A DNA stretch of 64,000 nucleotides from Paracoccaceae bacterium (lineage in GTDB: Bacteria > Pseudomonadota > Alphaproteobacteria > Rhodobacterales > Rhodobacteraceae), in contig JAKVCO010000006.1 in NCBI GenBank assembly GCA_022448245.1, positions 248,001 to 312,000 on the forward strand. The letters are read 5' to 3'. The position numbers were made by a program, and so were the translations under genes. The notes under the pieces were generated by a model. It searched no databases. It was given only the letters and a program-made list of their open reading frames with translations, and had not been told where the DNA came from. Below, in pieces: positions 1 to 64,000 of this stretch (positions are counted from its first letter, which is position 1; every line of letters starts with the position of its first letter).

Positions 1-82
1 CCCAGCGCAGCGTTTCGGCATTCGCGAGCGCTGTCGTCGACAACAGGGCTGCAACGGCCATAAGGCCGGTGAACTTGTTCAT
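1..82 (-). CDS. Periplasmic substrate-binding protein, N-terminal fragment (partial)
   Basis: Only the first 27 codons lie in the window, read on the minus strand from the ATG at 82. They encode a typical Sec signal peptide: a Lys at residue 3, a hydrophobic core, and a likely cleavage site after LANA, followed by ETLRW. That mature N-terminus is common in ABC peptide/solute-binding proteins (DppA-like), but 27 residues cannot fix the family. The gene is divergent from the broken dehydrogenase at 239, so it may be part of the same lost or remodelled sugar-acid locus. The export call is fairly safe; the transporter call is a guess. Confidence 0.5.
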   Translation of the reverse strand, partial: MNKFTGLMAVAALLSTTALANAETLRW

Positions 83-183
83 GAGAGACTCCGTGATGGT
101 TATGGGCACATTGTTAACGCCAACAGCGGCAGGTGAAAGACCCTCTATCTAGTAGGTCTGTGCGCCAACACACATAGAGATCA

Positions 184-206
184 CTGTGCTTGTCAGATAA
201 GCACAG
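184..206. promoter_or_regulatory. Inverted repeat in divergent promoter region, possible operator
   Basis: CTGTGCTT (184-191) is repeated as its exact reverse complement AAGCACAG (199-206) around a 7-base centre. It lies between the divergent binding-protein gene (start 82) and the idnD-like pseudogene (start 239), where a LacI- or GntR-type operator would be expected. No regulator gene for it is in the window. The rest of 83-238 shows nothing else clear apart from a weak CTCTAT/ATAGAG pair (143-148, 174-179). Confidence 0.3.
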
Positions 207-238
207 CAACGCCACGGTGCACAGCAGGAGGACGCCCG

Positions 239-1038
239 ATGCAGACGCTTACGGCCCATGCTGCCAAGGACATTCGGATTGAAGAGGCCCCGCTCCCGGA
301 GAGGGGCAATGGTGTACTCGTTCAGATCGAACGCGGCGGCATTTGCGGGTCAGATTTGCACTACTACAACCATGGCGGCTTCGGGACGATCCGCCTGCGG
401 GAGCCGATGATCCGCGGGCACGAGGTTTCTGGCCGCGTCATCGAAGGGCCCGGCTTTCAGGGCGGTGAGCTGGTGGCACTGTCCCCGTCTCGCCCCTGCG
501 GCACCTACCGCTTTTGCCAGGCCGGACACCAGAATCATTGCCTCAACATGCGCATTTATTCGCTCGGCCATGCCCTTCCCTCACATCCAAGGCGCGTTGG
601 AAATCGTGGCCACTGACCTCGCCCCCTCCCCCTGTCGATGGCCGAAAAGCTCGGCGCGCGAGCCGTTGCAGTAGGCGACGGTGTGTTTTCGGAGTTTGAG
701 GCCGACAAAGGGCATTTCGACGTGCTCTTCGAATGCTCCGGCGCGGCGGTGGCTCTCGCAGGCGCGGTGGCGGTCTTGAAGCCACGGTCACCATTGTGCA
801 GCTCGGCCTTGGTGGGGACATGACGCTGCCGATGCAGGCGCTGACGGCCAAGGAGATCTTGCTCAAAGGCTCCTTCCGCTTCCATGAGGAATTCGCGGAG
901 GCCGTGGCGATGATGCAGACGGGCCGCATCGATGTGCGCCCGCTTGTGACCCATGTGATGCCTCTCGCAGACGCGGTTCAGGCCTTTCAGACCGACGGCG
1001 ACAGGACGCAGGCGATCAAGGTGCAGCCTAACTTCTAG
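239..1038 (+). pseudogene. idnD: Broken zinc alcohol dehydrogenase, L-idonate 5-dehydrogenase-like
   Basis: The N-terminal part (239 to about 555) is a good medium-chain dehydrogenase start with ICGSDLHYY, GHEV and a CG..C..G...C zinc-site region ending in HCLNMR. The expected continuation (SAMPFPHIQGA) is in another frame. The text then jumps to a segment (IVATDLAPSP, then MAEKLGARAV from 638) that belongs in the Rossmann domain, so roughly 75-80 codons are missing. A further frame change near 780 leads to the C-terminus (TIVQLGLGGDMTLPMQ..., stop at 1036-1038). The total span equals about 266 codons against about 345 in the family. With an internal deletion and at least two or three frameshifts, no functional enzyme is possible. 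Its end overlaps choV convergently by 11 bases. Confidence 0.85.
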
Positions 1039-2029
1039 AAAGCCGCGCGATCAAGGAGGCGCGGCTCACCTGGCCGGCCTGCCCTTCGACGCCCAGAGGC
1101 CCGTCGCCAAGGCGCGACATGAGCTCTGATATCGGCATGTCGGCGGGCACGGCGGCATTCGGCGCGCCCTCAGCCTCTTCCATCACGTCGACAGCGGTCA
1201 GGACGCCCAGCGGGTTCATATGGGCCACGAAATCGGCCACGTAATCATCGGCTGGCGCCGTGAAGATGTCGCGCGGGGTGCCGCATTGTACAATGCGCCC
1301 GCCTTCCATGATCGCAATCCGATTGCCCAGTTTGAACGCCTCGTCGAGGTCGTGGCTCACAAAGATGATCGTGCGCTTCAGCCGCTCCTGCAGTTCGAGG
1401 AGTTCATCCTGCAGTTTCGTGCGGATCAGCGGATCCAGAGCACTGAAGGGTTCATCCATCAGAAGGATGGGCGCCTCGGTCACGAAAGCCCGCGCGAGGC
1501 CCACGCGTTGCTGCATCCCGCCCGAGAGCTCGCCCACCTTGCGGTCGGCCCAATCGGCGAGACCCACGAGCGACAGCTGCGCCTCCACCCGGTCCTTCCT
1601 CGCCGCTTTCGACAGCCCGGCGAGCTCAAGGCCGAGGCCCACGTTTTCACGCACACTGCGCCACGGCAACAGGCCGAATTGCTGGAAGACCATGGAGACA
1701 CATTCGCGACGCAGGCGGCGTAGATCATTCGCGTCAGGCGACGGGATGGTGCAGGACCAGTCGCCGTCTTTCACCACCACCTTGCCGCGCACCACGGGGT
1801 TGAGTCCGTTCACAGCGCGCAGCAGCGTTGATTTACCAGAGCCGGAGAGGCCCATCAGCACGAGGATCTCGCCCTCCGCCACATCGAGGGAGCAATTGTG
1901 GACGCCAAGGATCTGCCCCGTGGCCTGTTGCACCTCGGCACGCGTCTTGCCTTCATCCATCAGCGTCAAGGCTTTTGCGGGGGTGTCTCCAAAGACTATG
2001 GAGACGTTATCAAAAGAAACAGCGCTCAT
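1028..2029 (-). CDS. choV: Choline/glycine-betaine ABC transporter ATP-binding protein
   Basis: Cytoplasmic ATPase of a ProV/OpuA-family importer for quaternary amines; 333 residues. Visible motifs are Walker A GLSGSGKST near residue 60, the Q-loop MVFQQFGLLPW, the signature LSGGMQQRVGLARA, Walker B ILLMDEPFSALD and the switch histidine in FVSHDLDEA. A C-terminal extension of about 60 residues follows the ATPase core, as in ChoV/ProV proteins; it lacks an evident full CBS pair. The start overlaps the end of choW by four bases (ATGA), so the two are translationally coupled. The choline assignment rests on the neighbouring binding protein. The 3' end runs into the idnD pseudogene. Confidence 0.93.
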   Translation of the reverse strand: MSAVSFDNVSIVFGDTPAKALTLMDEGKTRAEVQQATGQILGVHNCSLDVAEGEILVLMGLSGSGKSTLLRAVNGLNPVVRGKVVVKDGDWSCTIPSPDANDLRRLRRECVSMVFQQFGLLPWRSVRENVGLGLELAGLSKAARKDRVEAQLSLVGLADWADRKVGELSGGMQQRVGLARAFVTEAPILLMDEPFSALDPLIRTKLQDELLELQERLKRTIIFVSHDLDEAFKLGNRIAIMEGGRIVQCGTPRDIFTAPADDYVADFVAHMNPLGVLTAVDVMEEAEGAPNAAVPADMPISELMSRLGDGPLGVEGQAGQVSRASLIARLSRS

Positions 2030-2862
2030 GACTTACGCTCCACCCGAAGCATGCGGTCGAGCATGATGGCCACGACCACGATGACGAGGCCGCTCTCGAA
2101 CCCGAGCGCGGTGTTCACTTGGTTGAGCGCCCGGACCACCGGCACGCCGAGGCCGTCTGCGCCCACGAGCGCTGCGATGACCACCATCGAAAGCGACAGC
2201 ATGATCGTCTGATTGAGGCCCGCCATGATCTGCGGGAAAGCGTAGGGAAGCTCGACTTTCCAGAGGACTTGCCGCTGCGTGCCCCCGAAGGCCTGCGCCG
2301 CTTCGCGCAGCGCCGCAGGCGTGGCGGAGACGCCGAGGTAGGTCAGGCGGATGGGCGCGGGCACCACGAAGATCACAGTCGCCAGAAGGCCCGGCACCAT
2401 GCCGATGCCAAAGAAGACGATTGCGGGAATGAGATAAACAAAGGTCGGCAGCGTCTGCATGAGGTCGAGCACCGGCCTCATGAAGGCATAAAGCCGGGGC
2501 CTGTGCGCCGCGGCGATGCCGATGGGCACGCCGATGGCCATGCACACGAGGCAGGCCGAGAGGACGAGGGTCAGGCTCTCAGTCGTTTCCTCCCAGTAGC
2601 CCTGATTCAGGATGAAGAGGAAGCCCATGAAGATCAGAAGGCATGGCTTCCAGGACCGCTGAAGGACCCACGTGAGGGCTACGAAAAGGGCGACGATGAT
2701 CAGAGGATGCGGCGTCTGAAGCGCCCAGAGGATTGCATCGATCAGCGCCTCTAGAAGGTCAGAGAGTCCATCGAAGAACCACACCAGATTGTCCTGCATC
2801 CAGTCGAAGACCGCCCTTGCGGAACGCCCGACGGGAATCTTGTTGTCGGTCAGCCACTCCAT
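2026..2862 (-). CDS. choW: Choline/glycine-betaine ABC transporter permease
   Basis: 278-residue inner-membrane subunit of the ProW/OpuAB family. An amphipathic N-terminal region (LVWFFDGLSDLLEALIDAI) precedes several membrane segments. The permease coupling (EAA) loop is visible as LREAAQAFGGTQRQVLWKVELPYAFPQIMAG, close to the family consensus, followed by LNQTIMLSLSMVVIAALVGADGLG. It lies between choX (upstream, 68-base gap holding a hairpin) and choV (4-base overlap). Function: forms the pore that delivers choline handed over by ChoX. Length and motif order are normal. Confidence 0.93.
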   Translation of the reverse strand: MEWLTDNKIPVGRSARAVFDWMQDNLVWFFDGLSDLLEALIDAILWALQTPHPLIIVALFVALTWVLQRSWKPCLLIFMGFLFILNQGYWEETTESLTLVLSACLVCMAIGVPIGIAAAHRPRLYAFMRPVLDLMQTLPTFVYLIPAIVFFGIGMVPGLLATVIFVVPAPIRLTYLGVSATPAALREAAQAFGGTQRQVLWKVELPYAFPQIMAGLNQTIMLSLSMVVIAALVGADGLGVPVVRALNQVNTALGFESGLVIVVVAIMLDRMLRVERKS

Positions 2863-2880
2863 GGCGGGCCCCTTTCAGCG

Positions 2881-2914
2881 CAAAGAAAAAGGGCCGCCCC
2901 TGAGAGGCGGCCCC
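2881..2914 (-). terminator. Intra-operon hairpin terminator after choX
   Basis: A perfect 8-bp stem, gggccgcc (2891-2898) with ggcggccc (2906-2913), and a 7-base loop is followed on the minus strand by a T-rich run (2881-2890 reads TTTTTCTTTG). This is a textbook intrinsic terminator placed between choX and choW. Such an element would let more binding-protein message accumulate than permease/ATPase message. Confidence 0.8.
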
Positions 2915-2930
2915 AAAAGTCGTAATCGGC

Positions 2931-3863
2931 TTAGCCGCCGATGGCAGCCAGGACAGCCGCTTTCGCGTCACCACCGTCAAGGGTGGTCACCCCGTCGAGC
3001 CAGTTATCGAGGATGCCAGCGTTCGCGGCGAGCCATGCCGTTGCGGCATCCGAAGGCTCTTCCCCATCATCGAGGATCGCGCCCATGATCTCGTTCTCCA
3101 TGGCCAGCGTGAACTCGAGGTTGTTCAAAAGCGCGCCAACGTTCGGGCAGGCCTCTGCATAGCCAGCGGAGGTGTTGGTGAAAACCGTTGCGCCGCCGAG
3201 GTCGGGGCCAAAGTAGTCGTCGCCGCCCTCAAGGTAGGACATGTCGAAGTTGGCGTTCATCGGGTGGGGCTCCCAGCCGAGGAAAACCACAGGCTCGTCA
3301 CGGCGATCCGCGCGGGCGACCTGTGCGAGCATGCCCTGCTCAGAGCTTTCGACCACTTCAAAGCCGGAAAGGCCGAATGCATCGCCGTCGATCATGGATT
3401 GGATGAGGCGGTTGCCGTCGTTGCCGGGCTCGATGCCGTAAATCTTGCCTTCCAGCGCGTCGGACTGAGCGGCGATGTCAGCAAAGCTTGCGATTCCGAG
3501 GTCAGCAGCGGCCTTGTTCACAGCCAGCGTATACTTGGCGCCTGCGAGATTCGCGCGCACGGTGTCGACAGTGCCAGCCTCACGGTAAGGCGCGATGTCG
3601 GCCTCCATCGTAGGCATCCAGTTGCCGAGGAAGATGTCGATGTCGCCGTCTGCAAGCGACGTGTAGGTGACCGGCACGGAAAGCACCTTGATGTCGGTCT
3701 CGTAACCCAGCGCCTCGAGCACCACGGTTGTCGCGGCGGTCGTGGCCGTGATGTCGGTCCAACCTACATCCGAGAAGGTGACAGTGCTGCAGTTTGCATG
3801 GCCATCGGCAAATGCAGACGAGGCGGCCATCAAGGCCACGAGGGACAGTGCGGTACGTTTCAT
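2931..3863 (-). CDS. choX: Choline-binding periplasmic protein
   Basis: 310 residues with a clear Sec signal peptide (MKRTALSLVALMAASSAFA, cut before DGHA). The mature part carries marks of ChoX/ProX-type quaternary-amine receptors: FSDVGWTDITATTA near the N-terminus, IFLGNWMPT, YGIEPGNDGN and VFLGWEPHPMN, the last two contributing aromatic ligand-box residues in characterised homologues. First gene of choXWV, transcribed leftward; a hairpin terminator separates it from choW. Choline rather than betaine preference is inferred from similarity to Sinorhizobium ChoX; choline oxidation genes (betABI) are not in the window. Confidence 0.9.
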   Translation of the reverse strand: MKRTALSLVALMAASSAFADGHANCSTVTFSDVGWTDITATTAATTVVLEALGYETDIKVLSVPVTYTSLADGDIDIFLGNWMPTMEADIAPYREAGTVDTVRANLAGAKYTLAVNKAAADLGIASFADIAAQSDALEGKIYGIEPGNDGNRLIQSMIDGDAFGLSGFEVVESSEQGMLAQVARADRRDEPVVFLGWEPHPMNANFDMSYLEGGDDYFGPDLGGATVFTNTSAGYAEACPNVGALLNNLEFTLAMENEIMGAILDDGEEPSDAATAWLAANAGILDNWLDGVTTLDGGDAKAAVLAAIGG

Positions 3864-4031
3864 GGAATTCTCCCAAAGTTAGTTAACCGCCAGTAAAGGG
3901 GGGAGCGCGTAAAGGGGCAAGAGCTATTCGGCCGATCACCACTCCCTCGCCGCTTATCACAGGTGCGCGAGAGGCCGGTACGCGGCGGGAAATGATGTGT
4001 ATGCAGGCTTAGCAACTATGAGAACCGACCC

Positions 4032-4547
4032 ATGAAATTCTTGAAAATCGCTGCCGCATTCACCTTGCTTGGCGTTCCTGCCTTCGCTGGCCCCCAATAT
4101 ATCGACGGAACGGGCTTTGCTGTCTCCGGCTATGACGTCGTGTCCTATTTCGCGCTGGATCAATCGGCCGTCGGCACGCCGCAGACCGAGCCTGCACAAG
4201 GCCGCGCGGACATCACTGCCGAGCACAACGGCGCCACCTTCGCCTTCGCGACGGTTGAGAACCGTGACGCCTTCCTCGCCGATCCTGAGCGTTACACGCC
4301 TGCTTTCGACGGCCACTGCGCTTATGGCGTGGCCCAAGGCGGCAAGGTTCCTGCGAACCCGCTTCTGTGGCGCATCGTGGACGATCAGCTTTACCTAAAC
4401 ATCACCAAGAACGTCGTGATGTTCTGGGAAGAAGACATCCCCGGCAACATCACCGCCGCCGTCACGAACTGGACGCGCATCGACGACGACGCAGCCTCCA
4501 CCCGCGCGATCCCACAGTGGACGTCCGCGGCACCTGTCACGAACTAA
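4032..4547 (+). CDS. Secreted YHS-domain protein
   Basis: 171 residues with a signal peptide (MKFLKIAAAFTLLGVPAFA). The mature protein matches the YHS family: GFAVSGYDVVSYFALD near the start, FAFATVENRDAFLADPERYTP, then HCAYGVAQG.KVPANP and a C-terminal W-rich segment. YHS domains are often linked to metals, but the periplasmic subfamily has no firm biochemical role known to me. The next gene starts four bases past its stop, so it forms a unit with the rhodanese and the esterase. The 168-base gap upstream, shared divergently with choX, presumably holds both promoters; no distinct operator was recognised. Confidence 0.8.
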   Translation: MKFLKIAAAFTLLGVPAFAGPQYIDGTGFAVSGYDVVSYFALDQSAVGTPQTEPAQGRADITAEHNGATFAFATVENRDAFLADPERYTPAFDGHCAYGVAQGGKVPANPLLWRIVDDQLYLNITKNVVMFWEEDIPGNITAAVTNWTRIDDDAASTRAIPQWTSAAPVTN

Positions 4548-4551
4548 GCAC

Positions 4552-4992
4552 GTGATATCAAGAAGATACCTTCTTGGTGGCGGCGCGGCCCTTGCGGGCG
4601 GCGCCGCTTTCCTTGCGTTTGGGCCTTTGGGCGCAGACGATAGAACGAGCCTGACCGTGAGCGAGGCGCATGCCGCCGCATCGGCAGGTGACATCCTCCT
4701 CGTCGACATTCGAAGACCCGATGAGTGGGCCGCCACCGGTGTGCCTGCATCTGGTGTGCCGATCGACATGCGCCGCGCCGATTTCGTCGAGGTGCTGGCC
4801 GAGGCGCGGGCCCGCGCGGGCCAGCCCGTGGCAGTCATTTGCGCCCGTGGCGTGCGCTCGGCCCGGCTTACCCGTCTGCTTCAGCAAGCGGGCGTGGGGC
4901 CAATCATCGATGTGCCAGAAGGCATGCTTGGGTCCTTGTCCGGCCCCGGCTGGCTGAAATCTGACCTTCCCCTAAAGGAACCGCCTGCATGA
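4552..4992 (+). CDS. Tat-exported rhodanese-like protein
   Basis: 146 residues from a GTG start at 4552. The N-terminus SRRYLLGGGAALAGG fits a twin-arginine signal. The single rhodanese domain shows ILLVDIRRPDEW and an active-site loop CARGVRSARL with the catalytic cysteine near residue 97, so sulfur transfer chemistry is possible. It sits between the YHS protein (4-base gap) and an esterase (4-base ATGA overlap). Rhodanese plus YHS proteins exported together suggests handling of sulfur or metal in the periplasm; this is inference only. Confidence 0.85.
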   Translation: MISRRYLLGGGAALAGGAAFLAFGPLGADDRTSLTVSEAHAAASAGDILLVDIRRPDEWAATGVPASGVPIDMRRADFVEVLAEARARAGQPVAVICARGVRSARLTRLLQQAGVGPIIDVPEGMLGSLSGPGWLKSDLPLKEPPA

Positions 4993-5813
4993 TACGTGCC
5001 CTCCTCGCCTCCCTACTTCTCGTGGGAGGGCCGGCGGCTGCATGCTCGACCACCACTGCCTGCGGTCTTGAGGAGGGGGAGTATTTCATGGCCACGCCAG
5101 AGGGCGAGGGCTTGAAACCTGCGGTGGTCTACATCCACGGCTGGGGCGGCACGGGATCCGGCGTCTTCCGAAACACCGGCATGACTAACGGCTTTTTGGA
5201 GCGCGGCTATATCCTCGCTGCGCCGTCTGGCCTGCCGCGCGCCAATGGGAACGGGGGGACATGGTCGTTTAGGCCAGCAAACCCGGGCCGCCGCGACGAG
5301 GTGGCGTTTATTCAAAGCGTGCGCGACGACCTCATCGCAAACCACGGCGCCGATCCCGACCGGATCTATCTGGCTGGCTTTTCCATCGGCGGTTCGATGA
5401 CCTCCTACTTTGCCTGCGCTGCCCCAGATGGCTTCACCGCCTACGCGCCCATCGGTGGCAACTTTTGGCGGCCCCATCCCGATAGCTGCGAGGGGTCCGT
5501 GCGCATGATCCACACCCATGGTTGGACGGACGGCACAGTCCCCCTCGAAGGCCGCGTTCTACGCGGTGAAGGGCTCGACGATCAGAACTCCCTCATCCAG
5601 GGCGATATCTTCCAAGCCATGCAGATCTGGCGCGCAACGAACGGCTGCAAGCAGCTCAAAGCGGATCGCTTTGTGACTGAAGGCTTCTTCCTGCGTCGCG
5701 CGTGGGACAGATGCGCTGAGGGCTCGGCGCTGGAGCTTGCCATCTTTGCCGGCGGCCATGCGATCCCGCGCGGCTGGACCGAGCTTGTGACCGACTGGTT
5801 TGAAGCGCTCTGA
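4989..5813 (+). CDS. Secreted esterase of the PHB-depolymerase/LpqC-like family
   Basis: 274 residues with a signal peptide (MIRALLASLLLVGGPAAA) followed by a cysteine-rich mature start (CSTTTAC). The alpha/beta hydrolase fold is supported by the oxyanion region VVYIHGWGG, the nucleophile elbow GFSIGGSM, an acid in HGWTDGTVP and a histidine in AGGHAIPRGW. The family includes extracellular depolymerases and feruloyl esterases; the substrate cannot be read from sequence. The start overlaps the rhodanese stop. It ends one base before the convergent opgH stop, with no room for a terminator. Confidence 0.8.
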   Translation: MIRALLASLLLVGGPAAACSTTTACGLEEGEYFMATPEGEGLKPAVVYIHGWGGTGSGVFRNTGMTNGFLERGYILAAPSGLPRANGNGGTWSFRPANPGRRDEVAFIQSVRDDLIANHGADPDRIYLAGFSIGGSMTSYFACAAPDGFTAYAPIGGNFWRPHPDSCEGSVRMIHTHGWTDGTVPLEGRVLRGEGLDDQNSLIQGDIFQAMQIWRATNGCKQLKADRFVTEGFFLRRAWDRCAEGSALELAIFAGGHAIPRGWTELVTDWFEAL

Positions 5814-7658
5814 TTATTCTGCTGCCATGGGCAGTGCCTCGGGCTTTGAGAGCTCCGCGTTCATGGCCGCCCGACGCTCCTGAGCTTTCGCCACGATGCG
5901 CGGCACGCGCAGGTCGTGCGGCGCATCAAGCCGTGCAAAGCCCACCTTCGTCTCCGCCACGCGGGCCCCGCTGAGCTTGGACAGCATCGGCGCCAGCACA
6001 AGGCTCGCCGCGATCGGCGCGAGCCACAAAGACATCGCCATCGTCCAGATCCCAAAGAGCAGAGCGGCGCCAAGCAGAACCTCAAAGGCGTGGAAGCGGG
6101 TCACAGCACCCCAGCCATAGCCCTCCGCGCCGCGGTTCTGCGGCGTCCAACTGCGGCTAAGACCAAGCGCCGCCCGTACCACTGCGATCGTCTGCTGCAC
6201 CATCATGATGGGCGCATAGATGACCGAACAGGTGATCTCAAAAAGCGTCGTCGCAAGGTAGCGCCCCCAGCCGCCATAGGCTTTGCGCGTGGCAGGCCGC
6301 AGGCCGAGGATCACGGCGCCCAGCACCTTGGGCAAAAGCAGCATCCCGTAGATGAAAAGCAGGAACAGCGCCCCGCCCCCCTGCGCCTCAGGCCAGACCG
6401 GATAAAGCGGGTTGGCCGGGCTGAAATAGGCCGACGTCTCAGGCATCGTGCCTGCCATGGACCAGATCACGAGGAGCACGAACCAAGCGGGCGACAGAAG
6501 GAACGCGAAGGCGCCCTGCAGTAGGTGAAAGCGCGAGACGGCATGGAACCCGCGCGCCGTCAGCAGCCGAAGGTGTTGCAGGTTGCCCTGGCACCAGCGG
6601 CGGTCCCGCAGGGCATAGTCGATCAGGGTTTGGGGCGTTTCTTCAAAGCTGCCCGTAACGCGCGGCTCGAACCGCACGGACCAGCCCGCACGACGCAAAA
6701 GCCCCGCCTCTACAAAGTCGTGGGAGAGGATCAGGTCCTTGCGCCCACCACGCCCGCGCAGATGCGGAAGGTGCGCGCTCTCGGCAAAGGCGCTCACGCG
6801 GATGATGGCGTTGTGACCCCAGTAATTGCCCTCGGACCGCGCCCAGGTGGCGAGCCCTTCGGCCAAAAGCCAGCCGTAGACCGCGTTGGAGAACTGCTGC
6901 ATGCGCCCAAAGAGCGTGCGGGATCCGATTAGGGACGGAAAGCTCTGAATAAGGCCCGCGCACGGGTCTGCGGCAAGCTCTCGCGCGAGGTGGCGGATCG
7001 CCGCTCCGCTCATGAGGCTGTCGGCATCCATCACGACCATCGCGTCGTAGCCTGCGCCCCAATTCTCGATCCAGTCGGTAATGTTGCCCACCTTGCGATC
7101 GCGGTTCTCGGCGCGGCGACGGTAGTGCACGTCGAACGCGCCCTTAAGGGCCCAGTACGCACGCTCCTCCTGCTGGGCGACGGCCTCGTCACGAGTATCT
7201 GAGAGGATGAAGAGCGTGAATTCGTCGTGCTGCGGCCCATCGCGCAGGTCTTGCAGCATGGCCCAAGCATTGCCGAACACCTCGGCCGGGGCCTCGTTGT
7301 AGACGGGGATCAGCAGGGCTACTTTCTGCTTCGGGCCTTTGAGCTTCCTCGGCCGGGCCGTGCCCCTCAGCGCGCCAAGCACAACTGCTGTGGCCGACAG
7401 CGAGACCCACACAAACGTCAGCGCCACGAGGATCACGATCGCCGCCTCGGCGAGGGTCACCCCGCCGTGCCCTAGCCATGTCGCGATGGCGATGGTGAAT
7501 GTGACCGTCAGTGCGATGCCCGGCGCAAAGGCCGCAAATCGCCAGGCGCGATCTTTCCAAGTGGAGGCGGAGGGCCGGACATCCGGGCTCCTGTGGAAAT
7601 CCTGACGTGCCATCCGCAGCGGCGCACGGTCGGGCATATCGTGGAACGCGTAGCTCAC
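5814..7658 (-). CDS. opgH: Glucans biosynthesis glucosyltransferase H
   Basis: Inner-membrane processive GT2 glucosyltransferase making the linear backbone of osmoregulated periplasmic glucans from UDP-glucose. Visible are two N-terminal membrane segments, the GT2 start KVALLIPVYNEAP, the acidic motifs MVVMDADSLMSG and DLILSHDFVEAGLLRRAG, and the Q/RxxRW motif in DRRWCQGNLQHL, followed by several membrane segments. At about 614 residues it is shorter than the E. coli protein but usual for alphaproteobacteria. The start is taken at GTG 7658, which overlaps the opgG stop (GTGA) and has GGTGGA just upstream; a longer GTG start at 7667 is possible. Confidence 0.92.
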   Translation of the reverse strand: MSYAFHDMPDRAPLRMARQDFHRSPDVRPSASTWKDRAWRFAAFAPGIALTVTFTIAIATWLGHGGVTLAEAAIVILVALTFVWVSLSATAVVLGALRGTARPRKLKGPKQKVALLIPVYNEAPAEVFGNAWAMLQDLRDGPQHDEFTLFILSDTRDEAVAQQEERAYWALKGAFDVHYRRRAENRDRKVGNITDWIENWGAGYDAMVVMDADSLMSGAAIRHLARELAADPCAGLIQSFPSLIGSRTLFGRMQQFSNAVYGWLLAEGLATWARSEGNYWGHNAIIRVSAFAESAHLPHLRGRGGRKDLILSHDFVEAGLLRRAGWSVRFEPRVTGSFEETPQTLIDYALRDRRWCQGNLQHLRLLTARGFHAVSRFHLLQGAFAFLLSPAWFVLLVIWSMAGTMPETSAYFSPANPLYPVWPEAQGGGALFLLFIYGMLLLPKVLGAVILGLRPATRKAYGGWGRYLATTLFEITCSVIYAPIMMVQQTIAVVRAALGLSRSWTPQNRGAEGYGWGAVTRFHAFEVLLGAALLFGIWTMAMSLWLAPIAASLVLAPMLSKLSGARVAETKVGFARLDAPHDLRVPRIVAKAQERRAAMNAELSKPEALPMAAE

Positions 7659-9160
7659 GCCGTCCACCGGTAGAGCCAGACCTCGGAGAGCGGCTCACCA
7701 CCCATGCGCAACTGAACGCGGAATTCAGCGAGCGTCGCCTCGCCCGGCGTGAAGCGGAACGCGAGGCGCGGCCCACCCGTCTCAGGGTTGCGCTGCAGCA
7801 CGCCCTCGGAAACCTCACCGGCGGAGCTGCGCACGAGGCGCTCGATCTCGCTGAGGTCCTCAGGTACCGCGTCACCGCCTTCGAAGTCGATGACGATGAG
7901 CTGGCCTTCACCGAATGCGTTGTCGCCAATGGCCGTGTTGAGGACGGCAAGGTCTTTGCCATGCTTGTCCACCCGGCCCCAGTTCAGCTGGTAGCTCAGC
8001 TCGTGCGGCTGGCCGGGCTCCAGCGGCGCGCTGGGGCGCCAATAGGCCACGATGTTGTCGTAGATTTCACGATCGGTGGGGATTTCGACCAGTGTCACGG
8101 CCCCTGCCCCCCAGCCTTCGCCCGGCTCGATCCAAGCTGACGGGCGACGGTGATAGAGCGCCTCGAGATCGTTGAAATCCGAGAAGTTGCGGTCCCGCTG
8201 CATGAGGCCGAAGCCCTGCGGGTCACGGTCCTGGAACGCGCTGATTTGCAGCGTCTTCGGATTGGCGAGCGGGCGCCAGATGGTCTCGCCCGCGCCATTC
8301 ACGATGAGAAGGCCGTCGTTGTCGTGCACCGCTGGCCGGAAGTCTGAGAACCGCTCCCGGTTCGACTGGTCATATTGGAACATCGACGTCAGCGGCGCGA
8401 TGCCCACGTGGGGGAGCGTCCGGCGTGCGAAGATCTCCGCCTCGACATCCATGACGAGGCTGTCGCCCAGCGCGATCTCGAACCGGTAGGCGCCTGTGCA
8501 GGACGGGCTGTCGAGCAGCGCATGGACGACAAAGCTATCCGCGTCAGGCGCGGGACGTTCGATCCAGAAACAAGTGAATTCCGGGAACTCTTCGCCCTTG
8601 GGTTCGGCCGTGTCGATGGCCAGACCACGGGCGGAGAGGCCGTAGATGTCGCCCTTGCCGATGGCGCGGAAGTAGCTCGCGCCCTGGAAGACGGCGAATT
8701 CCTGATGGATGCCGGATTTCTCCACCTCACCACGCAGGCGGAAGCCGGAGAAGCCGACGGTTTCGTCCACCGGCAAATCGGGGAACTTGTCGGTGCGATC
8801 GAAGGCGTCGAGGGAAAATTCGACCTTCCGCGACTGACCGTTCTCGACGACCGAGAGGCCGATGGCGTGGGGGTAGTAGAGCGCTGTCAGGAAGAGATCG
8901 ACGCGCAGGGGCGCATCGCTGTCTTGGAAGAGCGCGCGACGCTCATCAAACCAGATCGAGACGTAATCGTCATAGCTGATCGACGTCCACGCCTCGTTTA
9001 CAGGCAGCGGCGGGGCATAAGCTTTGGCGGCGAGAGACGCGGCCAGATCGCGCACAGTCGACGCGCTAAAGGGCTCCGCCGCGGCGAGCGGCAACTGTTC
9101 CGCCTGGCTTGGCATGGCGGCAAAGGCGGCGAGCCCGGCGAGAACCTCACGACGCAGCAT
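7655..9160 (-). CDS. opgG: Periplasmic glucan biosynthesis protein OpgG/OpgD family
   Basis: Periplasmic protein needed for assembly or branching of osmoregulated glucans; 501 residues from the ATG at 9160. An open frame continues upstream but lies inside opgC and is not used. The N-terminus MLRREVLAGLAAFAAMPSQA has a double arginine and resembles a Tat signal, closer to OpgD than to Sec-exported OpgG. Family features include SYDDYVSIWFD, ARGLAIDTAEPKGEEFPEF, PLTSMFQYDQSNRERFSDF and IWRPLANPKTL. The start overlaps the opgC stop by one base (TAATG) and its end overlaps opgH. Confidence 0.92.
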   Translation of the reverse strand: MLRREVLAGLAAFAAMPSQAEQLPLAAAEPFSASTVRDLAASLAAKAYAPPLPVNEAWTSISYDDYVSIWFDERRALFQDSDAPLRVDLFLTALYYPHAIGLSVVENGQSRKVEFSLDAFDRTDKFPDLPVDETVGFSGFRLRGEVEKSGIHQEFAVFQGASYFRAIGKGDIYGLSARGLAIDTAEPKGEEFPEFTCFWIERPAPDADSFVVHALLDSPSCTGAYRFEIALGDSLVMDVEAEIFARRTLPHVGIAPLTSMFQYDQSNRERFSDFRPAVHDNDGLLIVNGAGETIWRPLANPKTLQISAFQDRDPQGFGLMQRDRNFSDFNDLEALYHRRPSAWIEPGEGWGAGAVTLVEIPTDREIYDNIVAYWRPSAPLEPGQPHELSYQLNWGRVDKHGKDLAVLNTAIGDNAFGEGQLIVIDFEGGDAVPEDLSEIERLVRSSAGEVSEGVLQRNPETGGPRLAFRFTPGEATLAEFRVQLRMGGEPLSEVWLYRWTA

Positions 9161-10380
9161 TAGCGTTTCTTCCAGGGCTGGGTTTTGAACCAGCCTGCCC
9201 CGTACGCCGTGAGCACGAGGACCGCGCAACCGAAGAGGTTCACAATGAGCATCGTGGAATAGCTGCGCCCCATGACGTCGATGAGGAACCCAAGGAAGCG
9301 GGCGAGGAACATGGACGTCACAAAGACGGCGAGCGATTGCTGACCCACCTTCATGATCACCGAGAGCACAATGGTCCACGACCGGGCGAGCGGGCTGTCA
9401 CCCTCAGGCGGCAAAAGGCGACGCCCGGCCTCCCCCGCAAAGGCCCACGCGAGGTAGGCTAGCGACAGGAAATGGACGAAACGCAGGATGCCGAAATCGC
9501 TCTTGTCGAACCAAAGGGCGTTGGCGCTACGCCATTCCTTGGCGAACTCGAACCCGAACTCGCGGGTACCGATATTGGAATAGGGTACGTTGAGCACGAC
9601 GATGAAGGCCGCGATGCCCAGCAGGGCGGGCGTGACCGGCGGCTTGGGGATCCAGCCGCGCATAAGGCCAAAGCCTGCAAAGAAGATCAGGGCCCAACCG
9701 AAGGGATTGAAGAACCAGTTCCTCTCCGACCATGGCTCAGCTGGGAACGCGAAGTGGGGAACGCCGAGCGCGCTCGTCAGCGCCTCTTGGGCCATGAGCC
9801 AGAAGAAGAGGATGGGGGCTGCAGCGACCAGTACACCGAAACGGGACAGGAACACGACCAGCGGCATCATCGCCAGCACGACCATATACATCGGCAGAAT
9901 GTCGAAATAATTCGGCACGTAGCTGAGCGTCATGAAGGCAAAGAAGTTGCCCGCGTTCGACCAATTCTCACTATCAACAAAGAGCGGCCAGAGGTTCAGC
10001 TGACCCCAATAGTTGCGCCCGGTGATGTCGAGCTGCGTGAGGAAAATCACCAGCCCCGCCGTCGCCATGAAGAGCCCGATGTGGGCCCAGTAGACCTGCC
10101 AAATGCGGAAGGCCACGCGCGCCGTGCCCAGCCACCAGCCCGCACGGGCATAGGTGCCGCCAAAAGCGATGGCCGAGGCCATGCCAGAGCAGAACACGAA
10201 GATCTCGGTGGCGTCCGAGAACCCGAACCGTGCAGGAATCCAAAGGGTCACCCAATTGCCCGGCGTATGGGCAAAAAGGATGATGAACATCGCGATACCG
10301 CGAAAGAAGTCGAGCCTTGGGTCTCTCATCGCCACACGGCGCATAACAGGGCTCTGCAGGGATGTATCTGCAATCGTCAT
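9160..10380 (-). CDS. opgC: OpgC acyltransferase-like membrane protein
   Basis: Multi-spanning inner-membrane protein of the acyltransferase-3/OpgC family that decorates periplasmic glucans, for example with succinyl groups. The N-terminal signature MRDPRLDFFRGIAMFIILFAHTP is typical of the family, and about ten hydrophobic segments follow (for example PNYFDILPMYMVVLAMMPLVV). The start is placed at 10380, with AAGGA immediately upstream and 14 bases after the TPR-gene stop; an in-frame start 21 codons earlier (10443) would overlap that gene. The downstream opgG start overlaps its stop. Confidence 0.85.
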   Translation of the reverse strand: MTIADTSLQSPVMRRVAMRDPRLDFFRGIAMFIILFAHTPGNWVTLWIPARFGFSDATEIFVFCSGMASAIAFGGTYARAGWWLGTARVAFRIWQVYWAHIGLFMATAGLVIFLTQLDITGRNYWGQLNLWPLFVDSENWSNAGNFFAFMTLSYVPNYFDILPMYMVVLAMMPLVVFLSRFGVLVAAAPILFFWLMAQEALTSALGVPHFAFPAEPWSERNWFFNPFGWALIFFAGFGLMRGWIPKPPVTPALLGIAAFIVVLNVPYSNIGTREFGFEFAKEWRSANALWFDKSDFGILRFVHFLSLAYLAWAFAGEAGRRLLPPEGDSPLARSWTIVLSVIMKVGQQSLAVFVTSMFLARFLGFLIDVMGRSYSTMLIVNLFGCAVLVLTAYGAGWFKTQPWKKR

Positions 10381-10393
10381 GTCCTTGGCGCCG

Positions 10394-11755
10394 TTACTCG
10401 GCTGCGAAGCGTGCCTGCGCGCAGCGGGCATTTTCGATGACATTCAGACGGGAGCTCGCGAAGTTGTCCATGGCACCGCCGCGCTGCGCCTGCCGCTGGC
10501 GGATCAAAGCCGCTGCGGAGTTGAATTCTCCCGCACGGATGCCTGCTTCGATGGTCAGACGCTCAAAAACATCGCGTTGTGCGTGTGAGCCGCCCATGGA
10601 TTGGAAACTGGGCTGTGCTGCAGCGAGGTGGGCATAGGCGTCGCCCCACTGTGCTTTACCAAAGGCCGCGAGGCCTTGGGCGGCGGCCACGCCCGGATCG
10701 GCCTGGACGCGGGCATTCTGGGTCGAGCCCTCGGCGGTTTGAGCTACGCGGGCCAAAAGAGTACCGGCAGCGTCACTGCGTTTGTCGCCGACAAGGGCGA
10801 GCATGTAGTGAAGGTCTGCAAAGATGAGGCAGCCATCGTCAGTGCGCGTCTCAGCCAGCGCGGCAAGCTCTTCCCAGCGGTCGCCCACGGAGACGCCTTC
10901 CAGCTCCAGCCTCATCAGAAGTGAGGAGGCGTTTGAGAAGTCGCGGTAGTCATCCGTTTTCTCGGACCGCACCTGTTCATCGTAGAGCGCGAGAACTGCG
11001 TCGTTGTCGCCCTGATCGAGCAGCAGCAGCGCCTTGTGCCACCAGACGTGGAAGCGGAAGTTGTTACAGTGATCCCAAGCGGGCTGGTTGCGGTCGATCA
11101 GCTGGATGCCGGCCTCGGTCTGATGCGTCATGTCATAGACATGGGCCACCGCGTGTAGGCCCCAGGCATCGTCACCGGCAAAGGCCAACGCGCGCAGGCC
11201 CGCGCGCTCGGAGGCCGCGTATTGGCCCATCTCTTCCAGCGCGAAAGCGTGGCAGCCCTGCACATAGCCAAAGAGCGGGTGGGACGGGTCATGCGCCGGA
11301 AGAACATTCTCAACAGACCGCAGCATCCCGTAATTGTCGCCAACCATGAAGCGGATCCCATGGGAAAGCTTCATGGATATCGTGTCCGCCGGGTTCAGCT
11401 TGAGCGCGTTTTCCATGCAAGCGATGGACCGCAGCGGCGCGCCCTTGAGCCAGTAATCAAGCGCTGCGCACCAAAGGCGCTCCCGCTCTGTTGCGGCGCC
11501 TTGGGCGAGGGCAGCCTGGGCGGCGACGTTGGCTTGGCGTGCAGGCTCGATCAGTTCCTTGCGGGCCAGCATCAGCGCCGAGAGGCCCTTGATCGCGTGG
11601 CCCATGGCAAAGCCCGGCTCCAGCTCCAGCAAACGTCCGAGGTGCTGCGGCGCCGTTTTCCCATGAGAAAGGACCGCATGCGCAACGCCATTCCACGCCT
11701 TTACGGCCTCAGGATCTGAGAGGGATACATCACAGGTACAAATATCTTGAAGCAT
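10394..11755 (-). CDS. TTC38-like tetratricopeptide protein, first gene of the opg operon
   Basis: 453 residues with no signal peptide or membrane segment. Helical repeats cover most of the length, and the central HAVAHVYDMTHQTEAG and FHVWWHKALLLLDQGD match TPR protein 38 (TTC38)-type sequences known in bacteria and animals. Its biochemical role is unknown. The ATG at 11755 has GAAGG six bases upstream; an earlier in-frame GTG at 11797 is less likely. It lies 14 bases before opgC on the same strand, so it is probably cotranscribed with opgCGH and may influence glucan synthesis, but nothing in the sequence proves this. Confidence 0.75.
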   Translation of the reverse strand: MLQDICTCDVSLSDPEAVKAWNGVAHAVLSHGKTAPQHLGRLLELEPGFAMGHAIKGLSALMLARKELIEPARQANVAAQAALAQGAATERERLWCAALDYWLKGAPLRSIACMENALKLNPADTISMKLSHGIRFMVGDNYGMLRSVENVLPAHDPSHPLFGYVQGCHAFALEEMGQYAASERAGLRALAFAGDDAWGLHAVAHVYDMTHQTEAGIQLIDRNQPAWDHCNNFRFHVWWHKALLLLDQGDNDAVLALYDEQVRSEKTDDYRDFSNASSLLMRLELEGVSVGDRWEELAALAETRTDDGCLIFADLHYMLALVGDKRSDAAGTLLARVAQTAEGSTQNARVQADPGVAAAQGLAAFGKAQWGDAYAHLAAAQPSFQSMGGSHAQRDVFERLTIEAGIRAGEFNSAAALIRQRQAQRGGAMDNFASSRLNVIENARCAQARFAAE

Positions 11756-11880
11756 GGAACGGCCTTCGCGGCTGGGGATCTTTGGTCTTAAGATCACCTA
11801 GCTGGCTCAGGCCTTTGGCTCACATCACGTCGCCGACAGCGCGCGGGAACGTGAACGGCACTCACATACGCGTGACCGAA

Positions 11881-13092
11881 TTACTTTTGTCGGGACTTTC
11901 GATGATTGTTTAAAATCGCCTCGAGCGACGCGGTATCTTGGCCAAAACGCGGGGGAGGCATGCGGTAACTCACCGGCGTTTTGCTAAATTTGAGCGGATT
12001 CCCGAGAAGTTCAACCCTGCCCTGCGTTGTCTCGGCATGCTCCATCTCGATCACCGAGCCCCGCGCAGCAGCCTGATCGGACCTTAGTGCCTGCCCAATC
12101 GTATGGATCGGGCCCACCGGAACGCCAGCTTCTTCGAGCTTTTGCAACACTTCCGCCGTCGGAATCTGGCGAATTGTTTCAATGAGATCAGGGATCAGCT
12201 GACTACGATTCTCGATCCGCAGGGGGTTTGTGACAAAACGCGGATCCTGAGCGAGGTCTTCGCGGTCCAAAGCCTCACAGAAACGCTGAAATTGCCCGTC
12301 ATTGCCCACCGCGATCAGCACATGGCCGTCTGCGGTCTGAAATGTTTCATAGGGCACGATGTTGGGATGAGCGTTTCCGCGGCGCGTAGGCTCCTTGCCC
12401 GAAGTCAGGAAGTTCACGCCCTCATTGATGAGCCAGGCCATCTGAGTGTCCACGAGTCCGAGCTCGATATGCTGCCCCTCACCCGTGGCGTCGCGGTGAC
12501 GCAGCGCCGAGAGCATCCCTATCGTCGCGTACATCCCGCACATGACATCGGCGATGCCGAGGCCAACTTTCATTGGCGGCCCATCCGGCGCGCCGGTGAT
12601 CGACATGATCCCGCCAAAGCCCTGCGCCATGAGGTCATAGCCCGGGCGCGCGGCGTTGGGCCCGGTCTGCCCAAAGCCCGAGATCGAGCAATAAACGAGA
12701 TGGGGAAACTCCGCGCAGAGTGTCTCGTGATCGAGGCCGTATTTCTTCAGCCCGCCGACCTTGTAGTTCTCGATGACCACATCGGCTTCGGCGGCGATGG
12801 CTTTTACCAAGACGCGGCCTGCCTCGGTGCTTAGGTCCGCCTCGATCGAGTATTTGTTACGGTTCGAGGACATGAAATAGGCCGACAGGTCCGAGGCACC
12901 GTCCGAAGTCTCCGCGTAGGGCGGGCCCCAGGCCCGGGTGTCGTCACCGCCGCTTTTCGGATTTTCGATCTTGAGAACCGTGGCGCCGAGATCGCCCAGC
13001 ATCTGCGTGGCCGTGGGGCCCGCGAGGATGCGCGACAGGTCGAGGACGAGGACCCCGTCGAGGGGGCCCTTTGCATTAGAAGGTGCCATCAT
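11881..13092 (-). CDS. Class III (CaiB/BaiF) CoA-transferase
   Basis: About 404 residues moving CoA between carboxylic acids. Family landmarks are VLVLDLSRILAGP at the N-terminus, LGATVLKIENP, FMSSNRNK, DVVIENYKVGGLKKYGL, YCSISGFGQTGP and GLGIADVMCGMYA, whose aspartate is the expected covalent catalytic residue. The start is one of two adjacent ATGs (13092 or 13089) that overlap the end of the TPP enzyme gene by 14-17 bases. It is the last gene of the ligase-symporter-TPP enzyme-transferase operon. Formyl-CoA, succinyl-CoA:mesaconate and carnitine CoA-transferases all look like this, so the substrate is open. Confidence 0.88.
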   Translation of the reverse strand: MMAPSNAKGPLDGVLVLDLSRILAGPTATQMLGDLGATVLKIENPKSGGDDTRAWGPPYAETSDGASDLSAYFMSSNRNKYSIEADLSTEAGRVLVKAIAAEADVVIENYKVGGLKKYGLDHETLCAEFPHLVYCSISGFGQTGPNAARPGYDLMAQGFGGIMSITGAPDGPPMKVGLGIADVMCGMYATIGMLSALRHRDATGEGQHIELGLVDTQMAWLINEGVNFLTSGKEPTRRGNAHPNIVPYETFQTADGHVLIAVGNDGQFQRFCEALDREDLAQDPRFVTNPLRIENRSQLIPDLIETIRQIPTAEVLQKLEEAGVPVGPIHTIGQALRSDQAAARGSVIEMEHAETTQGRVELLGNPLKFSKTPVSYRMPPPRFGQDTASLEAILNNHRKSRQK

Positions 13093-14671
13093 AGGCCTTT
13101 CGGTCAAATTGGGCGGCGATGACCGTGAAGGTACCCGCCTCTTGAGCCGCTTCCAGCGCCGCCTCAAGTTCTGTTTTCGAAGTCACCGTGGCCCCTGCCC
13201 CGCCGAAGGCATTCGCGATGGCCGCGTAGTCATGGAGGCCAAAATCGACGCCCGCGTTCTTCATCTGACGCTGGCGCTGCTTGAGTTCGATCAGCGCCAG
13301 TGAACTATCAACGAAGACCACAAAGATCGTCTTCAGCCCGCGCTCTGCAGCGGTGGCGAGCTCGCCAGTCGTCATCAGAAAGCCCGCGTCACCCATGAAG
13401 CTGACAATGGTCCGCTCCGGCTCCACGATCTGGGCCCCCATGGCGAGCGGCATGGAGCAGCCCATGGTGCAAAGCCCCGTCGATTGCGTCAGCGCGCGGG
13501 GGAAATGCGCCTGCCACATCTGAGAGAGGAGAATGCGGTGTGCGCCGCTATCGCAGGTCGCGAGCACGTCGTCAGGCAGCGCGTCTTGGCAGGTGGCGAT
13601 AATCTGGCCCGGGCCCCAGGTGTCGGGCGCGGCGAAAGTCTCCAGTAGCGCAGCACGCAGGGCCTTTGCCTCAGCCCAGTCAGCGGGCGCGCGGTCAGGC
13701 ATCATAGCCTCGAGGCTCGCTTCGCAATGGCCAAGGATATTGATCGTGGATTGGTGCATGTAGTGGTGATTGGGTTCGGACGTGATGTCGATAACCGTTT
13801 GCGTCTTCGGATTCCACGGGTTCTGCCAACCGGTGCGCATCTCCACCGGGTCATAGCCAACGCACAAAATGACGTCCGCCTGCGCGATCACCGGCATGAT
13901 GAGTTTGTCTGCCTTGGGCGACAGACCTGCCCCACCCAGCGCGAGCGGGTGCGCTTCGTCGAGGAGGCCCTTGGCTTTGTAGGAGGTGATCACATGGGCG
14001 CCAAGGCGTTCGGCTGCTGCTTTGAGCACGCCGCCCGCGCCTTGCTCCATCGCATCAAGGCCTGCCACGATAAGGGGGCGCTGTGCCACGGCCAGCGCTG
14101 CCTTAGCGGCCTCAAGCGCCGCGCCCACGGGCGCCACAGGCACAGTGGCACTGCGCAGGATCCCTTCGCCGGTCGCGGGCGTGTCAGCAACAGTGATCGG
14201 TACATCGATATGCACAGGGCCCGGACGGCCTTCGGTAGCGATGCCCACAGCCTTGTCCGCGATGACATGGGCCGAGCCTGCGTTCAGCGTGAAGGTGGCC
14301 TTGGTGATAGGACGGTAGACTTGAGGCTGGTCGAGGACCTGATGGGTGTAGACCTGTGCCTCTTCAGGATCGATGGCGCCGGTGAGCACAATCAACGGCA
14401 CGCGGTCTTCGCGGGCGTTCTCAACGACGTTGATGCCGTTCAAAGCGCCGGGGCCCACAGTGGCCACGAGAATGCCCGGCGCACCTGTGCGGTGATAGGT
14501 GCCTTCGGCCATGAAGCCCGCCGCGTTCTCATGCTTGGCAAGAACGAACTCGATCCCGGCGGCTTCGAGCGCATCAATCAGCGTGAGAACCTCACCGCCC
14601 GGCATCCCGAACGCGTATCGGCACCCTGCCTCATAGAGCCGCTTGGCCACCACATCTGCTGCACGCATCAT
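13076..14671 (-). CDS. Thiamine-diphosphate enzyme, acetolactate-synthase-like
   Basis: 531 residues with the three-domain layout of the AHAS/POX family. The Pyr domain holds the proton-relay glutamate in AKHENAAGFMAEG and the VATVGPGALN loop. The PP domain contains MGDAGFLMTTGELATA, where GDA replaces the usual GDG, and a downstream loop ending FVDSSLALIE. The start is placed at ATG 14671 because GGAGAA sits correctly before it; an ATG four codons earlier would put that Shine-Dalgarno inside the gene. No ilvN-type regulatory subunit is adjacent. Next to a CoA-transferase and an acyl-CoA ligase, a lyase or decarboxylase acting on a 2-oxo or 2-hydroxy acid or its CoA ester is as plausible as acetolactate synthesis. 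Confidence 0.85.
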   Translation of the reverse strand: MMRAADVVAKRLYEAGCRYAFGMPGGEVLTLIDALEAAGIEFVLAKHENAAGFMAEGTYHRTGAPGILVATVGPGALNGINVVENAREDRVPLIVLTGAIDPEEAQVYTHQVLDQPQVYRPITKATFTLNAGSAHVIADKAVGIATEGRPGPVHIDVPITVADTPATGEGILRSATVPVAPVGAALEAAKAALAVAQRPLIVAGLDAMEQGAGGVLKAAAERLGAHVITSYKAKGLLDEAHPLALGGAGLSPKADKLIMPVIAQADVILCVGYDPVEMRTGWQNPWNPKTQTVIDITSEPNHHYMHQSTINILGHCEASLEAMMPDRAPADWAEAKALRAALLETFAAPDTWGPGQIIATCQDALPDDVLATCDSGAHRILLSQMWQAHFPRALTQSTGLCTMGCSMPLAMGAQIVEPERTIVSFMGDAGFLMTTGELATAAERGLKTIFVVFVDSSLALIELKQRQRQMKNAGVDFGLHDYAAIANAFGGAGATVTSKTELEAALEAAQEAGTFTVIAAQFDRKAYDGTF

Positions 14672-14685
14672 TGCTTCTCCCATAG

Positions 14686-14711
14686 TCCGGCACCCTCATG
14701 CGGGTGCCGGA
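14686..14711. other. Perfect 10-bp stem-loop between symporter and TPP-enzyme genes
   Basis: tccggcaccc (14686-14695) pairs exactly with gggtgccgga (14702-14711) around a 6-base loop. No T-run follows on the minus strand, so it is not a classical intrinsic terminator. Position after the symporter stop and just before the TPP-enzyme ribosome-binding site suggests an mRNA processing or stability element, or partial attenuation. Confidence 0.5.
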
Positions 14712-14744
14712 AGCAGGGATCAAGACACGAGTTAGCGAAACACG

Positions 14745-15626
14745 TTACAGAAGGCTGTCGGGCATCTTCTGTTCCGCGGCCGTATTCGCCCGGCGGAAGA
14801 TGAACGTCACCATGGTCGAGGTGATCACGATGAAGAGCGAATAGAGCGCAGGCACAGCCACGATCGCTTGCTGCTGTTCATCCGGGAAGGTGAAAAACAC
14901 AATCGCGATGGCGAGCGGGCCGTTCTGGATACCCGTCTCAAGCGCCACCGTGCGCGCATTGCGCGGGTGAAGCTTCAGCGCGCGGGCAAAGAAGTAGCCC
15001 AGCGTGATGCCCACAACACCAAGACCAATCGCAGCAACGTAGGTAGCCGCAGACGTGCCCAGCAGGAACTGCCAGTTTTGCGGAACCCAGGTCACGGCGA
15101 TGAAGACGATGAAAAACGCCCCCAGCATCGAGCCACAGAATTCCATCACCGCGCCGACGTTTGCATTCAGTTTGCGGATGGTCATGCCAAGGAGCACGGG
15201 CAGCAAGAGCACAGCCAGAACCTTGATGATCTCTCCCCTTGGTATTTCGATGTCCAAGGTCGCCGCGTAGATCACCAGGATCAACGGCACCATGATGATA
15301 CCGGTCGCTGTCGAAGTCACCGTCATCAGAAGCGACAGCGCCAGGTTACCCTTTGAGAAGTAGGTAAAGACGTTCGACGTCGTGCCGCCCGGCATACAGG
15401 CCATCAGCAGGATACCGAGCGCGATCGGCTCCGGGACCACGAGGAAGGTAACGAAAAGAAAGCCGAGGAAGGGCATGATCCCGTATTGCGAGATCACACC
15501 GATCAGCAGGCCTTGGGGCCGTTTGAGAGCCAGAAAGAAATCACGCGGGGTCAGCGAGGCGCCGAGCCCCAGCATGATGACACCCACCATGATGCCGAGG
15601 AGTGTCTGGGTAAATTCATCAACCAT
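14745..15626 (-). CDS. Bile acid:sodium symporter (BASS) family transporter
   Basis: 293 residues with about nine to ten hydrophobic segments. The BASS fold is suggested by GIMVGVIMLGLGASLTPRDF at the N-terminus, the ACMPGGTTSNVFTYFSKGNLALS crossover motif with its conserved GG and N, and ALETGIQNGPLAIAI in the second repeat. Members move organic anions such as bile acids, pyruvate, pantothenate or 2-keto acids with Na+. It lies 6 bases after the acyl-CoA ligase stop, so the imported acid is probably the substrate of the operon's enzymes. Confidence 0.88.
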   Translation of the reverse strand: MVDEFTQTLLGIMVGVIMLGLGASLTPRDFFLALKRPQGLLIGVISQYGIMPFLGFLFVTFLVVPEPIALGILLMACMPGGTTSNVFTYFSKGNLALSLLMTVTSTATGIIMVPLILVIYAATLDIEIPRGEIIKVLAVLLLPVLLGMTIRKLNANVGAVMEFCGSMLGAFFIVFIAVTWVPQNWQFLLGTSAATYVAAIGLGVVGITLGYFFARALKLHPRNARTVALETGIQNGPLAIAIVFFTFPDEQQQAIVAVPALYSLFIVITSTMVTFIFRRANTAAEQKMPDSLL

Positions 15627-15632
15627 CGTCGC

Positions 15633-17360
15633 TTACTCCGCTGCAATCTTGGCGAGCTCTTCAGCACGCAGGTCTTTTCTGAGGATCTTGCCGACGTTGG
15701 ATTTCGGCAACTCGTCACGGAACTCCACCTGTTTGGGCACTTTGTAGGCCGTCAGGTGCTCCTTGCAGTAGTTGCGGACTGCGTCCTTGTTCAGACCGCT
15801 GTCCTTGGCGGCGACGACGAAGGCTTTCACGGCCTCACCTGTGGCGCCATCTGGCACCCCGATCACGGCCACTTCGATCACGTCGTCATGCTTGGCGAGG
15901 CAGTCTTCCACCTCGTTCGGGTAGACGTTGAAGCCCGAGACAACGACCATGTCTTTCTTGCGGTCGACGATGCGGAAATAGCCGTCTTCGTCCATCACGC
16001 CGATGTCGCCCGTCAGGAACCATTCGCCGTTCATGACCTTCGAGGTCTCTTCCGGCTTCTTCCAATAGCCCTTCATGATCTGCGGGCCGCGTGCGGCGAT
16101 CTCACCGGTCTCACCCTGAGGCAGGATCTCACCGTCCTCAGAGAAACAGGCGACCTCGGTTGAGGGCACCGGAATACCAATCGTGCCCGCACGTGCGTTT
16201 CCAAGAGGCTCAAAGGTAAGGACCGGCGACGTCTCCGTCAGGCCGTAGCCTTGGACCACTTCACAACCGGCTACCTCTTTCCAGCGCTCCGCCACGGCAG
16301 ATTGCAGCGCCATGCCGCCTGCGCCTGCGAACTTCATGTGCTTGGGCGGCGTGTCCTGGAACCAGACCTCGTTCGTGAGGCCGTTGAAGAGCGTGTTCAC
16401 ACCGCTCATCCAGGTGATTTTGTAGTTCTCGAACGCGCGCTTGAGGTTCGATAGCGGACGCGGGTTCGGGATCAGGATGTTGCGGGCACCCAGCCAGTAG
16501 AAGGCCAGCATATTCACGGTGAACGCAAAGATATGGTAGAGCGGGAGGGCGGTCATGATCGTCTCCTCCCCCTTCACGATGTCGCGTCCGAGGAGCTCCA
16601 TCGCCTGTTCCATATTCAGGATTAGGTTGCCGTGGGTAAGCATTGCGCCCTTGGCCACGCCCGTCGTGCCGCCGGTGTATTGGAGGACCGCGAGGTCATC
16701 CAACGTCACTTCCTGAGCATATCTGTCGGCTTCGATCTTGTCGGATTTGATATGCGCGCGGCCAGCGGCGATGGCGGCTGGAAGGCGGGTGTGGGCCACT
16801 TCGATAGGCTTGATCGAGCGATCCCAGTACTTCTGCACAAGGCCCACAATGCCGCGCGGCAAGACGGGGAAGAACTCTGCCACGCGCGTCACGATTACAT
16901 TGGGGATCGGGTGGCCTTTGGTGGCGCCGGAGATTTTGTCTGCAAAGAGATCGATGATGATCAGCGCGTGAGGCTCTGCATCTTCGAACTGCTTGGCCAT
17001 CTCTTCGGTCGTGTAGAGCGGGTTCACGTTCACCAGAACGCAGCCGGCTTTGAAGATCGCGAAGGCTGCGACGGGGAAGCCAAGGCAGTTGGGCATCTGT
17101 ACCGCCACGCGGTCACCGGCGGAGAGGCCTGCGACCTCGCGCAGATAGACTGCAAGCGCGTCCGACATCTCGTCGACCTGTTTGAAGGTCAGCGTGCCGT
17201 TCATGCCGTTTGGCAGCACAGCGGTGAAGGCTTTGGCCTTTCCGAAAGTGTCGGCTACCGATCGGACCAGATCAGGCAGGTTTCTGTAAGACCCGCCGCC
17301 AATATCCGCGCGGACATTGTCGCCGTAGAATGCCGTCCAAGGCTTGGCAGTATCAGCCAT
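15633..17360 (-). CDS. fadD: Long-chain fatty acid-CoA ligase
   Basis: 575-residue adenylate-forming enzyme that activates a fatty or other carboxylic acid with ATP and CoA. Motifs seen are the P-loop YTGGTTGVAKGAMLTH, GYGLTETSP, the aspartate of WFLTGDIGVMDEDGYFRIVDRKKDM (hinge) and the C-terminal catalytic lysine in KSNVGKILRKDLR. The overall sequence resembles FadD. It leads the operon with the BASS transporter, TPP enzyme and CoA-transferase. The 91-base gap upstream (17361-17451) holds a 6-bp hairpin (17412-17427) but no T-run. True chain-length preference is unknown. Confidence 0.87.
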   Translation of the reverse strand: MADTAKPWTAFYGDNVRADIGGGSYRNLPDLVRSVADTFGKAKAFTAVLPNGMNGTLTFKQVDEMSDALAVYLREVAGLSAGDRVAVQMPNCLGFPVAAFAIFKAGCVLVNVNPLYTTEEMAKQFEDAEPHALIIIDLFADKISGATKGHPIPNVIVTRVAEFFPVLPRGIVGLVQKYWDRSIKPIEVAHTRLPAAIAAGRAHIKSDKIEADRYAQEVTLDDLAVLQYTGGTTGVAKGAMLTHGNLILNMEQAMELLGRDIVKGEETIMTALPLYHIFAFTVNMLAFYWLGARNILIPNPRPLSNLKRAFENYKITWMSGVNTLFNGLTNEVWFQDTPPKHMKFAGAGGMALQSAVAERWKEVAGCEVVQGYGLTETSPVLTFEPLGNARAGTIGIPVPSTEVACFSEDGEILPQGETGEIAARGPQIMKGYWKKPEETSKVMNGEWFLTGDIGVMDEDGYFRIVDRKKDMVVVSGFNVYPNEVEDCLAKHDDVIEVAVIGVPDGATGEAVKAFVVAAKDSGLNKDAVRNYCKEHLTAYKVPKQVEFRDELPKSNVGKILRKDLRAEELAKIAAE

Positions 17361-17451
17361 TGCGTCCTCCCCTTTGTTCTTTTACCGCGGCGTGTACCTC
17401 ATGCCCCGGCTTCGGGGAATGCTCCCCGTATTTTACGCAGCGGCACAAGGC

Positions 17452-18711
17452 CTAAAGCGCCTCTAAAGCCCTTCCAACGAAGAACAACACGCCCCCGATC
17501 AGCGTACCCAGCACCGCACCATTAATGCGAATAAACTGCAGGTCAGGGCCGACTTCTTGCTCAAAGCGTTGCGATAATGTCTGCGCGTCCCAGCCTCCGA
17601 TCACGTCTGTGACGTAGCCGCTGATTGGTTCACGTAGTTCGACGACGGCGGTCTCAGCCGTGGTGGTAAGCTGCGCCTCAAACCGGGCGAGCGTCTCTGG
17701 TTCGGACAGAAGCTTATCAGCAAAACGGTGCAGGGCCACGGCAATCGCTTCCCCCGCTTCGGGTCCATCCGCCATGCCATCGGCAAGCCGCGTTCTTAGA
17801 AGCGCGAGCATATCCTCGAGCGTCGCATCAAACGCCTCGGAGGCGACAAAACCCGCCTTCCCTTCGTGCACAGCGCGCTGGAGCGCGCCGTTTTCACTTA
17901 CCGCCGCAAGGAAACCCGTCAGCCCGCCTTCAAAGTCGCGCCGAAGGTCTGATTTAGGGTCTTGGAGGTCCTCAATCACGCCCAGCACGCCGTCTACGAG
18001 GAGGTTTGATACCCCCTTGTCGACCTGCGTCGGCGCCCACCAGCGGGAGTTATCTTGAACGATTTCAAGAACTTTCCCACGGTTTCCATCGAGCGCGGCG
18101 CTCACCTGTTTCAGCGTATCGTTGAGAAACGGGCCATCAAGGCCCTTCTCGAGCATCGGCCCCATCGCCGTCACCAGCGCTGAGGTGAATTCATCGGAAC
18201 CGACGGCAGACCGGATCTCCTGCCTGAGCCCCTTGGGCAGCGTCACCCCATCCTTGGGCTGCATCGCTACAGTCAATGCTTGCGTCAGGGGCTTGGCGAC
18301 GAGCGCTGCATTATCGGCATTCACCAACCACTCCGCCGCGCGCCGGGCGGGCGCCATCTCCGCCACGCGGGCAGAGATCGAGGCAGGGTCGAGAAAGTAG
18401 GAATTGAAGAACTGCCCCACGCTTTCGGCGGCCCGCTTTTGATTGCGAGGCAAAAGAGCCGTGTGCGGGATCTTGAGACCGAAGGGATGGCGGAAGAGAG
18501 CCTCCACCGCGAACCAATCGGCCATGCCGCCGATCATGCCGGCCTCGGCCATGTGCCGGATCAGGCGGACCCACATGGGCGGGTCATCGGGGAGATGGGT
18601 AGCAAGGTAGACGCAGACGAGCGCGATCAGAACGCCTTGCGCCCAGCGCCGCGTCTTGGCGAGCCGGGCGGCTTTGTCTGCGTCGAAGTCGTCAGGCAGG
18701 GACGTGCTCAT
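17452..18711 (-). CDS. DUF445 family membrane-associated protein
   Basis: 419 residues with a hydrophobic segment near the N-terminus (GVLIALVCVYLATHL) and one at the extreme C-terminus (GAVLGTLIGGVLFFVGRALEAL). The DUF445 hallmark AGMIGGMADWFAVEALFRHPFGLKIPHTALLP is complete. The long middle is helical and probably coiled. No biochemical role is established for the family. The start at ATG 18711 overlaps the end of phaZ by 20 bases, so it appears to be the last gene of the PHA operon; whether it has a role in granules or is only a passenger is unknown. Confidence 0.8.
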   Translation of the reverse strand: MSTSLPDDFDADKAARLAKTRRWAQGVLIALVCVYLATHLPDDPPMWVRLIRHMAEAGMIGGMADWFAVEALFRHPFGLKIPHTALLPRNQKRAAESVGQFFNSYFLDPASISARVAEMAPARRAAEWLVNADNAALVAKPLTQALTVAMQPKDGVTLPKGLRQEIRSAVGSDEFTSALVTAMGPMLEKGLDGPFLNDTLKQVSAALDGNRGKVLEIVQDNSRWWAPTQVDKGVSNLLVDGVLGVIEDLQDPKSDLRRDFEGGLTGFLAAVSENGALQRAVHEGKAGFVASEAFDATLEDMLALLRTRLADGMADGPEAGEAIAVALHRFADKLLSEPETLARFEAQLTTTAETAVVELREPISGYVTDVIGGWDAQTLSQRFEQEVGPDLQFIRINGAVLGTLIGGVLFFVGRALEAL

Positions 18712-19537
18712 CACGCGGGACCTCGGCATCCCAGACGTCGCCGTCGTGAATGAAAGCCTCGATCCGCTGGGCGGTCTCGTCAGGCTTGGAGAGAATGAAG
18801 AGGTGTCCGCAATCCATGATCACCATGCGCGCGTCGGGTAGACGCTTGCGGATGATGCGGCCGTTCACAACCGGGATTAGGGGATCGTCGCCGCCCATCA
18901 GAAGCAGCGTCGGCACCTCGATCTGCGGCAGCCAAAGCCAGCTCGTCCAACCCACGCCGCAGAGCAGCTGGTAGAAGTAGCCGCGCGCGTCTCCAGCTTT
19001 CAGCGAACCCGCGTGCATGTTCAGCAGCTCGCGGTTCATGCGCAGCTGGCCACCGTAGATATCGGGCCCGATCTTGGCCATGTGGTCGGGATCGAGGTAG
19101 CGCTTGGGCGTCGCCATCTTGCGGATGACGTTGATGTTGCCCGGTATCATCACCATCCCCGCGGACGTGGCGCACAGCGTCAGCGAATTGCAGCGATCCT
19201 GGTGGTCATAGACGAACTGCTGCGCCGCCGCCCCGCCCCAGCTGACACCAGCCACATCAACTTCCTGAATGCCCAATTCGTCAAGCAGGCGCCGCGTCAT
19301 GCGGCTGAGCCAGGAGAAACGATACGGGATTAGAGGCGTGGGCGATCCGCCCACACCGGGGACGTCAAACGTCAGAATGCGCGTGCGCTCAAAGTGACCG
19401 GCCACGGGCGCTACGGCATCGAGGCTCGCACCAATTCCGTTGAAGACGAGAAGCGTGCGCTCTGCATCTTCGGGGCCATAGAGCGCATAGCGGATCTTTT
19501 GGCCCATGATGGTGACGTGATCGATGACCGTACCCAT
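18692..19537 (-). CDS. phaZ: Poly(3-hydroxyalkanoate) depolymerase, intracellular mcl-type-like
   Basis: 281-residue alpha/beta hydrolase without a signal peptide. It resembles the Pseudomonas medium-chain PhaZ: LLVFNGIGAS, FDVPGVGGSPTPLIPYRFS, the lipase box GVSWGGAAAQQF, AGMVMIPGNI, GVGWTSWLWL and the acid/histidine pair in GGDDPLIP and DCGHLF. It lies 10 bases after phaC. Role: mobilising stored polyester inside the cell. An ordinary hydrolase of the same fold cannot be excluded, but position and the PhaZ-specific strings make depolymerase likely. Confidence 0.85.
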   Translation of the reverse strand: MGTVIDHVTIMGQKIRYALYGPEDAERTLLVFNGIGASLDAVAPVAGHFERTRILTFDVPGVGGSPTPLIPYRFSWLSRMTRRLLDELGIQEVDVAGVSWGGAAAQQFVYDHQDRCNSLTLCATSAGMVMIPGNINVIRKMATPKRYLDPDHMAKIGPDIYGGQLRMNRELLNMHAGSLKAGDARGYFYQLLCGVGWTSWLWLPQIEVPTLLLMGGDDPLIPVVNGRIIRKRLPDARMVIMDCGHLFILSKPDETAQRIEAFIHDGDVWDAEVPRDEHVPA

Positions 19538-19547
19538 GACTGGTTCC

Positions 19548-21194
19548 TTACACTTTGGCCTTGGCGTGCACGTAGGTGCCCGGCGCGTCTTCCATTGGCT
19601 CGTACTTCTTGGAGCCGAAGGATTTGGGCGCTTTGATCTGTGCGCCAGAACGCTCGTTCATCCAGTGCATCCAATGGGGCCACCAGCTGCCTTTGTTCTG
19701 CTGGGCGCCTTCGAGGAATTCCTCGGGGTTCGAGTGCTCGCCGTCGTTCGTCATGAACTTGGCGCGCGGGTTGCCCGGAGGGTTGATGAGCGACTGGATG
19801 TGACCGGCCTGAGACAGGATGAACTCCGACTTGCCGCCAAAGGCGTGGTGGCTGAGGTAGCAGCCATCCCAAGGCGTGATGTGGTCCGTCTCACCGCCCA
19901 CGATGAAGGTGTCACAGGTGACGTCCTTGAGGTTCAGGCGGTGACCGTCGATCTCCCAGCCTTTGTCACCTTGCAGACCGCCACGGCTCAGAAGCTCGAT
20001 CAGGTCGCCATGCAGGGCGGCAGGCAGGTTTGTGGTGTCGGCATTCCAGTAGAGAATGTCGAAGGCGGGTGGATCGTTGCCGATGAGGTAGTTGTTGACC
20101 CAATAGGCCCAGATCAGATCGTTCGGGCGCAGCCAGGCGAAGGTGCGTTCAAGGTCTTTGCCCTCAAGCACGCCCTTGCGGCCTGAGAAGGCCCGCGCGA
20201 GCTCCAGCGTCTCGAGGTTCGCGAAAAGGCCCATCGTCGTGTTCTTGCCGCCCTCAACCTCGAGGATCGCCACGAGGCAGGTGAAGGTGTTCGCGCGCGC
20301 CTTGTCGCCACGCGCCGACCAAAGCGCCAAGAGCATCGCCGCCGTGATACCGCCCGAGCAGGCGCCGATCACGTTGAGCGACTTCGACTTGGAGATCTCG
20401 CACGCCACTTCGGATGCACGGTCGAGCGCCTCAACGTAGGAGTTCAGGCCCCAATCGCTCTCTTTCGAAGTCGGGTTGCGCCAGCTGACGATAAAGACCT
20501 GGTGGCCTAGCGTCGTCAGATACTCGATCACAGAACGGCCGGGCGCAAGGTCCCAGACGTAGAACTTGTTGATCTGCGGCGGCACGATGAAGATCGGCGT
20601 CTTGTAGACGGTGTCGGTCTTCGGGAGGTACTGCAGCAGCTCCAGATGCTCTTCACGGTAGACGACCTTGCCTTCGCTCATCGCGAGGTTTTCGCCCACG
20701 GTGAACTTCGACTTGTCGACCATCGACGGCAGGCCGTTGTTGTTCTGCATGTCGCCGATGAACTGCTTGAGACCTTTGGCCAGGTTCTGGCCGCCGTACT
20801 CGAGCGTCGTTTTCATCGCCGTTGGGTTGCCAAGAAGCGTGTTCGTCGGCGCGAGCGTGTCAGTCACGAGGCCCGTCAGGAGCTTCGCGCGCAGCTTGTC
20901 ACGATCATCGAGCGCCAGCCCATCGACCCATGCCTCGATACCGCGCGCCCATGTCAGGTAGGACTGCATCATCACACGGTAGGCCGGGTTCGTCAGCCAA
21001 ACCGGATCGCGCCAGCGCTTGTCACCTTTCATCGGGCCCACGGTGGAGGCGCCGGTGGCGGACTTCACCATTTCCTGGCCGAGCTTGATCGACTCCGACA
21101 CCGCAACCTGCGGGGCCATGAACGCCTTGCCGTAGAAATTCATCATCGCCTTGGCGACGTCGGCGGCACTTTCGATGTTGTTCTTCTTGGTCAT
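19548..21194 (-). CDS. phaC: Poly(3-hydroxyalkanoate) synthase
   Basis: 548 residues. The catalytic cysteine is in GACSGG (about residue 279), with the aspartate in GGETDHITPW and the histidine in SQAGHIQS. IVPPQINKFYVWDLAPGRS, VSWRNPTSKESDWGL and ILYWNADTTNLPAALHG are synthase signatures. Polymerises (R)-3-hydroxyacyl-CoA into storage polyester. Its length and the PPQINKFY block look closer to Pseudomonas-type class II synthases than to the roughly 590-residue class I enzymes; a tree would decide. It is 11 bases after the MaoC gene and 10 before phaZ. Confidence 0.93.
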   Translation of the reverse strand: MTKKNNIESAADVAKAMMNFYGKAFMAPQVAVSESIKLGQEMVKSATGASTVGPMKGDKRWRDPVWLTNPAYRVMMQSYLTWARGIEAWVDGLALDDRDKLRAKLLTGLVTDTLAPTNTLLGNPTAMKTTLEYGGQNLAKGLKQFIGDMQNNNGLPSMVDKSKFTVGENLAMSEGKVVYREEHLELLQYLPKTDTVYKTPIFIVPPQINKFYVWDLAPGRSVIEYLTTLGHQVFIVSWRNPTSKESDWGLNSYVEALDRASEVACEISKSKSLNVIGACSGGITAAMLLALWSARGDKARANTFTCLVAILEVEGGKNTTMGLFANLETLELARAFSGRKGVLEGKDLERTFAWLRPNDLIWAYWVNNYLIGNDPPAFDILYWNADTTNLPAALHGDLIELLSRGGLQGDKGWEIDGHRLNLKDVTCDTFIVGGETDHITPWDGCYLSHHAFGGKSEFILSQAGHIQSLINPPGNPRAKFMTNDGEHSNPEEFLEGAQQNKGSWWPHWMHWMNERSGAQIKAPKSFGSKKYEPMEDAPGTYVHAKAKV

Positions 21195-21205
21195 CAGATT
21201 GCTCC

Positions 21206-21673
21206 TTACACCACGACCATGGCGAGCACTTCGGCCACCACGGCAGGCTTCGGCATACCTTCAATATAGGTCGTTGCCTCCACCTTGATTAGAAGACGGT
21301 CCTTGGCCTTCTCCTCAACGGAGAGAAGCTTGTAGCCCATCGTCACTTTCGAGTTCGTCAGAACCGGCATCAGGAAGCGCACCTTGTCAGTGCCGTAGTT
21401 CAGCACGCCCTTGGCGTCCTTAGGCACAATGCCCGTTTCGCTGATCGCGCCCGCCAGCATGGACAGCACGAGGAAGCCATGGGCCACCGTGCCGCCAAAG
21501 GGCGAGTGTTTCTTGGCCATCTCCGGGTGGACGTGGATCCACTGGTGATCGCCGGTGCAATCCGCAAACGTGTTGATGCGGATCTGGTTGATTTCGACAG
21601 GTGCGGACGTGCCGAAATCGTGTCCGATGAAATCCTTCATCGTGGCAGTGGTATAGCCCTCGGGTGCAGCCAT
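21206..21673 (-). CDS. MaoC-like hydratase, possible (R)-specific enoyl-CoA hydratase
   Basis: 155-residue single hot-dog domain. The hydratase-2 catalytic motif is seen in FADCTGDHQWIHVHPE, with aspartate and histidine spaced as expected, followed by GGTVAHGFLVLSML. Enzymes of this kind convert trans-2-enoyl-CoA from beta-oxidation to (R)-3-hydroxyacyl-CoA, the PhaC substrate (the PhaJ role). The location between an acyl-CoA ligase (14-base gap) and phaC (11-base gap) supports that use here. The symbol is withheld because NodN-like proteins share the same motif. Confidence 0.85.
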   Translation of the reverse strand: MAAPEGYTTATMKDFIGHDFGTSAPVEINQIRINTFADCTGDHQWIHVHPEMAKKHSPFGGTVAHGFLVLSMLAGAISETGIVPKDAKGVLNYGTDKVRFLMPVLTNSKVTMGYKLLSVEEKAKDRLLIKVEATTYIEGMPKPAVVAEVLAMVVV

Positions 21674-21687
21674 GGGTTTTCTCCCGG

Positions 21688-23313
21688 TTACGGTTTGCGG
21701 AGTTCTCGACGAAGGATTTTACCCACGCCCGATTTGGGCAATTCGTCGAGGAAGGTGATGCGCCGGGGCACTTTATAGCCAGTCAGGCTGCCACGGCAGT
21801 GTTCGATGATCGCCTCTTCCGTGAGGTTTTCGTCGGAGCGGACGACAAAGACCTGAACGGCCTCGCCGGTTTTTTCGTCAGGCACGCCGATGCAGGCGTT
21901 CTCGGCCACGCCCGGGCAGAGCGCGACGACCGCCTCGACCTCGTTCGGGTAGACGTTGAAGCCGGAGACCAGGATCATGTCCTTCTTGCGGTCCACGATG
22001 TAGAGGTAGCCGTCTTCGTCAAACGTGCCGATGTCGCCGGTGCGGAAGTAGCCGTCAGATGTGAAGGCCTCTTCATTGGCGTCATCGCGGTTCCAATAGC
22101 CCTTCATGACCTGAGGACCGGAGGCGCAGATTTCGCCACGCTCGCCCAGGGCCACTTCGTTGTCGTTTTCGTCCAGAAGCTTGATGTGCGTGGACGACAC
22201 CGGCAGGCCGCAAGCGCCCGAGAAGTGGGTGTTCGACATCGGGTTGATCGTCAGGATCGGCGCCGTCTCGGAAAGGCCATAGCCCTCTTTGATGTGGTGG
22301 CCGGTGATCTCTTTCCAGGCGTTCGATGTGGCTTCGAGCACGGCCGTGCCGCCACCGATCGAGATTTTGTAGCCGGAGAAATCGACCTCTTTGAACGCGG
22401 GATGCATGCAAAGGCCGGCAAAGAGCGTGTTCACCCCCGCCATGATCGAGAACTTTGAGTTCTTGATCGCACCAATGAAGCTGTCCATGTCGCGCGGGTT
22501 CGGGATCAGCACAATCTTCCCACCGATGGCGAGGTAAACGAGGCTGAGCGTCAGGCCGAAGATGTGGTAGAGCGGCAGCGCGCCTACGACGACTTCTTTA
22601 CCCTCCTCGGAGGCCTCCGGAAGATAGGCGCGGAACTGCTCGGAATTGGCAACAAGGTTGCGGTGCGTGAGCACAGCGCCCTTCGACAGACCCGTCGTGC
22701 CGCCAGTGTATTGGAAGAAGATCAGGTCATCACCGGTCAGCTCCACGGGCTCGAAGGCCATGTCAGCGCCTTCGGCCAGCACATCGGCGAATTTGATCGG
22801 GGCTTCAATCGCTGCGTCAGCCGGCGGCGTCGGGATGGGGAGGCCCATGCCATCACCCAAGTCGATCGTCACAACTGTCTTCACAGGGGTGTTGCCAATG
22901 ATGGCACCCAGCGTGGGCGTGGAGCCTGCGAAGATTAGGATTGTCTCAGCACCAGCATCGTTGAGCTGATGCTCAAGCTCGCGCGGGGTGTAGAGCGGGT
23001 TCACGTTCACCTGCGTGGCTCCTGCGCGCAGGATGCCCAGCATGGCCACGGGAAAGGCAAAGATGTTCGGGCACATGAGCGCGATCCGGTCACCGCGTTT
23101 CACGCCAAGCTCGGTCTGCAAATAGGCGGCAACGTTGCGCGCGGCAGCATCGAGCTGCGCGTAGGTCATCGGCGCGCCGAAGCATTCAAAGGCCGTCAGA
23201 TCAGGATATTTCTTGCAAGCGTTGTCGAGAAGTTCGACGACCGAGCCATAGGCATCGGCGTCAATCTCTTCCGGCACGCCTTTATCGTAGCTCCGAATCC
23301 AGTGCTTGGACAT
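21688..23313 (-). CDS. Acyl-CoA synthetase (AMP-forming), first gene of PHA operon
   Basis: 541 residues with YTGGTTGLSKGAVLTH, GYGLSETAPILTI, YFRTGDIGTFDEDGYLYIVDRKKDM and a C-terminal KSGVGKILRRELR. It resembles the fadD product of the neighbouring operon at many motifs, so the two are probably paralogues. Leading a ligase-hydratase-synthase-depolymerase series, it would channel free fatty acids into hydroxyacyl-CoA and polymer. The 94-base upstream gap contains the stem-loop that follows the phasin gene; a separate promoter is possible. Confidence 0.88.
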   Translation of the reverse strand: MSKHWIRSYDKGVPEEIDADAYGSVVELLDNACKKYPDLTAFECFGAPMTYAQLDAAARNVAAYLQTELGVKRGDRIALMCPNIFAFPVAMLGILRAGATQVNVNPLYTPRELEHQLNDAGAETILIFAGSTPTLGAIIGNTPVKTVVTIDLGDGMGLPIPTPPADAAIEAPIKFADVLAEGADMAFEPVELTGDDLIFFQYTGGTTGLSKGAVLTHRNLVANSEQFRAYLPEASEEGKEVVVGALPLYHIFGLTLSLVYLAIGGKIVLIPNPRDMDSFIGAIKNSKFSIMAGVNTLFAGLCMHPAFKEVDFSGYKISIGGGTAVLEATSNAWKEITGHHIKEGYGLSETAPILTINPMSNTHFSGACGLPVSSTHIKLLDENDNEVALGERGEICASGPQVMKGYWNRDDANEEAFTSDGYFRTGDIGTFDEDGYLYIVDRKKDMILVSGFNVYPNEVEAVVALCPGVAENACIGVPDEKTGEAVQVFVVRSDENLTEEAIIEHCRGSLTGYKVPRRITFLDELPKSGVGKILRRELRKP

Positions 23314-23357
23314 CGGTTCCTCCCGGGTTGGTTTTTATATTTTTGTAGTATGGGGGG

Positions 23358-23386
23358 GGAGCCGCCCGTTTGGGAAGGGCGGCTCC
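23358..23386. terminator. Stem-loop downstream of the phasin gene
   Basis: ggagccgccc (23358-23367) pairs perfectly with gggcggctcc (23377-23386) around a 9-base loop. It lies after the phasin stop and before the acyl-CoA synthetase start. On the minus strand it is followed by a C-run and AT-rich sequence rather than a clean T-run, so it may be a partial terminator that keeps phasin message higher than the PHA enzyme message. Confidence 0.5.
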
Positions 23387-23407
23387 GCGGCTATGCCGCT
23401 GCGTCGC

Positions 23408-23854
23408 TTAGGCTGCGCGCTTGCCGTCGAGCAGTTCGATAACCGGCTTCAGGGTCTTTTCCGTCTCAACGCGAGCCACGTCGATGAACTCTTTGCCGTG
23501 AGCGGCGGAGGTCTCGAGGCGGGTCTGCATGAAGGAGGCCTGAAGCTCAGCAACTTGCTGGATGTTCTTGGCTTGCATGGTCTTCTGAGCGTGGTCGGTG
23601 ACCTCGCCGTAGAACTCCTGGCCGAAGCCCCAGAGCGTCTTGGAGACAGTCGTCAGACCTGCGTAGTAGGCCTTGCCGAAGTCCATGGCGGCGCCGGCGG
23701 TCAGGTTTGCCGTGCCACGCACGTCGTCGAAGCGCTCGGTGACGTTCTCGCGAACGGCGGAGGCGCGCTCAGAGACGGACTCACGCACTTTGGAAACAGT
23801 GGATTTTGCTTCTGCCTTGGGTGCGGCAGCTTTGGATTTGGTTGCGGTTGCCAT
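23408..23854 (-). CDS. phaP: Phasin (PHA granule-associated protein)
   Basis: 148 residues from the ATG at 23854, which has AGGAC at correct spacing. The frame stays open further upstream, but that text covers the operator region. An Ala/Lys-rich N-terminus (MATATKSKAAAPKAEAKS) resembles other small granule proteins. It is followed by a phasin-2-like amphipathic helix (AAMDFGKAYYAGLTTVSKTLWGFGQEFYGEVTDHAQ) and a QVAELQASFMQTRLETS region. Phasins coat PHA granules and are made in large amounts. The promoter has tandem PhaR-type sites. Confidence 0.88.
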   Translation of the reverse strand: MATATKSKAAAPKAEAKSTVSKVRESVSERASAVRENVTERFDDVRGTANLTAGAAMDFGKAYYAGLTTVSKTLWGFGQEFYGEVTDHAQKTMQAKNIQQVAELQASFMQTRLETSAAHGKEFIDVARVETEKTLKPVIELLDGKRAA

Positions 23855-24161
23855 GGAAAATGTCCTCTCGTCTGGCGTTATGCAGTCCCGACAGATGCTT
23901 TCCTCTGCGGTTGACGTGAACGTAAGGGTCGAAATGCTGCATTGCAACATCCTGGGCAAAGTTTTTCTGCATTGCAGCATTTTTAATATATCGCTGTTTT
24001 TATTGCAGAAATTTTCTATGCAAGCTCATTCACTAAAATGACGTCCCGTCATAACTGGGAGGAACCACCGCAGCAGACCAAGAAAAACTGGGGGTGAAAT
24101 TCTTGCTCGAAGGCGTCAGCGTCTTATTTAGTGGCTCGATTGCGATGAAGAACACGGCCCC
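23855..24161. promoter_or_regulatory. Divergent intergenic region, phasin and mrp promoters, with PhaR-type sites
   Basis: A 307-base AT-rich region. It holds ATGCTGCATTGCAACA (23934-23949) and CTGCATTGCAG (23967-23977), 29 bases apart, so on nearly the same helix face. A third half-type site, ATTGCAG, is at 24002-24008. CTGC-N3-GCAG is the form I know for the PHA-responsive repressor PhaR of Paracoccus denitrificans. The sites lie 80-125 bases upstream of the phasin start. No convincing -35/-10 pair could be fixed for either gene. The 120 bases next to mrpA show no operator. Confidence 0.65.
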
Positions 24162-26459
24162 GTGACCACCTCTGACACGACAGACGCGCCCCGGGGTAAC
24201 GGGGTAACGGGGCTTGTGCCCATTGCGGTGGCGGCATCGCTGTTCGCCTACTTCTGCACTTTCCTGCCCGTAATCGCTGCCGGAGACGTCGCGCGGTTGG
24301 TTTGGGAATGGGTGCCGTCGCTCAGCATCTCTTTGTCGTTTTACGTCGATGGTCTCTCGCTCACCTTCGCTCTGCTGATCTCGGGGATCGGCACGCTCGT
24401 CCTCCTTTATGCCAACAGCTACCTCGCCGGGCATCCGCAGTTCGGGCGTTTCGCGCTCTTCCTGACGAGTTTCATGCTGGCGATGCTGGGCCTTGTTCTG
24501 GCCGACAATCTTATCGCGCTCTTCGTCTTTTGGGAGCTGACCACGATCACGTCCTACCTCCTCATCGGTTTCGGCCATGAGACGACGAAAGGCCGCCGGT
24601 CTGCACTGCAGGCGCTCTTCGTTACGGGCGCAGGAGCCTTGGTATTGCTCGCAGGCCTGATCCTTTTGGGCTTCACCGCAGGCACGTTCGAGCTCTCCGA
24701 AATCAACAAGATGGGGCCGGAGCTGAAGTCCCATGCGCTCTATCTGCCGATCCTGATCCTGATTCTGGCCGGAGCTTTCACGAAGTCCGCGCAGTTCCCG
24801 TTCCATTTCTGGCTGCCCAACGCCATGGCCGCGCCAACACCGGTGTCTGCCTTCCTGCATTCGGCCACGATGGTGAAGGCGGGTGTCTACCTCATGGCGC
24901 GGGTCTATCCGGCGTTCTCGGGCACTGAGGTCTGGATCTGGACGCTGACCATCGCGGGTGGCTTTACGGCGGTCTTCGCCTCCATTTTGGCGCTGCGGCA
25001 GACCGATCTGAAGCAGACACTTGCCTATACGACGCTCATGGCTCTCGGCACGTTGACGATGATGCTAGGTCAGTCGGGCGGCTATGCAATGACGGCGTTT
25101 GTGACGTTCCTGATCACACACTCGCTCTACAAGGCATCGCTCTTTTTGATGATCGGCTGCGTCGACCACGGCACCGGCACGCGGGAGGCGGACATTCTCG
25201 GCGGGCTCGCACGCGCCATGCCTGTCACCGCATTTGCTGCCGCCCTGGCCGCGCTGTCGATGGCGGGCCTTCCCCCTTTCGTCGGCTTTATCGCGAAGGA
25301 GCTCGCCTATGCAGGCTCGCTTGAGGCGCCCTCCTCCACCACCCTCATGGCGGCAGCGTCGCTCGCGGCCAACGCTTTGATGTTTGCTGTGGCTGGTGTT
25401 GTTGCCTTCAAGCCGTTTTGGCGCCCGACCGGGGGAGAGATGCCGCACAAGCCCCACGAGGCCGGCGGCGCGATGCTGCTTGGCCCCGTGCTGCTCGCGG
25501 TTTTGGGGCTGGTCTTTGGCCTGATGCCCGGCCTGATCCAAGGCGCGCTGATCAATCCGACGGTGGTGGGCTTCATGGGGGAGACCGCCGATCCAAAGAC
25601 TCTAAAGCTCTGGGCCGGGTTCAACGTGCCGCTTTATCTGTCGCTGGCGACCTTCGCAATTGGCTTGGTGCTCTACATCGGTCACGGGCCGCTGCGCGCC
25701 TTCCTGACCCGCGCTGACGCCGCAGCCCCGAACTTTGACCGTGGCTGGGACAGCTTCCTGAACGGCCTCAAGGCATTCGCGTCTTGGCAGACCCGCATCA
25801 TCCAGCCTGGCGTCCTGCGCTACTACATCTTCGCGACCTTCGCGGTGGTGCTTATCGCGCTTGGCGGCACCCTAATTCTGAAAGACGCAATCCCCGGCGC
25901 ACCGGATCTGGAAGGCATCACGTGGAAGAACGTGGCGCTGATGGTGCTGATGATCTCCGGCGCGCTGCTGACTACGGTCACCGACAGCCGCATCACTGCC
26001 ATGGCAGGCCTTGGTGTCGTGGGCATGGGTGTGGCCGTGATCTTCATCGTCTTTGCCGCGCCTGATGTGGCGATCACTCAGCTGCTGGTAGAAACGCTGG
26101 TCGTCGTGCTCGTGGCGGTGGCCTTGCTGCGTCTGCCATCGCTCAAAATGACCGGGCACTTCGCGTTCCGCCCGCTGGACGCGCTGCTTAGCGCTGGCGT
26201 GGGGCTTGTGGTGACGCTGATCCTGCTTGCCGTACTGGCCACGCCCATTGACCGCCGCCTGACTGACTATTTCGAAGTGACATCGTGGCCTGAGGCCTTC
26301 GGGCGCAATGTCGTCAATGTCATCCTCGTAGACTTCCGCGCCCTCGACACCTTCGGAGAAATCGCCGTCGTCGTGATCGCCGCGCTCTCGGCCTACGCCC
26401 TTCTACGCACGACCGATAAGGGCCCCGCCCGCGGCATTCCGGAGGCAGACGAGAAATGA
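24162..26459 (+). CDS. mrpA: Na+/H+ antiporter Mrp subunit A
   Basis: 765 residues from a GTG start. It is a large polytopic membrane protein related to complex I NuoL: FYVDGLSLTFALLISGIG, LFVFWELTTITSYLLIGF with the conserved glutamate, AQFPFHFWLPNAMAAPTPVSAFLHSATMVKAGVYL with its lysine, and HSLYKASLFL. The C-terminal third carries the MrpB-like/DUF4040 part (SRITAMAGLGVVGMGVAVIFIVFAAPDVAITQLLVE). First of seven overlapping genes forming one antiporter complex that expels Na+ in exchange for protons. The end overlaps mrpB by four bases. Confidence 0.95.
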   Translation: MTTSDTTDAPRGNGVTGLVPIAVAASLFAYFCTFLPVIAAGDVARLVWEWVPSLSISLSFYVDGLSLTFALLISGIGTLVLLYANSYLAGHPQFGRFALFLTSFMLAMLGLVLADNLIALFVFWELTTITSYLLIGFGHETTKGRRSALQALFVTGAGALVLLAGLILLGFTAGTFELSEINKMGPELKSHALYLPILILILAGAFTKSAQFPFHFWLPNAMAAPTPVSAFLHSATMVKAGVYLMARVYPAFSGTEVWIWTLTIAGGFTAVFASILALRQTDLKQTLAYTTLMALGTLTMMLGQSGGYAMTAFVTFLITHSLYKASLFLMIGCVDHGTGTREADILGGLARAMPVTAFAAALAALSMAGLPPFVGFIAKELAYAGSLEAPSSTTLMAAASLAANALMFAVAGVVAFKPFWRPTGGEMPHKPHEAGGAMLLGPVLLAVLGLVFGLMPGLIQGALINPTVVGFMGETADPKTLKLWAGFNVPLYLSLATFAIGLVLYIGHGPLRAFLTRADAAAPNFDRGWDSFLNGLKAFASWQTRIIQPGVLRYYIFATFAVVLIALGGTLILKDAIPGAPDLEGITWKNVALMVLMISGALLTTVTDSRITAMAGLGVVGMGVAVIFIVFAAPDVAITQLLVETLVVVLVAVALLRLPSLKMTGHFAFRPLDALLSAGVGLVVTLILLAVLATPIDRRLTDYFEVTSWPEAFGRNVVNVILVDFRALDTFGEIAVVVIAALSAYALLRTTDKGPARGIPEADEK

Positions 26460-26884
26460 GCTCTATCATCCTGCGGGTCGGCACGCGCTACCTCGCCGGC
26501 CTTCTGATTATCTTCTCGCTCTACATGCTGCTGCGAGGCCACAACGAGCCCGGCGGCGGCTTTATCGGCGGCCTTATCGGAGCCACGGCCTTTGTCCTTT
26601 ATGCCATCGGCTGTTCGACGAAAGAAGCGCGAGAGGCGTTGCGCGTGCAGCCACAAAACATCGCGATGGCGGGCCTTGGCATCGCGCTTTTGGCAGGCAT
26701 TGCGGCCGCCCTCTTCGGAGACGCTCTCTTCACTGGTCAGTGGCTCTTCATCGGCGCCAGCGAGACTGACAAGTTCGACAAGGGCCTGCCCCTGTCCACG
26801 GTGCTGATCTTTGACATCGGCGTCTACCTCGTCGTCTTCGGATCGATTATCGCCCTCGTCTTCGCCATGGAAGAGGAGATCTGA
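26456..26884 (+). CDS. mrpB: Na+/H+ antiporter Mrp subunit B
   Basis: 142-residue membrane protein with about four hydrophobic segments. The MnhB signature is clear: LLIIFSLYMLLRGHNEPGGGFIGGLIGATAFVLY, and later TVLIFDIGVYLVVFGSIIALVFAMEEE. It overlaps mrpA by ATGA and shares one base with mrpC. Required for the assembled hetero-oligomeric antiporter. Confidence 0.95.
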   Translation: MSSIILRVGTRYLAGLLIIFSLYMLLRGHNEPGGGFIGGLIGATAFVLYAIGCSTKEAREALRVQPQNIAMAGLGIALLAGIAAALFGDALFTGQWLFIGASETDKFDKGLPLSTVLIFDIGVYLVVFGSIIALVFAMEEEI

Positions 26885-27246
26885 TGGAAGCGCTTCTGGC
26901 CATCTCCATCGGCGTGCTCGTGGCAGCGGCGGTCTACCTCATGCTCGCGCGGCACGTGCTGCGCTTTATCTTCGGGCTGGTGCTGATCTCGAACGCGGCG
27001 AACCTGACGATCTTCACGGCAGGTCGCCTCACCGAGGGCATGCCGCCGCTCATTGAGCTGGGCCAAGTCGCCCCTGATCCTGGTGTGGCAAACGCCCTGC
27101 CCCAGGCGCTGGTGCTGACGGCCATCGTCATCGGCTTTGGCCTCTTTGCCTTTGCCCTCATCCTCATGTTCCGCGCCTACACCACCCTAGGCACGCTCGA
27201 TTCCGACGAGATGCGCATCGCCGAACCGCGCGAGGATGACGCGTAG
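26884..27246 (+). CDS. mrpC: Na+/H+ antiporter Mrp subunit C
   Basis: 120 residues, three hydrophobic segments, NuoK-like. RFIFGLVLISNAANLTIF and the PLPQALVLTAIVIGFG-type block (here DPGVANALPQALVLTAIVIGFGLFAFAL) are diagnostic of MnhC. It starts on the last base of the mrpB stop and is followed directly by mrpD. Confidence 0.95.
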   Translation: MEALLAISIGVLVAAAVYLMLARHVLRFIFGLVLISNAANLTIFTAGRLTEGMPPLIELGQVAPDPGVANALPQALVLTAIVIGFGLFAFALILMFRAYTTLGTLDSDEMRIAEPREDDA

Positions 27247-28749
27247 ATGAGCTGGCTCCTGACGATCCCACTGGTACTGCCGTTCCTGACGGCAGTCGCT
27301 GCGTTCCTGACGCGGGAGAGCGATTGGGGCCGTAAGGTTAGCGTGATCGGCAACGTGGTTTTCCTCGGCGCGGCGGTGCTGCTCTTTTCCCATGTCTACG
27401 ACAAGGGCGTGATCGCGGGGCAAATGGGCGGATGGCCTGCACCGTTCGGGATCACGCTGGTGGCCGACTATCTGAGCGCGGTCATGGTGGTGATCACCGC
27501 GATCACGGCGCTCGCCGTATCGGTCTATGCCCTGAGCGATATCAACACGCGCAAGGAATACTTGGGCTACCACGCGCTCTTCAACATCCTGATCGGTGGC
27601 GTGACGGGCGCCTTCATCACGGGTGACCTCTTTAACCTCTACGTCTGGTTCGAGGTAATGTTGATCTCGTCCTTCGGCCTTCTCGTTCTGGGCGGCTCCA
27701 AGGCACAGATCGACGGGGGCGTGAAATACGTCACGATCAACCTCGTCTCCACGATCCTGTTCCTGAGCGGCGTGGGCCTTCTCTACGGCATGACGGGAAC
27801 GCTGAACCTCGCGGACCTCGCGCTGACGGTTCCTGCGCTTGAGAACCAGGGCCTCGTCACGGTTGTGGCGATGATGTTCATGGTGGCCTTTGGCGTGAAG
27901 GCAGCGGTCTTCCCCCTCTTCTTCTGGCTGCCTGCGTCCTACCACACGCCCGCTTTCTCGGTATCAGCGGTCTTTGCGGGCTTGCTGACGAAGGTCGGCG
28001 TCTACGCCCTTATTCGGATGTTCACGCTGGTCTTTGATCAGGACATCGGCTTCACCCACACGGTGCTACTCTGGGTGGCAGCGCTGACGATGGTGACGGG
28101 CGTTCTGGGCGCGGCGGCGCAGAACGACATGCGCAAGATCCTGTCGTTCCACATCGTCTCGCAGATTGGCTACATGATCATGGGGCTCGCGCTTTACACG
28201 CCGCTGGCGCTTGTGGGCGCGGTCTTCTACCTCGTCCACCATATCGTGGTGAAAGCGAACCTCTTCCTAATCGCAGGTGTGGCGGAGCGGATCGCGGGCT
28301 CGACGGACCTCGGCAAAATCGGTGGGATGTACAAAACCGCCCCCTTCCTCGGCATCCTCTTCCTGATCCCGGCTTTCTCGCTTGCCGGTTTCCCCCCACT
28401 CAGCGGCTTCTGGGCAAAGTACGTGCTGGTAGCGGCGGCTCTGGAGGACCAAGCCTGGATCATCGCGGGTGTCGCGCTGCTCGTGGGCCTGCTCACGATC
28501 TACTCCATGACCAAGATCTGGGCCGAGGCGTTCTGGAAGGCCCATCCCGAGGGCACCGATCCCACGCTGGCTACCCTGACAGCTGCGGAGCGTCGCAATC
28601 TGCTTCTGCCTATCGGCGGGATGGCGGTGCTGACGCTTATAATTGGCTTCTTCCCGCAGCCCTTCGTCAGCTTTGCGGAAACCGCCTCGATGCAACTTCT
28701 CGATCCATCGCCCTATATTGAGACCGTACTGGGGGAGGCTGCACAGTGA
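27247..28749 (+). CDS. mrpD: Na+/H+ antiporter Mrp subunit D
   Basis: 500 residues, NuoN/NuoM-like proton-channel subunit with about fourteen hydrophobic segments. Key strings are FNLYVWFEVMLISSFGLLVLGG with the conserved glutamate, VKAAVFPLFFWLPASYHTPAFSVSAVFAGLLTKVGVYALIR with two functional lysines, and VHHIVVKANLFLIAGV. Begins immediately after the mrpC stop and overlaps mrpE by four bases. Confidence 0.95.
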   Translation: MSWLLTIPLVLPFLTAVAAFLTRESDWGRKVSVIGNVVFLGAAVLLFSHVYDKGVIAGQMGGWPAPFGITLVADYLSAVMVVITAITALAVSVYALSDINTRKEYLGYHALFNILIGGVTGAFITGDLFNLYVWFEVMLISSFGLLVLGGSKAQIDGGVKYVTINLVSTILFLSGVGLLYGMTGTLNLADLALTVPALENQGLVTVVAMMFMVAFGVKAAVFPLFFWLPASYHTPAFSVSAVFAGLLTKVGVYALIRMFTLVFDQDIGFTHTVLLWVAALTMVTGVLGAAAQNDMRKILSFHIVSQIGYMIMGLALYTPLALVGAVFYLVHHIVVKANLFLIAGVAERIAGSTDLGKIGGMYKTAPFLGILFLIPAFSLAGFPPLSGFWAKYVLVAAALEDQAWIIAGVALLVGLLTIYSMTKIWAEAFWKAHPEGTDPTLATLTAAERRNLLLPIGGMAVLTLIIGFFPQPFVSFAETASMQLLDPSPYIETVLGEAAQ

Positions 28750-29231
28750 ACACGCTTGCCACCAACATGATGTTTGCAGCCGCTTGGGCGATCCTCTTTG
28801 GAGGGTTCAACTGGCTGACGATGACGTCTGGCCTCGTCGTCGGATACTTCACGCTGTGGCTGCTTCAGCCGCTTACGGGCACCCGGTCGAGCTATTTCCG
28901 CCGCGTGTGGTACTGGATCAAGCTGATCATCATGTTCCACTACGAATTGCTGATGTCGTCCATTCAGGTGCTTTGGGACGTCGTGACACCGACGCACCGC
29001 GCGAACCCCGCTTTCATTGAAGTGCCACTCGACGTGAAGACGGATGCGGGCATTTTTCTGGTGACGAACCTCATCACGCTCACCCCCGGCACGCTTTCCA
29101 TCGACGTTAGCCCGGACCGGTCCACGCTGACCATCCACGCCATGTTCGCCGATGATCCCGAGGCCGTCTGCCACGAGCTAAAGTCCGGCATGGAGAAGTG
29201 GGTCATCGACGCCGTGGAGGAACGCGAATGA
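28746..29231 (+). CDS. mrpE: Na+/H+ antiporter Mrp subunit E
   Basis: 161 residues from a GTG start overlapping mrpD. The MnhE pattern is seen: NTLATNMMFAAAWAILFGG, YFRRVWYWIKLIIMFHYELLMSSIQVLWDV, and FLVTNLITLTPGTLSIDVSPDRSTLTIHAM. Two to three N-terminal membrane segments are followed by a cytoplasmic domain. Overlaps mrpF by four bases. Confidence 0.95.
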   Translation: MNTLATNMMFAAAWAILFGGFNWLTMTSGLVVGYFTLWLLQPLTGTRSSYFRRVWYWIKLIIMFHYELLMSSIQVLWDVVTPTHRANPAFIEVPLDVKTDAGIFLVTNLITLTPGTLSIDVSPDRSTLTIHAMFADDPEAVCHELKSGMEKWVIDAVEERE

Positions 29232-29548
29232 CAGGCCAGGAGATCCTAGATTGGGCCGTGAACGCGGGCTTCACCTGCGTCTTCGTCGCAGTGGCTTTGG
29301 CCTTTTTCCGTCTGGTGAAGGGCCCATCGCTGCCTGATCGGGTGGTCGCGCTTGATGTCATCACGGTGGCCATCGTGGCGTTCTGCGGGCTCGCGGCCAT
29401 CCGTTCCGGCGATCCGGCTTTCCTTGATGTTGCCTTGGTGTTGGCCCTCGTGGGTTTCCTCGCCACCGTGGCTCTGGCCCGCTTTGCCGAGCGCTATGTC
29501 GATCGCCGCGCGCGGGCCCTCGAAGAACAAAAGGAGCGTGAGGAATGA
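29228..29548 (+). CDS. mrpF: Na+/H+ antiporter Mrp subunit F
   Basis: 106 residues, three hydrophobic segments. FFRLVKGPSLPDRVVALDVITV is the subunit F signature, with AFLDVALVLALVGFLATVALARF in the last segment. The ATG at 29228 overlaps the mrpE stop (ATGA); an open frame ten codons longer lies inside mrpE and is not used. Confidence 0.94.
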   Translation: MTGQEILDWAVNAGFTCVFVAVALAFFRLVKGPSLPDRVVALDVITVAIVAFCGLAAIRSGDPAFLDVALVLALVGFLATVALARFAERYVDRRARALEEQKEREE

Positions 29549-29883
29549 GTTTCTTTATCGCAGCCGCTCTCGTCATTATCGGCAGTGTCTTTTCCGTCGC
29601 CGCAGGCCTTGGCCTCGCACGGCTGCCAGACGTCTTCATTCGCATGCATGCCGGCACGAAGGTGGGAACCTTGGGATCAGGCCTCGTCCTTGCGGGCGCC
29701 GCCGTTCACTTTGCAGACCCCGCGGTGGTGCTGCGCGTCGTCGTGATCGTGTTCTTTTTGCTGACCACAGCACCTATCGGCGCTCATATGATCGGGCGCG
29801 CGGCGCTGCGTTCCGGCGTCCCTGCTTGGGGCAAAGACAAGACCCATGGTGAACTAAAGCGCATCCGTACCGGCAAGTACTAA
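29545..29883 (+). CDS. mrpG: Na+/H+ antiporter Mrp subunit G
   Basis: 112 residues with three hydrophobic segments. GSVFSVAAGLGLARLPDVFIRMHAGTKVGTLGSGLVL and LTTAPIGAHMIGRAA are typical of MnhG. Last gene of the complete seven-gene operon. It overlaps mrpF by four bases, and its stop overlaps the stop of the convergent Tm-1-like gene, so no terminator separates them. Confidence 0.95.
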   Translation: MSFFIAAALVIIGSVFSVAAGLGLARLPDVFIRMHAGTKVGTLGSGLVLAGAAVHFADPAVVLRVVVIVFFLLTTAPIGAHMIGRAALRSGVPAWGKDKTHGELKRIRTGKY

Positions 29884-31109
29884 AGCCCCTTCACGACACC
29901 TTCGGCGATCCAGCCATCAAGCACCTGAAGTGCGGCTTCGGCGAAGGCTTCGTCGTTAATGTGGCAATCGAGCATGGAATGGGCGAGCGGTGGGATCGCC
30001 TTACCAACCTCATCCACCATGTCAGCCAGCGCTTCTGGATCGTGAGCGGCATCGCCCTCTTTGTCCCATTCCTCAACACCACCCGTGGGCATCAGGAAGT
30101 GCACAGGGCCTTTGGCATCTTTGAGCCGGGCCGCGATATCGCGAATGAGCGCCCGGCGCTCCTCCCCATCCAGCGCGGAGGATTTGATCAGCCGGTTATG
30201 GGCATGGAACGGGCGGTCGGCGTAGGCGGCGGGGATCTCTTGCCAGCCTGCGAAATCGATAAGGTCGGTGCAGCCCGGCGCCACGATCTGCGGCACGCCC
30301 CGCGCGCCCGCGTTCGTCAGACGGTCAGAGCCGGAGTTAACGACCGACCCCACCATGAGGTTGCCAAGCTCCGGCAGGGCGAAATCCATGACGGCGGCGA
30401 AATAGCCCTGTCGCGCCAGCGCCTCGAAGGCCATGCCGCCCATGCCTGTGGCGTGAAAGACGGCGACTTCAAAACCGCGTTCCTGCAACGGATCACGCAG
30501 CAGCTTCATGTACTTCAGGCAGCTCGACCCAAGGCTCGTCATGCCGATGACAGGCCGATCGGCCACAGGCGGCTCCACCGCGCACGCGGCACCTAGGACG
30601 GCGCCTGCCGCTTGGCTTAGCGAGCTTTTGCAAACCGAGTTCAGCCCATAAAGCCCACCTGCCCAAAGGATCATCTGGATATCGGGCGACAGCCGCTCCG
30701 CCGGGATGAGGGGCGAGAAGGAGACGGTGGAAACCACATATCTCGGCACCCCCATCGGTAGGGCCTGCGCGCAATCGAGAGCGAGATCCGTGCCCATCGT
30801 CCCGCCCAGCACGATCATACCATCGATCTTGCCCTCAGCATGCAATTTCCCAGTAAGCAACGCCGCGCCGCGTGCCATGATCTGCATGGCCTCGTTCTCA
30901 TCACCGGTGTCGATCGCCGCTTGGATCGACGACCCCGCAGCGGCAGTCACATCATGTTTGGAGATGTCCGTAGGCTCGGACGGATCGCCCAACACGCTGA
31001 CGTCCATGGACACCACGCCACCACCCTGCGCGCGGATGGTGTCGCAGACGTAGGCAAGCTCCTCGTCTTTGGTGTCATAGGTCCCGATGACAAGAATGGT
31101 CTTTTCCAT
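29880..31109 (-). CDS. Tm-1-like ATP-binding / UPF0261 family protein
   Basis: 409 residues from ATG 31109, preceded by GGGAGAG. The N-terminal domain begins ILVIGTYDTKDEELAYVCD, a UPF0261 hallmark, and is followed by VLGGTMGTDLALDCAQALPMGVPRYVVSTVSFSPL and, in the second half, AVFHATGMGGMAFEAL and VAPGCTDLIDFAG. The plant resistance protein Tm-1 shares this N-terminal fold and binds ATP; bacterial function is unsettled, though members occur in catabolic operons. It is divergent (75 bases) from an aldehyde dehydrogenase, next to the decayed transporter locus, so it may belong to the same pathway. Confidence 0.85.
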   Translation of the reverse strand: MEKTILVIGTYDTKDEELAYVCDTIRAQGGGVVSMDVSVLGDPSEPTDISKHDVTAAAGSSIQAAIDTGDENEAMQIMARGAALLTGKLHAEGKIDGMIVLGGTMGTDLALDCAQALPMGVPRYVVSTVSFSPLIPAERLSPDIQMILWAGGLYGLNSVCKSSLSQAAGAVLGAACAVEPPVADRPVIGMTSLGSSCLKYMKLLRDPLQERGFEVAVFHATGMGGMAFEALARQGYFAAVMDFALPELGNLMVGSVVNSGSDRLTNAGARGVPQIVAPGCTDLIDFAGWQEIPAAYADRPFHAHNRLIKSSALDGEERRALIRDIAARLKDAKGPVHFLMPTGGVEEWDKEGDAAHDPEALADMVDEVGKAIPPLAHSMLDCHINDEAFAEAALQVLDGWIAEGVVKGL

Positions 31110-31183
31110 GGCACTCTCCCTTACCGGCATTTGTTGACACCGCGCCCCGTCGGGTCAATCACTTTGGCAAAGGGGGGGCTCGC

Positions 31184-32668
31184 ATGGATCAATCTGCCAT
31201 CGACGCGCTGCGCACGGCGCCTGTCGCTCAGGGAAAGCTCTGGATCAATGGGGAGCCTGTGGCCGCCGCCGATGGGGGCGAGATGGAGATCCATTCGCCC
31301 GCCGATGGGACGCTCCTGACGACTGTGGCCCGTGGAACGCGCCATGATGCTGATCGCGCTGTTGCGGCGGCGCGCGCGGCATTTGAAGACGGTCGGTGGT
31401 CCGCGCTGGCACCGACCGCGCGCAAGAAGATCATGCTCCGTTGGGCGGACCTGATGGAGGCGGAGATGCTCCCCCTCGCCGTGCTGGGCGTACGCGACAA
31501 CGGCACCGAAATCGGCATGGCGCTGCGCGCTGAACCGGGCTCCGCCATCACCACGATCCGCTACTACGCGGAGGCCGCGGACAAAATAAACGGTGAGATC
31601 GCGCCCACATCGCCAGATGTGCTCGGCCTCATTCATCGGGAGCCCGTGGGCGTGGTGGCCGCCATCATCCCGTGGAACTTCCCGCTGATGATCGGCGCAT
31701 GGAAGCTGGGGCCTGCTTTGGCTGCGGGCAACTCCGTCGTGCTGAAACCGTCGGAAACCGCGTCCCTGTCGCTGCTGAGGATGGTGGAGCTTGCCCACGA
31801 GGCCGGCATCCCGCCCGGCGTGTTGAACATCGTCACGGGCGATGGCGCCGTGGTGGGCGATGCGCTGGGACGGTCCATGGACGTGGATGTGATCGTCTTT
31901 ACCGGCTCGGGCGCGACCGGGCGGCGGCTGCTGCAGGCCTCCGCCGAGACGAACCTCAAACGCTGCTACCTCGAGCTAGGCGGGAAATCGGCCAACGTCG
32001 TCTTCTCCGATGCGCCTAACTTGGAGGAGGCCGCAAAAGTCTCCGCCGGGGGGATCTTCCGAAACTCCGGGCAGGTCTGCGTGGCGGGATCGCGCCTCTT
32101 GGTCGAACGCGCCATCCATGATGAGTTCGTGGCGATGATGGCCGAAGCGGCACAGGCGATGAAGGTGGGCGATCCGCTCGATCTTTCCACGCAGTCCGGG
32201 GCCGTCAACAACCCCACACAGCTGGAACGCAATCTCGGCCTCGTCGAGACCGCCCAGCGCGAAGGCGGCGAGGTTGTCACCGGCGGCAGCGCGATCCTGG
32301 AAGAGACCGGCGGCACCTACATGGCGCCCACCCTCATCACCGGCGTCGAAGAAAACCATACCATCGCGCGGGAGGAGGTCTTTGGCCCCGTCCTCGCCGT
32401 CACCCCGTTTGACACGGAGGAGGAAGCGATCCGTCTGGCCAACGCATCCGACTATGGCCTCGCGGGCGGGACGTGGACGGGCGATCTGTCCCGTGCGCAC
32501 CGTATGATCCGCGCCATGAAGACCGGGGTCGTTCATGTGAACACCTATGGCGGGCCGGATGTGACGGTGCCCTTGGGCGGGGTGAAGCAGTCGGGTAACG
32601 GGCACGACAAATCGCTACACGCTTTCGACAAATACCTCGATCTCAAGACCGCGTGGATCAAGCTTTAG
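31184..32668 (+). CDS. NAD(P)+-dependent aldehyde dehydrogenase
   Basis: 494 residues, full-length ALDH superfamily. Visible are the cofactor/oxyanion asparagine in IPWNFPLMIG, KPSETASLSLL, FTGSGATGRRLL, the general-base glutamate in YLELGGKSANVVF, the catalytic cysteine in NSGQVCVAGSRLL and EEVFGPVLAVTPF. It resembles betaine-aldehyde, PuuC and vanillin-type enzymes, so substrate cannot be assigned. Convergent with the sulfatase remnant (4-base overlap of ends) and intact, while most of the following 4.6 kb is decayed. Confidence 0.9.
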   Translation: MDQSAIDALRTAPVAQGKLWINGEPVAAADGGEMEIHSPADGTLLTTVARGTRHDADRAVAAARAAFEDGRWSALAPTARKKIMLRWADLMEAEMLPLAVLGVRDNGTEIGMALRAEPGSAITTIRYYAEAADKINGEIAPTSPDVLGLIHREPVGVVAAIIPWNFPLMIGAWKLGPALAAGNSVVLKPSETASLSLLRMVELAHEAGIPPGVLNIVTGDGAVVGDALGRSMDVDVIVFTGSGATGRRLLQASAETNLKRCYLELGGKSANVVFSDAPNLEEAAKVSAGGIFRNSGQVCVAGSRLLVERAIHDEFVAMMAEAAQAMKVGDPLDLSTQSGAVNNPTQLERNLGLVETAQREGGEVVTGGSAILEETGGTYMAPTLITGVEENHTIAREEVFGPVLAVTPFDTEEEAIRLANASDYGLAGGTWTGDLSRAHRMIRAMKTGVVHVNTYGGPDVTVPLGGVKQSGNGHDKSLHAFDKYLDLKTAWIKL

Positions 32669-33896
32669 GCCAGGCCCACCTGTTCGCGGATCGGGCCCGC
32701 ATCGTCGGGCCGTTGGGCGAGGTAACCCTCAAGCTCCACCCTCAGATCGGCATAGGCGGCATCTTCGAAAACGTTGCGCATCTCGCCCGGGTTAGCGGCG
32801 AGGTCGTACATCTCCCCCAGTCCTGAGATCGCATCGACAGTGAGCTTGGCCGTCTTCGTGCGCACCGTTCGAAGCGACAGCGCGACGCCCGCGCGGGTGG
32901 GCAAAAGCTCCCACTCGTTCATCGCGAAATTACGGGGGTCCTCTCCGCCTTCAGCAAGCGCCCGCAGAGACCGCCCGTGTTGAGGCAGCCCCGGTTCCGT
33001 CTCGGCGTAATCCGCGAATGTCGCAGGCAGGTCGATGGTGGAGACGGGTTCATCCACCTCCCCAACCGGTACACCCGGGCCCGCCATGATGAGCGGCACG
33101 TTCAAGAGCCCCTCGTAGTGCATCGGCCCTTTCAGGATGAGCCCGTGATCCCCCAGCCAATCACCATGGTCGGAGATGTAGATGACGATGGTGTTCTCGC
33201 TAAGCCCCGCCTCCTCCAACGCGGCCATGATACGGCTCACGTTGTGGTCGATGAGGGCAATCTGACCGTAGGTGTTGGCGATGATCTCCCACAGTTGCTC
33301 ATCCGTTTGAGGCGGAATGCGGGAATAGGCCTTGCGCCTCTCGTCGGCGTCCTTGTCGCCCGCAGGCTCGGCCGCCAACACCTCACGGTGCCACCAAGGA
33401 CGCTTATCGAGATCGCGGGTGCGGTTCTCGGGCAGGTCCACTTCCTCGGGCGGATGGAGATGCGACCAAGGCTCTGGGCAATCGATCGGATGGTGCAGGT
33501 CGGGAAAGCTGACCCAGGTGCATAAGGGCTCGGACCCGCGGTCTTTCAGCCACTCAATCGTGCGGTCGGCGGTCCAGGTGGAGTTGTGCCATTCGACTGG
33601 CAGTTTGGAATGCCACGTCTGCGCGGCGTCTTTCGTGTCGCCGCCGTTTTCCCACATGAGCGCCGTGCGCGCGTCGCCCTGCCCGTCGGCATGATACCAG
33701 CGCTCAAAATACTGTCCCCCGGGCGGCTTTTCTGGCGCCAACCAGTTATGGCCGACGAGCATCAGCTCCACGTGTTCGAAGCCCATATAGGGCCCGTTCC
33801 AAGCCTCCCCGTAGGCCACGGAGGACTTCAGACACTCCGGCGTGCCGGTGGCCGCGTAGGTGTGGTAGGTCGAGATATTGCTCCACAAGTACGGCC
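32665..33896 (-). pseudogene. N-terminally truncated sulfatase
   Basis: About 407 codons of a type I sulfatase. The middle and C-terminus are good: IALIDHNVSRIMAALEEAGL, VIYISDHGDWLGDHGL with metal ligands, KGPMHYEGLLNVPLIM, and a C-terminal EMYDLAANPGEMRNVF. The first 100 or so residues, including the C/S-x-P-x-R formylglycine motif and N-terminal metal aspartates, are absent. The reading frame runs leftward straight out of tctA sequence, so a deletion has fused the two loci near 33893-33910. Without the formylglycine site it cannot be an active sulfatase. Confidence 0.85.
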
Positions 33897-34345
33897 GGAA
33901 ACGGCACGCAGAGGATGAGGACGATGTCCGAGAACGTGTCGCCCGAGGCCGAAGAGAATTGTGCGATGCGGAGCGCTTTGTCCGGTTGGCCCTCCTTCGT
34001 CATCGGATGCCCATCGAGCGTGGTCATATGGGCGTCCGGCGTGCCGGGTGTGTTGAAGAGGATTGCAGGCACTGCCCCGCCCACGGTCCCGCCCTTCATG
34101 ACCCCGATCAGAAAGCCAATGACCGGCAATAGCGCGTCCGGATTAAAGCCAAAGGCTGAAATCAAATGCGGTAGCGAAACAGCCATGGCCATGGGCGCCG
34201 CGAGGCCGGGCGTGGAGCCCACCACGATGCCCAGAAGAAAAACGCTCAGGATCATCACCGGAGTGGCGGGCAGGCCCAAGAAGGCAAGCTCCGGCCCAGC
34301 AAAGACAACTGCCACACCTGCGAGGATATAATCGAGCACACTCAC
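33893..34345 (-). pseudogene. tctA: C-terminally truncated TctA-type transporter subunit
   Basis: About 150 codons of the large membrane subunit of a tripartite tricarboxylate transporter, which normally has about 500 residues. The start matches the family: FLLGIVVGSTPGLAAPMAMAVSLP, IGFLIGVMKGGTVGGAVPAILFNTPGTPDAHMTTLDGHPM and SASGDTFSDIVLIL. Homology stops there, and the following bases are sulfatase sequence in another frame. The start overlaps the tctB end by four bases as in intact operons. The missing two-thirds rules out transport function. Confidence 0.88.
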
Positions 34346-34877
34346 GGCTCAGACTCCCCGTTAGGCGGTAGGAGCAGATCATCGAATGGCAAATCAAAGA
34401 GCACGATCAGCGCGACCGTCACAGCGATGCCAATGAGCAAAGCGCGCAGCGAAAGTCGCCGCTCGATCGCTGAAATGAGTCCGGTGACGACGACCGTCCC
34501 GCCCAGCACAAAGCCCACCCATTTCCACGGCGCTGAGGCGCGCAAAAGGCGATACTCCTCGACCAACACAGGCCCTTCCCAGCGCATGAGCAAAAACGCG
34601 AGCACAATAAGGCCAAAACCCAGAGGACATGGCGCAGGGTGCCGGACGTCAGGCCCGGCTGGTCAGCGGCATTCCTCTCCGCAAGAACGAGCAAATCGCC
34701 CCCAACCAAGACAAGGCAGGCTGCAAGAGACGGTGCCAGCGCATCACCGATGGTCACACGGCGACGTACCTTTTCGATAAGGCCCGTGTCGGTATTGAAA
34801 GAAATCCATAGGAAGATCACCATCAATGCCAGCACAAGGCTCACGAGGCCCAGATAGAGATTTGCGCGCGATGTCAT
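34342..34877 (-). pseudogene. tctB: Frameshifted TctB-like small membrane subunit
   Basis: From ATG 34877 the frame gives MTSRANLYLGLVSLVLALM and several hydrophobic stretches up to LTSGTLRHVLW. The sensible continuation, GFGLIVLAFLLMRWEGPVL to the stop at 34342, is in a different frame. A single missing G in the run at about 34619-34621 explains the shift. The gene is otherwise complete, so this lesion looks recent. Its end overlaps the tctA start. Confidence 0.8.
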
Positions 34878-34922
34878 GGGATAAGACTAGCAGCGGGAGA
34901 AGTGCCCCGAGCTGGCAAAAGC

Positions 34923-35857
34923 TTATTCAGTGGCGGCCAGAAGAGCGCCGACGGCCTCTTAGTCAGAGGCATTGAGCGCATCGAGATCACCGCCCGTAGT
35001 GACGGAAGGCCGGCCGAACGCGGCTTCAGGCAACCCACCTGCTTTGGTGTCGGCATTGGTCGCACCCCCCTCAATCGCGGCGGAGAGCGCGGCGCGGGGC
35101 GTCCTCAGGCATGCCCGCCGGGCCGATGAAGAGGAAATAGCCATCGGCCACGAAATCCACACCAAACTCCGACATGGTCGGCGCATCTGACGTCTGAAAG
35201 AGCGGCTCAGAAAGCGCCGAAGCGAGGTTCACCAGATCACCCGCAGCCACGCCCTTGCGCTGGATGCCAGCCATAAAGCCGAGATCCATATCTCCCGCGT
35301 TCACGCCATCCATCACCGCACGTCCGCCACGAACCTGCACGATATTGAAGTCCACGCCCTGCGCCTCGCCCAAGAGTTAGGCCAGGTCGGAAAGCTCTGG
35401 TGATGTGGTGCCAAAGCGGATGTCATCGCCCGATGTGGCGGCCTCTACGACATCCATGAACGTCGTCCAGCCTTTTCCAGCAGGCGCTACGATACCCATC
35501 TGGAAGCCAGCAGTGGTGGCAATGGGCGTGAACATATCAGGCGTCAGGCCCGCATCAGCAGCGCGCAGTTTATAGCCCAAGGACTCTGTCACAACCATGC
35601 CGATGACCATGCCGTCGGCGGCTGATCCTTCATTGCCGCTGCGAGGTTCAGACCACCTTTGCCGGTCACATGCTCGGGGGTGAATTGCCACCCCATTGAT
35701 GCCTCAAGCTCTTCGGCAATGAGGCGCGCTTGGGTGTCTGCACCGCCGCCCGCGGCGAGAGCGATCATCAGTTTCACGGGGCCGGTGGGGTCCAATCCGC
35801 GGCAGATGCGGTGGTTGCTGCAAGGCTCATGGCCGCAGCCATCAAAAATTTCTTCAT
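34923..35857 (-). pseudogene. tctC: Broken TctC-type substrate-binding protein
   Basis: The ATG at 35857 starts a clean signal peptide (MKKFLMAAAMSLAATTASAADW). A one-base loss in the following C-rich stretch (about 35800) shifts the frame to PVKLMIALAAGGGADTQARLIAEELE. A second shift near 35620 leads to DGMVIGMVVTESLGYKL. An in-frame TAA (35377-35379) falls within the LA-stop-LLGEAQ context. Another shift near 35085-35095 leads to the C-terminus, which has a further premature TAA (34959-34961) before the original stop at 34923. At least three frameshifts and two nonsense changes make this gene clearly dead. Periplasmic receptor of the tctABC system. Confidence 0.88.
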
Positions 35858-35984
35858 GGTCTTCCACCCTGACCGACCAGACTACTTGATGAGACACACA
35901 CATTAGTTGTCAGGTCAACAGTAGGTTTGACGTGATCAGTGCGAGATGCCATGTCAAAGGTGTGAGGCGATGTGGAGGACTGAT

Positions 35985-36473
35985 GTGGACAATGTCGATC
36001 ACGTAAGGCCCCTAGAACGGCGCGTGTCTTATCGCATTAGCCGCATTCATGGGCGCATCAACGCACAGGCCGCGCGCATTCTCAGCGATGCTGCCGACAT
36101 CTCTCTATCACAATGGAGGATCCTCGTGATGGTCGCCGCCGACCCCGACGGCGAAATCTCGGCGACGGAGGTCGTGCGCAGGGCGAAAATCGACAAGGCG
36201 ATGGTGAGCCGGGCGATCAAAAGCCTTAGTGCCGCGGACCTCGTTCAAGTGGTTGTCAGCGAGGCTGACCAGCGTTTGCACAAAGTCAGGATGACCGACG
36301 CCGGACGTGCCCGCTTTGAAAAGGCCCTGCCCCATATGCTTGCCCGCCAGGACGGGCTCATGGCGCCATTCGACGAGGAGGAAGAGCAGCAGCTCTTCAG
36401 GCTTTTGGCCAAACTCGAAGACGCAATCTTGGCCATGGAAGACGAAACCGCACAGCAGACGGCAGCCGAGTGA
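35985..36473 (+). CDS. MarR-family transcriptional regulator
   Basis: 162 residues from the GTG at 35985, chosen because GGAGG ends six bases before it; in-frame ATGs at 35970 and 35946 are alternatives. The winged-helix core is intact: RISRIHGRINAQAARIL, ISLSQWRILVMVAA, ISATEVVRRAKIDKAMVSRAIKSLSAADLV and the wing VSEADQRLHKVRMTDAGRARF. It lies between tctC and the broken metallo-hydrolase, and its stop overlaps the latter's GTG start. Probably the old repressor of this catabolic locus; it seems to have outlived its targets. Confidence 0.85.
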   Translation: MDNVDHVRPLERRVSYRISRIHGRINAQAARILSDAADISLSQWRILVMVAADPDGEISATEVVRRAKIDKAMVSRAIKSLSAADLVQVVVSEADQRLHKVRMTDAGRARFEKALPHMLARQDGLMAPFDEEEEQQLFRLLAKLEDAILAMEDETAQQTAAE

Positions 36474-37326
36474 AGGTCACCGTTCTCGGGTCAGGCATGC
36501 CGGAACCCTACGCGCGCCGCGCGTCATCGGGGTATCGGGGTATCTGGTCGAAGTCGCCGGGCAGACCCTGCTCTTTGACTGCGGCGGCGGTGTGGTGAGC
36601 CGACTGCTCGAAGCAGGGGTGGCCCCCGATGAAGTCGATACGCTGATCCTTAGCCATCTGCATTCGGACCACATGATCGATTACGCCCGCTTGATCCACG
36701 CGGCATGGGACATGTCAGGCAAACGCATCCGCGTCTTGGGCCCTGCGCCGATCGCCGAAATCAACGAACGGCTCTTTGGTAGCGCAGGTGCCCTCGCATT
36801 CGACTGGGCCGCGCGCACCGACTACGAGCCGTCGCAAGAAGTCTGGCGAGGGCGTGGAGGTTCCGTGCCCAGACCCTAACCCGCGCCCGAGATCACCGAG
36901 AAAGGACCGGGCTTCATCCTCGCAGGGGACGGCTGGCGCCTTGAAGCCTGCGAAGTGCCCCACGCGCAGCCTTGGCTTTTGTGTCTTGGCTTCCGGTTGG
37001 AAGCCGACGGAAAGTGCCTTGCCTATTCAGGGGATGCACGGCTCTGCGCGGGCATAGAGCGCCTGAGCAAGAACGCGGATCTGCTCATCCATTGGTGCTA
37101 CCGGAGCGAAGGTCAGACGATCAGCCCGCAGCTTGATGCGCGCTCGCCCACGCCCTCTTTGATTGCGCAAATGTCTGCCTGCGTCGGGGTGAAGCGCCTG
37201 CTTTCAACCCATATCCGTGTTCAAATGGACGAACCGGCTGCCCGCGCGGCGGCGCTTGGCGCGTTGCAAGATCACTTTCCCAGAGAGGCGGGTATCGCGG
37301 AAGACCTAGACCAGATCACACTCTAG
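36470..37326 (+). pseudogene. Disrupted MBL-fold metallo-hydrolase
   Basis: The GTG at 36470 overlaps the MarR stop and begins VKVTVLGSGMPEPYARRASSGY. A tandem duplication of eight bases then shifts the frame; past it the other frame continues correctly with LVEVAGQTLLFDCGGGVVSRLL and the zinc motif LSHLHSDHMIDY. An in-frame TAA at 36880-36882 cuts this frame after GGSVPRP, and the same frame resumes with GWRLEACEVPHAQPW, CLAYSGDAR and LLSTHIRVQM to the stop at 37326. Two lesions in an otherwise well-preserved ribonuclease Z/arylsulfatase-like hydrolase indicate recent loss. Confidence 0.88.
36528..36543. repeat. 8-bp tandem duplication that frameshifts the metallo-hydrolase
   Basis: CGGGGTAT occurs twice in direct succession (36528-36535 and 36536-36543). 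Removing one copy restores a continuous reading frame ASSGYLVEVAGQ, so the duplication is the frameshifting event, most simply by replication slippage. Confidence 0.85.
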
Positions 37327-37332
37327 CGCGGC

Positions 37333-37794
37333 TTAGGGGAGACGCTCGCGGTCGATGAAGGTCTTCAACGCAAAGCGGGACCGCACGGCGCGAATGCCCC
37401 CAATTTTCAGCAGGCGCGACTGTAGGAAGCTCTCGAACTCCTCCAGGCTTTCGACCGCGACCTCGAGCATGAAATCCATCCCCCCCGTCATGAGCCGGCC
37501 CGTCACGATCTCTTCAAAGCGAGCCACCTCGCGCTGAAAGCGGCTTACCTCTTCGGCGTCCTGACGCTCCAGTTCCACACTAACGAAGGCGGTGATGCCA
37601 AAACCCGCGACGCTGCGGTCAATGCGGGCGACGTAGTCCGAGATCAGGCCGCTTTCCTCAAGCCGCTGCACCCGGCGTTTGCAGGGCGTCGCGGAGAGCC
37701 CGACACGTTCCGAAAGCTCCGCGAGGGTGATCCGGCCATCCCGACGCAACTCTCGAAGAATCGCACGATCCACTCTGTCTGTAGTGAATTTCAC
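37333..37794 (-). CDS. bkdR: Lrp/AsnC-family regulator, probable BkdR
   Basis: 153 residues. N-terminal helix-turn-helix (LRELRRDGRITLAELSERVGLSATPCKRRVQRLEESG) followed by the ligand-sensing RAM domain (VTGRLMTGGMDFMLEVAVESLEEFESFLQSRLLKIGGI). It is divergent from the branched-chain oxoacid dehydrogenase operon. In Pseudomonas an Lrp-like BkdR activates this operon in response to branched-chain amino acids, so the same role is inferred. The 116-base gap (37795-37910) is AT-rich, as expected for Lrp sites. Confidence 0.85.
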   Translation of the reverse strand: MKFTTDRVDRAILRELRRDGRITLAELSERVGLSATPCKRRVQRLEESGLISDYVARIDRSVAGFGITAFVSVELERQDAEEVSRFQREVARFEEIVTGRLMTGGMDFMLEVAVESLEEFESFLQSRLLKIGGIRAVRSRFALKTFIDRERLP

Positions 37795-37910
37795 TAAGAA
37801 TTTTTCCTATGACGGCGAAAAACGCCTCAACAGGACCAGAATACTGATATTAATCCACTTTTGTCACCACCTCTCTTCGGTAGGCTTGTTGCATGCTTTG
37901 AAGGAAAGCC

Positions 37911-39140
37911 ATGCCTGCCAAACCGCTCTCGCTTCACGTCCCCGAACCAGGGTGCCGCCCAGGCGACACTCCAGACTTCTCAAACTTCGAAATCCCGCGT
38001 GCTGGGGAAGTGACCCGCCCTGCCGTCGATGTGGACCCCAATGAGATCCGCGATATGGCGTTCTCGATCGTGCGGGTGCTCAACAAGAAGGGCGAGGCGG
38101 TGGGCGACTGGGCCGGTGCGCTGAGCGCGGATGAGCTGCGTGAAGGCCTGCGCCATATGCTGACCTTGCGCGTCTATGACGAGCGCATGCTAACCGCCCA
38201 ACGCCAGGGCAAGACGAGCTTTTACGCGCAGCATCTGGGCGAAGAAGCCGTCAGCTGCGCCGTGGCCGGTGCCCTTGCAAAGGGCGACATGAACTTCCCC
38301 ACCTATCGGCAGGCTGGGCTTCTGATCGCAGCAGGCTACCCGCTTGAGACGATGATGAACCAGATCTACTCGAACGCCGCTGACCCGCTGAAGGGACGGC
38401 AGCTGCCAATCTGCTATTCCTCGAAGGAACACGGCTTTTTCACCGTATCCGGCAACCTCGGCACGCAGTTTCTACAAGCAGTGGGCTGGGCCATGGGATC
38501 GGCCATCGCCGGTGACACCAAGATCGCGGCCGGCTGGATCGGCGACGGCTCCACGGCAGAGAGCGACTTTCACGCGGCCATGGTCTTCGCCTCTACCTAC
38601 CGCGCGCCAGTGATGCTCAATATCGTCAATAACCAGTGGGCGATATCGAGCTTCCAAGGCATCGCGCGAGGCGGCGTAGGCACCTTTGCGGCCCGCGGGC
38701 ACGGTTTCGGCATCCCGGCGATCCGGGTGGACGGCAACGATTATCTCGCTACCCGCGCCGTCGCCTCCTGGGCCGCCGAACGCGCCCGGTCAGGCCACGG
38801 GCCCACGCTGATCGAATACGTCACCTACCGCGCGGGCGCGCATTCGTCATCAGACGACCCGAGCGTCTACCGCTCCCCCGAGGAGGCCGCCGCCTGGCCG
38901 CTGGGCGACCCGATCGAGCGGCTGAAGAGCCATCTCATCGTGCTGGATGAATGGAGCGAAGAACGCCACGAGCAGGCTAAGGCCGAAGCGATGGACACGG
39001 TCCGCACGGCCCAGAAGGCAGCCGAGGCCAACGGCACGCTCCAAGATGGCGCGCAGCCTTCACCGCGCGACATGTTCGATCAAGTCTTCAAGGACATGCC
39101 GCCGCACCTTGTCCGCCAGCGTCAGGAGGCCGGTTTCTGA
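37911..39140 (+). CDS. bkdA1: Branched-chain 2-oxoacid dehydrogenase E1 alpha subunit
   Basis: 409 residues, TPP-binding subunit that decarboxylates the 2-oxoacids of Val, Leu and Ile. Visible are FYAQHLGEEAVSCAVAGAL, the E1 alpha TPP motif GDGSTAESDFHAAMVFASTYRAPVMLNIVNNQWAIS and the phosphorylation-loop-like YRAGAHSSSDDPSVYRSPEE. The long N-terminal region before the core fits bacterial BkdA1 proteins. AAGGAAAG precedes the start. Shares one base with the E1 beta start. Confidence 0.94.
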   Translation: MPAKPLSLHVPEPGCRPGDTPDFSNFEIPRAGEVTRPAVDVDPNEIRDMAFSIVRVLNKKGEAVGDWAGALSADELREGLRHMLTLRVYDERMLTAQRQGKTSFYAQHLGEEAVSCAVAGALAKGDMNFPTYRQAGLLIAAGYPLETMMNQIYSNAADPLKGRQLPICYSSKEHGFFTVSGNLGTQFLQAVGWAMGSAIAGDTKIAAGWIGDGSTAESDFHAAMVFASTYRAPVMLNIVNNQWAISSFQGIARGGVGTFAARGHGFGIPAIRVDGNDYLATRAVASWAAERARSGHGPTLIEYVTYRAGAHSSSDDPSVYRSPEEAAAWPLGDPIERLKSHLIVLDEWSEERHEQAKAEAMDTVRTAQKAAEANGTLQDGAQPSPRDMFDQVFKDMPPHLVRQRQEAGF

Positions 39141-40150
39141 TGGCACGCATGACCATGATCGAGGCGATCCGCGCCGCCCATGATGAGGCCATGGCCGCCG
39201 ACGACCGCGTTGTAGTTTTTGGCGAGGACGTGGGCTTTTTCGGCGGCGTTTTCCGCTGCACTCAAGGCCTGCAGGCCAAATACGGCAAGCAACGCTGCTT
39301 TGACGCGCCCATCAACGAAAGCGGCATCGTGGGCGCGGCGATTGGCATGGCGGCCTACGGGCTCAAACCCGTGATCGAGATCCAGTTCGCCGACTACGTC
39401 TACCCGGGCTTCGACCAGATCGCGTCTGAGGCCGCGCGTATCCGCTACCGCTCCGCCGGGGATTTCACAGTGCCTCTCGTCATCCGCATGCCCGCGGGCG
39501 GCGGCATCTTCGGCGGCCAGACCCATAGCCAGAGCCCCGAGGCGATTTTTACTCATGTCTGCGGCCTCAAAACCGTGATCCCTTCGAACCCGCGCGACGC
39601 CAAGGGCCTGCTTTTATCGGCCATAGAGGACCCTGATCCGGTGATCTTTCTGGAGCCCAAGCGGCTCTATAACGGGCCCTTTGACGGTCACCATGACCGC
39701 CCCGTCGTCAGCTGGAAGAACGTCGATGAAGGGGACGTGCCCGAGGATGATCCAGTGCCGCTCGGCAAGGCGAAGGTGCGCCGCGAAGGCGCTGACGTGA
39801 CCGTGCTCGCCTACGGGACGATGGTCCACGTCGCCCAGGCCGCTTGCGAAGAGACGGGGGTGGATTGCGAGATCATCGACCTGCGCACCCTCGTGCCCGT
39901 CGACCTCCCCACGATCGCCGAAAGCGTAAAGAAAACCGGCCGCTGCGTCGTCGTCCATGAAGCCACGCGCACGGGCGGCTATGGCGCAGAGCTCGTGAGC
40001 CTCGTGCAAGAGGCCTGCTTCTATTCGCTCGAGACCCCGATCGAGCGCGTCACCGGTTGGGACACCCCCTACCCCCACGCACAGGAATGGGATTACTTCC
40101 CCGGCCCCGAACGGCTGGGCGCCGCGCTCAAAAGGGTGATGGAGGCGTAA
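39140..40150 (+). CDS. bkdA2: Branched-chain 2-oxoacid dehydrogenase E1 beta subunit
   Basis: 336 residues. The transketolase-like pyrimidine domain shows VVVFGEDVGFFGGVFRCTQGLQAKYG, FDAPINESGIVGAAIGMAAYGLKPVIEIQFADYVYPGFDQI and RMPAGGGIFGGQTHSQSPE. The C-terminal domain has IIDLRTLVPVDLPTIAESVKKTGRCVVVHEA. Forms the alpha2beta2 E1 with the previous gene; its stop shares a base with the E2 start. Confidence 0.95.
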   Translation: MARMTMIEAIRAAHDEAMAADDRVVVFGEDVGFFGGVFRCTQGLQAKYGKQRCFDAPINESGIVGAAIGMAAYGLKPVIEIQFADYVYPGFDQIASEAARIRYRSAGDFTVPLVIRMPAGGGIFGGQTHSQSPEAIFTHVCGLKTVIPSNPRDAKGLLLSAIEDPDPVIFLEPKRLYNGPFDGHHDRPVVSWKNVDEGDVPEDDPVPLGKAKVRREGADVTVLAYGTMVHVAQAACEETGVDCEIIDLRTLVPVDLPTIAESVKKTGRCVVVHEATRTGGYGAELVSLVQEACFYSLETPIERVTGWDTPYPHAQEWDYFPGPERLGAALKRVMEA

Positions 40151-41337
40151 TGGCACGATTCGAGATCAAACTGCCCGACATCGGCGAAGGCATCGCAGAA
40201 GCGGAGCTTTCTGAGTGGAATGTAAAGGTGGGCCAAGTAGTGGCCGAAGACGACATCCTCGCAGCCGTCATGACCGACAAGGCGACGGTGGAGGTGCCCA
40301 CGCCCAAGCCCGGCACGATTGTGGAACTCAATGGCGACGTGGGCGCGATGCTCGCCATCGGCTCGACCCTCGCGGTGCTCGATATCAAGGGCGAGGAGGT
40401 GGCGGAGGAGAAGACCGTAGCGCCCGCGCCCGCGAAACCGACCCCAAAGCCCCCCAAGCCTGCGACGGCACAGGTGCATGGCGCGAAGCCCCTCGCTTCC
40501 CCCGCTGTCCGCAAAAGGGCGCGGGAAGAAGGCCTCACGCTCAGTGACATCCGCGGCTCGGGGCCCGCGGGGCGTATCCAGCACGAAGATCTCGATGCTC
40601 ATCTCTCGGGCGCACGCACCGGTCGCCAGCGGCTGACCCAGACCGAGGAGATCAAGATCACCGGCCTGCGCCGTAAAATCGCTGAGAAGATGGTGACCTC
40701 CGCCAGCCGCATCCCACACATCACCATCGTTGAAGCGGTGGAGATGGAGGTGCTGGAGACGCTGCGCGCGACGTTGAACGCTGAACATGCAGGCACGCGC
40801 CCGAAGCTGACCTTGTTGCCCTTCCTCGCCCGGGCTTTGGTGGAAGCCGTGCGCGCACAGCCCGATTTCAACGCCCGCTATGACGACGAGGCCGGCGTGC
40901 TTACCCGCCACGCGGGCGTCCATATCGGCATCGCCACGCAAACGGGCGCTGGCCTCACCGTACCCGTGCTGCGCCACGCAGAGGCCGCAACGCTCTGGAA
41001 CACCGCGGACGAGATCACCCGCCTCTCGGACGCCTCGCGCGATGGGACTATCGCGCGGGAGGAGCTTGGCGGATCCACAATCACTATCACCTCGCTGGGG
41101 CCCCTTGGCGCCATCGCCACGACGCCCATCATCAACCACCCGGAGGTGGCGATCCTTGGTGTGAACAAGATGCAGGTGCGGCCCGTTTGGGATGGCACGA
41201 CGTTTCAACCCAAACGGATGATGAACCTCTCGGCCTCATTCGATCACCGCATCATCGACGGCTACGACGCTGCGATCTTCGTTCAGAAGATCAAACAGTT
41301 GCTCGAGACCCCCGCCCTCATGTTCGTGGAGCAGTGA
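40150..41337 (+). CDS. bkdB: Dihydrolipoamide acyltransferase E2 of BCKDH complex
   Basis: 395 residues from ATG 40150, directly after the E1 beta stop. There is one N-terminal lipoyl domain (KLPDIGEGIAEAELSEW, lipoyl lysine in MTDKATVEV), a Pro/Ala/Lys-rich linker, and a peripheral-subunit-binding domain (ASPAVRKRAREEGLTLSDIRGSGPAGRI). The catalytic core has the active-site motif SFDHRIIDGYDA near the C-terminus. Transfers the acyl group from E1 to CoA. Confidence 0.95.
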   Translation: MARFEIKLPDIGEGIAEAELSEWNVKVGQVVAEDDILAAVMTDKATVEVPTPKPGTIVELNGDVGAMLAIGSTLAVLDIKGEEVAEEKTVAPAPAKPTPKPPKPATAQVHGAKPLASPAVRKRAREEGLTLSDIRGSGPAGRIQHEDLDAHLSGARTGRQRLTQTEEIKITGLRRKIAEKMVTSASRIPHITIVEAVEMEVLETLRATLNAEHAGTRPKLTLLPFLARALVEAVRAQPDFNARYDDEAGVLTRHAGVHIGIATQTGAGLTVPVLRHAEAATLWNTADEITRLSDASRDGTIAREELGGSTITITSLGPLGAIATTPIINHPEVAILGVNKMQVRPVWDGTTFQPKRMMNLSASFDHRIIDGYDAAIFVQKIKQLLETPALMFVEQ

Positions 41338-42674
41338 TGCAAGCAGACGTCCTCATTATCGGCGCAGGTCCCGGCGGCTATGCTTGTGCCATTCGTTGCG
41401 GTCAAGCGGGGCTGAAGACCATTGTGGTCGATGAAGCGAGGGCCGGGGGCACCTGTTTGAACGTGGGCTGCATCCCCTCCAAGGCGCTGATCCATGCTGG
41501 TGATGAGATGCATCGCTTTGCCCATGCGTCCGACGGTCCGCTCCGCCTTCAGACGGACGAGCCGGATCTGGACTTCCGCCACACGCAGGTTTGGAAGGAC
41601 GGCATCGTCAGCAAGCTCACCGGCGGGGTCGAAGGGCTGCTGAAACGCGCTGGCGTTGAGATCGTGACCGCCCGGGCGCGCCTGAAGGACGGCAAACGCG
41701 TTTCGCTGTCAGACGGGCGGGAGATCGTGGGAAAGACACTCGTCATTGCCACGGGGTCTGCCCCCGTGGAGCTACCCGCCCTGCCCTTTGGCGGCGATGT
41801 CCTATCATCGACCGAAGCGCTTGCCCTAACCGAGGTTCCCAAGCGCCTCGCCGTGGTGGGCGCCGGCTACATCGGGGCGGAGCTCGGCACCGCGTACTCC
41901 AAGCTCGGGGCGGAAGTGACGATCGTGGAGGCCGGGCCGCTCATTCTGCCTGCATTCGACGCGAAGCTCACGAATCCTGTGCTTGCACGGATGGAGGCGC
42001 TCGGCATCGAGGTGATGACCAATACCGCCGCCGAGGGCTTTGCAGATGGCATCCTCAGCACCAGCAGTGGGGAGATCGCCGCCGACAAAGTGCTCGTGAC
42101 CGTAGGACGGCGCCCGCGAACGGGCGGCATCGGCATGGAAGAGCTCGCGCTCGACATGGACGGCCCCTTCATCCGCGTGAACGCGCGGGGGGAAACGTCG
42201 ATGCGCGGGGTCTTTGCGATCGGCGACGTGACAGGCGAACCCATGCTCGCCCATCGTGCCACCGCGCAGGCGGAGATCGCAGCCGCGCATATCGCAGGCC
42301 AGTCTGCGGTGTGGGACAAACAAGCGATCCCGGCAATCTGCTTCACGGACCCTGAAATCGTCTCCGTAGGCGCCGCGCCAGAGGCAGAAGGCTGCAGCAG
42401 CGCTGAATTCCCGCTGGCCGCCAATGGCCGCACACTCACGCTGGACCGTGACGACGGTTTCATCCGCGTGGTCTACCGCGAGGCCGATCACGCCATCCTA
42501 GGCGCGCAAGCAGTTGGCGAAGGCGTGGCAGAGCTTTCGGCTGTCTTCACGCTCGCCATCGAGATGGGTGCACAGCTGGAAGACATCGCAGAGACGATCC
42601 ACGCCCACCCTACTCAGGGCGAAGCATTCCAGGAGGCAGCCCTCAGGGGGCTGGGCGCAGGCCTACATCTCTAA
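41337..42674 (+). CDS. lpdA: Dihydrolipoyl dehydrogenase E3 of BCKDH complex
   Basis: 445 residues from ATG 41337, overlapping the E2 stop by one base (TGATG). FAD-binding start DVLIIGAGPGGYACAIRCGQAG, redox disulfide GGTCLNVGCIPSKAL, NAD site VVGAGYIGAELGTAYSKLG, second FAD motif GVFAIGDVTGEPMLAHRATAQ and the C-terminal active-site HAHPTQGE are all present. Reoxidises the lipoyl arm of BkdB. Last gene of the operon, ending 3 bases before the convergent diflavin gene. Confidence 0.95.
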   Translation: MQADVLIIGAGPGGYACAIRCGQAGLKTIVVDEARAGGTCLNVGCIPSKALIHAGDEMHRFAHASDGPLRLQTDEPDLDFRHTQVWKDGIVSKLTGGVEGLLKRAGVEIVTARARLKDGKRVSLSDGREIVGKTLVIATGSAPVELPALPFGGDVLSSTEALALTEVPKRLAVVGAGYIGAELGTAYSKLGAEVTIVEAGPLILPAFDAKLTNPVLARMEALGIEVMTNTAAEGFADGILSTSSGEIAADKVLVTVGRRPRTGGIGMEELALDMDGPFIRVNARGETSMRGVFAIGDVTGEPMLAHRATAQAEIAAAHIAGQSAVWDKQAIPAICFTDPEIVSVGAAPEAEGCSSAEFPLAANGRTLTLDRDDGFIRVVYREADHAILGAQAVGEGVAELSAVFTLAIEMGAQLEDIAETIHAHPTQGEAFQEAALRGLGAGLHL

Positions 42675-42677
42675 GCG

Positions 42678-44261
42678 TTAGTAGACGTCTTTCACGTAGC
42701 GGCCTTGGCGGCGCAGCTGCGCCAACCGATCTTCGGCATACCGCTCCGTCATCTGGCCGTGCTCCGCGATGATACGCACGAGCGTCGCCTCAACATCCAG
42801 CGCCATGCGCTTGGCATCGCCGCAGAGATAGATATGGGCCCCGGCCTCGATCGCTTGCCAAAGGGCTGCGCCGTCTTCGGCCATCAGGTGCTGTACGTAA
42901 GTCTTCTGCGCGCCATCCCGTGAGAACGCGAGGCGCAGGTGACTGAGAGCGCCAGAGGCCTCAAAACCCACAAGCTCCTCCTCATAACAATGATCGCAAT
43001 CTCGGTTACGGTCGCCAGTATAGAGCCAGGTTTCGCCCTTAGCCCCCGCCGCGTAGCGTTCGGCCAGGAAACCAAGATAGGGCGCGATTCCGGTGCCGGG
43101 ACCTACCATGATCATGGGCACATCGGGCGCAGGCACGCGGAAACGTTTGTTCGGGATCGGGAAGAGGCCTGCCGTCTCACCCTCCTCTAGCCGGTCGGCG
43201 AGGAAGGTGGAGCAGACACCGCCATAGCTGCGCTCATTCTCCCACCGCACGGCGGCGACGGTCAGATGCACTTCATCGCCGTGGCACACAGGTGTGGAGG
43301 CAATGGAGTACGACCGGTGCTGGAGCGGGCTAAGAAGCGGGATCAGGATGTCCGCCCCGACGACGAGGCGCGGATCGATGTTGAGCACGTCGATCACGTC
43401 CTTGCCCCAGAAGTAGGCCTCATATTCCTCCCGCGTTCCATTCAGCGCGGCTTGAAGATCCGCGTCCTGCACCACAGCGCCCACGCCATCGATGAGCGCC
43501 TTCGACGGCGTCAGAATCTCCAGGCGTGAGGTCAGCAGTTCGCCCAAGGGCACGTCATAGCCCGGCAGGCGCGTGACCCATGTCTTGTTCAAACGGCGCA
43601 GGAACTGTTGGACGAGCTCCGGATCGTTCTTGGGCACGATGCCCACACAATCGCCTGCCTCGTAGGTCAGGCCCGAGCCCTCAAGCGAGAGCACGATGTG
43701 GCGCATGTCTTTGGTCGAACCCTCTCCCGAAAGCTTCCGGTTTTCGAGAATGGGTGCCGGGAACGGGTTGGTGCGCGACCACACCTCTTCTTCCTCTTCC
43801 TCGGTCAAAGCCTCCACGCTGACGACCTCGCCACCGCCTGCCATGGGGATCGCAGCCTCTATCCAGGCTTGCGCGTCTTTTTCGTAGTTCAGATCGCAGT
43901 CCACGCGGTCTACGCGACGGGTGGCGCCGCAGGCCTCCAGCATCGCATCGATATCTTTGCCCGCTTGGCAGAACTGTTCGTAGGCCGTGTCGCCCAGAGC
44001 GAGCACGCCGTATTTCAGGCCCTGAAGCACGGGTGGCGCGGCCTCGATCTCGTCCCAGAAGAGCTCCGCGTTGAAGGGCATCTCGCCTTCGCCGTAGGTC
44101 GACACAACGATGAGCACATCATCCATCGTGGCGAGGTCATCCATCGAGACCTCATCAAGCTCAGTAATGTTAACGTCATGCCCCCGCGCACGAGCGAGTT
44201 TGGCCGCAGAGCGAGCCAGGTTTTCAGCGGTGCCGGTGACGGAGCCGAACAAGATATTCAT
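42678..44261 (-). CDS. Diflavin reductase, sulfite reductase alpha/CPR-like
   Basis: 527 residues from ATG 44261 (AAGGGG upstream). N-terminal flavodoxin domain (ILFGSVTGTAENLARSAA, STYGEGEMPFNAELFW, LALGDTAYEQFCQAG), then a FAD domain with RSYSIAST and GVCSTFLADRL, and an NADPH domain with MIMVGPGTGIAPYLGFL, YLCGDAKRMALDVEATL and a C-terminal VKDVY. The fold is that of CysJ and P450 reductases. No hemoprotein subunit (CysI) or P450 is adjacent, so its electron acceptor is unknown. A promoter with a TTGACA box and a palindrome lies upstream. Confidence 0.88.
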   Translation of the reverse strand: MNILFGSVTGTAENLARSAAKLARARGHDVNITELDEVSMDDLATMDDVLIVVSTYGEGEMPFNAELFWDEIEAAPPVLQGLKYGVLALGDTAYEQFCQAGKDIDAMLEACGATRRVDRVDCDLNYEKDAQAWIEAAIPMAGGGEVVSVEALTEEEEEEVWSRTNPFPAPILENRKLSGEGSTKDMRHIVLSLEGSGLTYEAGDCVGIVPKNDPELVQQFLRRLNKTWVTRLPGYDVPLGELLTSRLEILTPSKALIDGVGAVVQDADLQAALNGTREEYEAYFWGKDVIDVLNIDPRLVVGADILIPLLSPLQHRSYSIASTPVCHGDEVHLTVAAVRWENERSYGGVCSTFLADRLEEGETAGLFPIPNKRFRVPAPDVPMIMVGPGTGIAPYLGFLAERYAAGAKGETWLYTGDRNRDCDHCYEEELVGFEASGALSHLRLAFSRDGAQKTYVQHLMAEDGAALWQAIEAGAHIYLCGDAKRMALDVEATLVRIIAEHGQMTERYAEDRLAQLRRQGRYVKDVY

Positions 44262-44293
44262 GGGGTGCCCCTTATGCGGACTGGAACGGGCCC

Positions 44294-44336
44294 AGTGTAA
44301 CGCATGGAGGCCATGGCGTGTCAATCCAGATTGACA
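44294..44336 (-). promoter_or_regulatory. Promoter of the diflavin reductase with TGT-N12-ACA palindrome
   Basis: On the minus strand a TTGACA -35 (44324-44319) is followed after 19 bases by TACACT (44299-44294). The -35 is embedded in a near-perfect 18-base palindrome TGTCAATCTGGATTGACA (44336-44319), which fits TGT-N12-ACA. The same -10 and the same 19-base spacing occur at mvaA, and TGACACTAT is shared with that promoter. CrtJ/PpsR uses TGT-N12-ACA; other regulators are possible. Confidence 0.5.
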
Positions 44337-45611
44337 CTATCCATGATCGAGCTCCTGACGTTCCTGCCTACCGAGCACGTAGAGCGTGATCGCCGTCACC
44401 ACCACACCCGAAAGCAGGTAGAGCGATGCGGCCCAGAGCCCGAAGGCCCATGTCAGACCAAGGCCTGCGAGGGGGGCAAAGGCTGCCCCAAAAATCCAAG
44501 ACAGGTTCGTCGCCAGCGCCGAGCCGGAGTAGCGGAAGCGCTTGGGGAAGCGCCCCGGCACGATGGAGGAGGCCTGCCCGTATGAGAAACCGAGCAGGAT
44601 AAAGCCCAAAATAATGTAGATCGCCGGGTTCGAATCAAGCGTCGTAATCGTCAAGCAAAGCAAGACGATAGCCAGCGTCACCGCCCAATGGACAACGCGC
44701 TGCCCCACCTTGTCGGCGATAAAGCCGGAGGCAATCACCGTGACGATGCCAAAGCCCGCACCGATGAGCTGCCAGAGCAGGATCGTCTCGATAAAGACAG
44801 ACCCATAGAGCAGCTGGTAGGCCAGCGGAAAGATCGTGACCATGTGAAAGAGCGCGTAGGATGCGATGGGCAAAAGTGTGGACAGAACGATCGGGCGCCA
44901 CTGAGTTGTGACGAGCTCCCAGAATGGGGCCATTTTAAAGCTGTCATCGTCACCACCGAAATCTGTCTGAAGCAGACGGATGCGGGCAAAAAGGCTCACC
45001 ACGTTCACAGCCATCACGGCAAAGAACGCAAAGCGCCAGCCGTATTGGTAGAACTCCTCAACTGTCAGAAAACCTGTCAGCACGAAAAAGAGCGAGGCCG
45101 CCACGGCGAAGCCAAAGGGACCACCGAGTTGGGCCACCATGGCATAGCGCGCCTCATAGCCTTCAGGCGCCGCGTTGCGAAGCTGGAGGGTGATCCCGTC
45201 CCAGCCGAGACCAAGGCCCACACCTTGAGCGATGCGCAAAGCGATCAGCGCCGCCGGCGCCGCCCAACCGATCCGCTCATAGCCCGGCAAGAGGCCAATC
45301 GCGACGGTGGACGTCCCCAAAATGAAGAGGGCGATGGTGATTTTGGCGATCTTGCCGATGCGCCGCTGAATGGCGCGCCCACCTAGCTGGGCGAAAGGTC
45401 GCACCACGAACGCGATGGCGAAGGTGACGAAGGCCAACATCGTGCCTTCAACGGCGCCAACCATCGGGAAGAAGAGCTGCGGGAACACCAAAACGCAGGC
45501 GATCCCGTAGACAAAGAACCCGAAAAAGTCGGTCACCCGCGACATAATCACCGTGGTGATCACCTCATCGAGGGTGGCGGTGTGTTCGTGTGTCGCACTG
45601 GACTCTGACAT
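44337..45611 (-). CDS. MFS transporter, metabolite:H+ symporter type
   Basis: 424 residues, twelve hydrophobic segments. AFVVRPFAQLGGRAIQRRIGKIAKITIALFILGTST contains the family loop 2-3 motif, and ALRIAQGVGLGLGWDG follows. The C-terminal half has FIADKVGQR. The overall look fits the MHS subfamily (shikimate/alpha-ketoglutarate/proline-betaine-like), but the substrate is not predictable. It stands alone between the diflavin reductase and the divergent quinol oxidase operon; its upstream region holds a PhaR-like site and a TGT-N12-ACA element. Confidence 0.82.
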   Translation of the reverse strand: MSESSATHEHTATLDEVITTVIMSRVTDFFGFFVYGIACVLVFPQLFFPMVGAVEGTMLAFVTFAIAFVVRPFAQLGGRAIQRRIGKIAKITIALFILGTSTVAIGLLPGYERIGWAAPAALIALRIAQGVGLGLGWDGITLQLRNAAPEGYEARYAMVAQLGGPFGFAVAASLFFVLTGFLTVEEFYQYGWRFAFFAVMAVNVVSLFARIRLLQTDFGGDDDSFKMAPFWELVTTQWRPIVLSTLLPIASYALFHMVTIFPLAYQLLYGSVFIETILLWQLIGAGFGIVTVIASGFIADKVGQRVVHWAVTLAIVLLCLTITTLDSNPAIYIILGFILLGFSYGQASSIVPGRFPKRFRYSGSALATNLSWIFGAAFAPLAGLGLTWAFGLWAASLYLLSGVVVTAITLYVLGRQERQELDHG

Positions 45612-45642
45612 TGCGTGGGCCTCGAAACCTGTCCGTTGGTGC

Positions 45643-45722
45643 TGTCTGCTCTACCTTACATAGCGCGGGAAACAAGGACGCAACGTCCAGCGGGTGCGTG
45701 GTTTTGTTGCAGTGCAGCATTA
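45643..45722. promoter_or_regulatory. Divergent intergenic region with PhaR-like site and TGT-N12-ACA
   Basis: Between the MFS gene (start 45611, minus) and cyoA (start 45830, plus). On the minus strand at 45721-45706 reads ATGCTGCACTGCAACA, which differs at one of 16 positions from the phasin-promoter site ATGCTGCATTGCAACA. At 45643-45660 is TGT-N12-ACA, 32 bases before the MFS start; on its own this is weak, since the pattern occurs by chance about once per 4 kb. No convincing core promoter was fixed for either gene. Confidence 0.45.
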
Positions 45723-45829
45723 CTGACCCCGCCTAAATAGCATGATAGGAGCGGAGCGCGCCCCCGAAGAGCCACGCGAGGCTTAAGGCAGCTCCCGCAG
45801 AAATGAACAACGACGCAGGTGTGTGCCCA

Positions 45830-46921
45830 ATGACCTCGGCCTTGCTACGCAAATTTCGCCCACTTCTGGCTTTGGCAGCCGTTGGACTACTGAGCGGATG
45901 CAATCTGGTGCTACTCAATCCAGCCGGCGACGTGGCCGCCCAGCAGGGCGATCTCATCGTCTACGCGACGATCATGATGATGCTCGTCATCGGGCCGGTT
46001 ATGGCGCTGACGGTGTTCTTTGCCTGGCAATATCGCCAGAGCAACGAAAAGGCGCGGTACGAGCCTGAGTGGGGTCACTCCATCAGCCTTGAAATCGTGA
46101 TCTGGGCGGTGCCGCTGGCCATCATCGTGGTGCTTGCGGGCCTGACCTGGGTCGCCACGCACCGCCTCGACCCCTACGCCGATCTCATCCGCATCGACGA
46201 AGAAACGCCTATCACTGAGGACGTGCAGCCCATGCAGGTCCAGGTCGTGGCGCTCGATTGGAAGTGGCTCTTCATCTACCCGGAGGAGCAGATCGCTACA
46301 GTGGGCGAAATGGCCGTGATCGAGGACCGCCCAGTGGAGTTCCATCTGACCTCCAACACGGTAATGAACGCCTTCTACATCCCCGACATGGCCGGGATGA
46401 TCTATGCAATGGCGGGCATGCAGACCGAACTCAATGCCGTTATGAACGCGCCCGGCACCTACGTGGGCTTTGCCGCTAACTATAATGGTGCGGGCTTTAG
46501 CCAGATGCGGTTTGACGTGAAATCCTTCGGTTCCGACGCCGAGTTCGCGGCCTGGGCGGATGAGATGCGCGCGTCCTCCGAAGGCATTCTTACTGACGCA
46601 ACCTTCAACGCGCTGTCCAAACCGTCCACGTTCAAAGAGGTCGTCTCGTATAACGGTCTCGAAGAGGGCATCTACGACCGCATCCTGAACATGTGCACCG
46701 AGGCCGACACACTGTGCCTCGACGACCAGATGATGGTCGATGCGCTAGGCGGTGGCGGACTCGACGGCCTTTTCAATCGCGAGCTCTTCGCAGGCCTGTG
46801 TGACGCTGATGACCCCCGTGCCCTGCTGGCGCTGATCAAACCCGAACTGCGGGAAGACCCTGAGCTTTATGCTTCTGTCCTGCTTCCTCCCCAAGACACG
46901 ACTGAGATGCGGAGCAACTAA
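45830..46921 (+). CDS. cyoA: Quinol oxidase subunit II (lipoprotein)
   Basis: 363 residues from ATG 45830; an in-frame ATG nine codons earlier would weaken the signal peptide. Signal and lipobox [13 protein letters not shown], then two membrane segments. The periplasmic cupredoxin domain [32 protein letters not shown] lacks the cysteine/histidine CuA ligands of cytochrome c oxidases, showing use of quinol as donor. A C-terminal extension of about 120 residues follows the cupredoxin fold. First gene of cyoABCD-surf1. Confidence 0.92.
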
Positions 46922-46923
46922 CC

Positions 46924-48984
46924 GTGGCAACTTCCGTACCTGATTTTGCTGGCCAACTCACCCGCGGCACCCAAGGGGCCGAAATCGCTCACCCGTTCTG
47001 GGGCAAGCTGACGTGGGATATTTTCCCGTTCTATGACCCGATCCTGCTGGGCACGTTCATCGTGGTCTGCATCGGCGGCGGCGCGCTGGTGGCAGCACTG
47101 ACCTACTACCGGCTCTGGGGCTATCTCTGGACGGAGTGGTTTACGTCCGTCGATCACAAGAAGATCGGGATCATGTACATGATCTTGGCGACGGTGATGC
47201 TCGTCCGGGGCTTCTCGGACGCTGTGCTGATGCGGGGGCATCAAGCCCTCGCCAGTGCGGGATACGTGGGATACCTGCCGTCCTATCACTACGATCAGGT
47301 CTTCACCGCGCACGGCGTGATCATGATCTTCTTTGTGGCGATGCCGTTCATCACGGGCTTCATGAACTACATCATGCCGCTCCAGATCGGTGCGCGGGAC
47401 GTGGCCTTCCCGTTCCTCAATAACTTCTCGTTCTGGCTGACCGTGTCGGGCGCGATCCTGATCATGCTTTCGCTCTTCGTGGGCGAATACGCAGCAACGG
47501 GCTGGCTAGCCTACCCGCCGCTCTCAGGGCTGACCTTCAGCCCAGGCGTGGGCATGGATTACTACCTTTGGTCGCTCAACATCGCGGGTATTGGTACGAC
47601 GCTCTCGGGCATCAACTTGATCGTAACCATCGTGAAGATGCGCGCGCCGGGCATGACCTGGATGCGGATGCCGATCTTCACCTGGACGACGCTCATCACC
47701 AACATCCTAATCGTGGCGACCTTCCCTGTCCTCACCGTCACCTTGGCGTTGCTAACCGCTGACCGTTACATCGGCACAAACTTCTTCACCTCCGATCTCG
47801 GCGGCAACCCGATGATGTATGTGAACCTCATCTGGATTTGGGGTCACCCGGAGGTTTACATCCTGACGCTGCCGGTCTTCGGCATCTTCTCGGAGATCGT
47901 GCCGACGTTCTCGAGGAAGCGCCTCTTTGGATACACCTCCATGGTCTACGCGACCGCGGTGATAATGATCCTGAGCTACATCGTCTGGCTCCACCACTTC
48001 TTCACCATGGGTGCGGGGGCGGATGTGAACTCCTTCTTCGGGATCACGACGATGATCATCTCGATCCCCACGGGCGCGAAGATCTTCAACTGGCTCTTCA
48101 CCATGTACAAAGGGCGCATCAGCTTTGAGCTGCCGATGATGTGGACCGTGGCGTTCCTGCTGACCTTCGTGGTGGGCGGGATGACCGGTGTCCTTCTGGC
48201 GATCCCGCCGGCGGACTACGTGCTGCACAACTCCCTCTTCCTCGTGGCGCACTTCCACAACGTGATCATCGGGGGCGTGGTCTTCGGCATCTTCGCGGGC
48301 ATCAACTATTGGTGGCCCAAGGCCTTTGGCTTCAAGCTCGATCGGACCTGGGGGCTCGTCAGCTTCTGGGGCTGGGTTGTAGGCTTCTACTTCGCGTTCA
48401 TGCCGCTGTACCTGCTTGGCCTCATGGGCGTCACCCGCCGCTTGAGCCAGTTCGAAGACACCGCCTACGCGGCCTACTTCTTCACGGCAGCGATCGGTGT
48501 GGCGATGATTGCAGTGGGCGTGCTGGCGTTCTTCGTCCAGATCTACGTATCGATCCGCAACCGCGAGGCACTGGCCGTGGACGGGGACCCCTGGAACGGG
48601 CGCACGCTCGAATGGGCGACCTCCTCCCCGCCGCCCTACTACAACTTTGCCTTTACGCCGCGCGTCTATCGCCGCGACGCGTGGGAGCACATGAAACAAG
48701 CAGGCTACGAGCGGAAGACCGACGGCTTCACGCCCATACACATGCCGCATTACACCGCCACCGGCGTCGTCATCTCGGCCCTCTGGACTATCATGGGCTT
48801 TGCACTGATCTGGCACGTCTGGTGGCTGGCCGTAGCCTCAGCGATGGCCAGCCTCGTCTACGGGATCGCACATACCTTCAACTACAACCGCGACTACTAC
48901 ATCCCCGTCGATGAAGTGGCGGAGATCGAAGGAGCCCGCACCAAGAAGGAGGCCGCGCAAAACAGCGTGGTGGCAGCAGAATGA
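46924..48984 (+). CDS. cyoB: Quinol oxidase subunit I
   Basis: 686 residues from a GTG two bases after the cyoA stop; about fifteen membrane segments as in CyoB/QoxB. Heme and copper ligands are visible in [11 protein letters not shown], the Tyr-His crosslink motif [21 protein letters not shown] and [11 protein letters not shown]. The D-channel region is [19 protein letters not shown] and the K-channel lysine lies in [12 protein letters not shown]. It couples quinol oxidation by O2 to proton pumping. Confidence 0.95.
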
Positions 48985-49631
48985 GCGATATGACCGCCAA
49001 CGGCCCTCAGCTGGCAACCGAGAGCCCGCGCTTCGACTTCCACGTCGTCGAGGACGAGCACGCCCATGAGCACCACGAGACCGGCACGATGCTGGGCTTC
49101 TGGCTCTACCTCATGTCGGACTGCCTGCTCTTTGGCATCCTCTTCGCCGTGCACGCGGTGCTGGGTCAGAACTATGCTGCGGGCCCCTCGCCTGCGGACC
49201 TTTTCGAGATTGAGCTGATCCTAGTTTCCACCTTCATGCTGCTCTTCTCCTCGATCACCTATGGTTTTGCCATGATCGCGATGCAGCAGGGATCAAAGGT
49301 GGGCACGCAGGCCTGGCTCGCCGTCACGGGGGTCTTCGGCTTGGCGTTCCTTGGCCTCTCGATTTACGAGTTCGAGCACCTCTGGCACATCGGCGCCACG
49401 CCCATGGCTTCGGCATTTCTATCGAGCTTCTGGCTCCTCGTCGGCACCCACGGCCTGCACGTCGCGGCAGGTGCGATCTGGCTCGTGGTACTTCTCGCGC
49501 AGGTCCAGATCCACGGCCTGACCCACGAAAACAAGCGCCGCATCGCGTGCCTGAGCCTCTTTTGGCACTTCCTCGATCTCATCTGGATCGCGGTCTTCAG
49601 CTTCGTCTACCTCACGGGAGTTCTGCTATGA
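48981..49631 (+). CDS. cyoC: Quinol oxidase subunit III
   Basis: 216 residues, five hydrophobic segments, typical of Cyo[48 protein letters not shown] and [52 protein letters not shown] are family strings. Overlaps cyoB by four bases and cyoD by four. Confidence 0.95.
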
Positions 49632-49978
49632 GCGATCAAGCACATGGATCTCTGAAGAGCTACGGCATCGGGTTTGCCCTGTCGGTCGTGCTCACGCTCA
49701 TTCCCTTCGGCCTCGTCCTCGGCGGCGCGCTGGAGGATAATGTGGGCTGGGCCATCGCGATCATCTTCCTCTTCGGAGGGGCGCAGATCATGGTGCATGT
49801 GTACTACTTCCTCCACGTGACGCTGGGCGCCGAAGACGGCTGGCAAGCCATGTCCCTGGCCTTCACGGGGATGCTGCTCGTGATCATCCTCGCAGGCTCG
49901 ATCTGGGTGATGTTCCACCTGGAGGAGAACATGATGCCCGCCCATGAACTCATCGAGCGGGTCGAGCAATTGCCATGA
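49628..49978 (+). CDS. cyoD: Quinol oxidase subunit IV
   Basis: 116 residues, three hydrophobic segments. LKSYGIGFALSVVLTLIPFGLVLGG and FLFGGAQIMVHVYYFLHVTLGAEDGWQAMSLAF match CyoD. The ATG at 49628 overlaps the cyoC stop; a longer open frame lies within cyoC. Overlaps surf1 by four bases. Confidence 0.94.
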   Translation: MSDQAHGSLKSYGIGFALSVVLTLIPFGLVLGGALEDNVGWAIAIIFLFGGAQIMVHVYYFLHVTLGAEDGWQAMSLAFTGMLLVIILAGSIWVMFHLEENMMPAHELIERVEQLP

Positions 49979-50709
49979 CCGAGGACGACCCGCGCCGCCC
50001 CCTTTGGGTCGACGCAACAATCCTGATCTCCGCCTTCATCGTCTTTGTGGTCATGGTAGGCTTGGGCAACTGGCAGATGCAGCGGCTCGCATGGAAGCTT
50101 GATCTGATTGAGGCGGTAGAGACACGGGCCTTCGCGCCCGAGGTTCCCGCACCTTCAGGCCCCGTCACGGAAGTATCTGACGAATACACGCGCGTCGAAG
50201 CCACCGGCACATTAGACTATGCCGAGACGCGCCGCGTAAAGGCGGTGACGGACCTTGGGCTGGGTTTCTGGCTCATGACCCCGCTTGAGACACCCGCTAA
50301 GACGATCTGGGTGAACCGAGGCTTCATCCCTCAGAATTTCGACGGCGTGGTGCAGGAGCCCGAGGGGCCCCAACGGGTCACCGGCCTCCTGCGCTTCACT
50401 GAGCCTGAGGGCACACTCCTTGAGAGCAACGACGCCGCCGCAGACCGCTGGGTCGCGCGGGATATCGCGGTGTTGTCGGATGTCGCGGGCCTGACGAGCG
50501 AGCCCTACTTCATCGACGCCGATCACCTGACTGCGCCGGGCACCTTCCCGCGCGGGGGGCTGACGATCGTGGGTTTCCGCAACTCTCACCTCAGCTACGC
50601 GCTGACGTGGTACGCCATGGCGTTGCTCTTCGCGGCGGGCATGGTCTACGTGATCTGGGACCGGGTGCGCGCCCGCAAGCGGCGGCCACGCCTCGTCTAC
50701 GGCGAGTAG
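49975..50709 (+). CDS. surf1: SURF1 family assembly factor of the quinol oxidase
   Basis: 244 residues with a membrane segment at each end (ILISAFIVFVVMVGLGNWQMQRLAWK and YALTWYAMALLFAAGMVYVIW) and the SURF1 motif IWVNRGFIP in the periplasmic loop. SURF1 proteins help insert heme a into subunit I. In Paracoccus denitrificans a dedicated Surf1q is encoded with the ba3 quinol oxidase. Translational overlap with cyoD implies the same here and suggests that this oxidase carries heme a. Ends convergent with mvd (13-base overlap). Confidence 0.88.
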   Translation: MTEDDPRRPLWVDATILISAFIVFVVMVGLGNWQMQRLAWKLDLIEAVETRAFAPEVPAPSGPVTEVSDEYTRVEATGTLDYAETRRVKAVTDLGLGFWLMTPLETPAKTIWVNRGFIPQNFDGVVQEPEGPQRVTGLLRFTEPEGTLLESNDAAADRWVARDIAVLSDVAGLTSEPYFIDADHLTAPGTFPRGGLTIVGFRNSHLSYALTWYAMALLFAAGMVYVIWDRVRARKRRPRLVYGE

Positions 50710-51683
50710 CCGAAGGGATCGATGATCTCCGCCGCCGGGAAAAGGCGGCGCACGTCGGCCCCTGCTTCCTTCAGGAAGATCAGCTTTACATTGGCACCGG
50801 CGTCCATCGTGGCATAGGCCTCAAGCCCCTCCGCGCGGGCCTGCCAGAGCGCCTCCAGCACCTGCCAGCTCCCTGCCTTGAGGTAAGTCAGCGCCGGGCG
50901 CGCGGCCATCATCGTGGCGTGCATGGCCAGCGCATTCGCCTCCGCCAACGCGCCGAGAGTCGCGAAATCCTGTGCGCGGACAGCGGCCTCGATCGCCGCG
51001 CAGTCGGCCTCTGCCCGATCCGGCCATGGGGGAAAGAGCGGTGACGTCGCCACCGTATGGCCCATCCCATCGCGGGAGCTCTGCGCCTTCGGGCCCGTAT
51101 CCACCTTGATCAGCGCGATGCGAAAATCGAGCCAGGGCGCCTCCACCGGCACCGCAAAACTGTCCATACCCGCCGGGTCCGCGCCCCGATCCCACCGCAC
51201 GAAACCGTGCCAAAAGGACCGCGTCGCAGAGCCCGATCCATAGCGCGAGAGCATGCTTTGCTGAGCCTCGGGCAGGCTAAGCGCAAAGGCCCCGTCAATC
51301 GCCTTCGTCAGCGCGGCAAAGCCAGACGCCGACGAGGCGAGGCCAGCAGCCGTGGGAATGGTATTCACCGTCTCCACCCGCACCGGCAGCGTCTGCCCCC
51401 GGCGGAAGCGGTCGAGATAGGCCACCACTTTCGTGGCGAAACTAGAGGCGGGGTCGAGCACCTCGCCGTTCAGCGACACCTCATCCCGGTCAGCGGGCAG
51501 GATCGTCGTCGTCGTCCCCCATTCCGCCAAGGAGATCGACAGCGAGGAGTTCAGGGGCAAGTTTAGGCCCGCGTCGCGTTTGCCCCAGTACTTCGACAGG
51601 GCGATGTTTGAGGGCGCGTAGGCCGTGGCCTCCTGCGGCGCCGGCAACTGGGCCGGCAGCACGGCGTCAAATGCATCAGTCAT
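50697..51683 (-). CDS. mvaD: Diphosphomevalonate decarboxylase
   Basis: 328-residue GHMP-kinase fold enzyme converting mevalonate diphosphate to isopentenyl diphosphate. The family start YAPSNIALSKYWGKRD with its substrate-binding residues is followed by NLPLNSSLSISL, TAAGLASSASGFAALTKA (phosphate loop), GSGSATRSFWHGFVRW with the catalytic region and TMDAGANVKLIFL. Last gene of the operon mvaA-hcs-mvk-pmk-mvd, overlapping pmk by eight bases. Confidence 0.92.
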   Translation of the reverse strand: MTDAFDAVLPAQLPAPQEATAYAPSNIALSKYWGKRDAGLNLPLNSSLSISLAEWGTTTTILPADRDEVSLNGEVLDPASSFATKVVAYLDRFRRGQTLPVRVETVNTIPTAAGLASSASGFAALTKAIDGAFALSLPEAQQSMLSRYGSGSATRSFWHGFVRWDRGADPAGMDSFAVPVEAPWLDFRIALIKVDTGPKAQSSRDGMGHTVATSPLFPPWPDRAEADCAAIEAAVRAQDFATLGALAEANALAMHATMMAARPALTYLKAGSWQVLEALWQARAEGLEAYATMDAGANVKLIFLKEAGADVRRLFPAAEIIDPFGYSP

Positions 51684-52548
51684 GGATCACGAGCCCCCTC
51701 TCCGCGACCTTAGCCCGTTCCCAGCCGTGGGGCACGCCGCCAAAGGCAAGCACGCAGTCGCCGAGCCCAGAGCCCGAGATCTTGGCGGCCAGCGCCTGCC
51801 CACGGCCTTCCTCCACCAGCTTGTCGAGATCCGTGTTCGAGACACCAAGCTCCTCCATCAGCGCCTGATAGGCGTCGAGAGCCGCCGACATAGCGGTCCA
51901 ATCCCGCGCGCGGGCGGCCGCAATCGCAGCCTCGCTGGAGGCCCCCATTCGGGCATAGAGCGCCTTCACATCGCGTTCCTCCCACGCGTCGGCAACTTGG
52001 GCGAGGACCTCACCGGTGGGTGTCTTGTAACCCACGTATTTCAGCGAAAGCGCGGGCGGCATTGGCAAACGCTCAGGCCCCCGCCCCAACTGATACCTCA
52101 CGAGCCCACCGTGGAGCGACGCCGCCAGGTCCGCGCCAGAGCCTCGCCCCTGGATCGCTTGAACGATGGCGAGCGCTTCGGCGTGGAGATCTGCCTCCCG
52201 CCCCGTATGCACCGCGAGAGCGCCAAGGCAGGCGATGGTCACGGCCGCCGATGATCCAAGCCCCAGCGTGGGATCAATGGCGGAAACCGTCTCGATCTCC
52301 ACACCCGTCTCAAGCCCCATGGACAGCGCGCAGGCTTGCACGAAGCGCAGCGGCCCTGTGGGCGATAGCTCCGAAAGCGGGACATCCAATTCCCCAAGCG
52401 ACGATCGCACGACAACGCGATCATCCGCACGCGCCGTGACGGTCACGCGGGCACGTTGTTCGACGGCAGCAACGAGGGAAGGATGCCCATAGACCACCGC
52501 GTGTTCGCCGGTGACCATGACGGAGCCGGGCGCTGAGGCCGTGATCAT
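51676..52548 (-). CDS. pmk: Phosphomevalonate kinase, Paracoccus type
   Basis: 290 residues, GHMP kinase: ASAPGSVMVTGEHAVVYGHPSLV, the ATP loop PTLGLGSSAAVTIACLGAL, IQGRGSGADLAASLHGG and KISGSGLGDCVLAFG. The sequence could be mistaken for a second mevalonate kinase. Its position after mvk and its similarity to the Pmk I recall from the P. zeaxanthinifaciens operon make phosphorylation of mevalonate-5-phosphate the likely step. Overlaps mvk by four bases and mvd by eight. Confidence 0.85.
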   Translation of the reverse strand: MITASAPGSVMVTGEHAVVYGHPSLVAAVEQRARVTVTARADDRVVVRSSLGELDVPLSELSPTGPLRFVQACALSMGLETGVEIETVSAIDPTLGLGSSAAVTIACLGALAVHTGREADLHAEALAIVQAIQGRGSGADLAASLHGGLVRYQLGRGPERLPMPPALSLKYVGYKTPTGEVLAQVADAWEERDVKALYARMGASSEAAIAAARARDWTAMSAALDAYQALMEELGVSNTDLDKLVEEGRGQALAAKISGSGLGDCVLAFGGVPHGWERAKVAERGLVIHD

Positions 52549-53660
52549 TGCGCAGGCAGCGCCACGGGCGCGGGCTCAACCAGATGCGCGCCGTCCATGG
52601 AGACGCGCAAAGGCTCCCACCGGCGCTCCGGGTAACTTTCCATCAGCGTGGCCATTGCCTCGGGGTCGTCGAGACGTACGAGCACAACGCCCGCAGCCTC
52701 CCCCCGTACAGCGCCCGCGCCGGAGACCTTGGCCGCACCGCCCAGTGCCTCCACGGCAGCTGCAAAGCGCGAGGCAGGTTGTGGGACGACGCCGATCTTC
52801 TCAAGAAGCGCTTGGTTTGTCTTCATCACCTCGCGGGGGTCGTCATCGACAGCGATGACCTCGGCGAAGGCATCGGTGACGGCCTCGAACTCCTGCCAGA
52901 GGGCCTGATCCTGGCCATGCGCCTCCCGAACCTTCTGAACGCACTCACCGGTCTTCGACACGGGCGTGCCCAGCTGAACCCAGTACCAGCCGTCGGTGTT
53001 GAGAGAATGGTCCGCTGAGAGCGCCAGCGGCGTGACGCTATCGCCCTGCACGCGGTTGAGGCCGCCAAAGACCACGGCGGAGGCATCGATGGCAGAACCT
53101 TTGCCGTGCTGCAGGCGCTCGCAAAAACGGACCTTCTCGAACCGCTGCTGCGTGGTCTGCTCCTGCCCGAGGAGGTGTTCATAGAGCACGATCGTGGCTG
53201 CCACGACGGCCGCGGAGCTGCCCATACCCGCGCCAAGCGGCATGTCGGACTTCGACGAAAGCTGCCCCGGCACCGGCAAACCGCGCGAAGACGCGCCCGG
53301 CAGGGGGATCATCGGCAGAAGCGACGTCAGCGTGTAGATCGCCAGATCGTCAGGCCGCTGGAGGACCTTCTGCACCGGCATCTCGCCCCGCATGAATTGG
53401 TCGAAACGCGCGTCCAGACCTTCCTTAAAGCTCTTCAGAGCCTCGAATGGGTAGAAGGCCGAGGGCGAGAGGGATTCGAATGCTGTGAACAGCCCACCGG
53501 TCTTGTGGAGCGGCGTGAACGTCACCTCAGTGAAGTGCTGCACGGCCACGGCAAGCGCCGGCGCGCCGTAGACGACGGCGTGCTCCCCGCTGAGGATCAG
53601 CTTGCCCGGCGCGCGGGCGGCCGAGACGTTAGACCGCTTCGTAGTGACGCTTGTGCTCAT
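52545..53660 (-). CDS. mvk: Mevalonate kinase
   Basis: 371 residues. GHMP motifs: RAPGKLILSGEHAVVYGAPALAVAV at the N-terminus, DMPLGAGMGSSAAVVAATIVLYEHL for ATP binding, LQHGKGSAIDASAVVFGGL with the catalytic aspartate, and GGAAKVSGAGAVRGEAAGVVLV. An N-terminal stretch overlaps the end of hcs by 32 bases; later in-frame starts are not obvious, so the long overlap may be real. Converts mevalonate to mevalonate-5-phosphate. Confidence 0.92.
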   Translation of the reverse strand: MSTSVTTKRSNVSAARAPGKLILSGEHAVVYGAPALAVAVQHFTEVTFTPLHKTGGLFTAFESLSPSAFYPFEALKSFKEGLDARFDQFMRGEMPVQKVLQRPDDLAIYTLTSLLPMIPLPGASSRGLPVPGQLSSKSDMPLGAGMGSSAAVVAATIVLYEHLLGQEQTTQQRFEKVRFCERLQHGKGSAIDASAVVFGGLNRVQGDSVTPLALSADHSLNTDGWYWVQLGTPVSKTGECVQKVREAHGQDQALWQEFEAVTDAFAEVIAVDDDPREVMKTNQALLEKIGVVPQPASRFAAAVEALGGAAKVSGAGAVRGEAAGVVLVRLDDPEAMATLMESYPERRWEPLRVSMDGAHLVEPAPVALPAQ

Positions 53661-54786
53661 GGATCCGGGCGAGACGATAGCGCCCGCGGGCGACTTGCGC
53701 CATCACTGCCTCGCTGCCGTCGGTGGGATCGGGCGCGTGGCGGAAAGCGAGATATTCATCGTAGTTCAATGCCACCCGGTCCTCGAGCAGCTTGCGGTGG
53801 TGCGCGATCATCAGGTGATCGCGGTAGCCCGGCTGCACAACAGCCGAGAAGAACTCAGCCACCGCGCCAGAGCCGTAAGAGAACATGCCCACAGGACGGT
53901 TTGTCAGATCGATGTCCGTGTTCTCGAGCATGGAGATCAGCGACAGGTAGAGCGAGGCCGCGTAGCAGTTCCCCACCTCGCGGTTATAGACCATGCCGGA
54001 TTCAATCAGGTTCACGTCGTTCTGCGCTTCATTTAGCTTGCTCAGATGCGCATGCGCCTTCGAGCCCATCCGCGTGAACGGGATGTGGTAGCAGAACTGC
54101 GCCATCTCATTGAAGGCACGTCCGCCTTGGGCCACGTAATCCTGCCAAGCATTCGCCAGAGAGTGCAGGTACTTCACGGTAGAGTATTTGCCATCAACGA
54201 GCGGCGTCTTGCGGTAGTTCGGACGCCAGAAGTCCATGATGTCTTCAGAGTGGCAGCCGGTGGCGGTGTCGAGTTCCATCACGCGCGGGTTCGCGCTGAC
54301 GAGCATCGCCACAGCACCGCAGCCCTGGGTCGCCTCGGCGGGGCTATCGACATCGTAACGGCTCACATCGGACGCAATCACGAGCACCTTGCGATCGGGC
54401 TTGCGCGCCACATGGCCAGCCGCGAGCTGGAGGCCCGCTGTGCCGGAGTAGCAGGCGTGCTTGAGCTCTACGACGCGCACATTCGATGGCAGATCGAGGA
54501 GCTTGTGCACATATACACCCGCCGCTTTCGATTGGTCGATGCCGGTCTCGGTCGCAAAAAGGACCGTGTCGATCTTTTCGGCATCTTCAGCTGTGACGAT
54601 CGCGCGGGCGGCCTCGGCGGCCATGGTCACCACGTCTTCGTCATGGGCCGGAAGGGCAATCTTGTTCTGGCCAATCCCGCGAGAGAACTTGGCCGGATCG
54701 ATCCCCTGACGTTCGGCCAGCGTGCCCAGCGACATGTAGTGCTGGGGGACATAGAAGCTGAGTTTGTCGATGCCGATTGCGGTCAT
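53629..54786 (-). CDS. hcs: Hydroxymethylglutaryl-CoA synthase
   Basis: 385 residues. Condenses acetoacetyl-CoA with acetyl-CoA. The catalytic glutamate is in FATETGIDQSKA (residue 80), the acylated cysteine in ELKHACYSGTAGL (residue 112), and the histidine in FCYHIPFTRMGSKAHAHL. These match bacterial HMGS (MvaS). It follows mvaA by nine bases; in the Paracoccus operon, as I recall it, an idi gene sits between these two, and it is absent here. Confidence 0.94.
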   Translation of the reverse strand: MTAIGIDKLSFYVPQHYMSLGTLAERQGIDPAKFSRGIGQNKIALPAHDEDVVTMAAEAARAIVTAEDAEKIDTVLFATETGIDQSKAAGVYVHKLLDLPSNVRVVELKHACYSGTAGLQLAAGHVARKPDRKVLVIASDVSRYDVDSPAEATQGCGAVAMLVSANPRVMELDTATGCHSEDIMDFWRPNYRKTPLVDGKYSTVKYLHSLANAWQDYVAQGGRAFNEMAQFCYHIPFTRMGSKAHAHLSKLNEAQNDVNLIESGMVYNREVGNCYAASLYLSLISMLENTDIDLTNRPVGMFSYGSGAVAEFFSAVVQPGYRDHLMIAHHRKLLEDRVALNYDEYLAFRHAPDPTDGSEAVMAQVARGRYRLARIHEHKRHYEAV

Positions 54787-54795
54787 GGGACCCTC

Positions 54796-55833
54796 CTATC
54801 CGCGCTCCATCTTGAAATGGGTGCGCATGAGTTCGCCGGGGTTGGTTTGAGCTGCGAGGAGCGAGAGCTCGCCGCAGAGCACGGTCGCCGCGCACATGAC
54901 CGCAAGGCGCTGAGCGTTTTCGCCCGGCGCACGGTCTTCTTTGCAGCCCATGCGGGTGAGGTTTGCTTCCACCGTCTCGTTGCCCTTGCCGGAGCCCACG
55001 GACCCCATGATGAGGTTGGGCAGTGTGCAGGAGAAATAGAGGCTGTCGGGTCGCGCTTCGACATGGTTCATGCCTTGGCTGCCCTCGATTATATTTGCCG
55101 CGTCCTGGCCGGTGGCCAGATAGAACGCCAGAAGCATATTGGCGTAATGCGCGTTGGCCGACCGCAGGGAGCCTGCGATGATGCCACCGATCAGGTTCTT
55201 TTCAGTGTTCAGCTGGGCCATCTTTTCCGGCGTGGTGCGGAGCGTTTTCTCACACACGTCGCGGGGGATCTCGATCTCGGCTACGACGTATTTGCCGCGT
55301 CCGTGGAGGCCGTTGACCGCGCTGACCTTCTTGTCGGTACAGAAGTTGCCCGAGATCGAGGAATACTCGAGCTGCGGATATTCTTGCAGGAGCCAGCCCA
55401 TCACAGCGTCAGCGGCGCCGGTGACCATGTTGTGGCCCGAGGCGTCGCCTGTGCTGCACTCAAAGCGGATGAAGAGCAAATTGCCCACCACTTGGCGGTT
55501 CATCTCGATGAGCTGCGCAAAGCGGGAGGTCGTGGCGATAACGGCCTGAAGCTCCTCATTGCGGCCCTCGATGGACTGCCACGCAGCAAACGCCTCGGAG
55601 GCGTCTTTGGCACGCAGGATGACGGAGCGCGTCATACGCTCGTCCACCAGCGTGCAGCGGATACCACCACACTTTCGGCTCACACGTGCGCCCCGCCCCG
55701 TCGACGGCCAAAGCGGCGTCTCATACGTCGCCATGGGCACGGTGGCCTCTTCGTTCATCACGTTGCCCGTGATTGAAATAGGGCCAACCCATTGCGTCGG
55801 AATGGGGGTGAGCTCTTGCGTGTGTTGCTTCAT
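54796..55833 (-). CDS. mvaA: Hydroxymethylglutaryl-CoA reductase, class I-like
   Basis: 345-residue soluble catalytic domain. Class I signatures are seen: STGDASGHNMVTG (NADPH region), SGNFCTDKKVSAVNG with the catalytic lysine, EKNLIGGIIAGSLRSANAHYANMLLAFYLATGQDAANIIEGSQG, GSVGSGKGN and a C-terminal histidine in LMRTHFKMERG. It lacks the eukaryotic membrane anchor. Commits HMG-CoA to mevalonate and leads the operon. The promoter upstream has tandem TGT-N12-ACA elements. Confidence 0.93.
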   Translation of the reverse strand: MKQHTQELTPIPTQWVGPISITGNVMNEEATVPMATYETPLWPSTGRGARVSRKCGGIRCTLVDERMTRSVILRAKDASEAFAAWQSIEGRNEELQAVIATTSRFAQLIEMNRQVVGNLLFIRFECSTGDASGHNMVTGAADAVMGWLLQEYPQLEYSSISGNFCTDKKVSAVNGLHGRGKYVVAEIEIPRDVCEKTLRTTPEKMAQLNTEKNLIGGIIAGSLRSANAHYANMLLAFYLATGQDAANIIEGSQGMNHVEARPDSLYFSCTLPNLIMGSVGSGKGNETVEANLTRMGCKEDRAPGENAQRLAVMCAATVLCGELSLLAAQTNPGELMRTHFKMERG

Positions 55834-55883
55834 TGTCGTCTCCCAGGCGGCGGACTGTGTGCGGACGGCCCGGCTAGACCTAT

Positions 55884-55926
55884 AGTGTAAACTTGATCTG
55901 ACACTATGTGTCCAGAAAATTTTACA
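55884..55926 (-). promoter_or_regulatory. mvaA promoter with tandem TGT-N12-ACA operators
   Basis: Minus-strand -35 TGGACA (55914-55909), 19-base spacer, -10 TACACT (55889-55884), about 50 bases before the mvaA ATG. Two 18-base elements of the form TGT-N12-ACA cover it: 55909-55926 over the -35, and 55886-55903 over the spacer and -10. Their centres are 23 bases apart. ATAGTGT/ACACTAT adds a 7-bp dyad to the second. This matches the CrtJ/PpsR consensus, but the regulator is not in the window. The remainder of 55834-56105 shows nothing else clear. Confidence 0.55.
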
Positions 55927-56105
55927 CTGCGCTTCCGTGCCTTCCTATCATACCTGTTACGTCCGACATGGTGTGCCGGACCTCTGATTTCCTTCGCCAA
56001 ATCGCCGCAGGCTTCGGGTTCGTCTGAACCCTAAATCGCCTCAAGGTTCAATAGTCCCGCTACGTATCAAGCGCTTGTGCCGCGCCCCGCGCGCGCGGCA
56101 GCCCT

Positions 56106-57587
56106 CTACTTCAGCCTGTCGAGAAACGCTTCCGCGTTTGAGAGATGCGTCTGCATCTTGGCCTCATCCATTTTCTCGGCAGTGCGCACCATCATGGCCC
56201 AGCGCGGATTGCCGCCGAGCTCCTCCCTGTGCTGCCAGATGAAGCGCCAATAGAGGCCGTCCCACTTCTCCGCCCACGAACCGGGTTTCCAGTTCGACAT
56301 CTTCTTGATGTAGTTGGAGCCCGAGAAATAAGGCTTCGTGGTGATCAACCCGCCATCGGCGTGCTGGCTCATCGCGTAGGTGTTAGGCACCATCACCCAA
56401 TCGTAGCTGTCGATGAACATCTCCATGAACCAGCGGTAGACGTCATCGGGGTCGATCTCGCACAGGAACATGAAGCCGCCGAGCACCATGAGACGTTCAA
56501 TATGGTGGCAGTACCCGGTTTTGAGGATGCGATGGATCGTGTCGTCGATGGGATCAATGCCCGTGGTGCCATCATAGAAACTCGCAGGCATCTTGCGCGT
56601 ATGCTTCCAATGGTTCGTGGTCCGCATCTGGACGTGCAGATCTTCATAAGTGGCGCGCATGAACTCGCGCCAGCCGATGATCTGCCGAATGAACCCTTCG
56701 AGCGAGTTCAGCGGCACGTCATGCTCTGCCGCATGGGCAAGCGTGGCGGCGAGAATCTGTTTCGGCGTCAGGAGGCCTGTGTTGAGCATCGGCGTCAGAA
56801 CCCCGTGCCAAAGCCAGCTCTCCCCGCGGACAACCGCATCCTCATAGTCGCCAAACAGGGCAAACCGCTGGTGGAGAAACTTCTGCAGCCAGAGCGCTGC
56901 GCCAGCGTGGGTTGTCGGATAGATCAGCCGATCGACCGACCCAATGGCGTCAAAGTCACTGAGGCTATCGCGCGCTGCCTCGTCGATCTCGTCATGCTCG
57001 ACATCCGGCAAACGCGGGATCGAGGAGAGCATCTTTGCCGGCACTTTTTTGCGATTATACTCGTCAAAGGACCACTGGCCGCCGTGAGGCTCATCCCCGT
57101 CCATGAGCACATCTAACCGACGGCGCTGCGCCTTGTAGTACTCGGCCATGAACCACTTCTTTTTGCCGCGCTGGTTGGCGCGGTTGTCCTCAGCGGTGTT
57201 GAGGAAGCCTGGGGTGTCGAGAAGCTCAAGCTCCACATCGCTGGCGGCGGCTGTCAGGCGCTTGGTGAGGGTGTGATCAACCGGATCACACAGCCGGACT
57301 TTTGTGACTCCCTCACCCTCAAGACGCTTGATCAAAGCGGCAAGGAGGCCGGTGTCCGCCCGATACGTCTCCACCTCGACATGGTGACCGGCCTCACGCA
57401 GGCCAGCCGCGAAATGTGCCATGGTCGCGCGGTGGTACCACAACTTCTGGCGGTGGAAGCGCGCCGGGTACTGCGGATCACCAAAGAAAAGCGGCTCCTC
57501 CACAAACACAACGCGCGCGGGTGCTTGCGTCAATGCAGGGTGATCTGCAAACAATTGGTGAGGGAATATCAGTGCGGCGGTTGACAC
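56106..57587 (-). CDS. Photolyase/cryptochrome-related protein (FeS-BCP-like, cluster ligands mostly missing)
   Basis: 493 residues. The N-terminal DUF523-like alpha/beta domain (LIFPHQLFADHP) and FAD domain (LEGFIRQIIGWREFMRATYE, TGYCHHIERLMVLGGFMFL, YDWVMVPNTYAMSQHADGGLITTKPYFSGSNYIKKMS) belong to the bacterial FeS-BCP/PhrB group. In PhrB-type enzymes the last block is followed by CxxC and a third cysteine; here that segment reads NWKPGSWAEKWDGLYWRF with none. Only the cysteine in GYCHH remains. Role may be (6-4) lesion repair or light sensing. It lies 272 bases upstream of mvaA on the same strand. Confidence 0.82.
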   Translation of the reverse strand: MSTAALIFPHQLFADHPALTQAPARVVFVEEPLFFGDPQYPARFHRQKLWYHRATMAHFAAGLREAGHHVEVETYRADTGLLAALIKRLEGEGVTKVRLCDPVDHTLTKRLTAAASDVELELLDTPGFLNTAEDNRANQRGKKKWFMAEYYKAQRRRLDVLMDGDEPHGGQWSFDEYNRKKVPAKMLSSIPRLPDVEHDEIDEAARDSLSDFDAIGSVDRLIYPTTHAGAALWLQKFLHQRFALFGDYEDAVVRGESWLWHGVLTPMLNTGLLTPKQILAATLAHAAEHDVPLNSLEGFIRQIIGWREFMRATYEDLHVQMRTTNHWKHTRKMPASFYDGTTGIDPIDDTIHRILKTGYCHHIERLMVLGGFMFLCEIDPDDVYRWFMEMFIDSYDWVMVPNTYAMSQHADGGLITTKPYFSGSNYIKKMSNWKPGSWAEKWDGLYWRFIWQHREELGGNPRWAMMVRTAEKMDEAKMQTHLSNAEAFLDRLK

Positions 57588-57814
57588 GGGCGGCTCCTGC
57601 TTCAGACAGTCCGCGAGACGTATTCCGGAAGGCCGTCTGATCTAGGCTGAAAGCGAATTAATTTCGCATCGCAAACATCGGAAGGTGCGACAGAATCTCT
57701 CGAAATGACAAAAAACACTACATCTGCGTGCAACCTGGACTATACTTGTGGTATAAGATTGCACTTTTGCTCAACCCATCGTTTAATTCCGCAGTTGAAT
57801 GATTGTCATGATTG

Positions 57815-59128
57815 ATGAAAGAAATCTCACCGCTTGACCGCTTAGACCAGTCGCTACCGCAACGGATTGCTGAACTAGAGTACCGCTTGGCCCGGGATGG
57901 GTTAACGGGTGCCCGCTCGCGCGACTACTTCCTTCGACATTTTGACGGCTACGCTACCTCTGGCGGCGCCCTCTTCTTCCTGGACATCGACAACTTCAAA
58001 AGCGTCAACGATCACTATGGCCACCTGGCCGGTGACGAGTTGCTCCTGATGCTGGTGAACTCGATCAACAGCGTTTTGGGCCCAGATGACTTCATTGCCC
58101 GGATCGGCGGCGACGAATTTGTCATCCTGACACGGCAGAGCGACCCAGAGAACGTCAGGGCACTTGGCGAGGCTGTTTTGCGCGCCTGTCAGCAGGCTGA
58201 ACTGACCGTGGGCGAGCTCACGGTGAGCCGCGCGGCATCTATCGGGTACCTCAAGCTGAGGCCCGGTCTCGCGGTCCATAACGCCATCGATATGGGCGAT
58301 ACCGCCATGCGCTGCGCCAAGAACCTGGGCAAGAACCAAGTGCATTGCCTCAGCGTTGAAGACGACACAGACGAGTTGCTTTTGCCAAGCGTCGATGAGC
58401 TTCGCCTTGGCCTCCAGCGCTCGGAAGTGGGGTATCACCTACAGCCAATCTTCTGCACGCACAGGAACCAGATCGCGGGCTATGAAGCCCTGCTTCGGTG
58501 GGAGCGGCCCAACGGGCAAGTCCTTCCCCCCGCTCAGTTCCTTGAGACCATGACGCAGGCCTACAGCGCGAGCGCACGTCCGCCCCTAGAGTTCGCGCGC
58601 GAGGCAACCGAATGGGTCACAATGCACGAAGGGCGCTTTTGCTGCTTCAACATCTCGATGGCGTTCCTGAAACGAATCGCAGGCGGCTCGGACGCTTGGG
58701 TAGAAGAAATCATCGGGAATTCCCCGCGCAACAAGATCATCTTCGAAATCACTGAATCCGCCATTGAATCTGAGGTCGAGGCAAGCGCCGAAAGCGTCAA
58801 CGCGCTGCGTGAGAGCGGTATTCGGATCGCACTTGATGACTTCGGCACCGGCGCGTCAAACCTCGAGCGTCTGCAAACGATGCAGGTGGATATGGTCAAG
58901 ATCGACCGCCGCTTCGTGCGCGGCGCCGACACCGACCTGAAGACCCGGAACATCCTGCAGGGCATGATCGATATCGCCCATCAAGCTGGGGCAGTCGTTG
59001 TCTGCGAAGGCATCGAGGACGAAACCCAGTACAAGCTCGTCACCGACCTTGGTGCAGAGCTCGCACAGGGGTTCCTTCTTGGCAAACCCGAACCCCACCA
59101 GAGGTCAACGGAAACCGCTCCAGCCTAA
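57815..59128 (+). CDS. GGDEF-EAL cyclic-di-GMP enzyme
   Basis: 437 residues from ATG 57815 (a TTG one codon earlier is possible). No membrane or PAS domain; a short helical N-terminus leads into the GGDEF domain (FFLDIDNFKSVNDHYGHLAGDELL, RIGGDEFVIL), then the EAL domain with GYEALLRWERPNG, EITESAIESE, LDDFGTGASNLERL, VKIDRRFVRG and CEGIEDE. Both signature motifs are intact, so either or both activities are possible. The 227-base upstream gap is AT-rich with TATACT and TATAAG boxes near 57742-57756 but no clear -35. Ends at a shared terminator facing nqrF. Confidence 0.9.
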   Translation: MKEISPLDRLDQSLPQRIAELEYRLARDGLTGARSRDYFLRHFDGYATSGGALFFLDIDNFKSVNDHYGHLAGDELLLMLVNSINSVLGPDDFIARIGGDEFVILTRQSDPENVRALGEAVLRACQQAELTVGELTVSRAASIGYLKLRPGLAVHNAIDMGDTAMRCAKNLGKNQVHCLSVEDDTDELLLPSVDELRLGLQRSEVGYHLQPIFCTHRNQIAGYEALLRWERPNGQVLPPAQFLETMTQAYSASARPPLEFAREATEWVTMHEGRFCCFNISMAFLKRIAGGSDAWVEEIIGNSPRNKIIFEITESAIESEVEASAESVNALRESGIRIALDDFGTGASNLERLQTMQVDMVKIDRRFVRGADTDLKTRNILQGMIDIAHQAGAVVVCEGIEDETQYKLVTDLGAELAQGFLLGKPEPHQRSTETAPA

Positions 59129-59149
59129 GCTTTCCGCGTTTCGCCAAAG

Positions 59150-59191
59150 GAAAAGGCCGCCCCGGAGGACCCGGAGCGGCCTTTCTTTTTC
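59150..59191. terminator. Bidirectional intrinsic terminator
   Basis: aaaggccgc (59152-59160) pairs with gcggccttt (59176-59184), with further pairing inside. It is followed on the plus strand by CTTTTT and on the minus strand by TTTTCCTTT. It lies between the convergent GGDEF-EAL and nqrF genes and can serve both. Confidence 0.85.
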
Positions 59192-59214
59192 TATGCGACT
59201 TGCGTCGGCTGTGA

Positions 59215-60438
59215 TTAGCCACCGAAGTCGTCGAGCATGATGTCTTCGCGGTCGACGCCGAGGTCCACAAGCATGTTGATGCACGACTGGTTCATGATGG
59301 GCGGGCCACACATGTAGTATTCGCAATCCTCAGGCGCCGGGTGGTTCTTGAGGTATTCTTCGAACAGAACGTTGTGGATGAAGCCAGTGTAGCCCTTCCA
59401 CTCGTCCTCAGGCAGGGCGTCCGAGAGGGCCACGTGCCAGTTGAAGTTGTCGAACTCTTTGTCCAGCTCGTCGAAGTCCTCAACAAAGAACATCTCTTTC
59501 TTCGAGCGGGCACCGTACCAGAAGGTAATCTTTCGATCGCGGTTCTCGAGGCGCTTGAGCTGGTCGAAGATGTGGCTGCGCATGGGCGCCATGCCGGCAC
59601 CACCGCCGATGAAGACCATCTCCTTCTGGGTGTCGCGTGCGAAGAATTCGCCGAACGGGCCCGAGATGGTGACTTTGTCGCCGGGCTTCAGGTTGAAGAT
59701 GTAGGACGACATCTTGCCGGGAGGGATGCCCTCGGAGCGCGGCGGAGGCGTCGCGATCCGGACGTTGAGCATGATCAGGCCCTTTTCGTCCGGGTAGTTC
59801 GCCATCGAGTAAGCGCGCTCAATTGGTTCGTCGACCTTGGAGCGGTACTGCCAGATGTTAAACTTGTCCCAGTCCTCGCGATACTCTTCTTGGACGTCGA
59901 AATCCTTAAAGTTGATATCGTAGGCAGGCGCCTCGATCTGGATGTAGCCGCCTGCGCGGAAGGCAACGTCTTCGCCTTCGGGCAGTTCGAGCACGAGGTT
60001 CTTGATGAAGGTGGCGACGTTCTCGTTGGAGCGTACGGTGCACTCCCACTTTTTGACGCCGAAGACTTCCTCAGGCACTTCGACCTGCATGTCTTGCTTC
60101 ACCGCCACTTGGCAGCTGAGCCGGTCACCGGCCTGTGCCTCACGCTTGGTAATGTGGCTTTCTTCCGTCGGCAGGATGGATCCGCCGCCTTCGTGGATCT
60201 TCACGCGGCACTGCGCGCAGGTACCACCGCCACCGCAGGCCGATGGCACGAAGAGCTTCTGCTCGGCCAGCGTCTGCAAGAGCTTGCCGCCCGCAGGTAC
60301 AGAGATCGTCTTTTCACCGTTGATGGTGATGTTGACGTTGCCGCTCGACACCAGTCGCGAGCGTGCACCGAGGATAATCACCACGAGCGCGAGCACGATC
60401 AGTGTGAACAGAACAATGCCTAGTCCCAGAGTTGCCAT
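59215..60438 (-). CDS. nqrF: Na+-translocating NADH:quinone reductase subunit F
   Basis: 407 residues. One N-terminal membrane helix ([19 protein letters not shown]), a 2Fe-2S ferredoxin domain with cysteines in [13 protein letters not shown] and DRLSCQ, an FAD domain ([10 protein letters not shown]) and an NADH domain ([41 protein letters not shown]). Entry point for electrons from NADH. Last gene of the operon. No apbE or nqrM follows; the next gene is a convergent GGDEF-EAL gene. Confidence 0.96.
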
Positions 60439-60450
60439 GTATAGCGCCTC

Positions 60451-61059
60451 CTAGAGATTGACGCCGGAGAAGGACATGAACGCCATGGCCATCAGTCCGG
60501 CAGTGATGAAGGTGATCCCGAGGCCCTGAAGGCCGTCAGGAATGTCGGAGTATTTCAGCTTCTCGCGCACCCCCGCCATGGCGGTGATTGCGAGCGCCCA
60601 ACCAAAGCCAGAGCTGACACCGTAGGTGACACTTTCAGCAAAGTCGTAGGAGCGCTCCACCATTAAAAGGGAGCCCCCCAGGATGGCGCAGTTCACCGTG
60701 ATGAGCGGCAGGAAGACGCCCAGTGCGTTGTAGAGCGGCGGGAAATACTTATCGAGAACCATTTCAAGGATCTGCACCAATGCGGCGATCACCCCGATGT
60801 AGGAGATCAGGCCGAGGAAGGTGAGGTCCACCTCAGGGAAGCCCGCCCACGCGAGCGCGCCCGGTGCGAGTAGGTAGTTCAGGATCAGGTTGTTCGCAGG
60901 GACCGTGATCGACTGCACGATCATCACCGAGATGCCGAGGCCGATGGCCGTGGCGATCTTTTTGGAAACGGCGATGAAGGTACACATCCCCAGGAAGAAG
61001 GACAGTGCCAGATTCTCAACAAAAATGGCTTTGACAGCGAGTGAGAGGAGACCTTCCAT
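60451..61059 (-). CDS. nqrE: Na+-translocating NADH:quinone reductase subunit E
   Basis: 202 residues, six membrane helices. The cysteines that hold the membrane Fe site with NqrD are in [15 protein letters not shown] and [13 protein letters not shown]. It starts at ATG 61059, overlapping the nqrD stop by one base (TAATG). Length and motifs are those of the family. Confidence 0.96.
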
Positions 61060-61712
61060 TAGTGTGCCTCCACCACTTGGATTTTGTATTCACGCTCTTC
61101 GACCTGCTCTGGCTTCCAGGTGCGGAAGGCCCAGATGATCAGACCGATCACAAAGAATGCGGACGGGGGCAGAAGCAGCAGGCCGTTTGGCACGTACCAG
61201 CCACCATTGTTGACCGTCTCAAGCACCGTGATGCCAAAGAGCGAACCGGAGCCGAAGAGCTCGCGAACAACGCCCACCAGCATCAGGATCAGGCCGTAGC
61301 CCAAGCCGTTGCCGATACCGTCGATGAAGGAAGGGATCGGCTCGTTCTTCATAGCGAAAGCTTCGGCGCGGCCCATCACGATGCAGTTCGTGATGATGAG
61401 GCCCACGAAGACCGACAGCGTTTTGGAGATCTCGTAAGCGTAGGCGCTCAGGAACTGGTCAACGATGATTACGAGCGAGGCGATGATCACCATCTGCACG
61501 ATGATCCGGATCGAGCCAGGGATCTGGTTACGAAGGATCGAGATGAAGAAGGAAGAAAACGCCGTCACGAAGATCACCGCGAGCGACATAACCGCTGCCA
61601 CCTGCAGCGAGGATGTCACCGCGAGCGCGGAACAGATGCCAAGCACCTGCAGCGTGATCGGGTTGTTGTCGACCATGGGGTCGACGAGCATCTCACGTCT
61701 AGTTTGAGGCAT
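61059..61712 (-). CDS. nqrD: Na+-translocating NADH:quinone reductase subunit D
   Basis: 217 residues from ATG 61712, which overlaps the nqrC stop (ATGA); the longer open frame lies inside nqrC. Membrane cysteines are in [11 protein letters not shown] and [16 protein letters not shown], pairing with those of Nqr[19 protein letters not shown] is a typical NqrD start and [29 protein letters not shown] a typical end. Confidence 0.95.
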
Positions 61713-62518
61713 CAGACACCTCCTTCCTTGAGAGTGTTGAGGAAGGGCGCGTAGCCCTCTTCCCCAAGCCAAAACCGCACCAGGTTATTGACACCGACCG
61801 AGGTCAGCGTCGCCCCGGCGAGGGCATCGATATGGTAGTCCGGGCCAGCGGCAGGCACGGACTTGGCGACCGTGATGGCCAGCTCACCATCGTCAGTACG
61901 AAGCTCTTTGCCGTTCCACTGGGCACGCCAGCGCGGGTTGTCGACCTCGGCCCCAAGGCCAGGCGTTTCGGCGTGCTGGTAGAACTGGAGGCCGAAGATA
62001 TCGTTGCCGTTCTCCTCGATGGCAATGAAGCCATAGAGCGTGGACCACAGGCCGTAGCCGTGGATCGGCAGGACCACCTTGTCGACTGCACCGACATCGT
62101 CGCGCAGGATATAGACCGTGCGGTAAAGCGCCTGACGGCCGATGCCCGCGGGGTCTTCATCAAGTGCGCGGGACAGCGCCGGGTCTTCTGCAGCCGCTTC
62201 ATCATCAAAGGAGGCCACGTCAAAGTCGGTCGAGAAAGCGCCCGTCTTCAAGTTCAGCACCTGTGGCTCGAACGCCGCAAAAGCTTCGTCCACGGAGACC
62301 TCGGGGTCATAGACACCCGCGACCTGCAGAACGTTGATTCGCATGTTGCGCACTTCGTTGACTTTCTGCGTGGGACGTAGGCTGACCGCCGCGGCGGACA
62401 CAACGAGCGATGCTACAAGGCACAGCGACACGGCGACGATGATCGTTTTGCCGACACCATCGGCCGGAGCCGCGAGGAAGCGACCAATCGGGCCCTTAGG
62501 CTTTACGTTTTCTGGCAT
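61712..62518 (-). CDS. nqrC: Na+-translocating NADH:quinone reductase subunit C
   Basis: 268 residues from ATG 62518; ATG 62530 is an alternative that overlaps nqrB. One N-terminal helix ([23 protein letters not shown]), then a periplasmic FMN-binding domain with [37 protein letters not shown] and the threonine of [14 protein letters not shown], where FMN is attached covalently by ApbE in other bacteria. No apbE is seen nearby. Confidence 0.94.
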
Positions 62519-62519
62519 G

Positions 62520-63728
62520 TCAGACGGCATGGCGGCGCGCCCTCCTGCGGATGTTGGCCTGCACGACGAAGTAGTCAATGAGCGGCGCGAAGACGTTGCC
62601 GAACAGGATCGCGAGCATCATGCCTTCCGGGAAGGCCGGGTTGATGACGCGGATCATGACGACCATGAAGCCGATCAGGATACCGTAGATCCAACGGCCG
62701 GTGTTGGTGTGCGAGGCCGAGACAGGCTCGGTGGCCATGAAGATCATGCCGAAGGCGAAGCCGCCCACCACAAGGTGCCAGTACCAGGGCATCGCGAACA
62801 TCGGGTTCGAGTCGGAACCGACGAAGTTCAGAAGGCCCGAGAACGCGATTGTACCGACCATGACGCCAGCGACGATGCGCCAGTTCACGATCTTGGTCGC
62901 GATCAGGAAGAGGCCGCCGAGCAGGATTGCAGCGGTCGAAACCTCGCCCATGGACCCTGGGATGAAGCCCCAGAAGTGCATCCACCAAGAACCGGTCGTG
63001 GCCATCATCTCGGACATGCCGTCAGCAGCAGCAACCGCGAGCGACGTCGCGCCCGTGTAGCCGTCCACCGCGATCCACACACTGTCGCCCGAAAGCTGCG
63101 CAGGATACGCGAAATAAAGGAACGCACGTGCTGTCAGGGCCGGGTTCAGGAAGTTCTTACCCGTCCCGCCGAACACCTCTTTACCGATGATCACACCGAA
63201 GATGATGCCCAGTGCCACCTGCCAAAGCGGCACCGTAGCCGGCAGGATCAACGCGTAAAGCATGGAAGTCACGAGGAAGCCCTCGTTCACTTCGTGCCCA
63301 CGGACGATGGAGAAGATCACCTCGCAGATACCGCCAGCGACCAATGTCACAACGTAAATCGGCAAAAAATACATCAACCCGTGCATGAAGTTGGCGAAGT
63401 GGTTGCCCGGGTTGAACCCGATGCCCAACGCCGAAAGGATCGCAGCGCGCCAGCCCGAAGGCTCGATGCCCGAGGTCATCAGCGCGGCGTTGGCTTGGTA
63501 GCCCACGTTCCACAGACCAATGAAGATCGCGGGGATCGTGGCCAGAACCACGTAGATCATAATGCGCTTCATATCGACATAGCTGCGCGCGTGCGGCGCG
63601 GCTGTCGTCACAGTCTTCGGTGAGTAGATGAAGCTTTCGACCATTTCATAGAGCGGGAAGTACTTCTCGTACTTACCACCCTTCTCGAAATCAGGTTCGA
63701 TGCGGTCGAAGAAGTCGCGGACACCCAT
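62520..63728 (-). CDS. nqrB: Na+-translocating NADH:quinone reductase subunit B
   Basis: 402 residues, about ten membrane segments. N-terminal [24 protein letters not shown] is typical. The covalent FMN threonine is in [16 protein letters not shown], and [19 protein letters not shown] and [24 protein letters not shown] are conserved NqrB strings. The subunit contains the quinone site and Na+ path. Six bases separate it from nqrA. Confidence 0.96.
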
Positions 63729-63733
63729 CGGCT

Positions 63734-64000
<267 letters not shown>

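Follow-up and report, generated by a model that had tools for sequence, protein, structure and literature searches.

In front of mvaA, the first gene of a mevalonate operon, lie two closely spaced palindromes of the TGT-N12-ACA form, which raises the question of whether isoprenoid precursor supply in this bacterium is governed by PpsR (CrtJ), the repressor of photosynthesis genes. Both palindromes are exact matches with centres 23 bases apart, as given in a preliminary description of this DNA, and 5 bases lie between them. The upper one, at 55909-55926 (minus strand) of the window, i.e. the whole 64-kb stretch of DNA analysed, reads TGTAAAATTTTCTGGACA on the mvaA strand and begins 93 bases 5' of the mvaA ATG. 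The lower one, at 55886-55903 (minus strand), reads TGTCAGATCAAGTTTACA and begins 70 bases 5' of the ATG. The pair occupies the gap between mvaA, which starts at 55833, and the directly upstream photolyase-related gene (56106-57587; PF04244, 160 bits), which ends at 56106, both genes being on the minus strand. A photolyase-like protein, as judged by its sequence start, is also encoded downstream of the mevalonate genes in the related locus L006 (15179-16759).

The palindromes had been described as covering the -35 and -10 elements of the mvaA promoter. The hexamers, read from the sequence, are indeed present on the minus strand, the upper palindrome overlapping the presumed -35 TGGACA (55909-55914) and the lower one the presumed -10 TACACT (55884-55889). 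However, the spacer between them is 19 bases and a sigma-70 consensus scan of 55780-56120 found no promoter, and for these reasons the position of the mvaA promoter under the palindromes is inferred only.

The operon downstream comprises five genes on the minus strand. It starts with mvaA for HMG-CoA reductase (54796-55833; TIGR00533, 287 bits, below the curated cut-off of 441.8), followed by mvaS for HMG-CoA synthase (53629-54786; TIGR01835, 510.6 bits, over the cut-off) and two genes for GHMP kinases (52545-53660 and 51676-52548), each a mevalonate or phosphomevalonate kinase (TIGR00549, 127 and 144 bits, respectively, below the cut-off of 163). The last gene is mvaD for diphosphomevalonate decarboxylase (50697-51683; TIGR01240, 256 bits, over the cut-off). 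As gaps or overlaps between the genes are at most 32 bases, the five genes are likely transcribed together from the mvaA promoter.

PpsR-type sites in the genome

The reading of the palindromes as PpsR sites depends on a ppsR/crtJ gene and a photosynthesis gene cluster, and the genome (G000; 3.71 Mb, 93% complete) contains both. A single match to PpsR/CrtJ over the cut-off (TIGR02040, 482.8 bits; cut-off 275.4) is encoded at C2:98561-99877, inside the cluster, where ppsR lies beside a gene for a B12-binding protein among bch, crt and puf genes.

Two matrices were used to score the palindromes. Matrix one consists of 21 photosynthesis-cluster sites from five relatives, none of them an mvaA site or a site of the genome studied here. 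From a set of 53 TGT-N12-ACA hits in six relatives, its rows take 19 of the 21 hits marked intergenic and two marked inside ORFs, with none from the genome G402; they were chosen by eye, and the matrix is biased towards the motif. Matrix two consists of 12 of the 19 ChIP-seq rows (rows 1-11 and 13) for PpsR of Rhodobacter sphaeroides in Table 2 of PMC4344238 (here and below, published work is cited for those parts of each paper that were available). The lower and upper mvaA sites reach 24.3 and 20.0 bits with matrix one and 22.2 and 19.2 bits with matrix two, respectively, and by the latter both are among the best three in the window. Under both matrices, the mvaA sites score like real PpsR sites.

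Genome-wide, a refined degenerate pattern gave 34 forward and 29 reverse matches, whereas its reversed control gave only 7 and 5, respectively. The matches represent 47 distinct places. The best of these is the lower mvaA site and the upper one comes eleventh, and 11 of the 47 reach 20.0 bits (as rounded). The pattern requires A or C at position 4, and T plus G or T at positions 14-15 on one strand; hence, PpsR sites that do not fit these fixed demands went unranked. An 18-position sequence-only covariance model (0.905 bits per position), which the pattern replaced, had returned no hits in the genome, a result without meaning since the model is too poor in information for searching 3.7 Mb.

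Other high-scoring places flank bchF/ppaA, bchG, bchC, crtD, crtI/crtA, hemC/hemE and a V4R-domain gene, and at bchC the sites form a tandem pair with centres 26 bases apart. Some strong sites adjoin genes without a known link to photosynthesis, such as that for a HAD hydrolase, and the ORF adjoining one of them might, at a guess, be sulfotransferase-like. Together, the strong sites look like a PpsR regulon that includes mvaA. Individual sites seen elsewhere in the genome are one of 23.4 bits by a V4R-domain gene (L183, 2036-2053), one of 20.6 bits by genes for an NAD(P)H-binding protein and a fatty acid hydroxylase (L187, 1951-1968) and one of 16.5 bits just 3' of a DNA photolyase gene (L180, 2034-2051).

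The window includes a further PpsR-type site at 44319-44336 (22.1 bits with matrix one and 23.1 bits with the ChIP-seq matrix), which is 58 bases upstream of a gene for a CysJ-like diflavin reductase (42678-44261, minus strand). This gene is likely a second PpsR target in the window. At 13 loci with homologues of the reductase gene, the two closest have an upstream PpsR-type site (24.5 bits in L144 and 25.4 bits in L145), and the other 11 have none of at least 12 bits. In L007, the reductase gene adjoins the mevalonate genes. A weaker PpsR-type site (15.7 bits with matrix one and 16.4 bits with the ChIP-seq matrix) is found at 45643-45660, between an MFS transporter gene (44337-45611, minus strand) and cyoA (from 45803, plus strand) of a ubiquinol oxidase operon, whose CyoA product scores over the cut-off.

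Conservation and alternative readings

A site of at least 14 bits is present within 350 bases upstream of mvaA at 3 of 80 loci (L005, L006 and L007), which are the three closest mvaA relatives (81-84% identical). L005 has two sites of 22.4 and 16.5 bits, also with 23-base spacing, L006 a single full site of 24.8 bits and no dyad, and L007 a 27.3-bit site with a weak second one of 12.1 bits. In the four diverged upstream regions, the sites are retained and the bases around them are not. Comparison of the upstream regions of mvaA orthologues, put forward earlier as a means to confirm or dismiss the elements, gave a divided answer: the sites recur in the three closest relatives but not in the more distant L016, L013 and L088, where no site above 7.3 bits was found within 600 bases upstream even though the genomes have pufM and PpsR. 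Conservation is confined to a close clade. The four site-bearing mvaA genes form one branch (support 92/91 in the tree as drawn and 99/96 when set against the groups compared) and therefore count as one event. Control common to distant HMG-CoA reductases was considered and dropped, 20 further loci (L089-L108, 34-39% identity) having no site of at least 14 bits in the DNA available for them.

A comparison of other genes took in 15 alphaproteobacterial genomes that have this mvaA, namely G000, the 13 genomes behind L005-L016 and L018, and G056. Seven of them have pufM (G000, G394, G395, G396, G402, G405 and G056), and a site precedes mvaA in four of these seven versus none of the eight without pufM. 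PpsR over the cut-off is encoded by G000, G394, G396, G402, G405 and G056, as well as by a congener, G230, and was found neither in G395 nor in the eight mvaA genomes lacking pufM. G395, the genome of L006, therefore combines the site and pufM with no PpsR match. It shares a 118,056-base contig with G264, which is 77% complete, and is probably the same genome in an incomplete assembly, so the missing PpsR may be a gap. For G402, the genome of L013, the presence of ispH and pufM on contig C12 and a type 2 isomerase on C540, in addition to a mevalonate operon, suggests that the bin may mix two organisms.

As to chance, the preliminary description had expected one TGT-N12-ACA match every 4 kb, a rate that proved too high for such GC-rich DNA: the genome has 281 in 3.71 Mb, or one per 13 kb. 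The window shows no enrichment of the bare motif, with 9 seen versus 6.63 expected from shuffles, 19 of 100 of which reach 9. For bare pairs 18-45 bases apart, the expectation is about 0.6 per genome. Given how common the bare motif is, the core alone proves little and the full sites are the unusual part. Against a third-order Markov background (200 Mb; models trained on DNA of this genome, the sites themselves included), 0.037 sites of at least 24 bits and 0.43 of at least 20 bits are expected per genome. Among the 23 best places of the genome, the expectation for a close pair is about 0.004. Chance resemblance of the mvaA palindromes to PpsR sites might draw on the counts for the bare motif, and on the bare cores that also precede mvaA in L012 (-359) and L018 (-150), albeit with low matrix scores; set against the expectations for full sites and a close pair, and against the retention of the sites in close relatives, it is barely credible.

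The pair might alternatively serve another regulator whose palindrome is similar, or be one large dyad for another protein, as the two sites together are roughly symmetric (outer TGTAAA...TTTACA, inner GACAC-N3-GTGTC) and G395 has a site with PpsR not found. Yet the scores match those of PpsR sites from photosynthesis clusters and ChIP-seq, L006 manages with one full site and no dyad, and G395 has pufM and is probably incomplete, all of which makes another protein very unlikely. Binding of PpsR at mvaA with little effect on mva transcription also has points in its favour. A good PpsR site need not be functional, since 2 of the 15 R. sphaeroides PpsR ChIP-seq operons have strong motifs and show no expression change (PMC4344238), and full repression of an essential pathway is impossible. 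Silent or weak binding is nonetheless improbable: the sites and the presumed promoter overlap, and in four diverged upstream regions the sites have persisted where the bases around them have not.

Thus, the two elements very probably represent a tandem operator of the bchC type, through which the genome's own PpsR/CrtJ would act on the promoter of the mva operon.

Isoprenoid supply and its proposed control

The pathways to isopentenyl diphosphate (IPP) were surveyed in 16 genomes, the 15 mvaA genomes and the congener G230. Only G230 has dxr, and it gave no mvaA match at the search threshold; ispH occurs in G230 and the doubtful G402. Neither dxr nor ispH was found in the 93% complete assembly of G000, and judged from these two genes, mevalonate seems to be its only IPP route. 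A dxs gene downstream of puf has been reported for the Roseobacter clade (PMC3176799); dxs follows pufM in G230, and G000 has no dxs-sized ORF after pufM. A 21.0-bit PpsR-type site lies about 50 bases before ispH of G230 (L196, 1449-1466). It is a single example, as no such site precedes the only other ispH, in G402, or dxr of G230.

The mevalonate route yields IPP only, and therefore an isomerase is needed. Type 2 isomerase scores over the cut-off in 9 of the 16 genomes, and is below it or absent in the four site-bearing genomes, G230, G399 and G401 (210 bits, below the cut-off). Type 1 isomerase is over the cut-off in four (G000, G230, G394 and G396, the last with a second, weaker match), and neither type was found in G395 and G399. 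An isomerase gene is retained inside the mevalonate operon of more distant relatives, as in L016. The mva operon of G000 has none between mvaA and mvaS, and the sole isomerase over the cut-off in this genome is encoded by idi at the end of an apparent operon bchG-ORF-bchP-idi, in which idi and the end of bchP share four bases. The middle ORF is taken as pucC from its position; NCBIfam gave no confirmation. This operon starts at a PpsR-type site, bchG beginning directly behind a 20.9-bit site at C2:99989.

For mvaA, the binding of PpsR, the position of the promoter, the direction of control and the signal are all inferred. PpsR bound to both palindromes would keep RNA polymerase off the mvaA promoter. 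Light or redox would release it, with the B12-binding protein whose gene adjoins ppsR as a probable modulator, and mevalonate flux would then rise together with the enzymes of bacteriochlorophyll and carotenoid synthesis. With mevalonate as the apparent sole IPP route in G000, control of the mva operon should be partial rather than on/off, and repression would be relieved when the photosynthesis genes are switched on.

In evolutionary terms, we lean towards regulatory capture after pathway replacement, in which the MEP pathway would have been lost and a mevalonate operon adopted, its own isomerase dropped for the idi of the bchG-bchP operon, and PpsR control gained, the order of these events being our reconstruction. 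The whole supply of IPP and DMAPP would then come from two PpsR-type promoters, one inside and one outside the photosynthesis cluster. Because the MEP-using congener has a PpsR-type site before ispH, control may have outlasted the exchange of enzymes.

Comparison with known systems

The site type is known, and users of the MEP pathway are already known to couple their isoprenoid supply to regulators of photosynthesis. What appears new is the mevalonate target and its evolutionary setting; no report of PpsR control of a mevalonate operon was found in the available parts of the open-licence literature, which is weak evidence of absence. The prediction is that, in a bacterium lacking the usual pathway, a photosynthesis repressor governs the apparently sole source of isoprenoid units. 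If true, the supply for quinones and cell-wall lipids shares a switch with pigment synthesis, and the locus offers a natural case of how a regulator follows function when enzymes are replaced by unrelated ones. Terpene work in phototrophs would also gain a candidate mevalonate promoter responsive to light or redox.

The closest known arrangement is that of bchC in Rhodobacter capsulatus, where one CrtJ palindrome covers the -35 and another the -10, 8 bases apart (PMC5362033, PMC6199135). Two closely spaced TGT-N12-ACA palindromes are common to both, whereas here they are 5 bases apart, the target is a mevalonate operon and the promoter is a presumed one. The PpsR regulon of R. sphaeroides determined by ChIP-seq (PMC4344238, Table 2) has the same type of site, and bchC, the bchG operon, bchF/ppaA, crtI/crtA and hemE are flanked by high-scoring sites in the present genome as well; unlike here, the 15 operons given there include none for IPP supply. 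In Dinoroseobacter shibae, a relative in the Roseobacter group, bchF-lacZ increased more than twofold in the dark when ppsR was lost (PMC10890935).

The mevalonate operon of Paracoccus zeaxanthinifaciens, mvaA-idi-hcs-mvk-pmk-mvd, includes its isomerase gene, and that species is said to make IPP by the mevalonate route alone (PMC6742980). The gene order is equal to that found here apart from idi, as here there is no isomerase gene between mvaA and mvaS, and no type 2 isomerase reaches the cut-off genome-wide. This comparison covers gene order only, the PpsR-type sites before mvaA being a feature of the present genome.

In MEP-using phototrophs, isoprenoid supply is likewise tied to photosynthesis regulators (PMC3176799, PMC4263372, PMC6697705): DxsA and Dxr are given as targets of PrrA (PMC4263372), and PpsR is said to inhibit MEP-associated genes (PMC6697705). 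There the MEP pathway is under control, whereas here an unrelated pathway would have its own PpsR-type operator.
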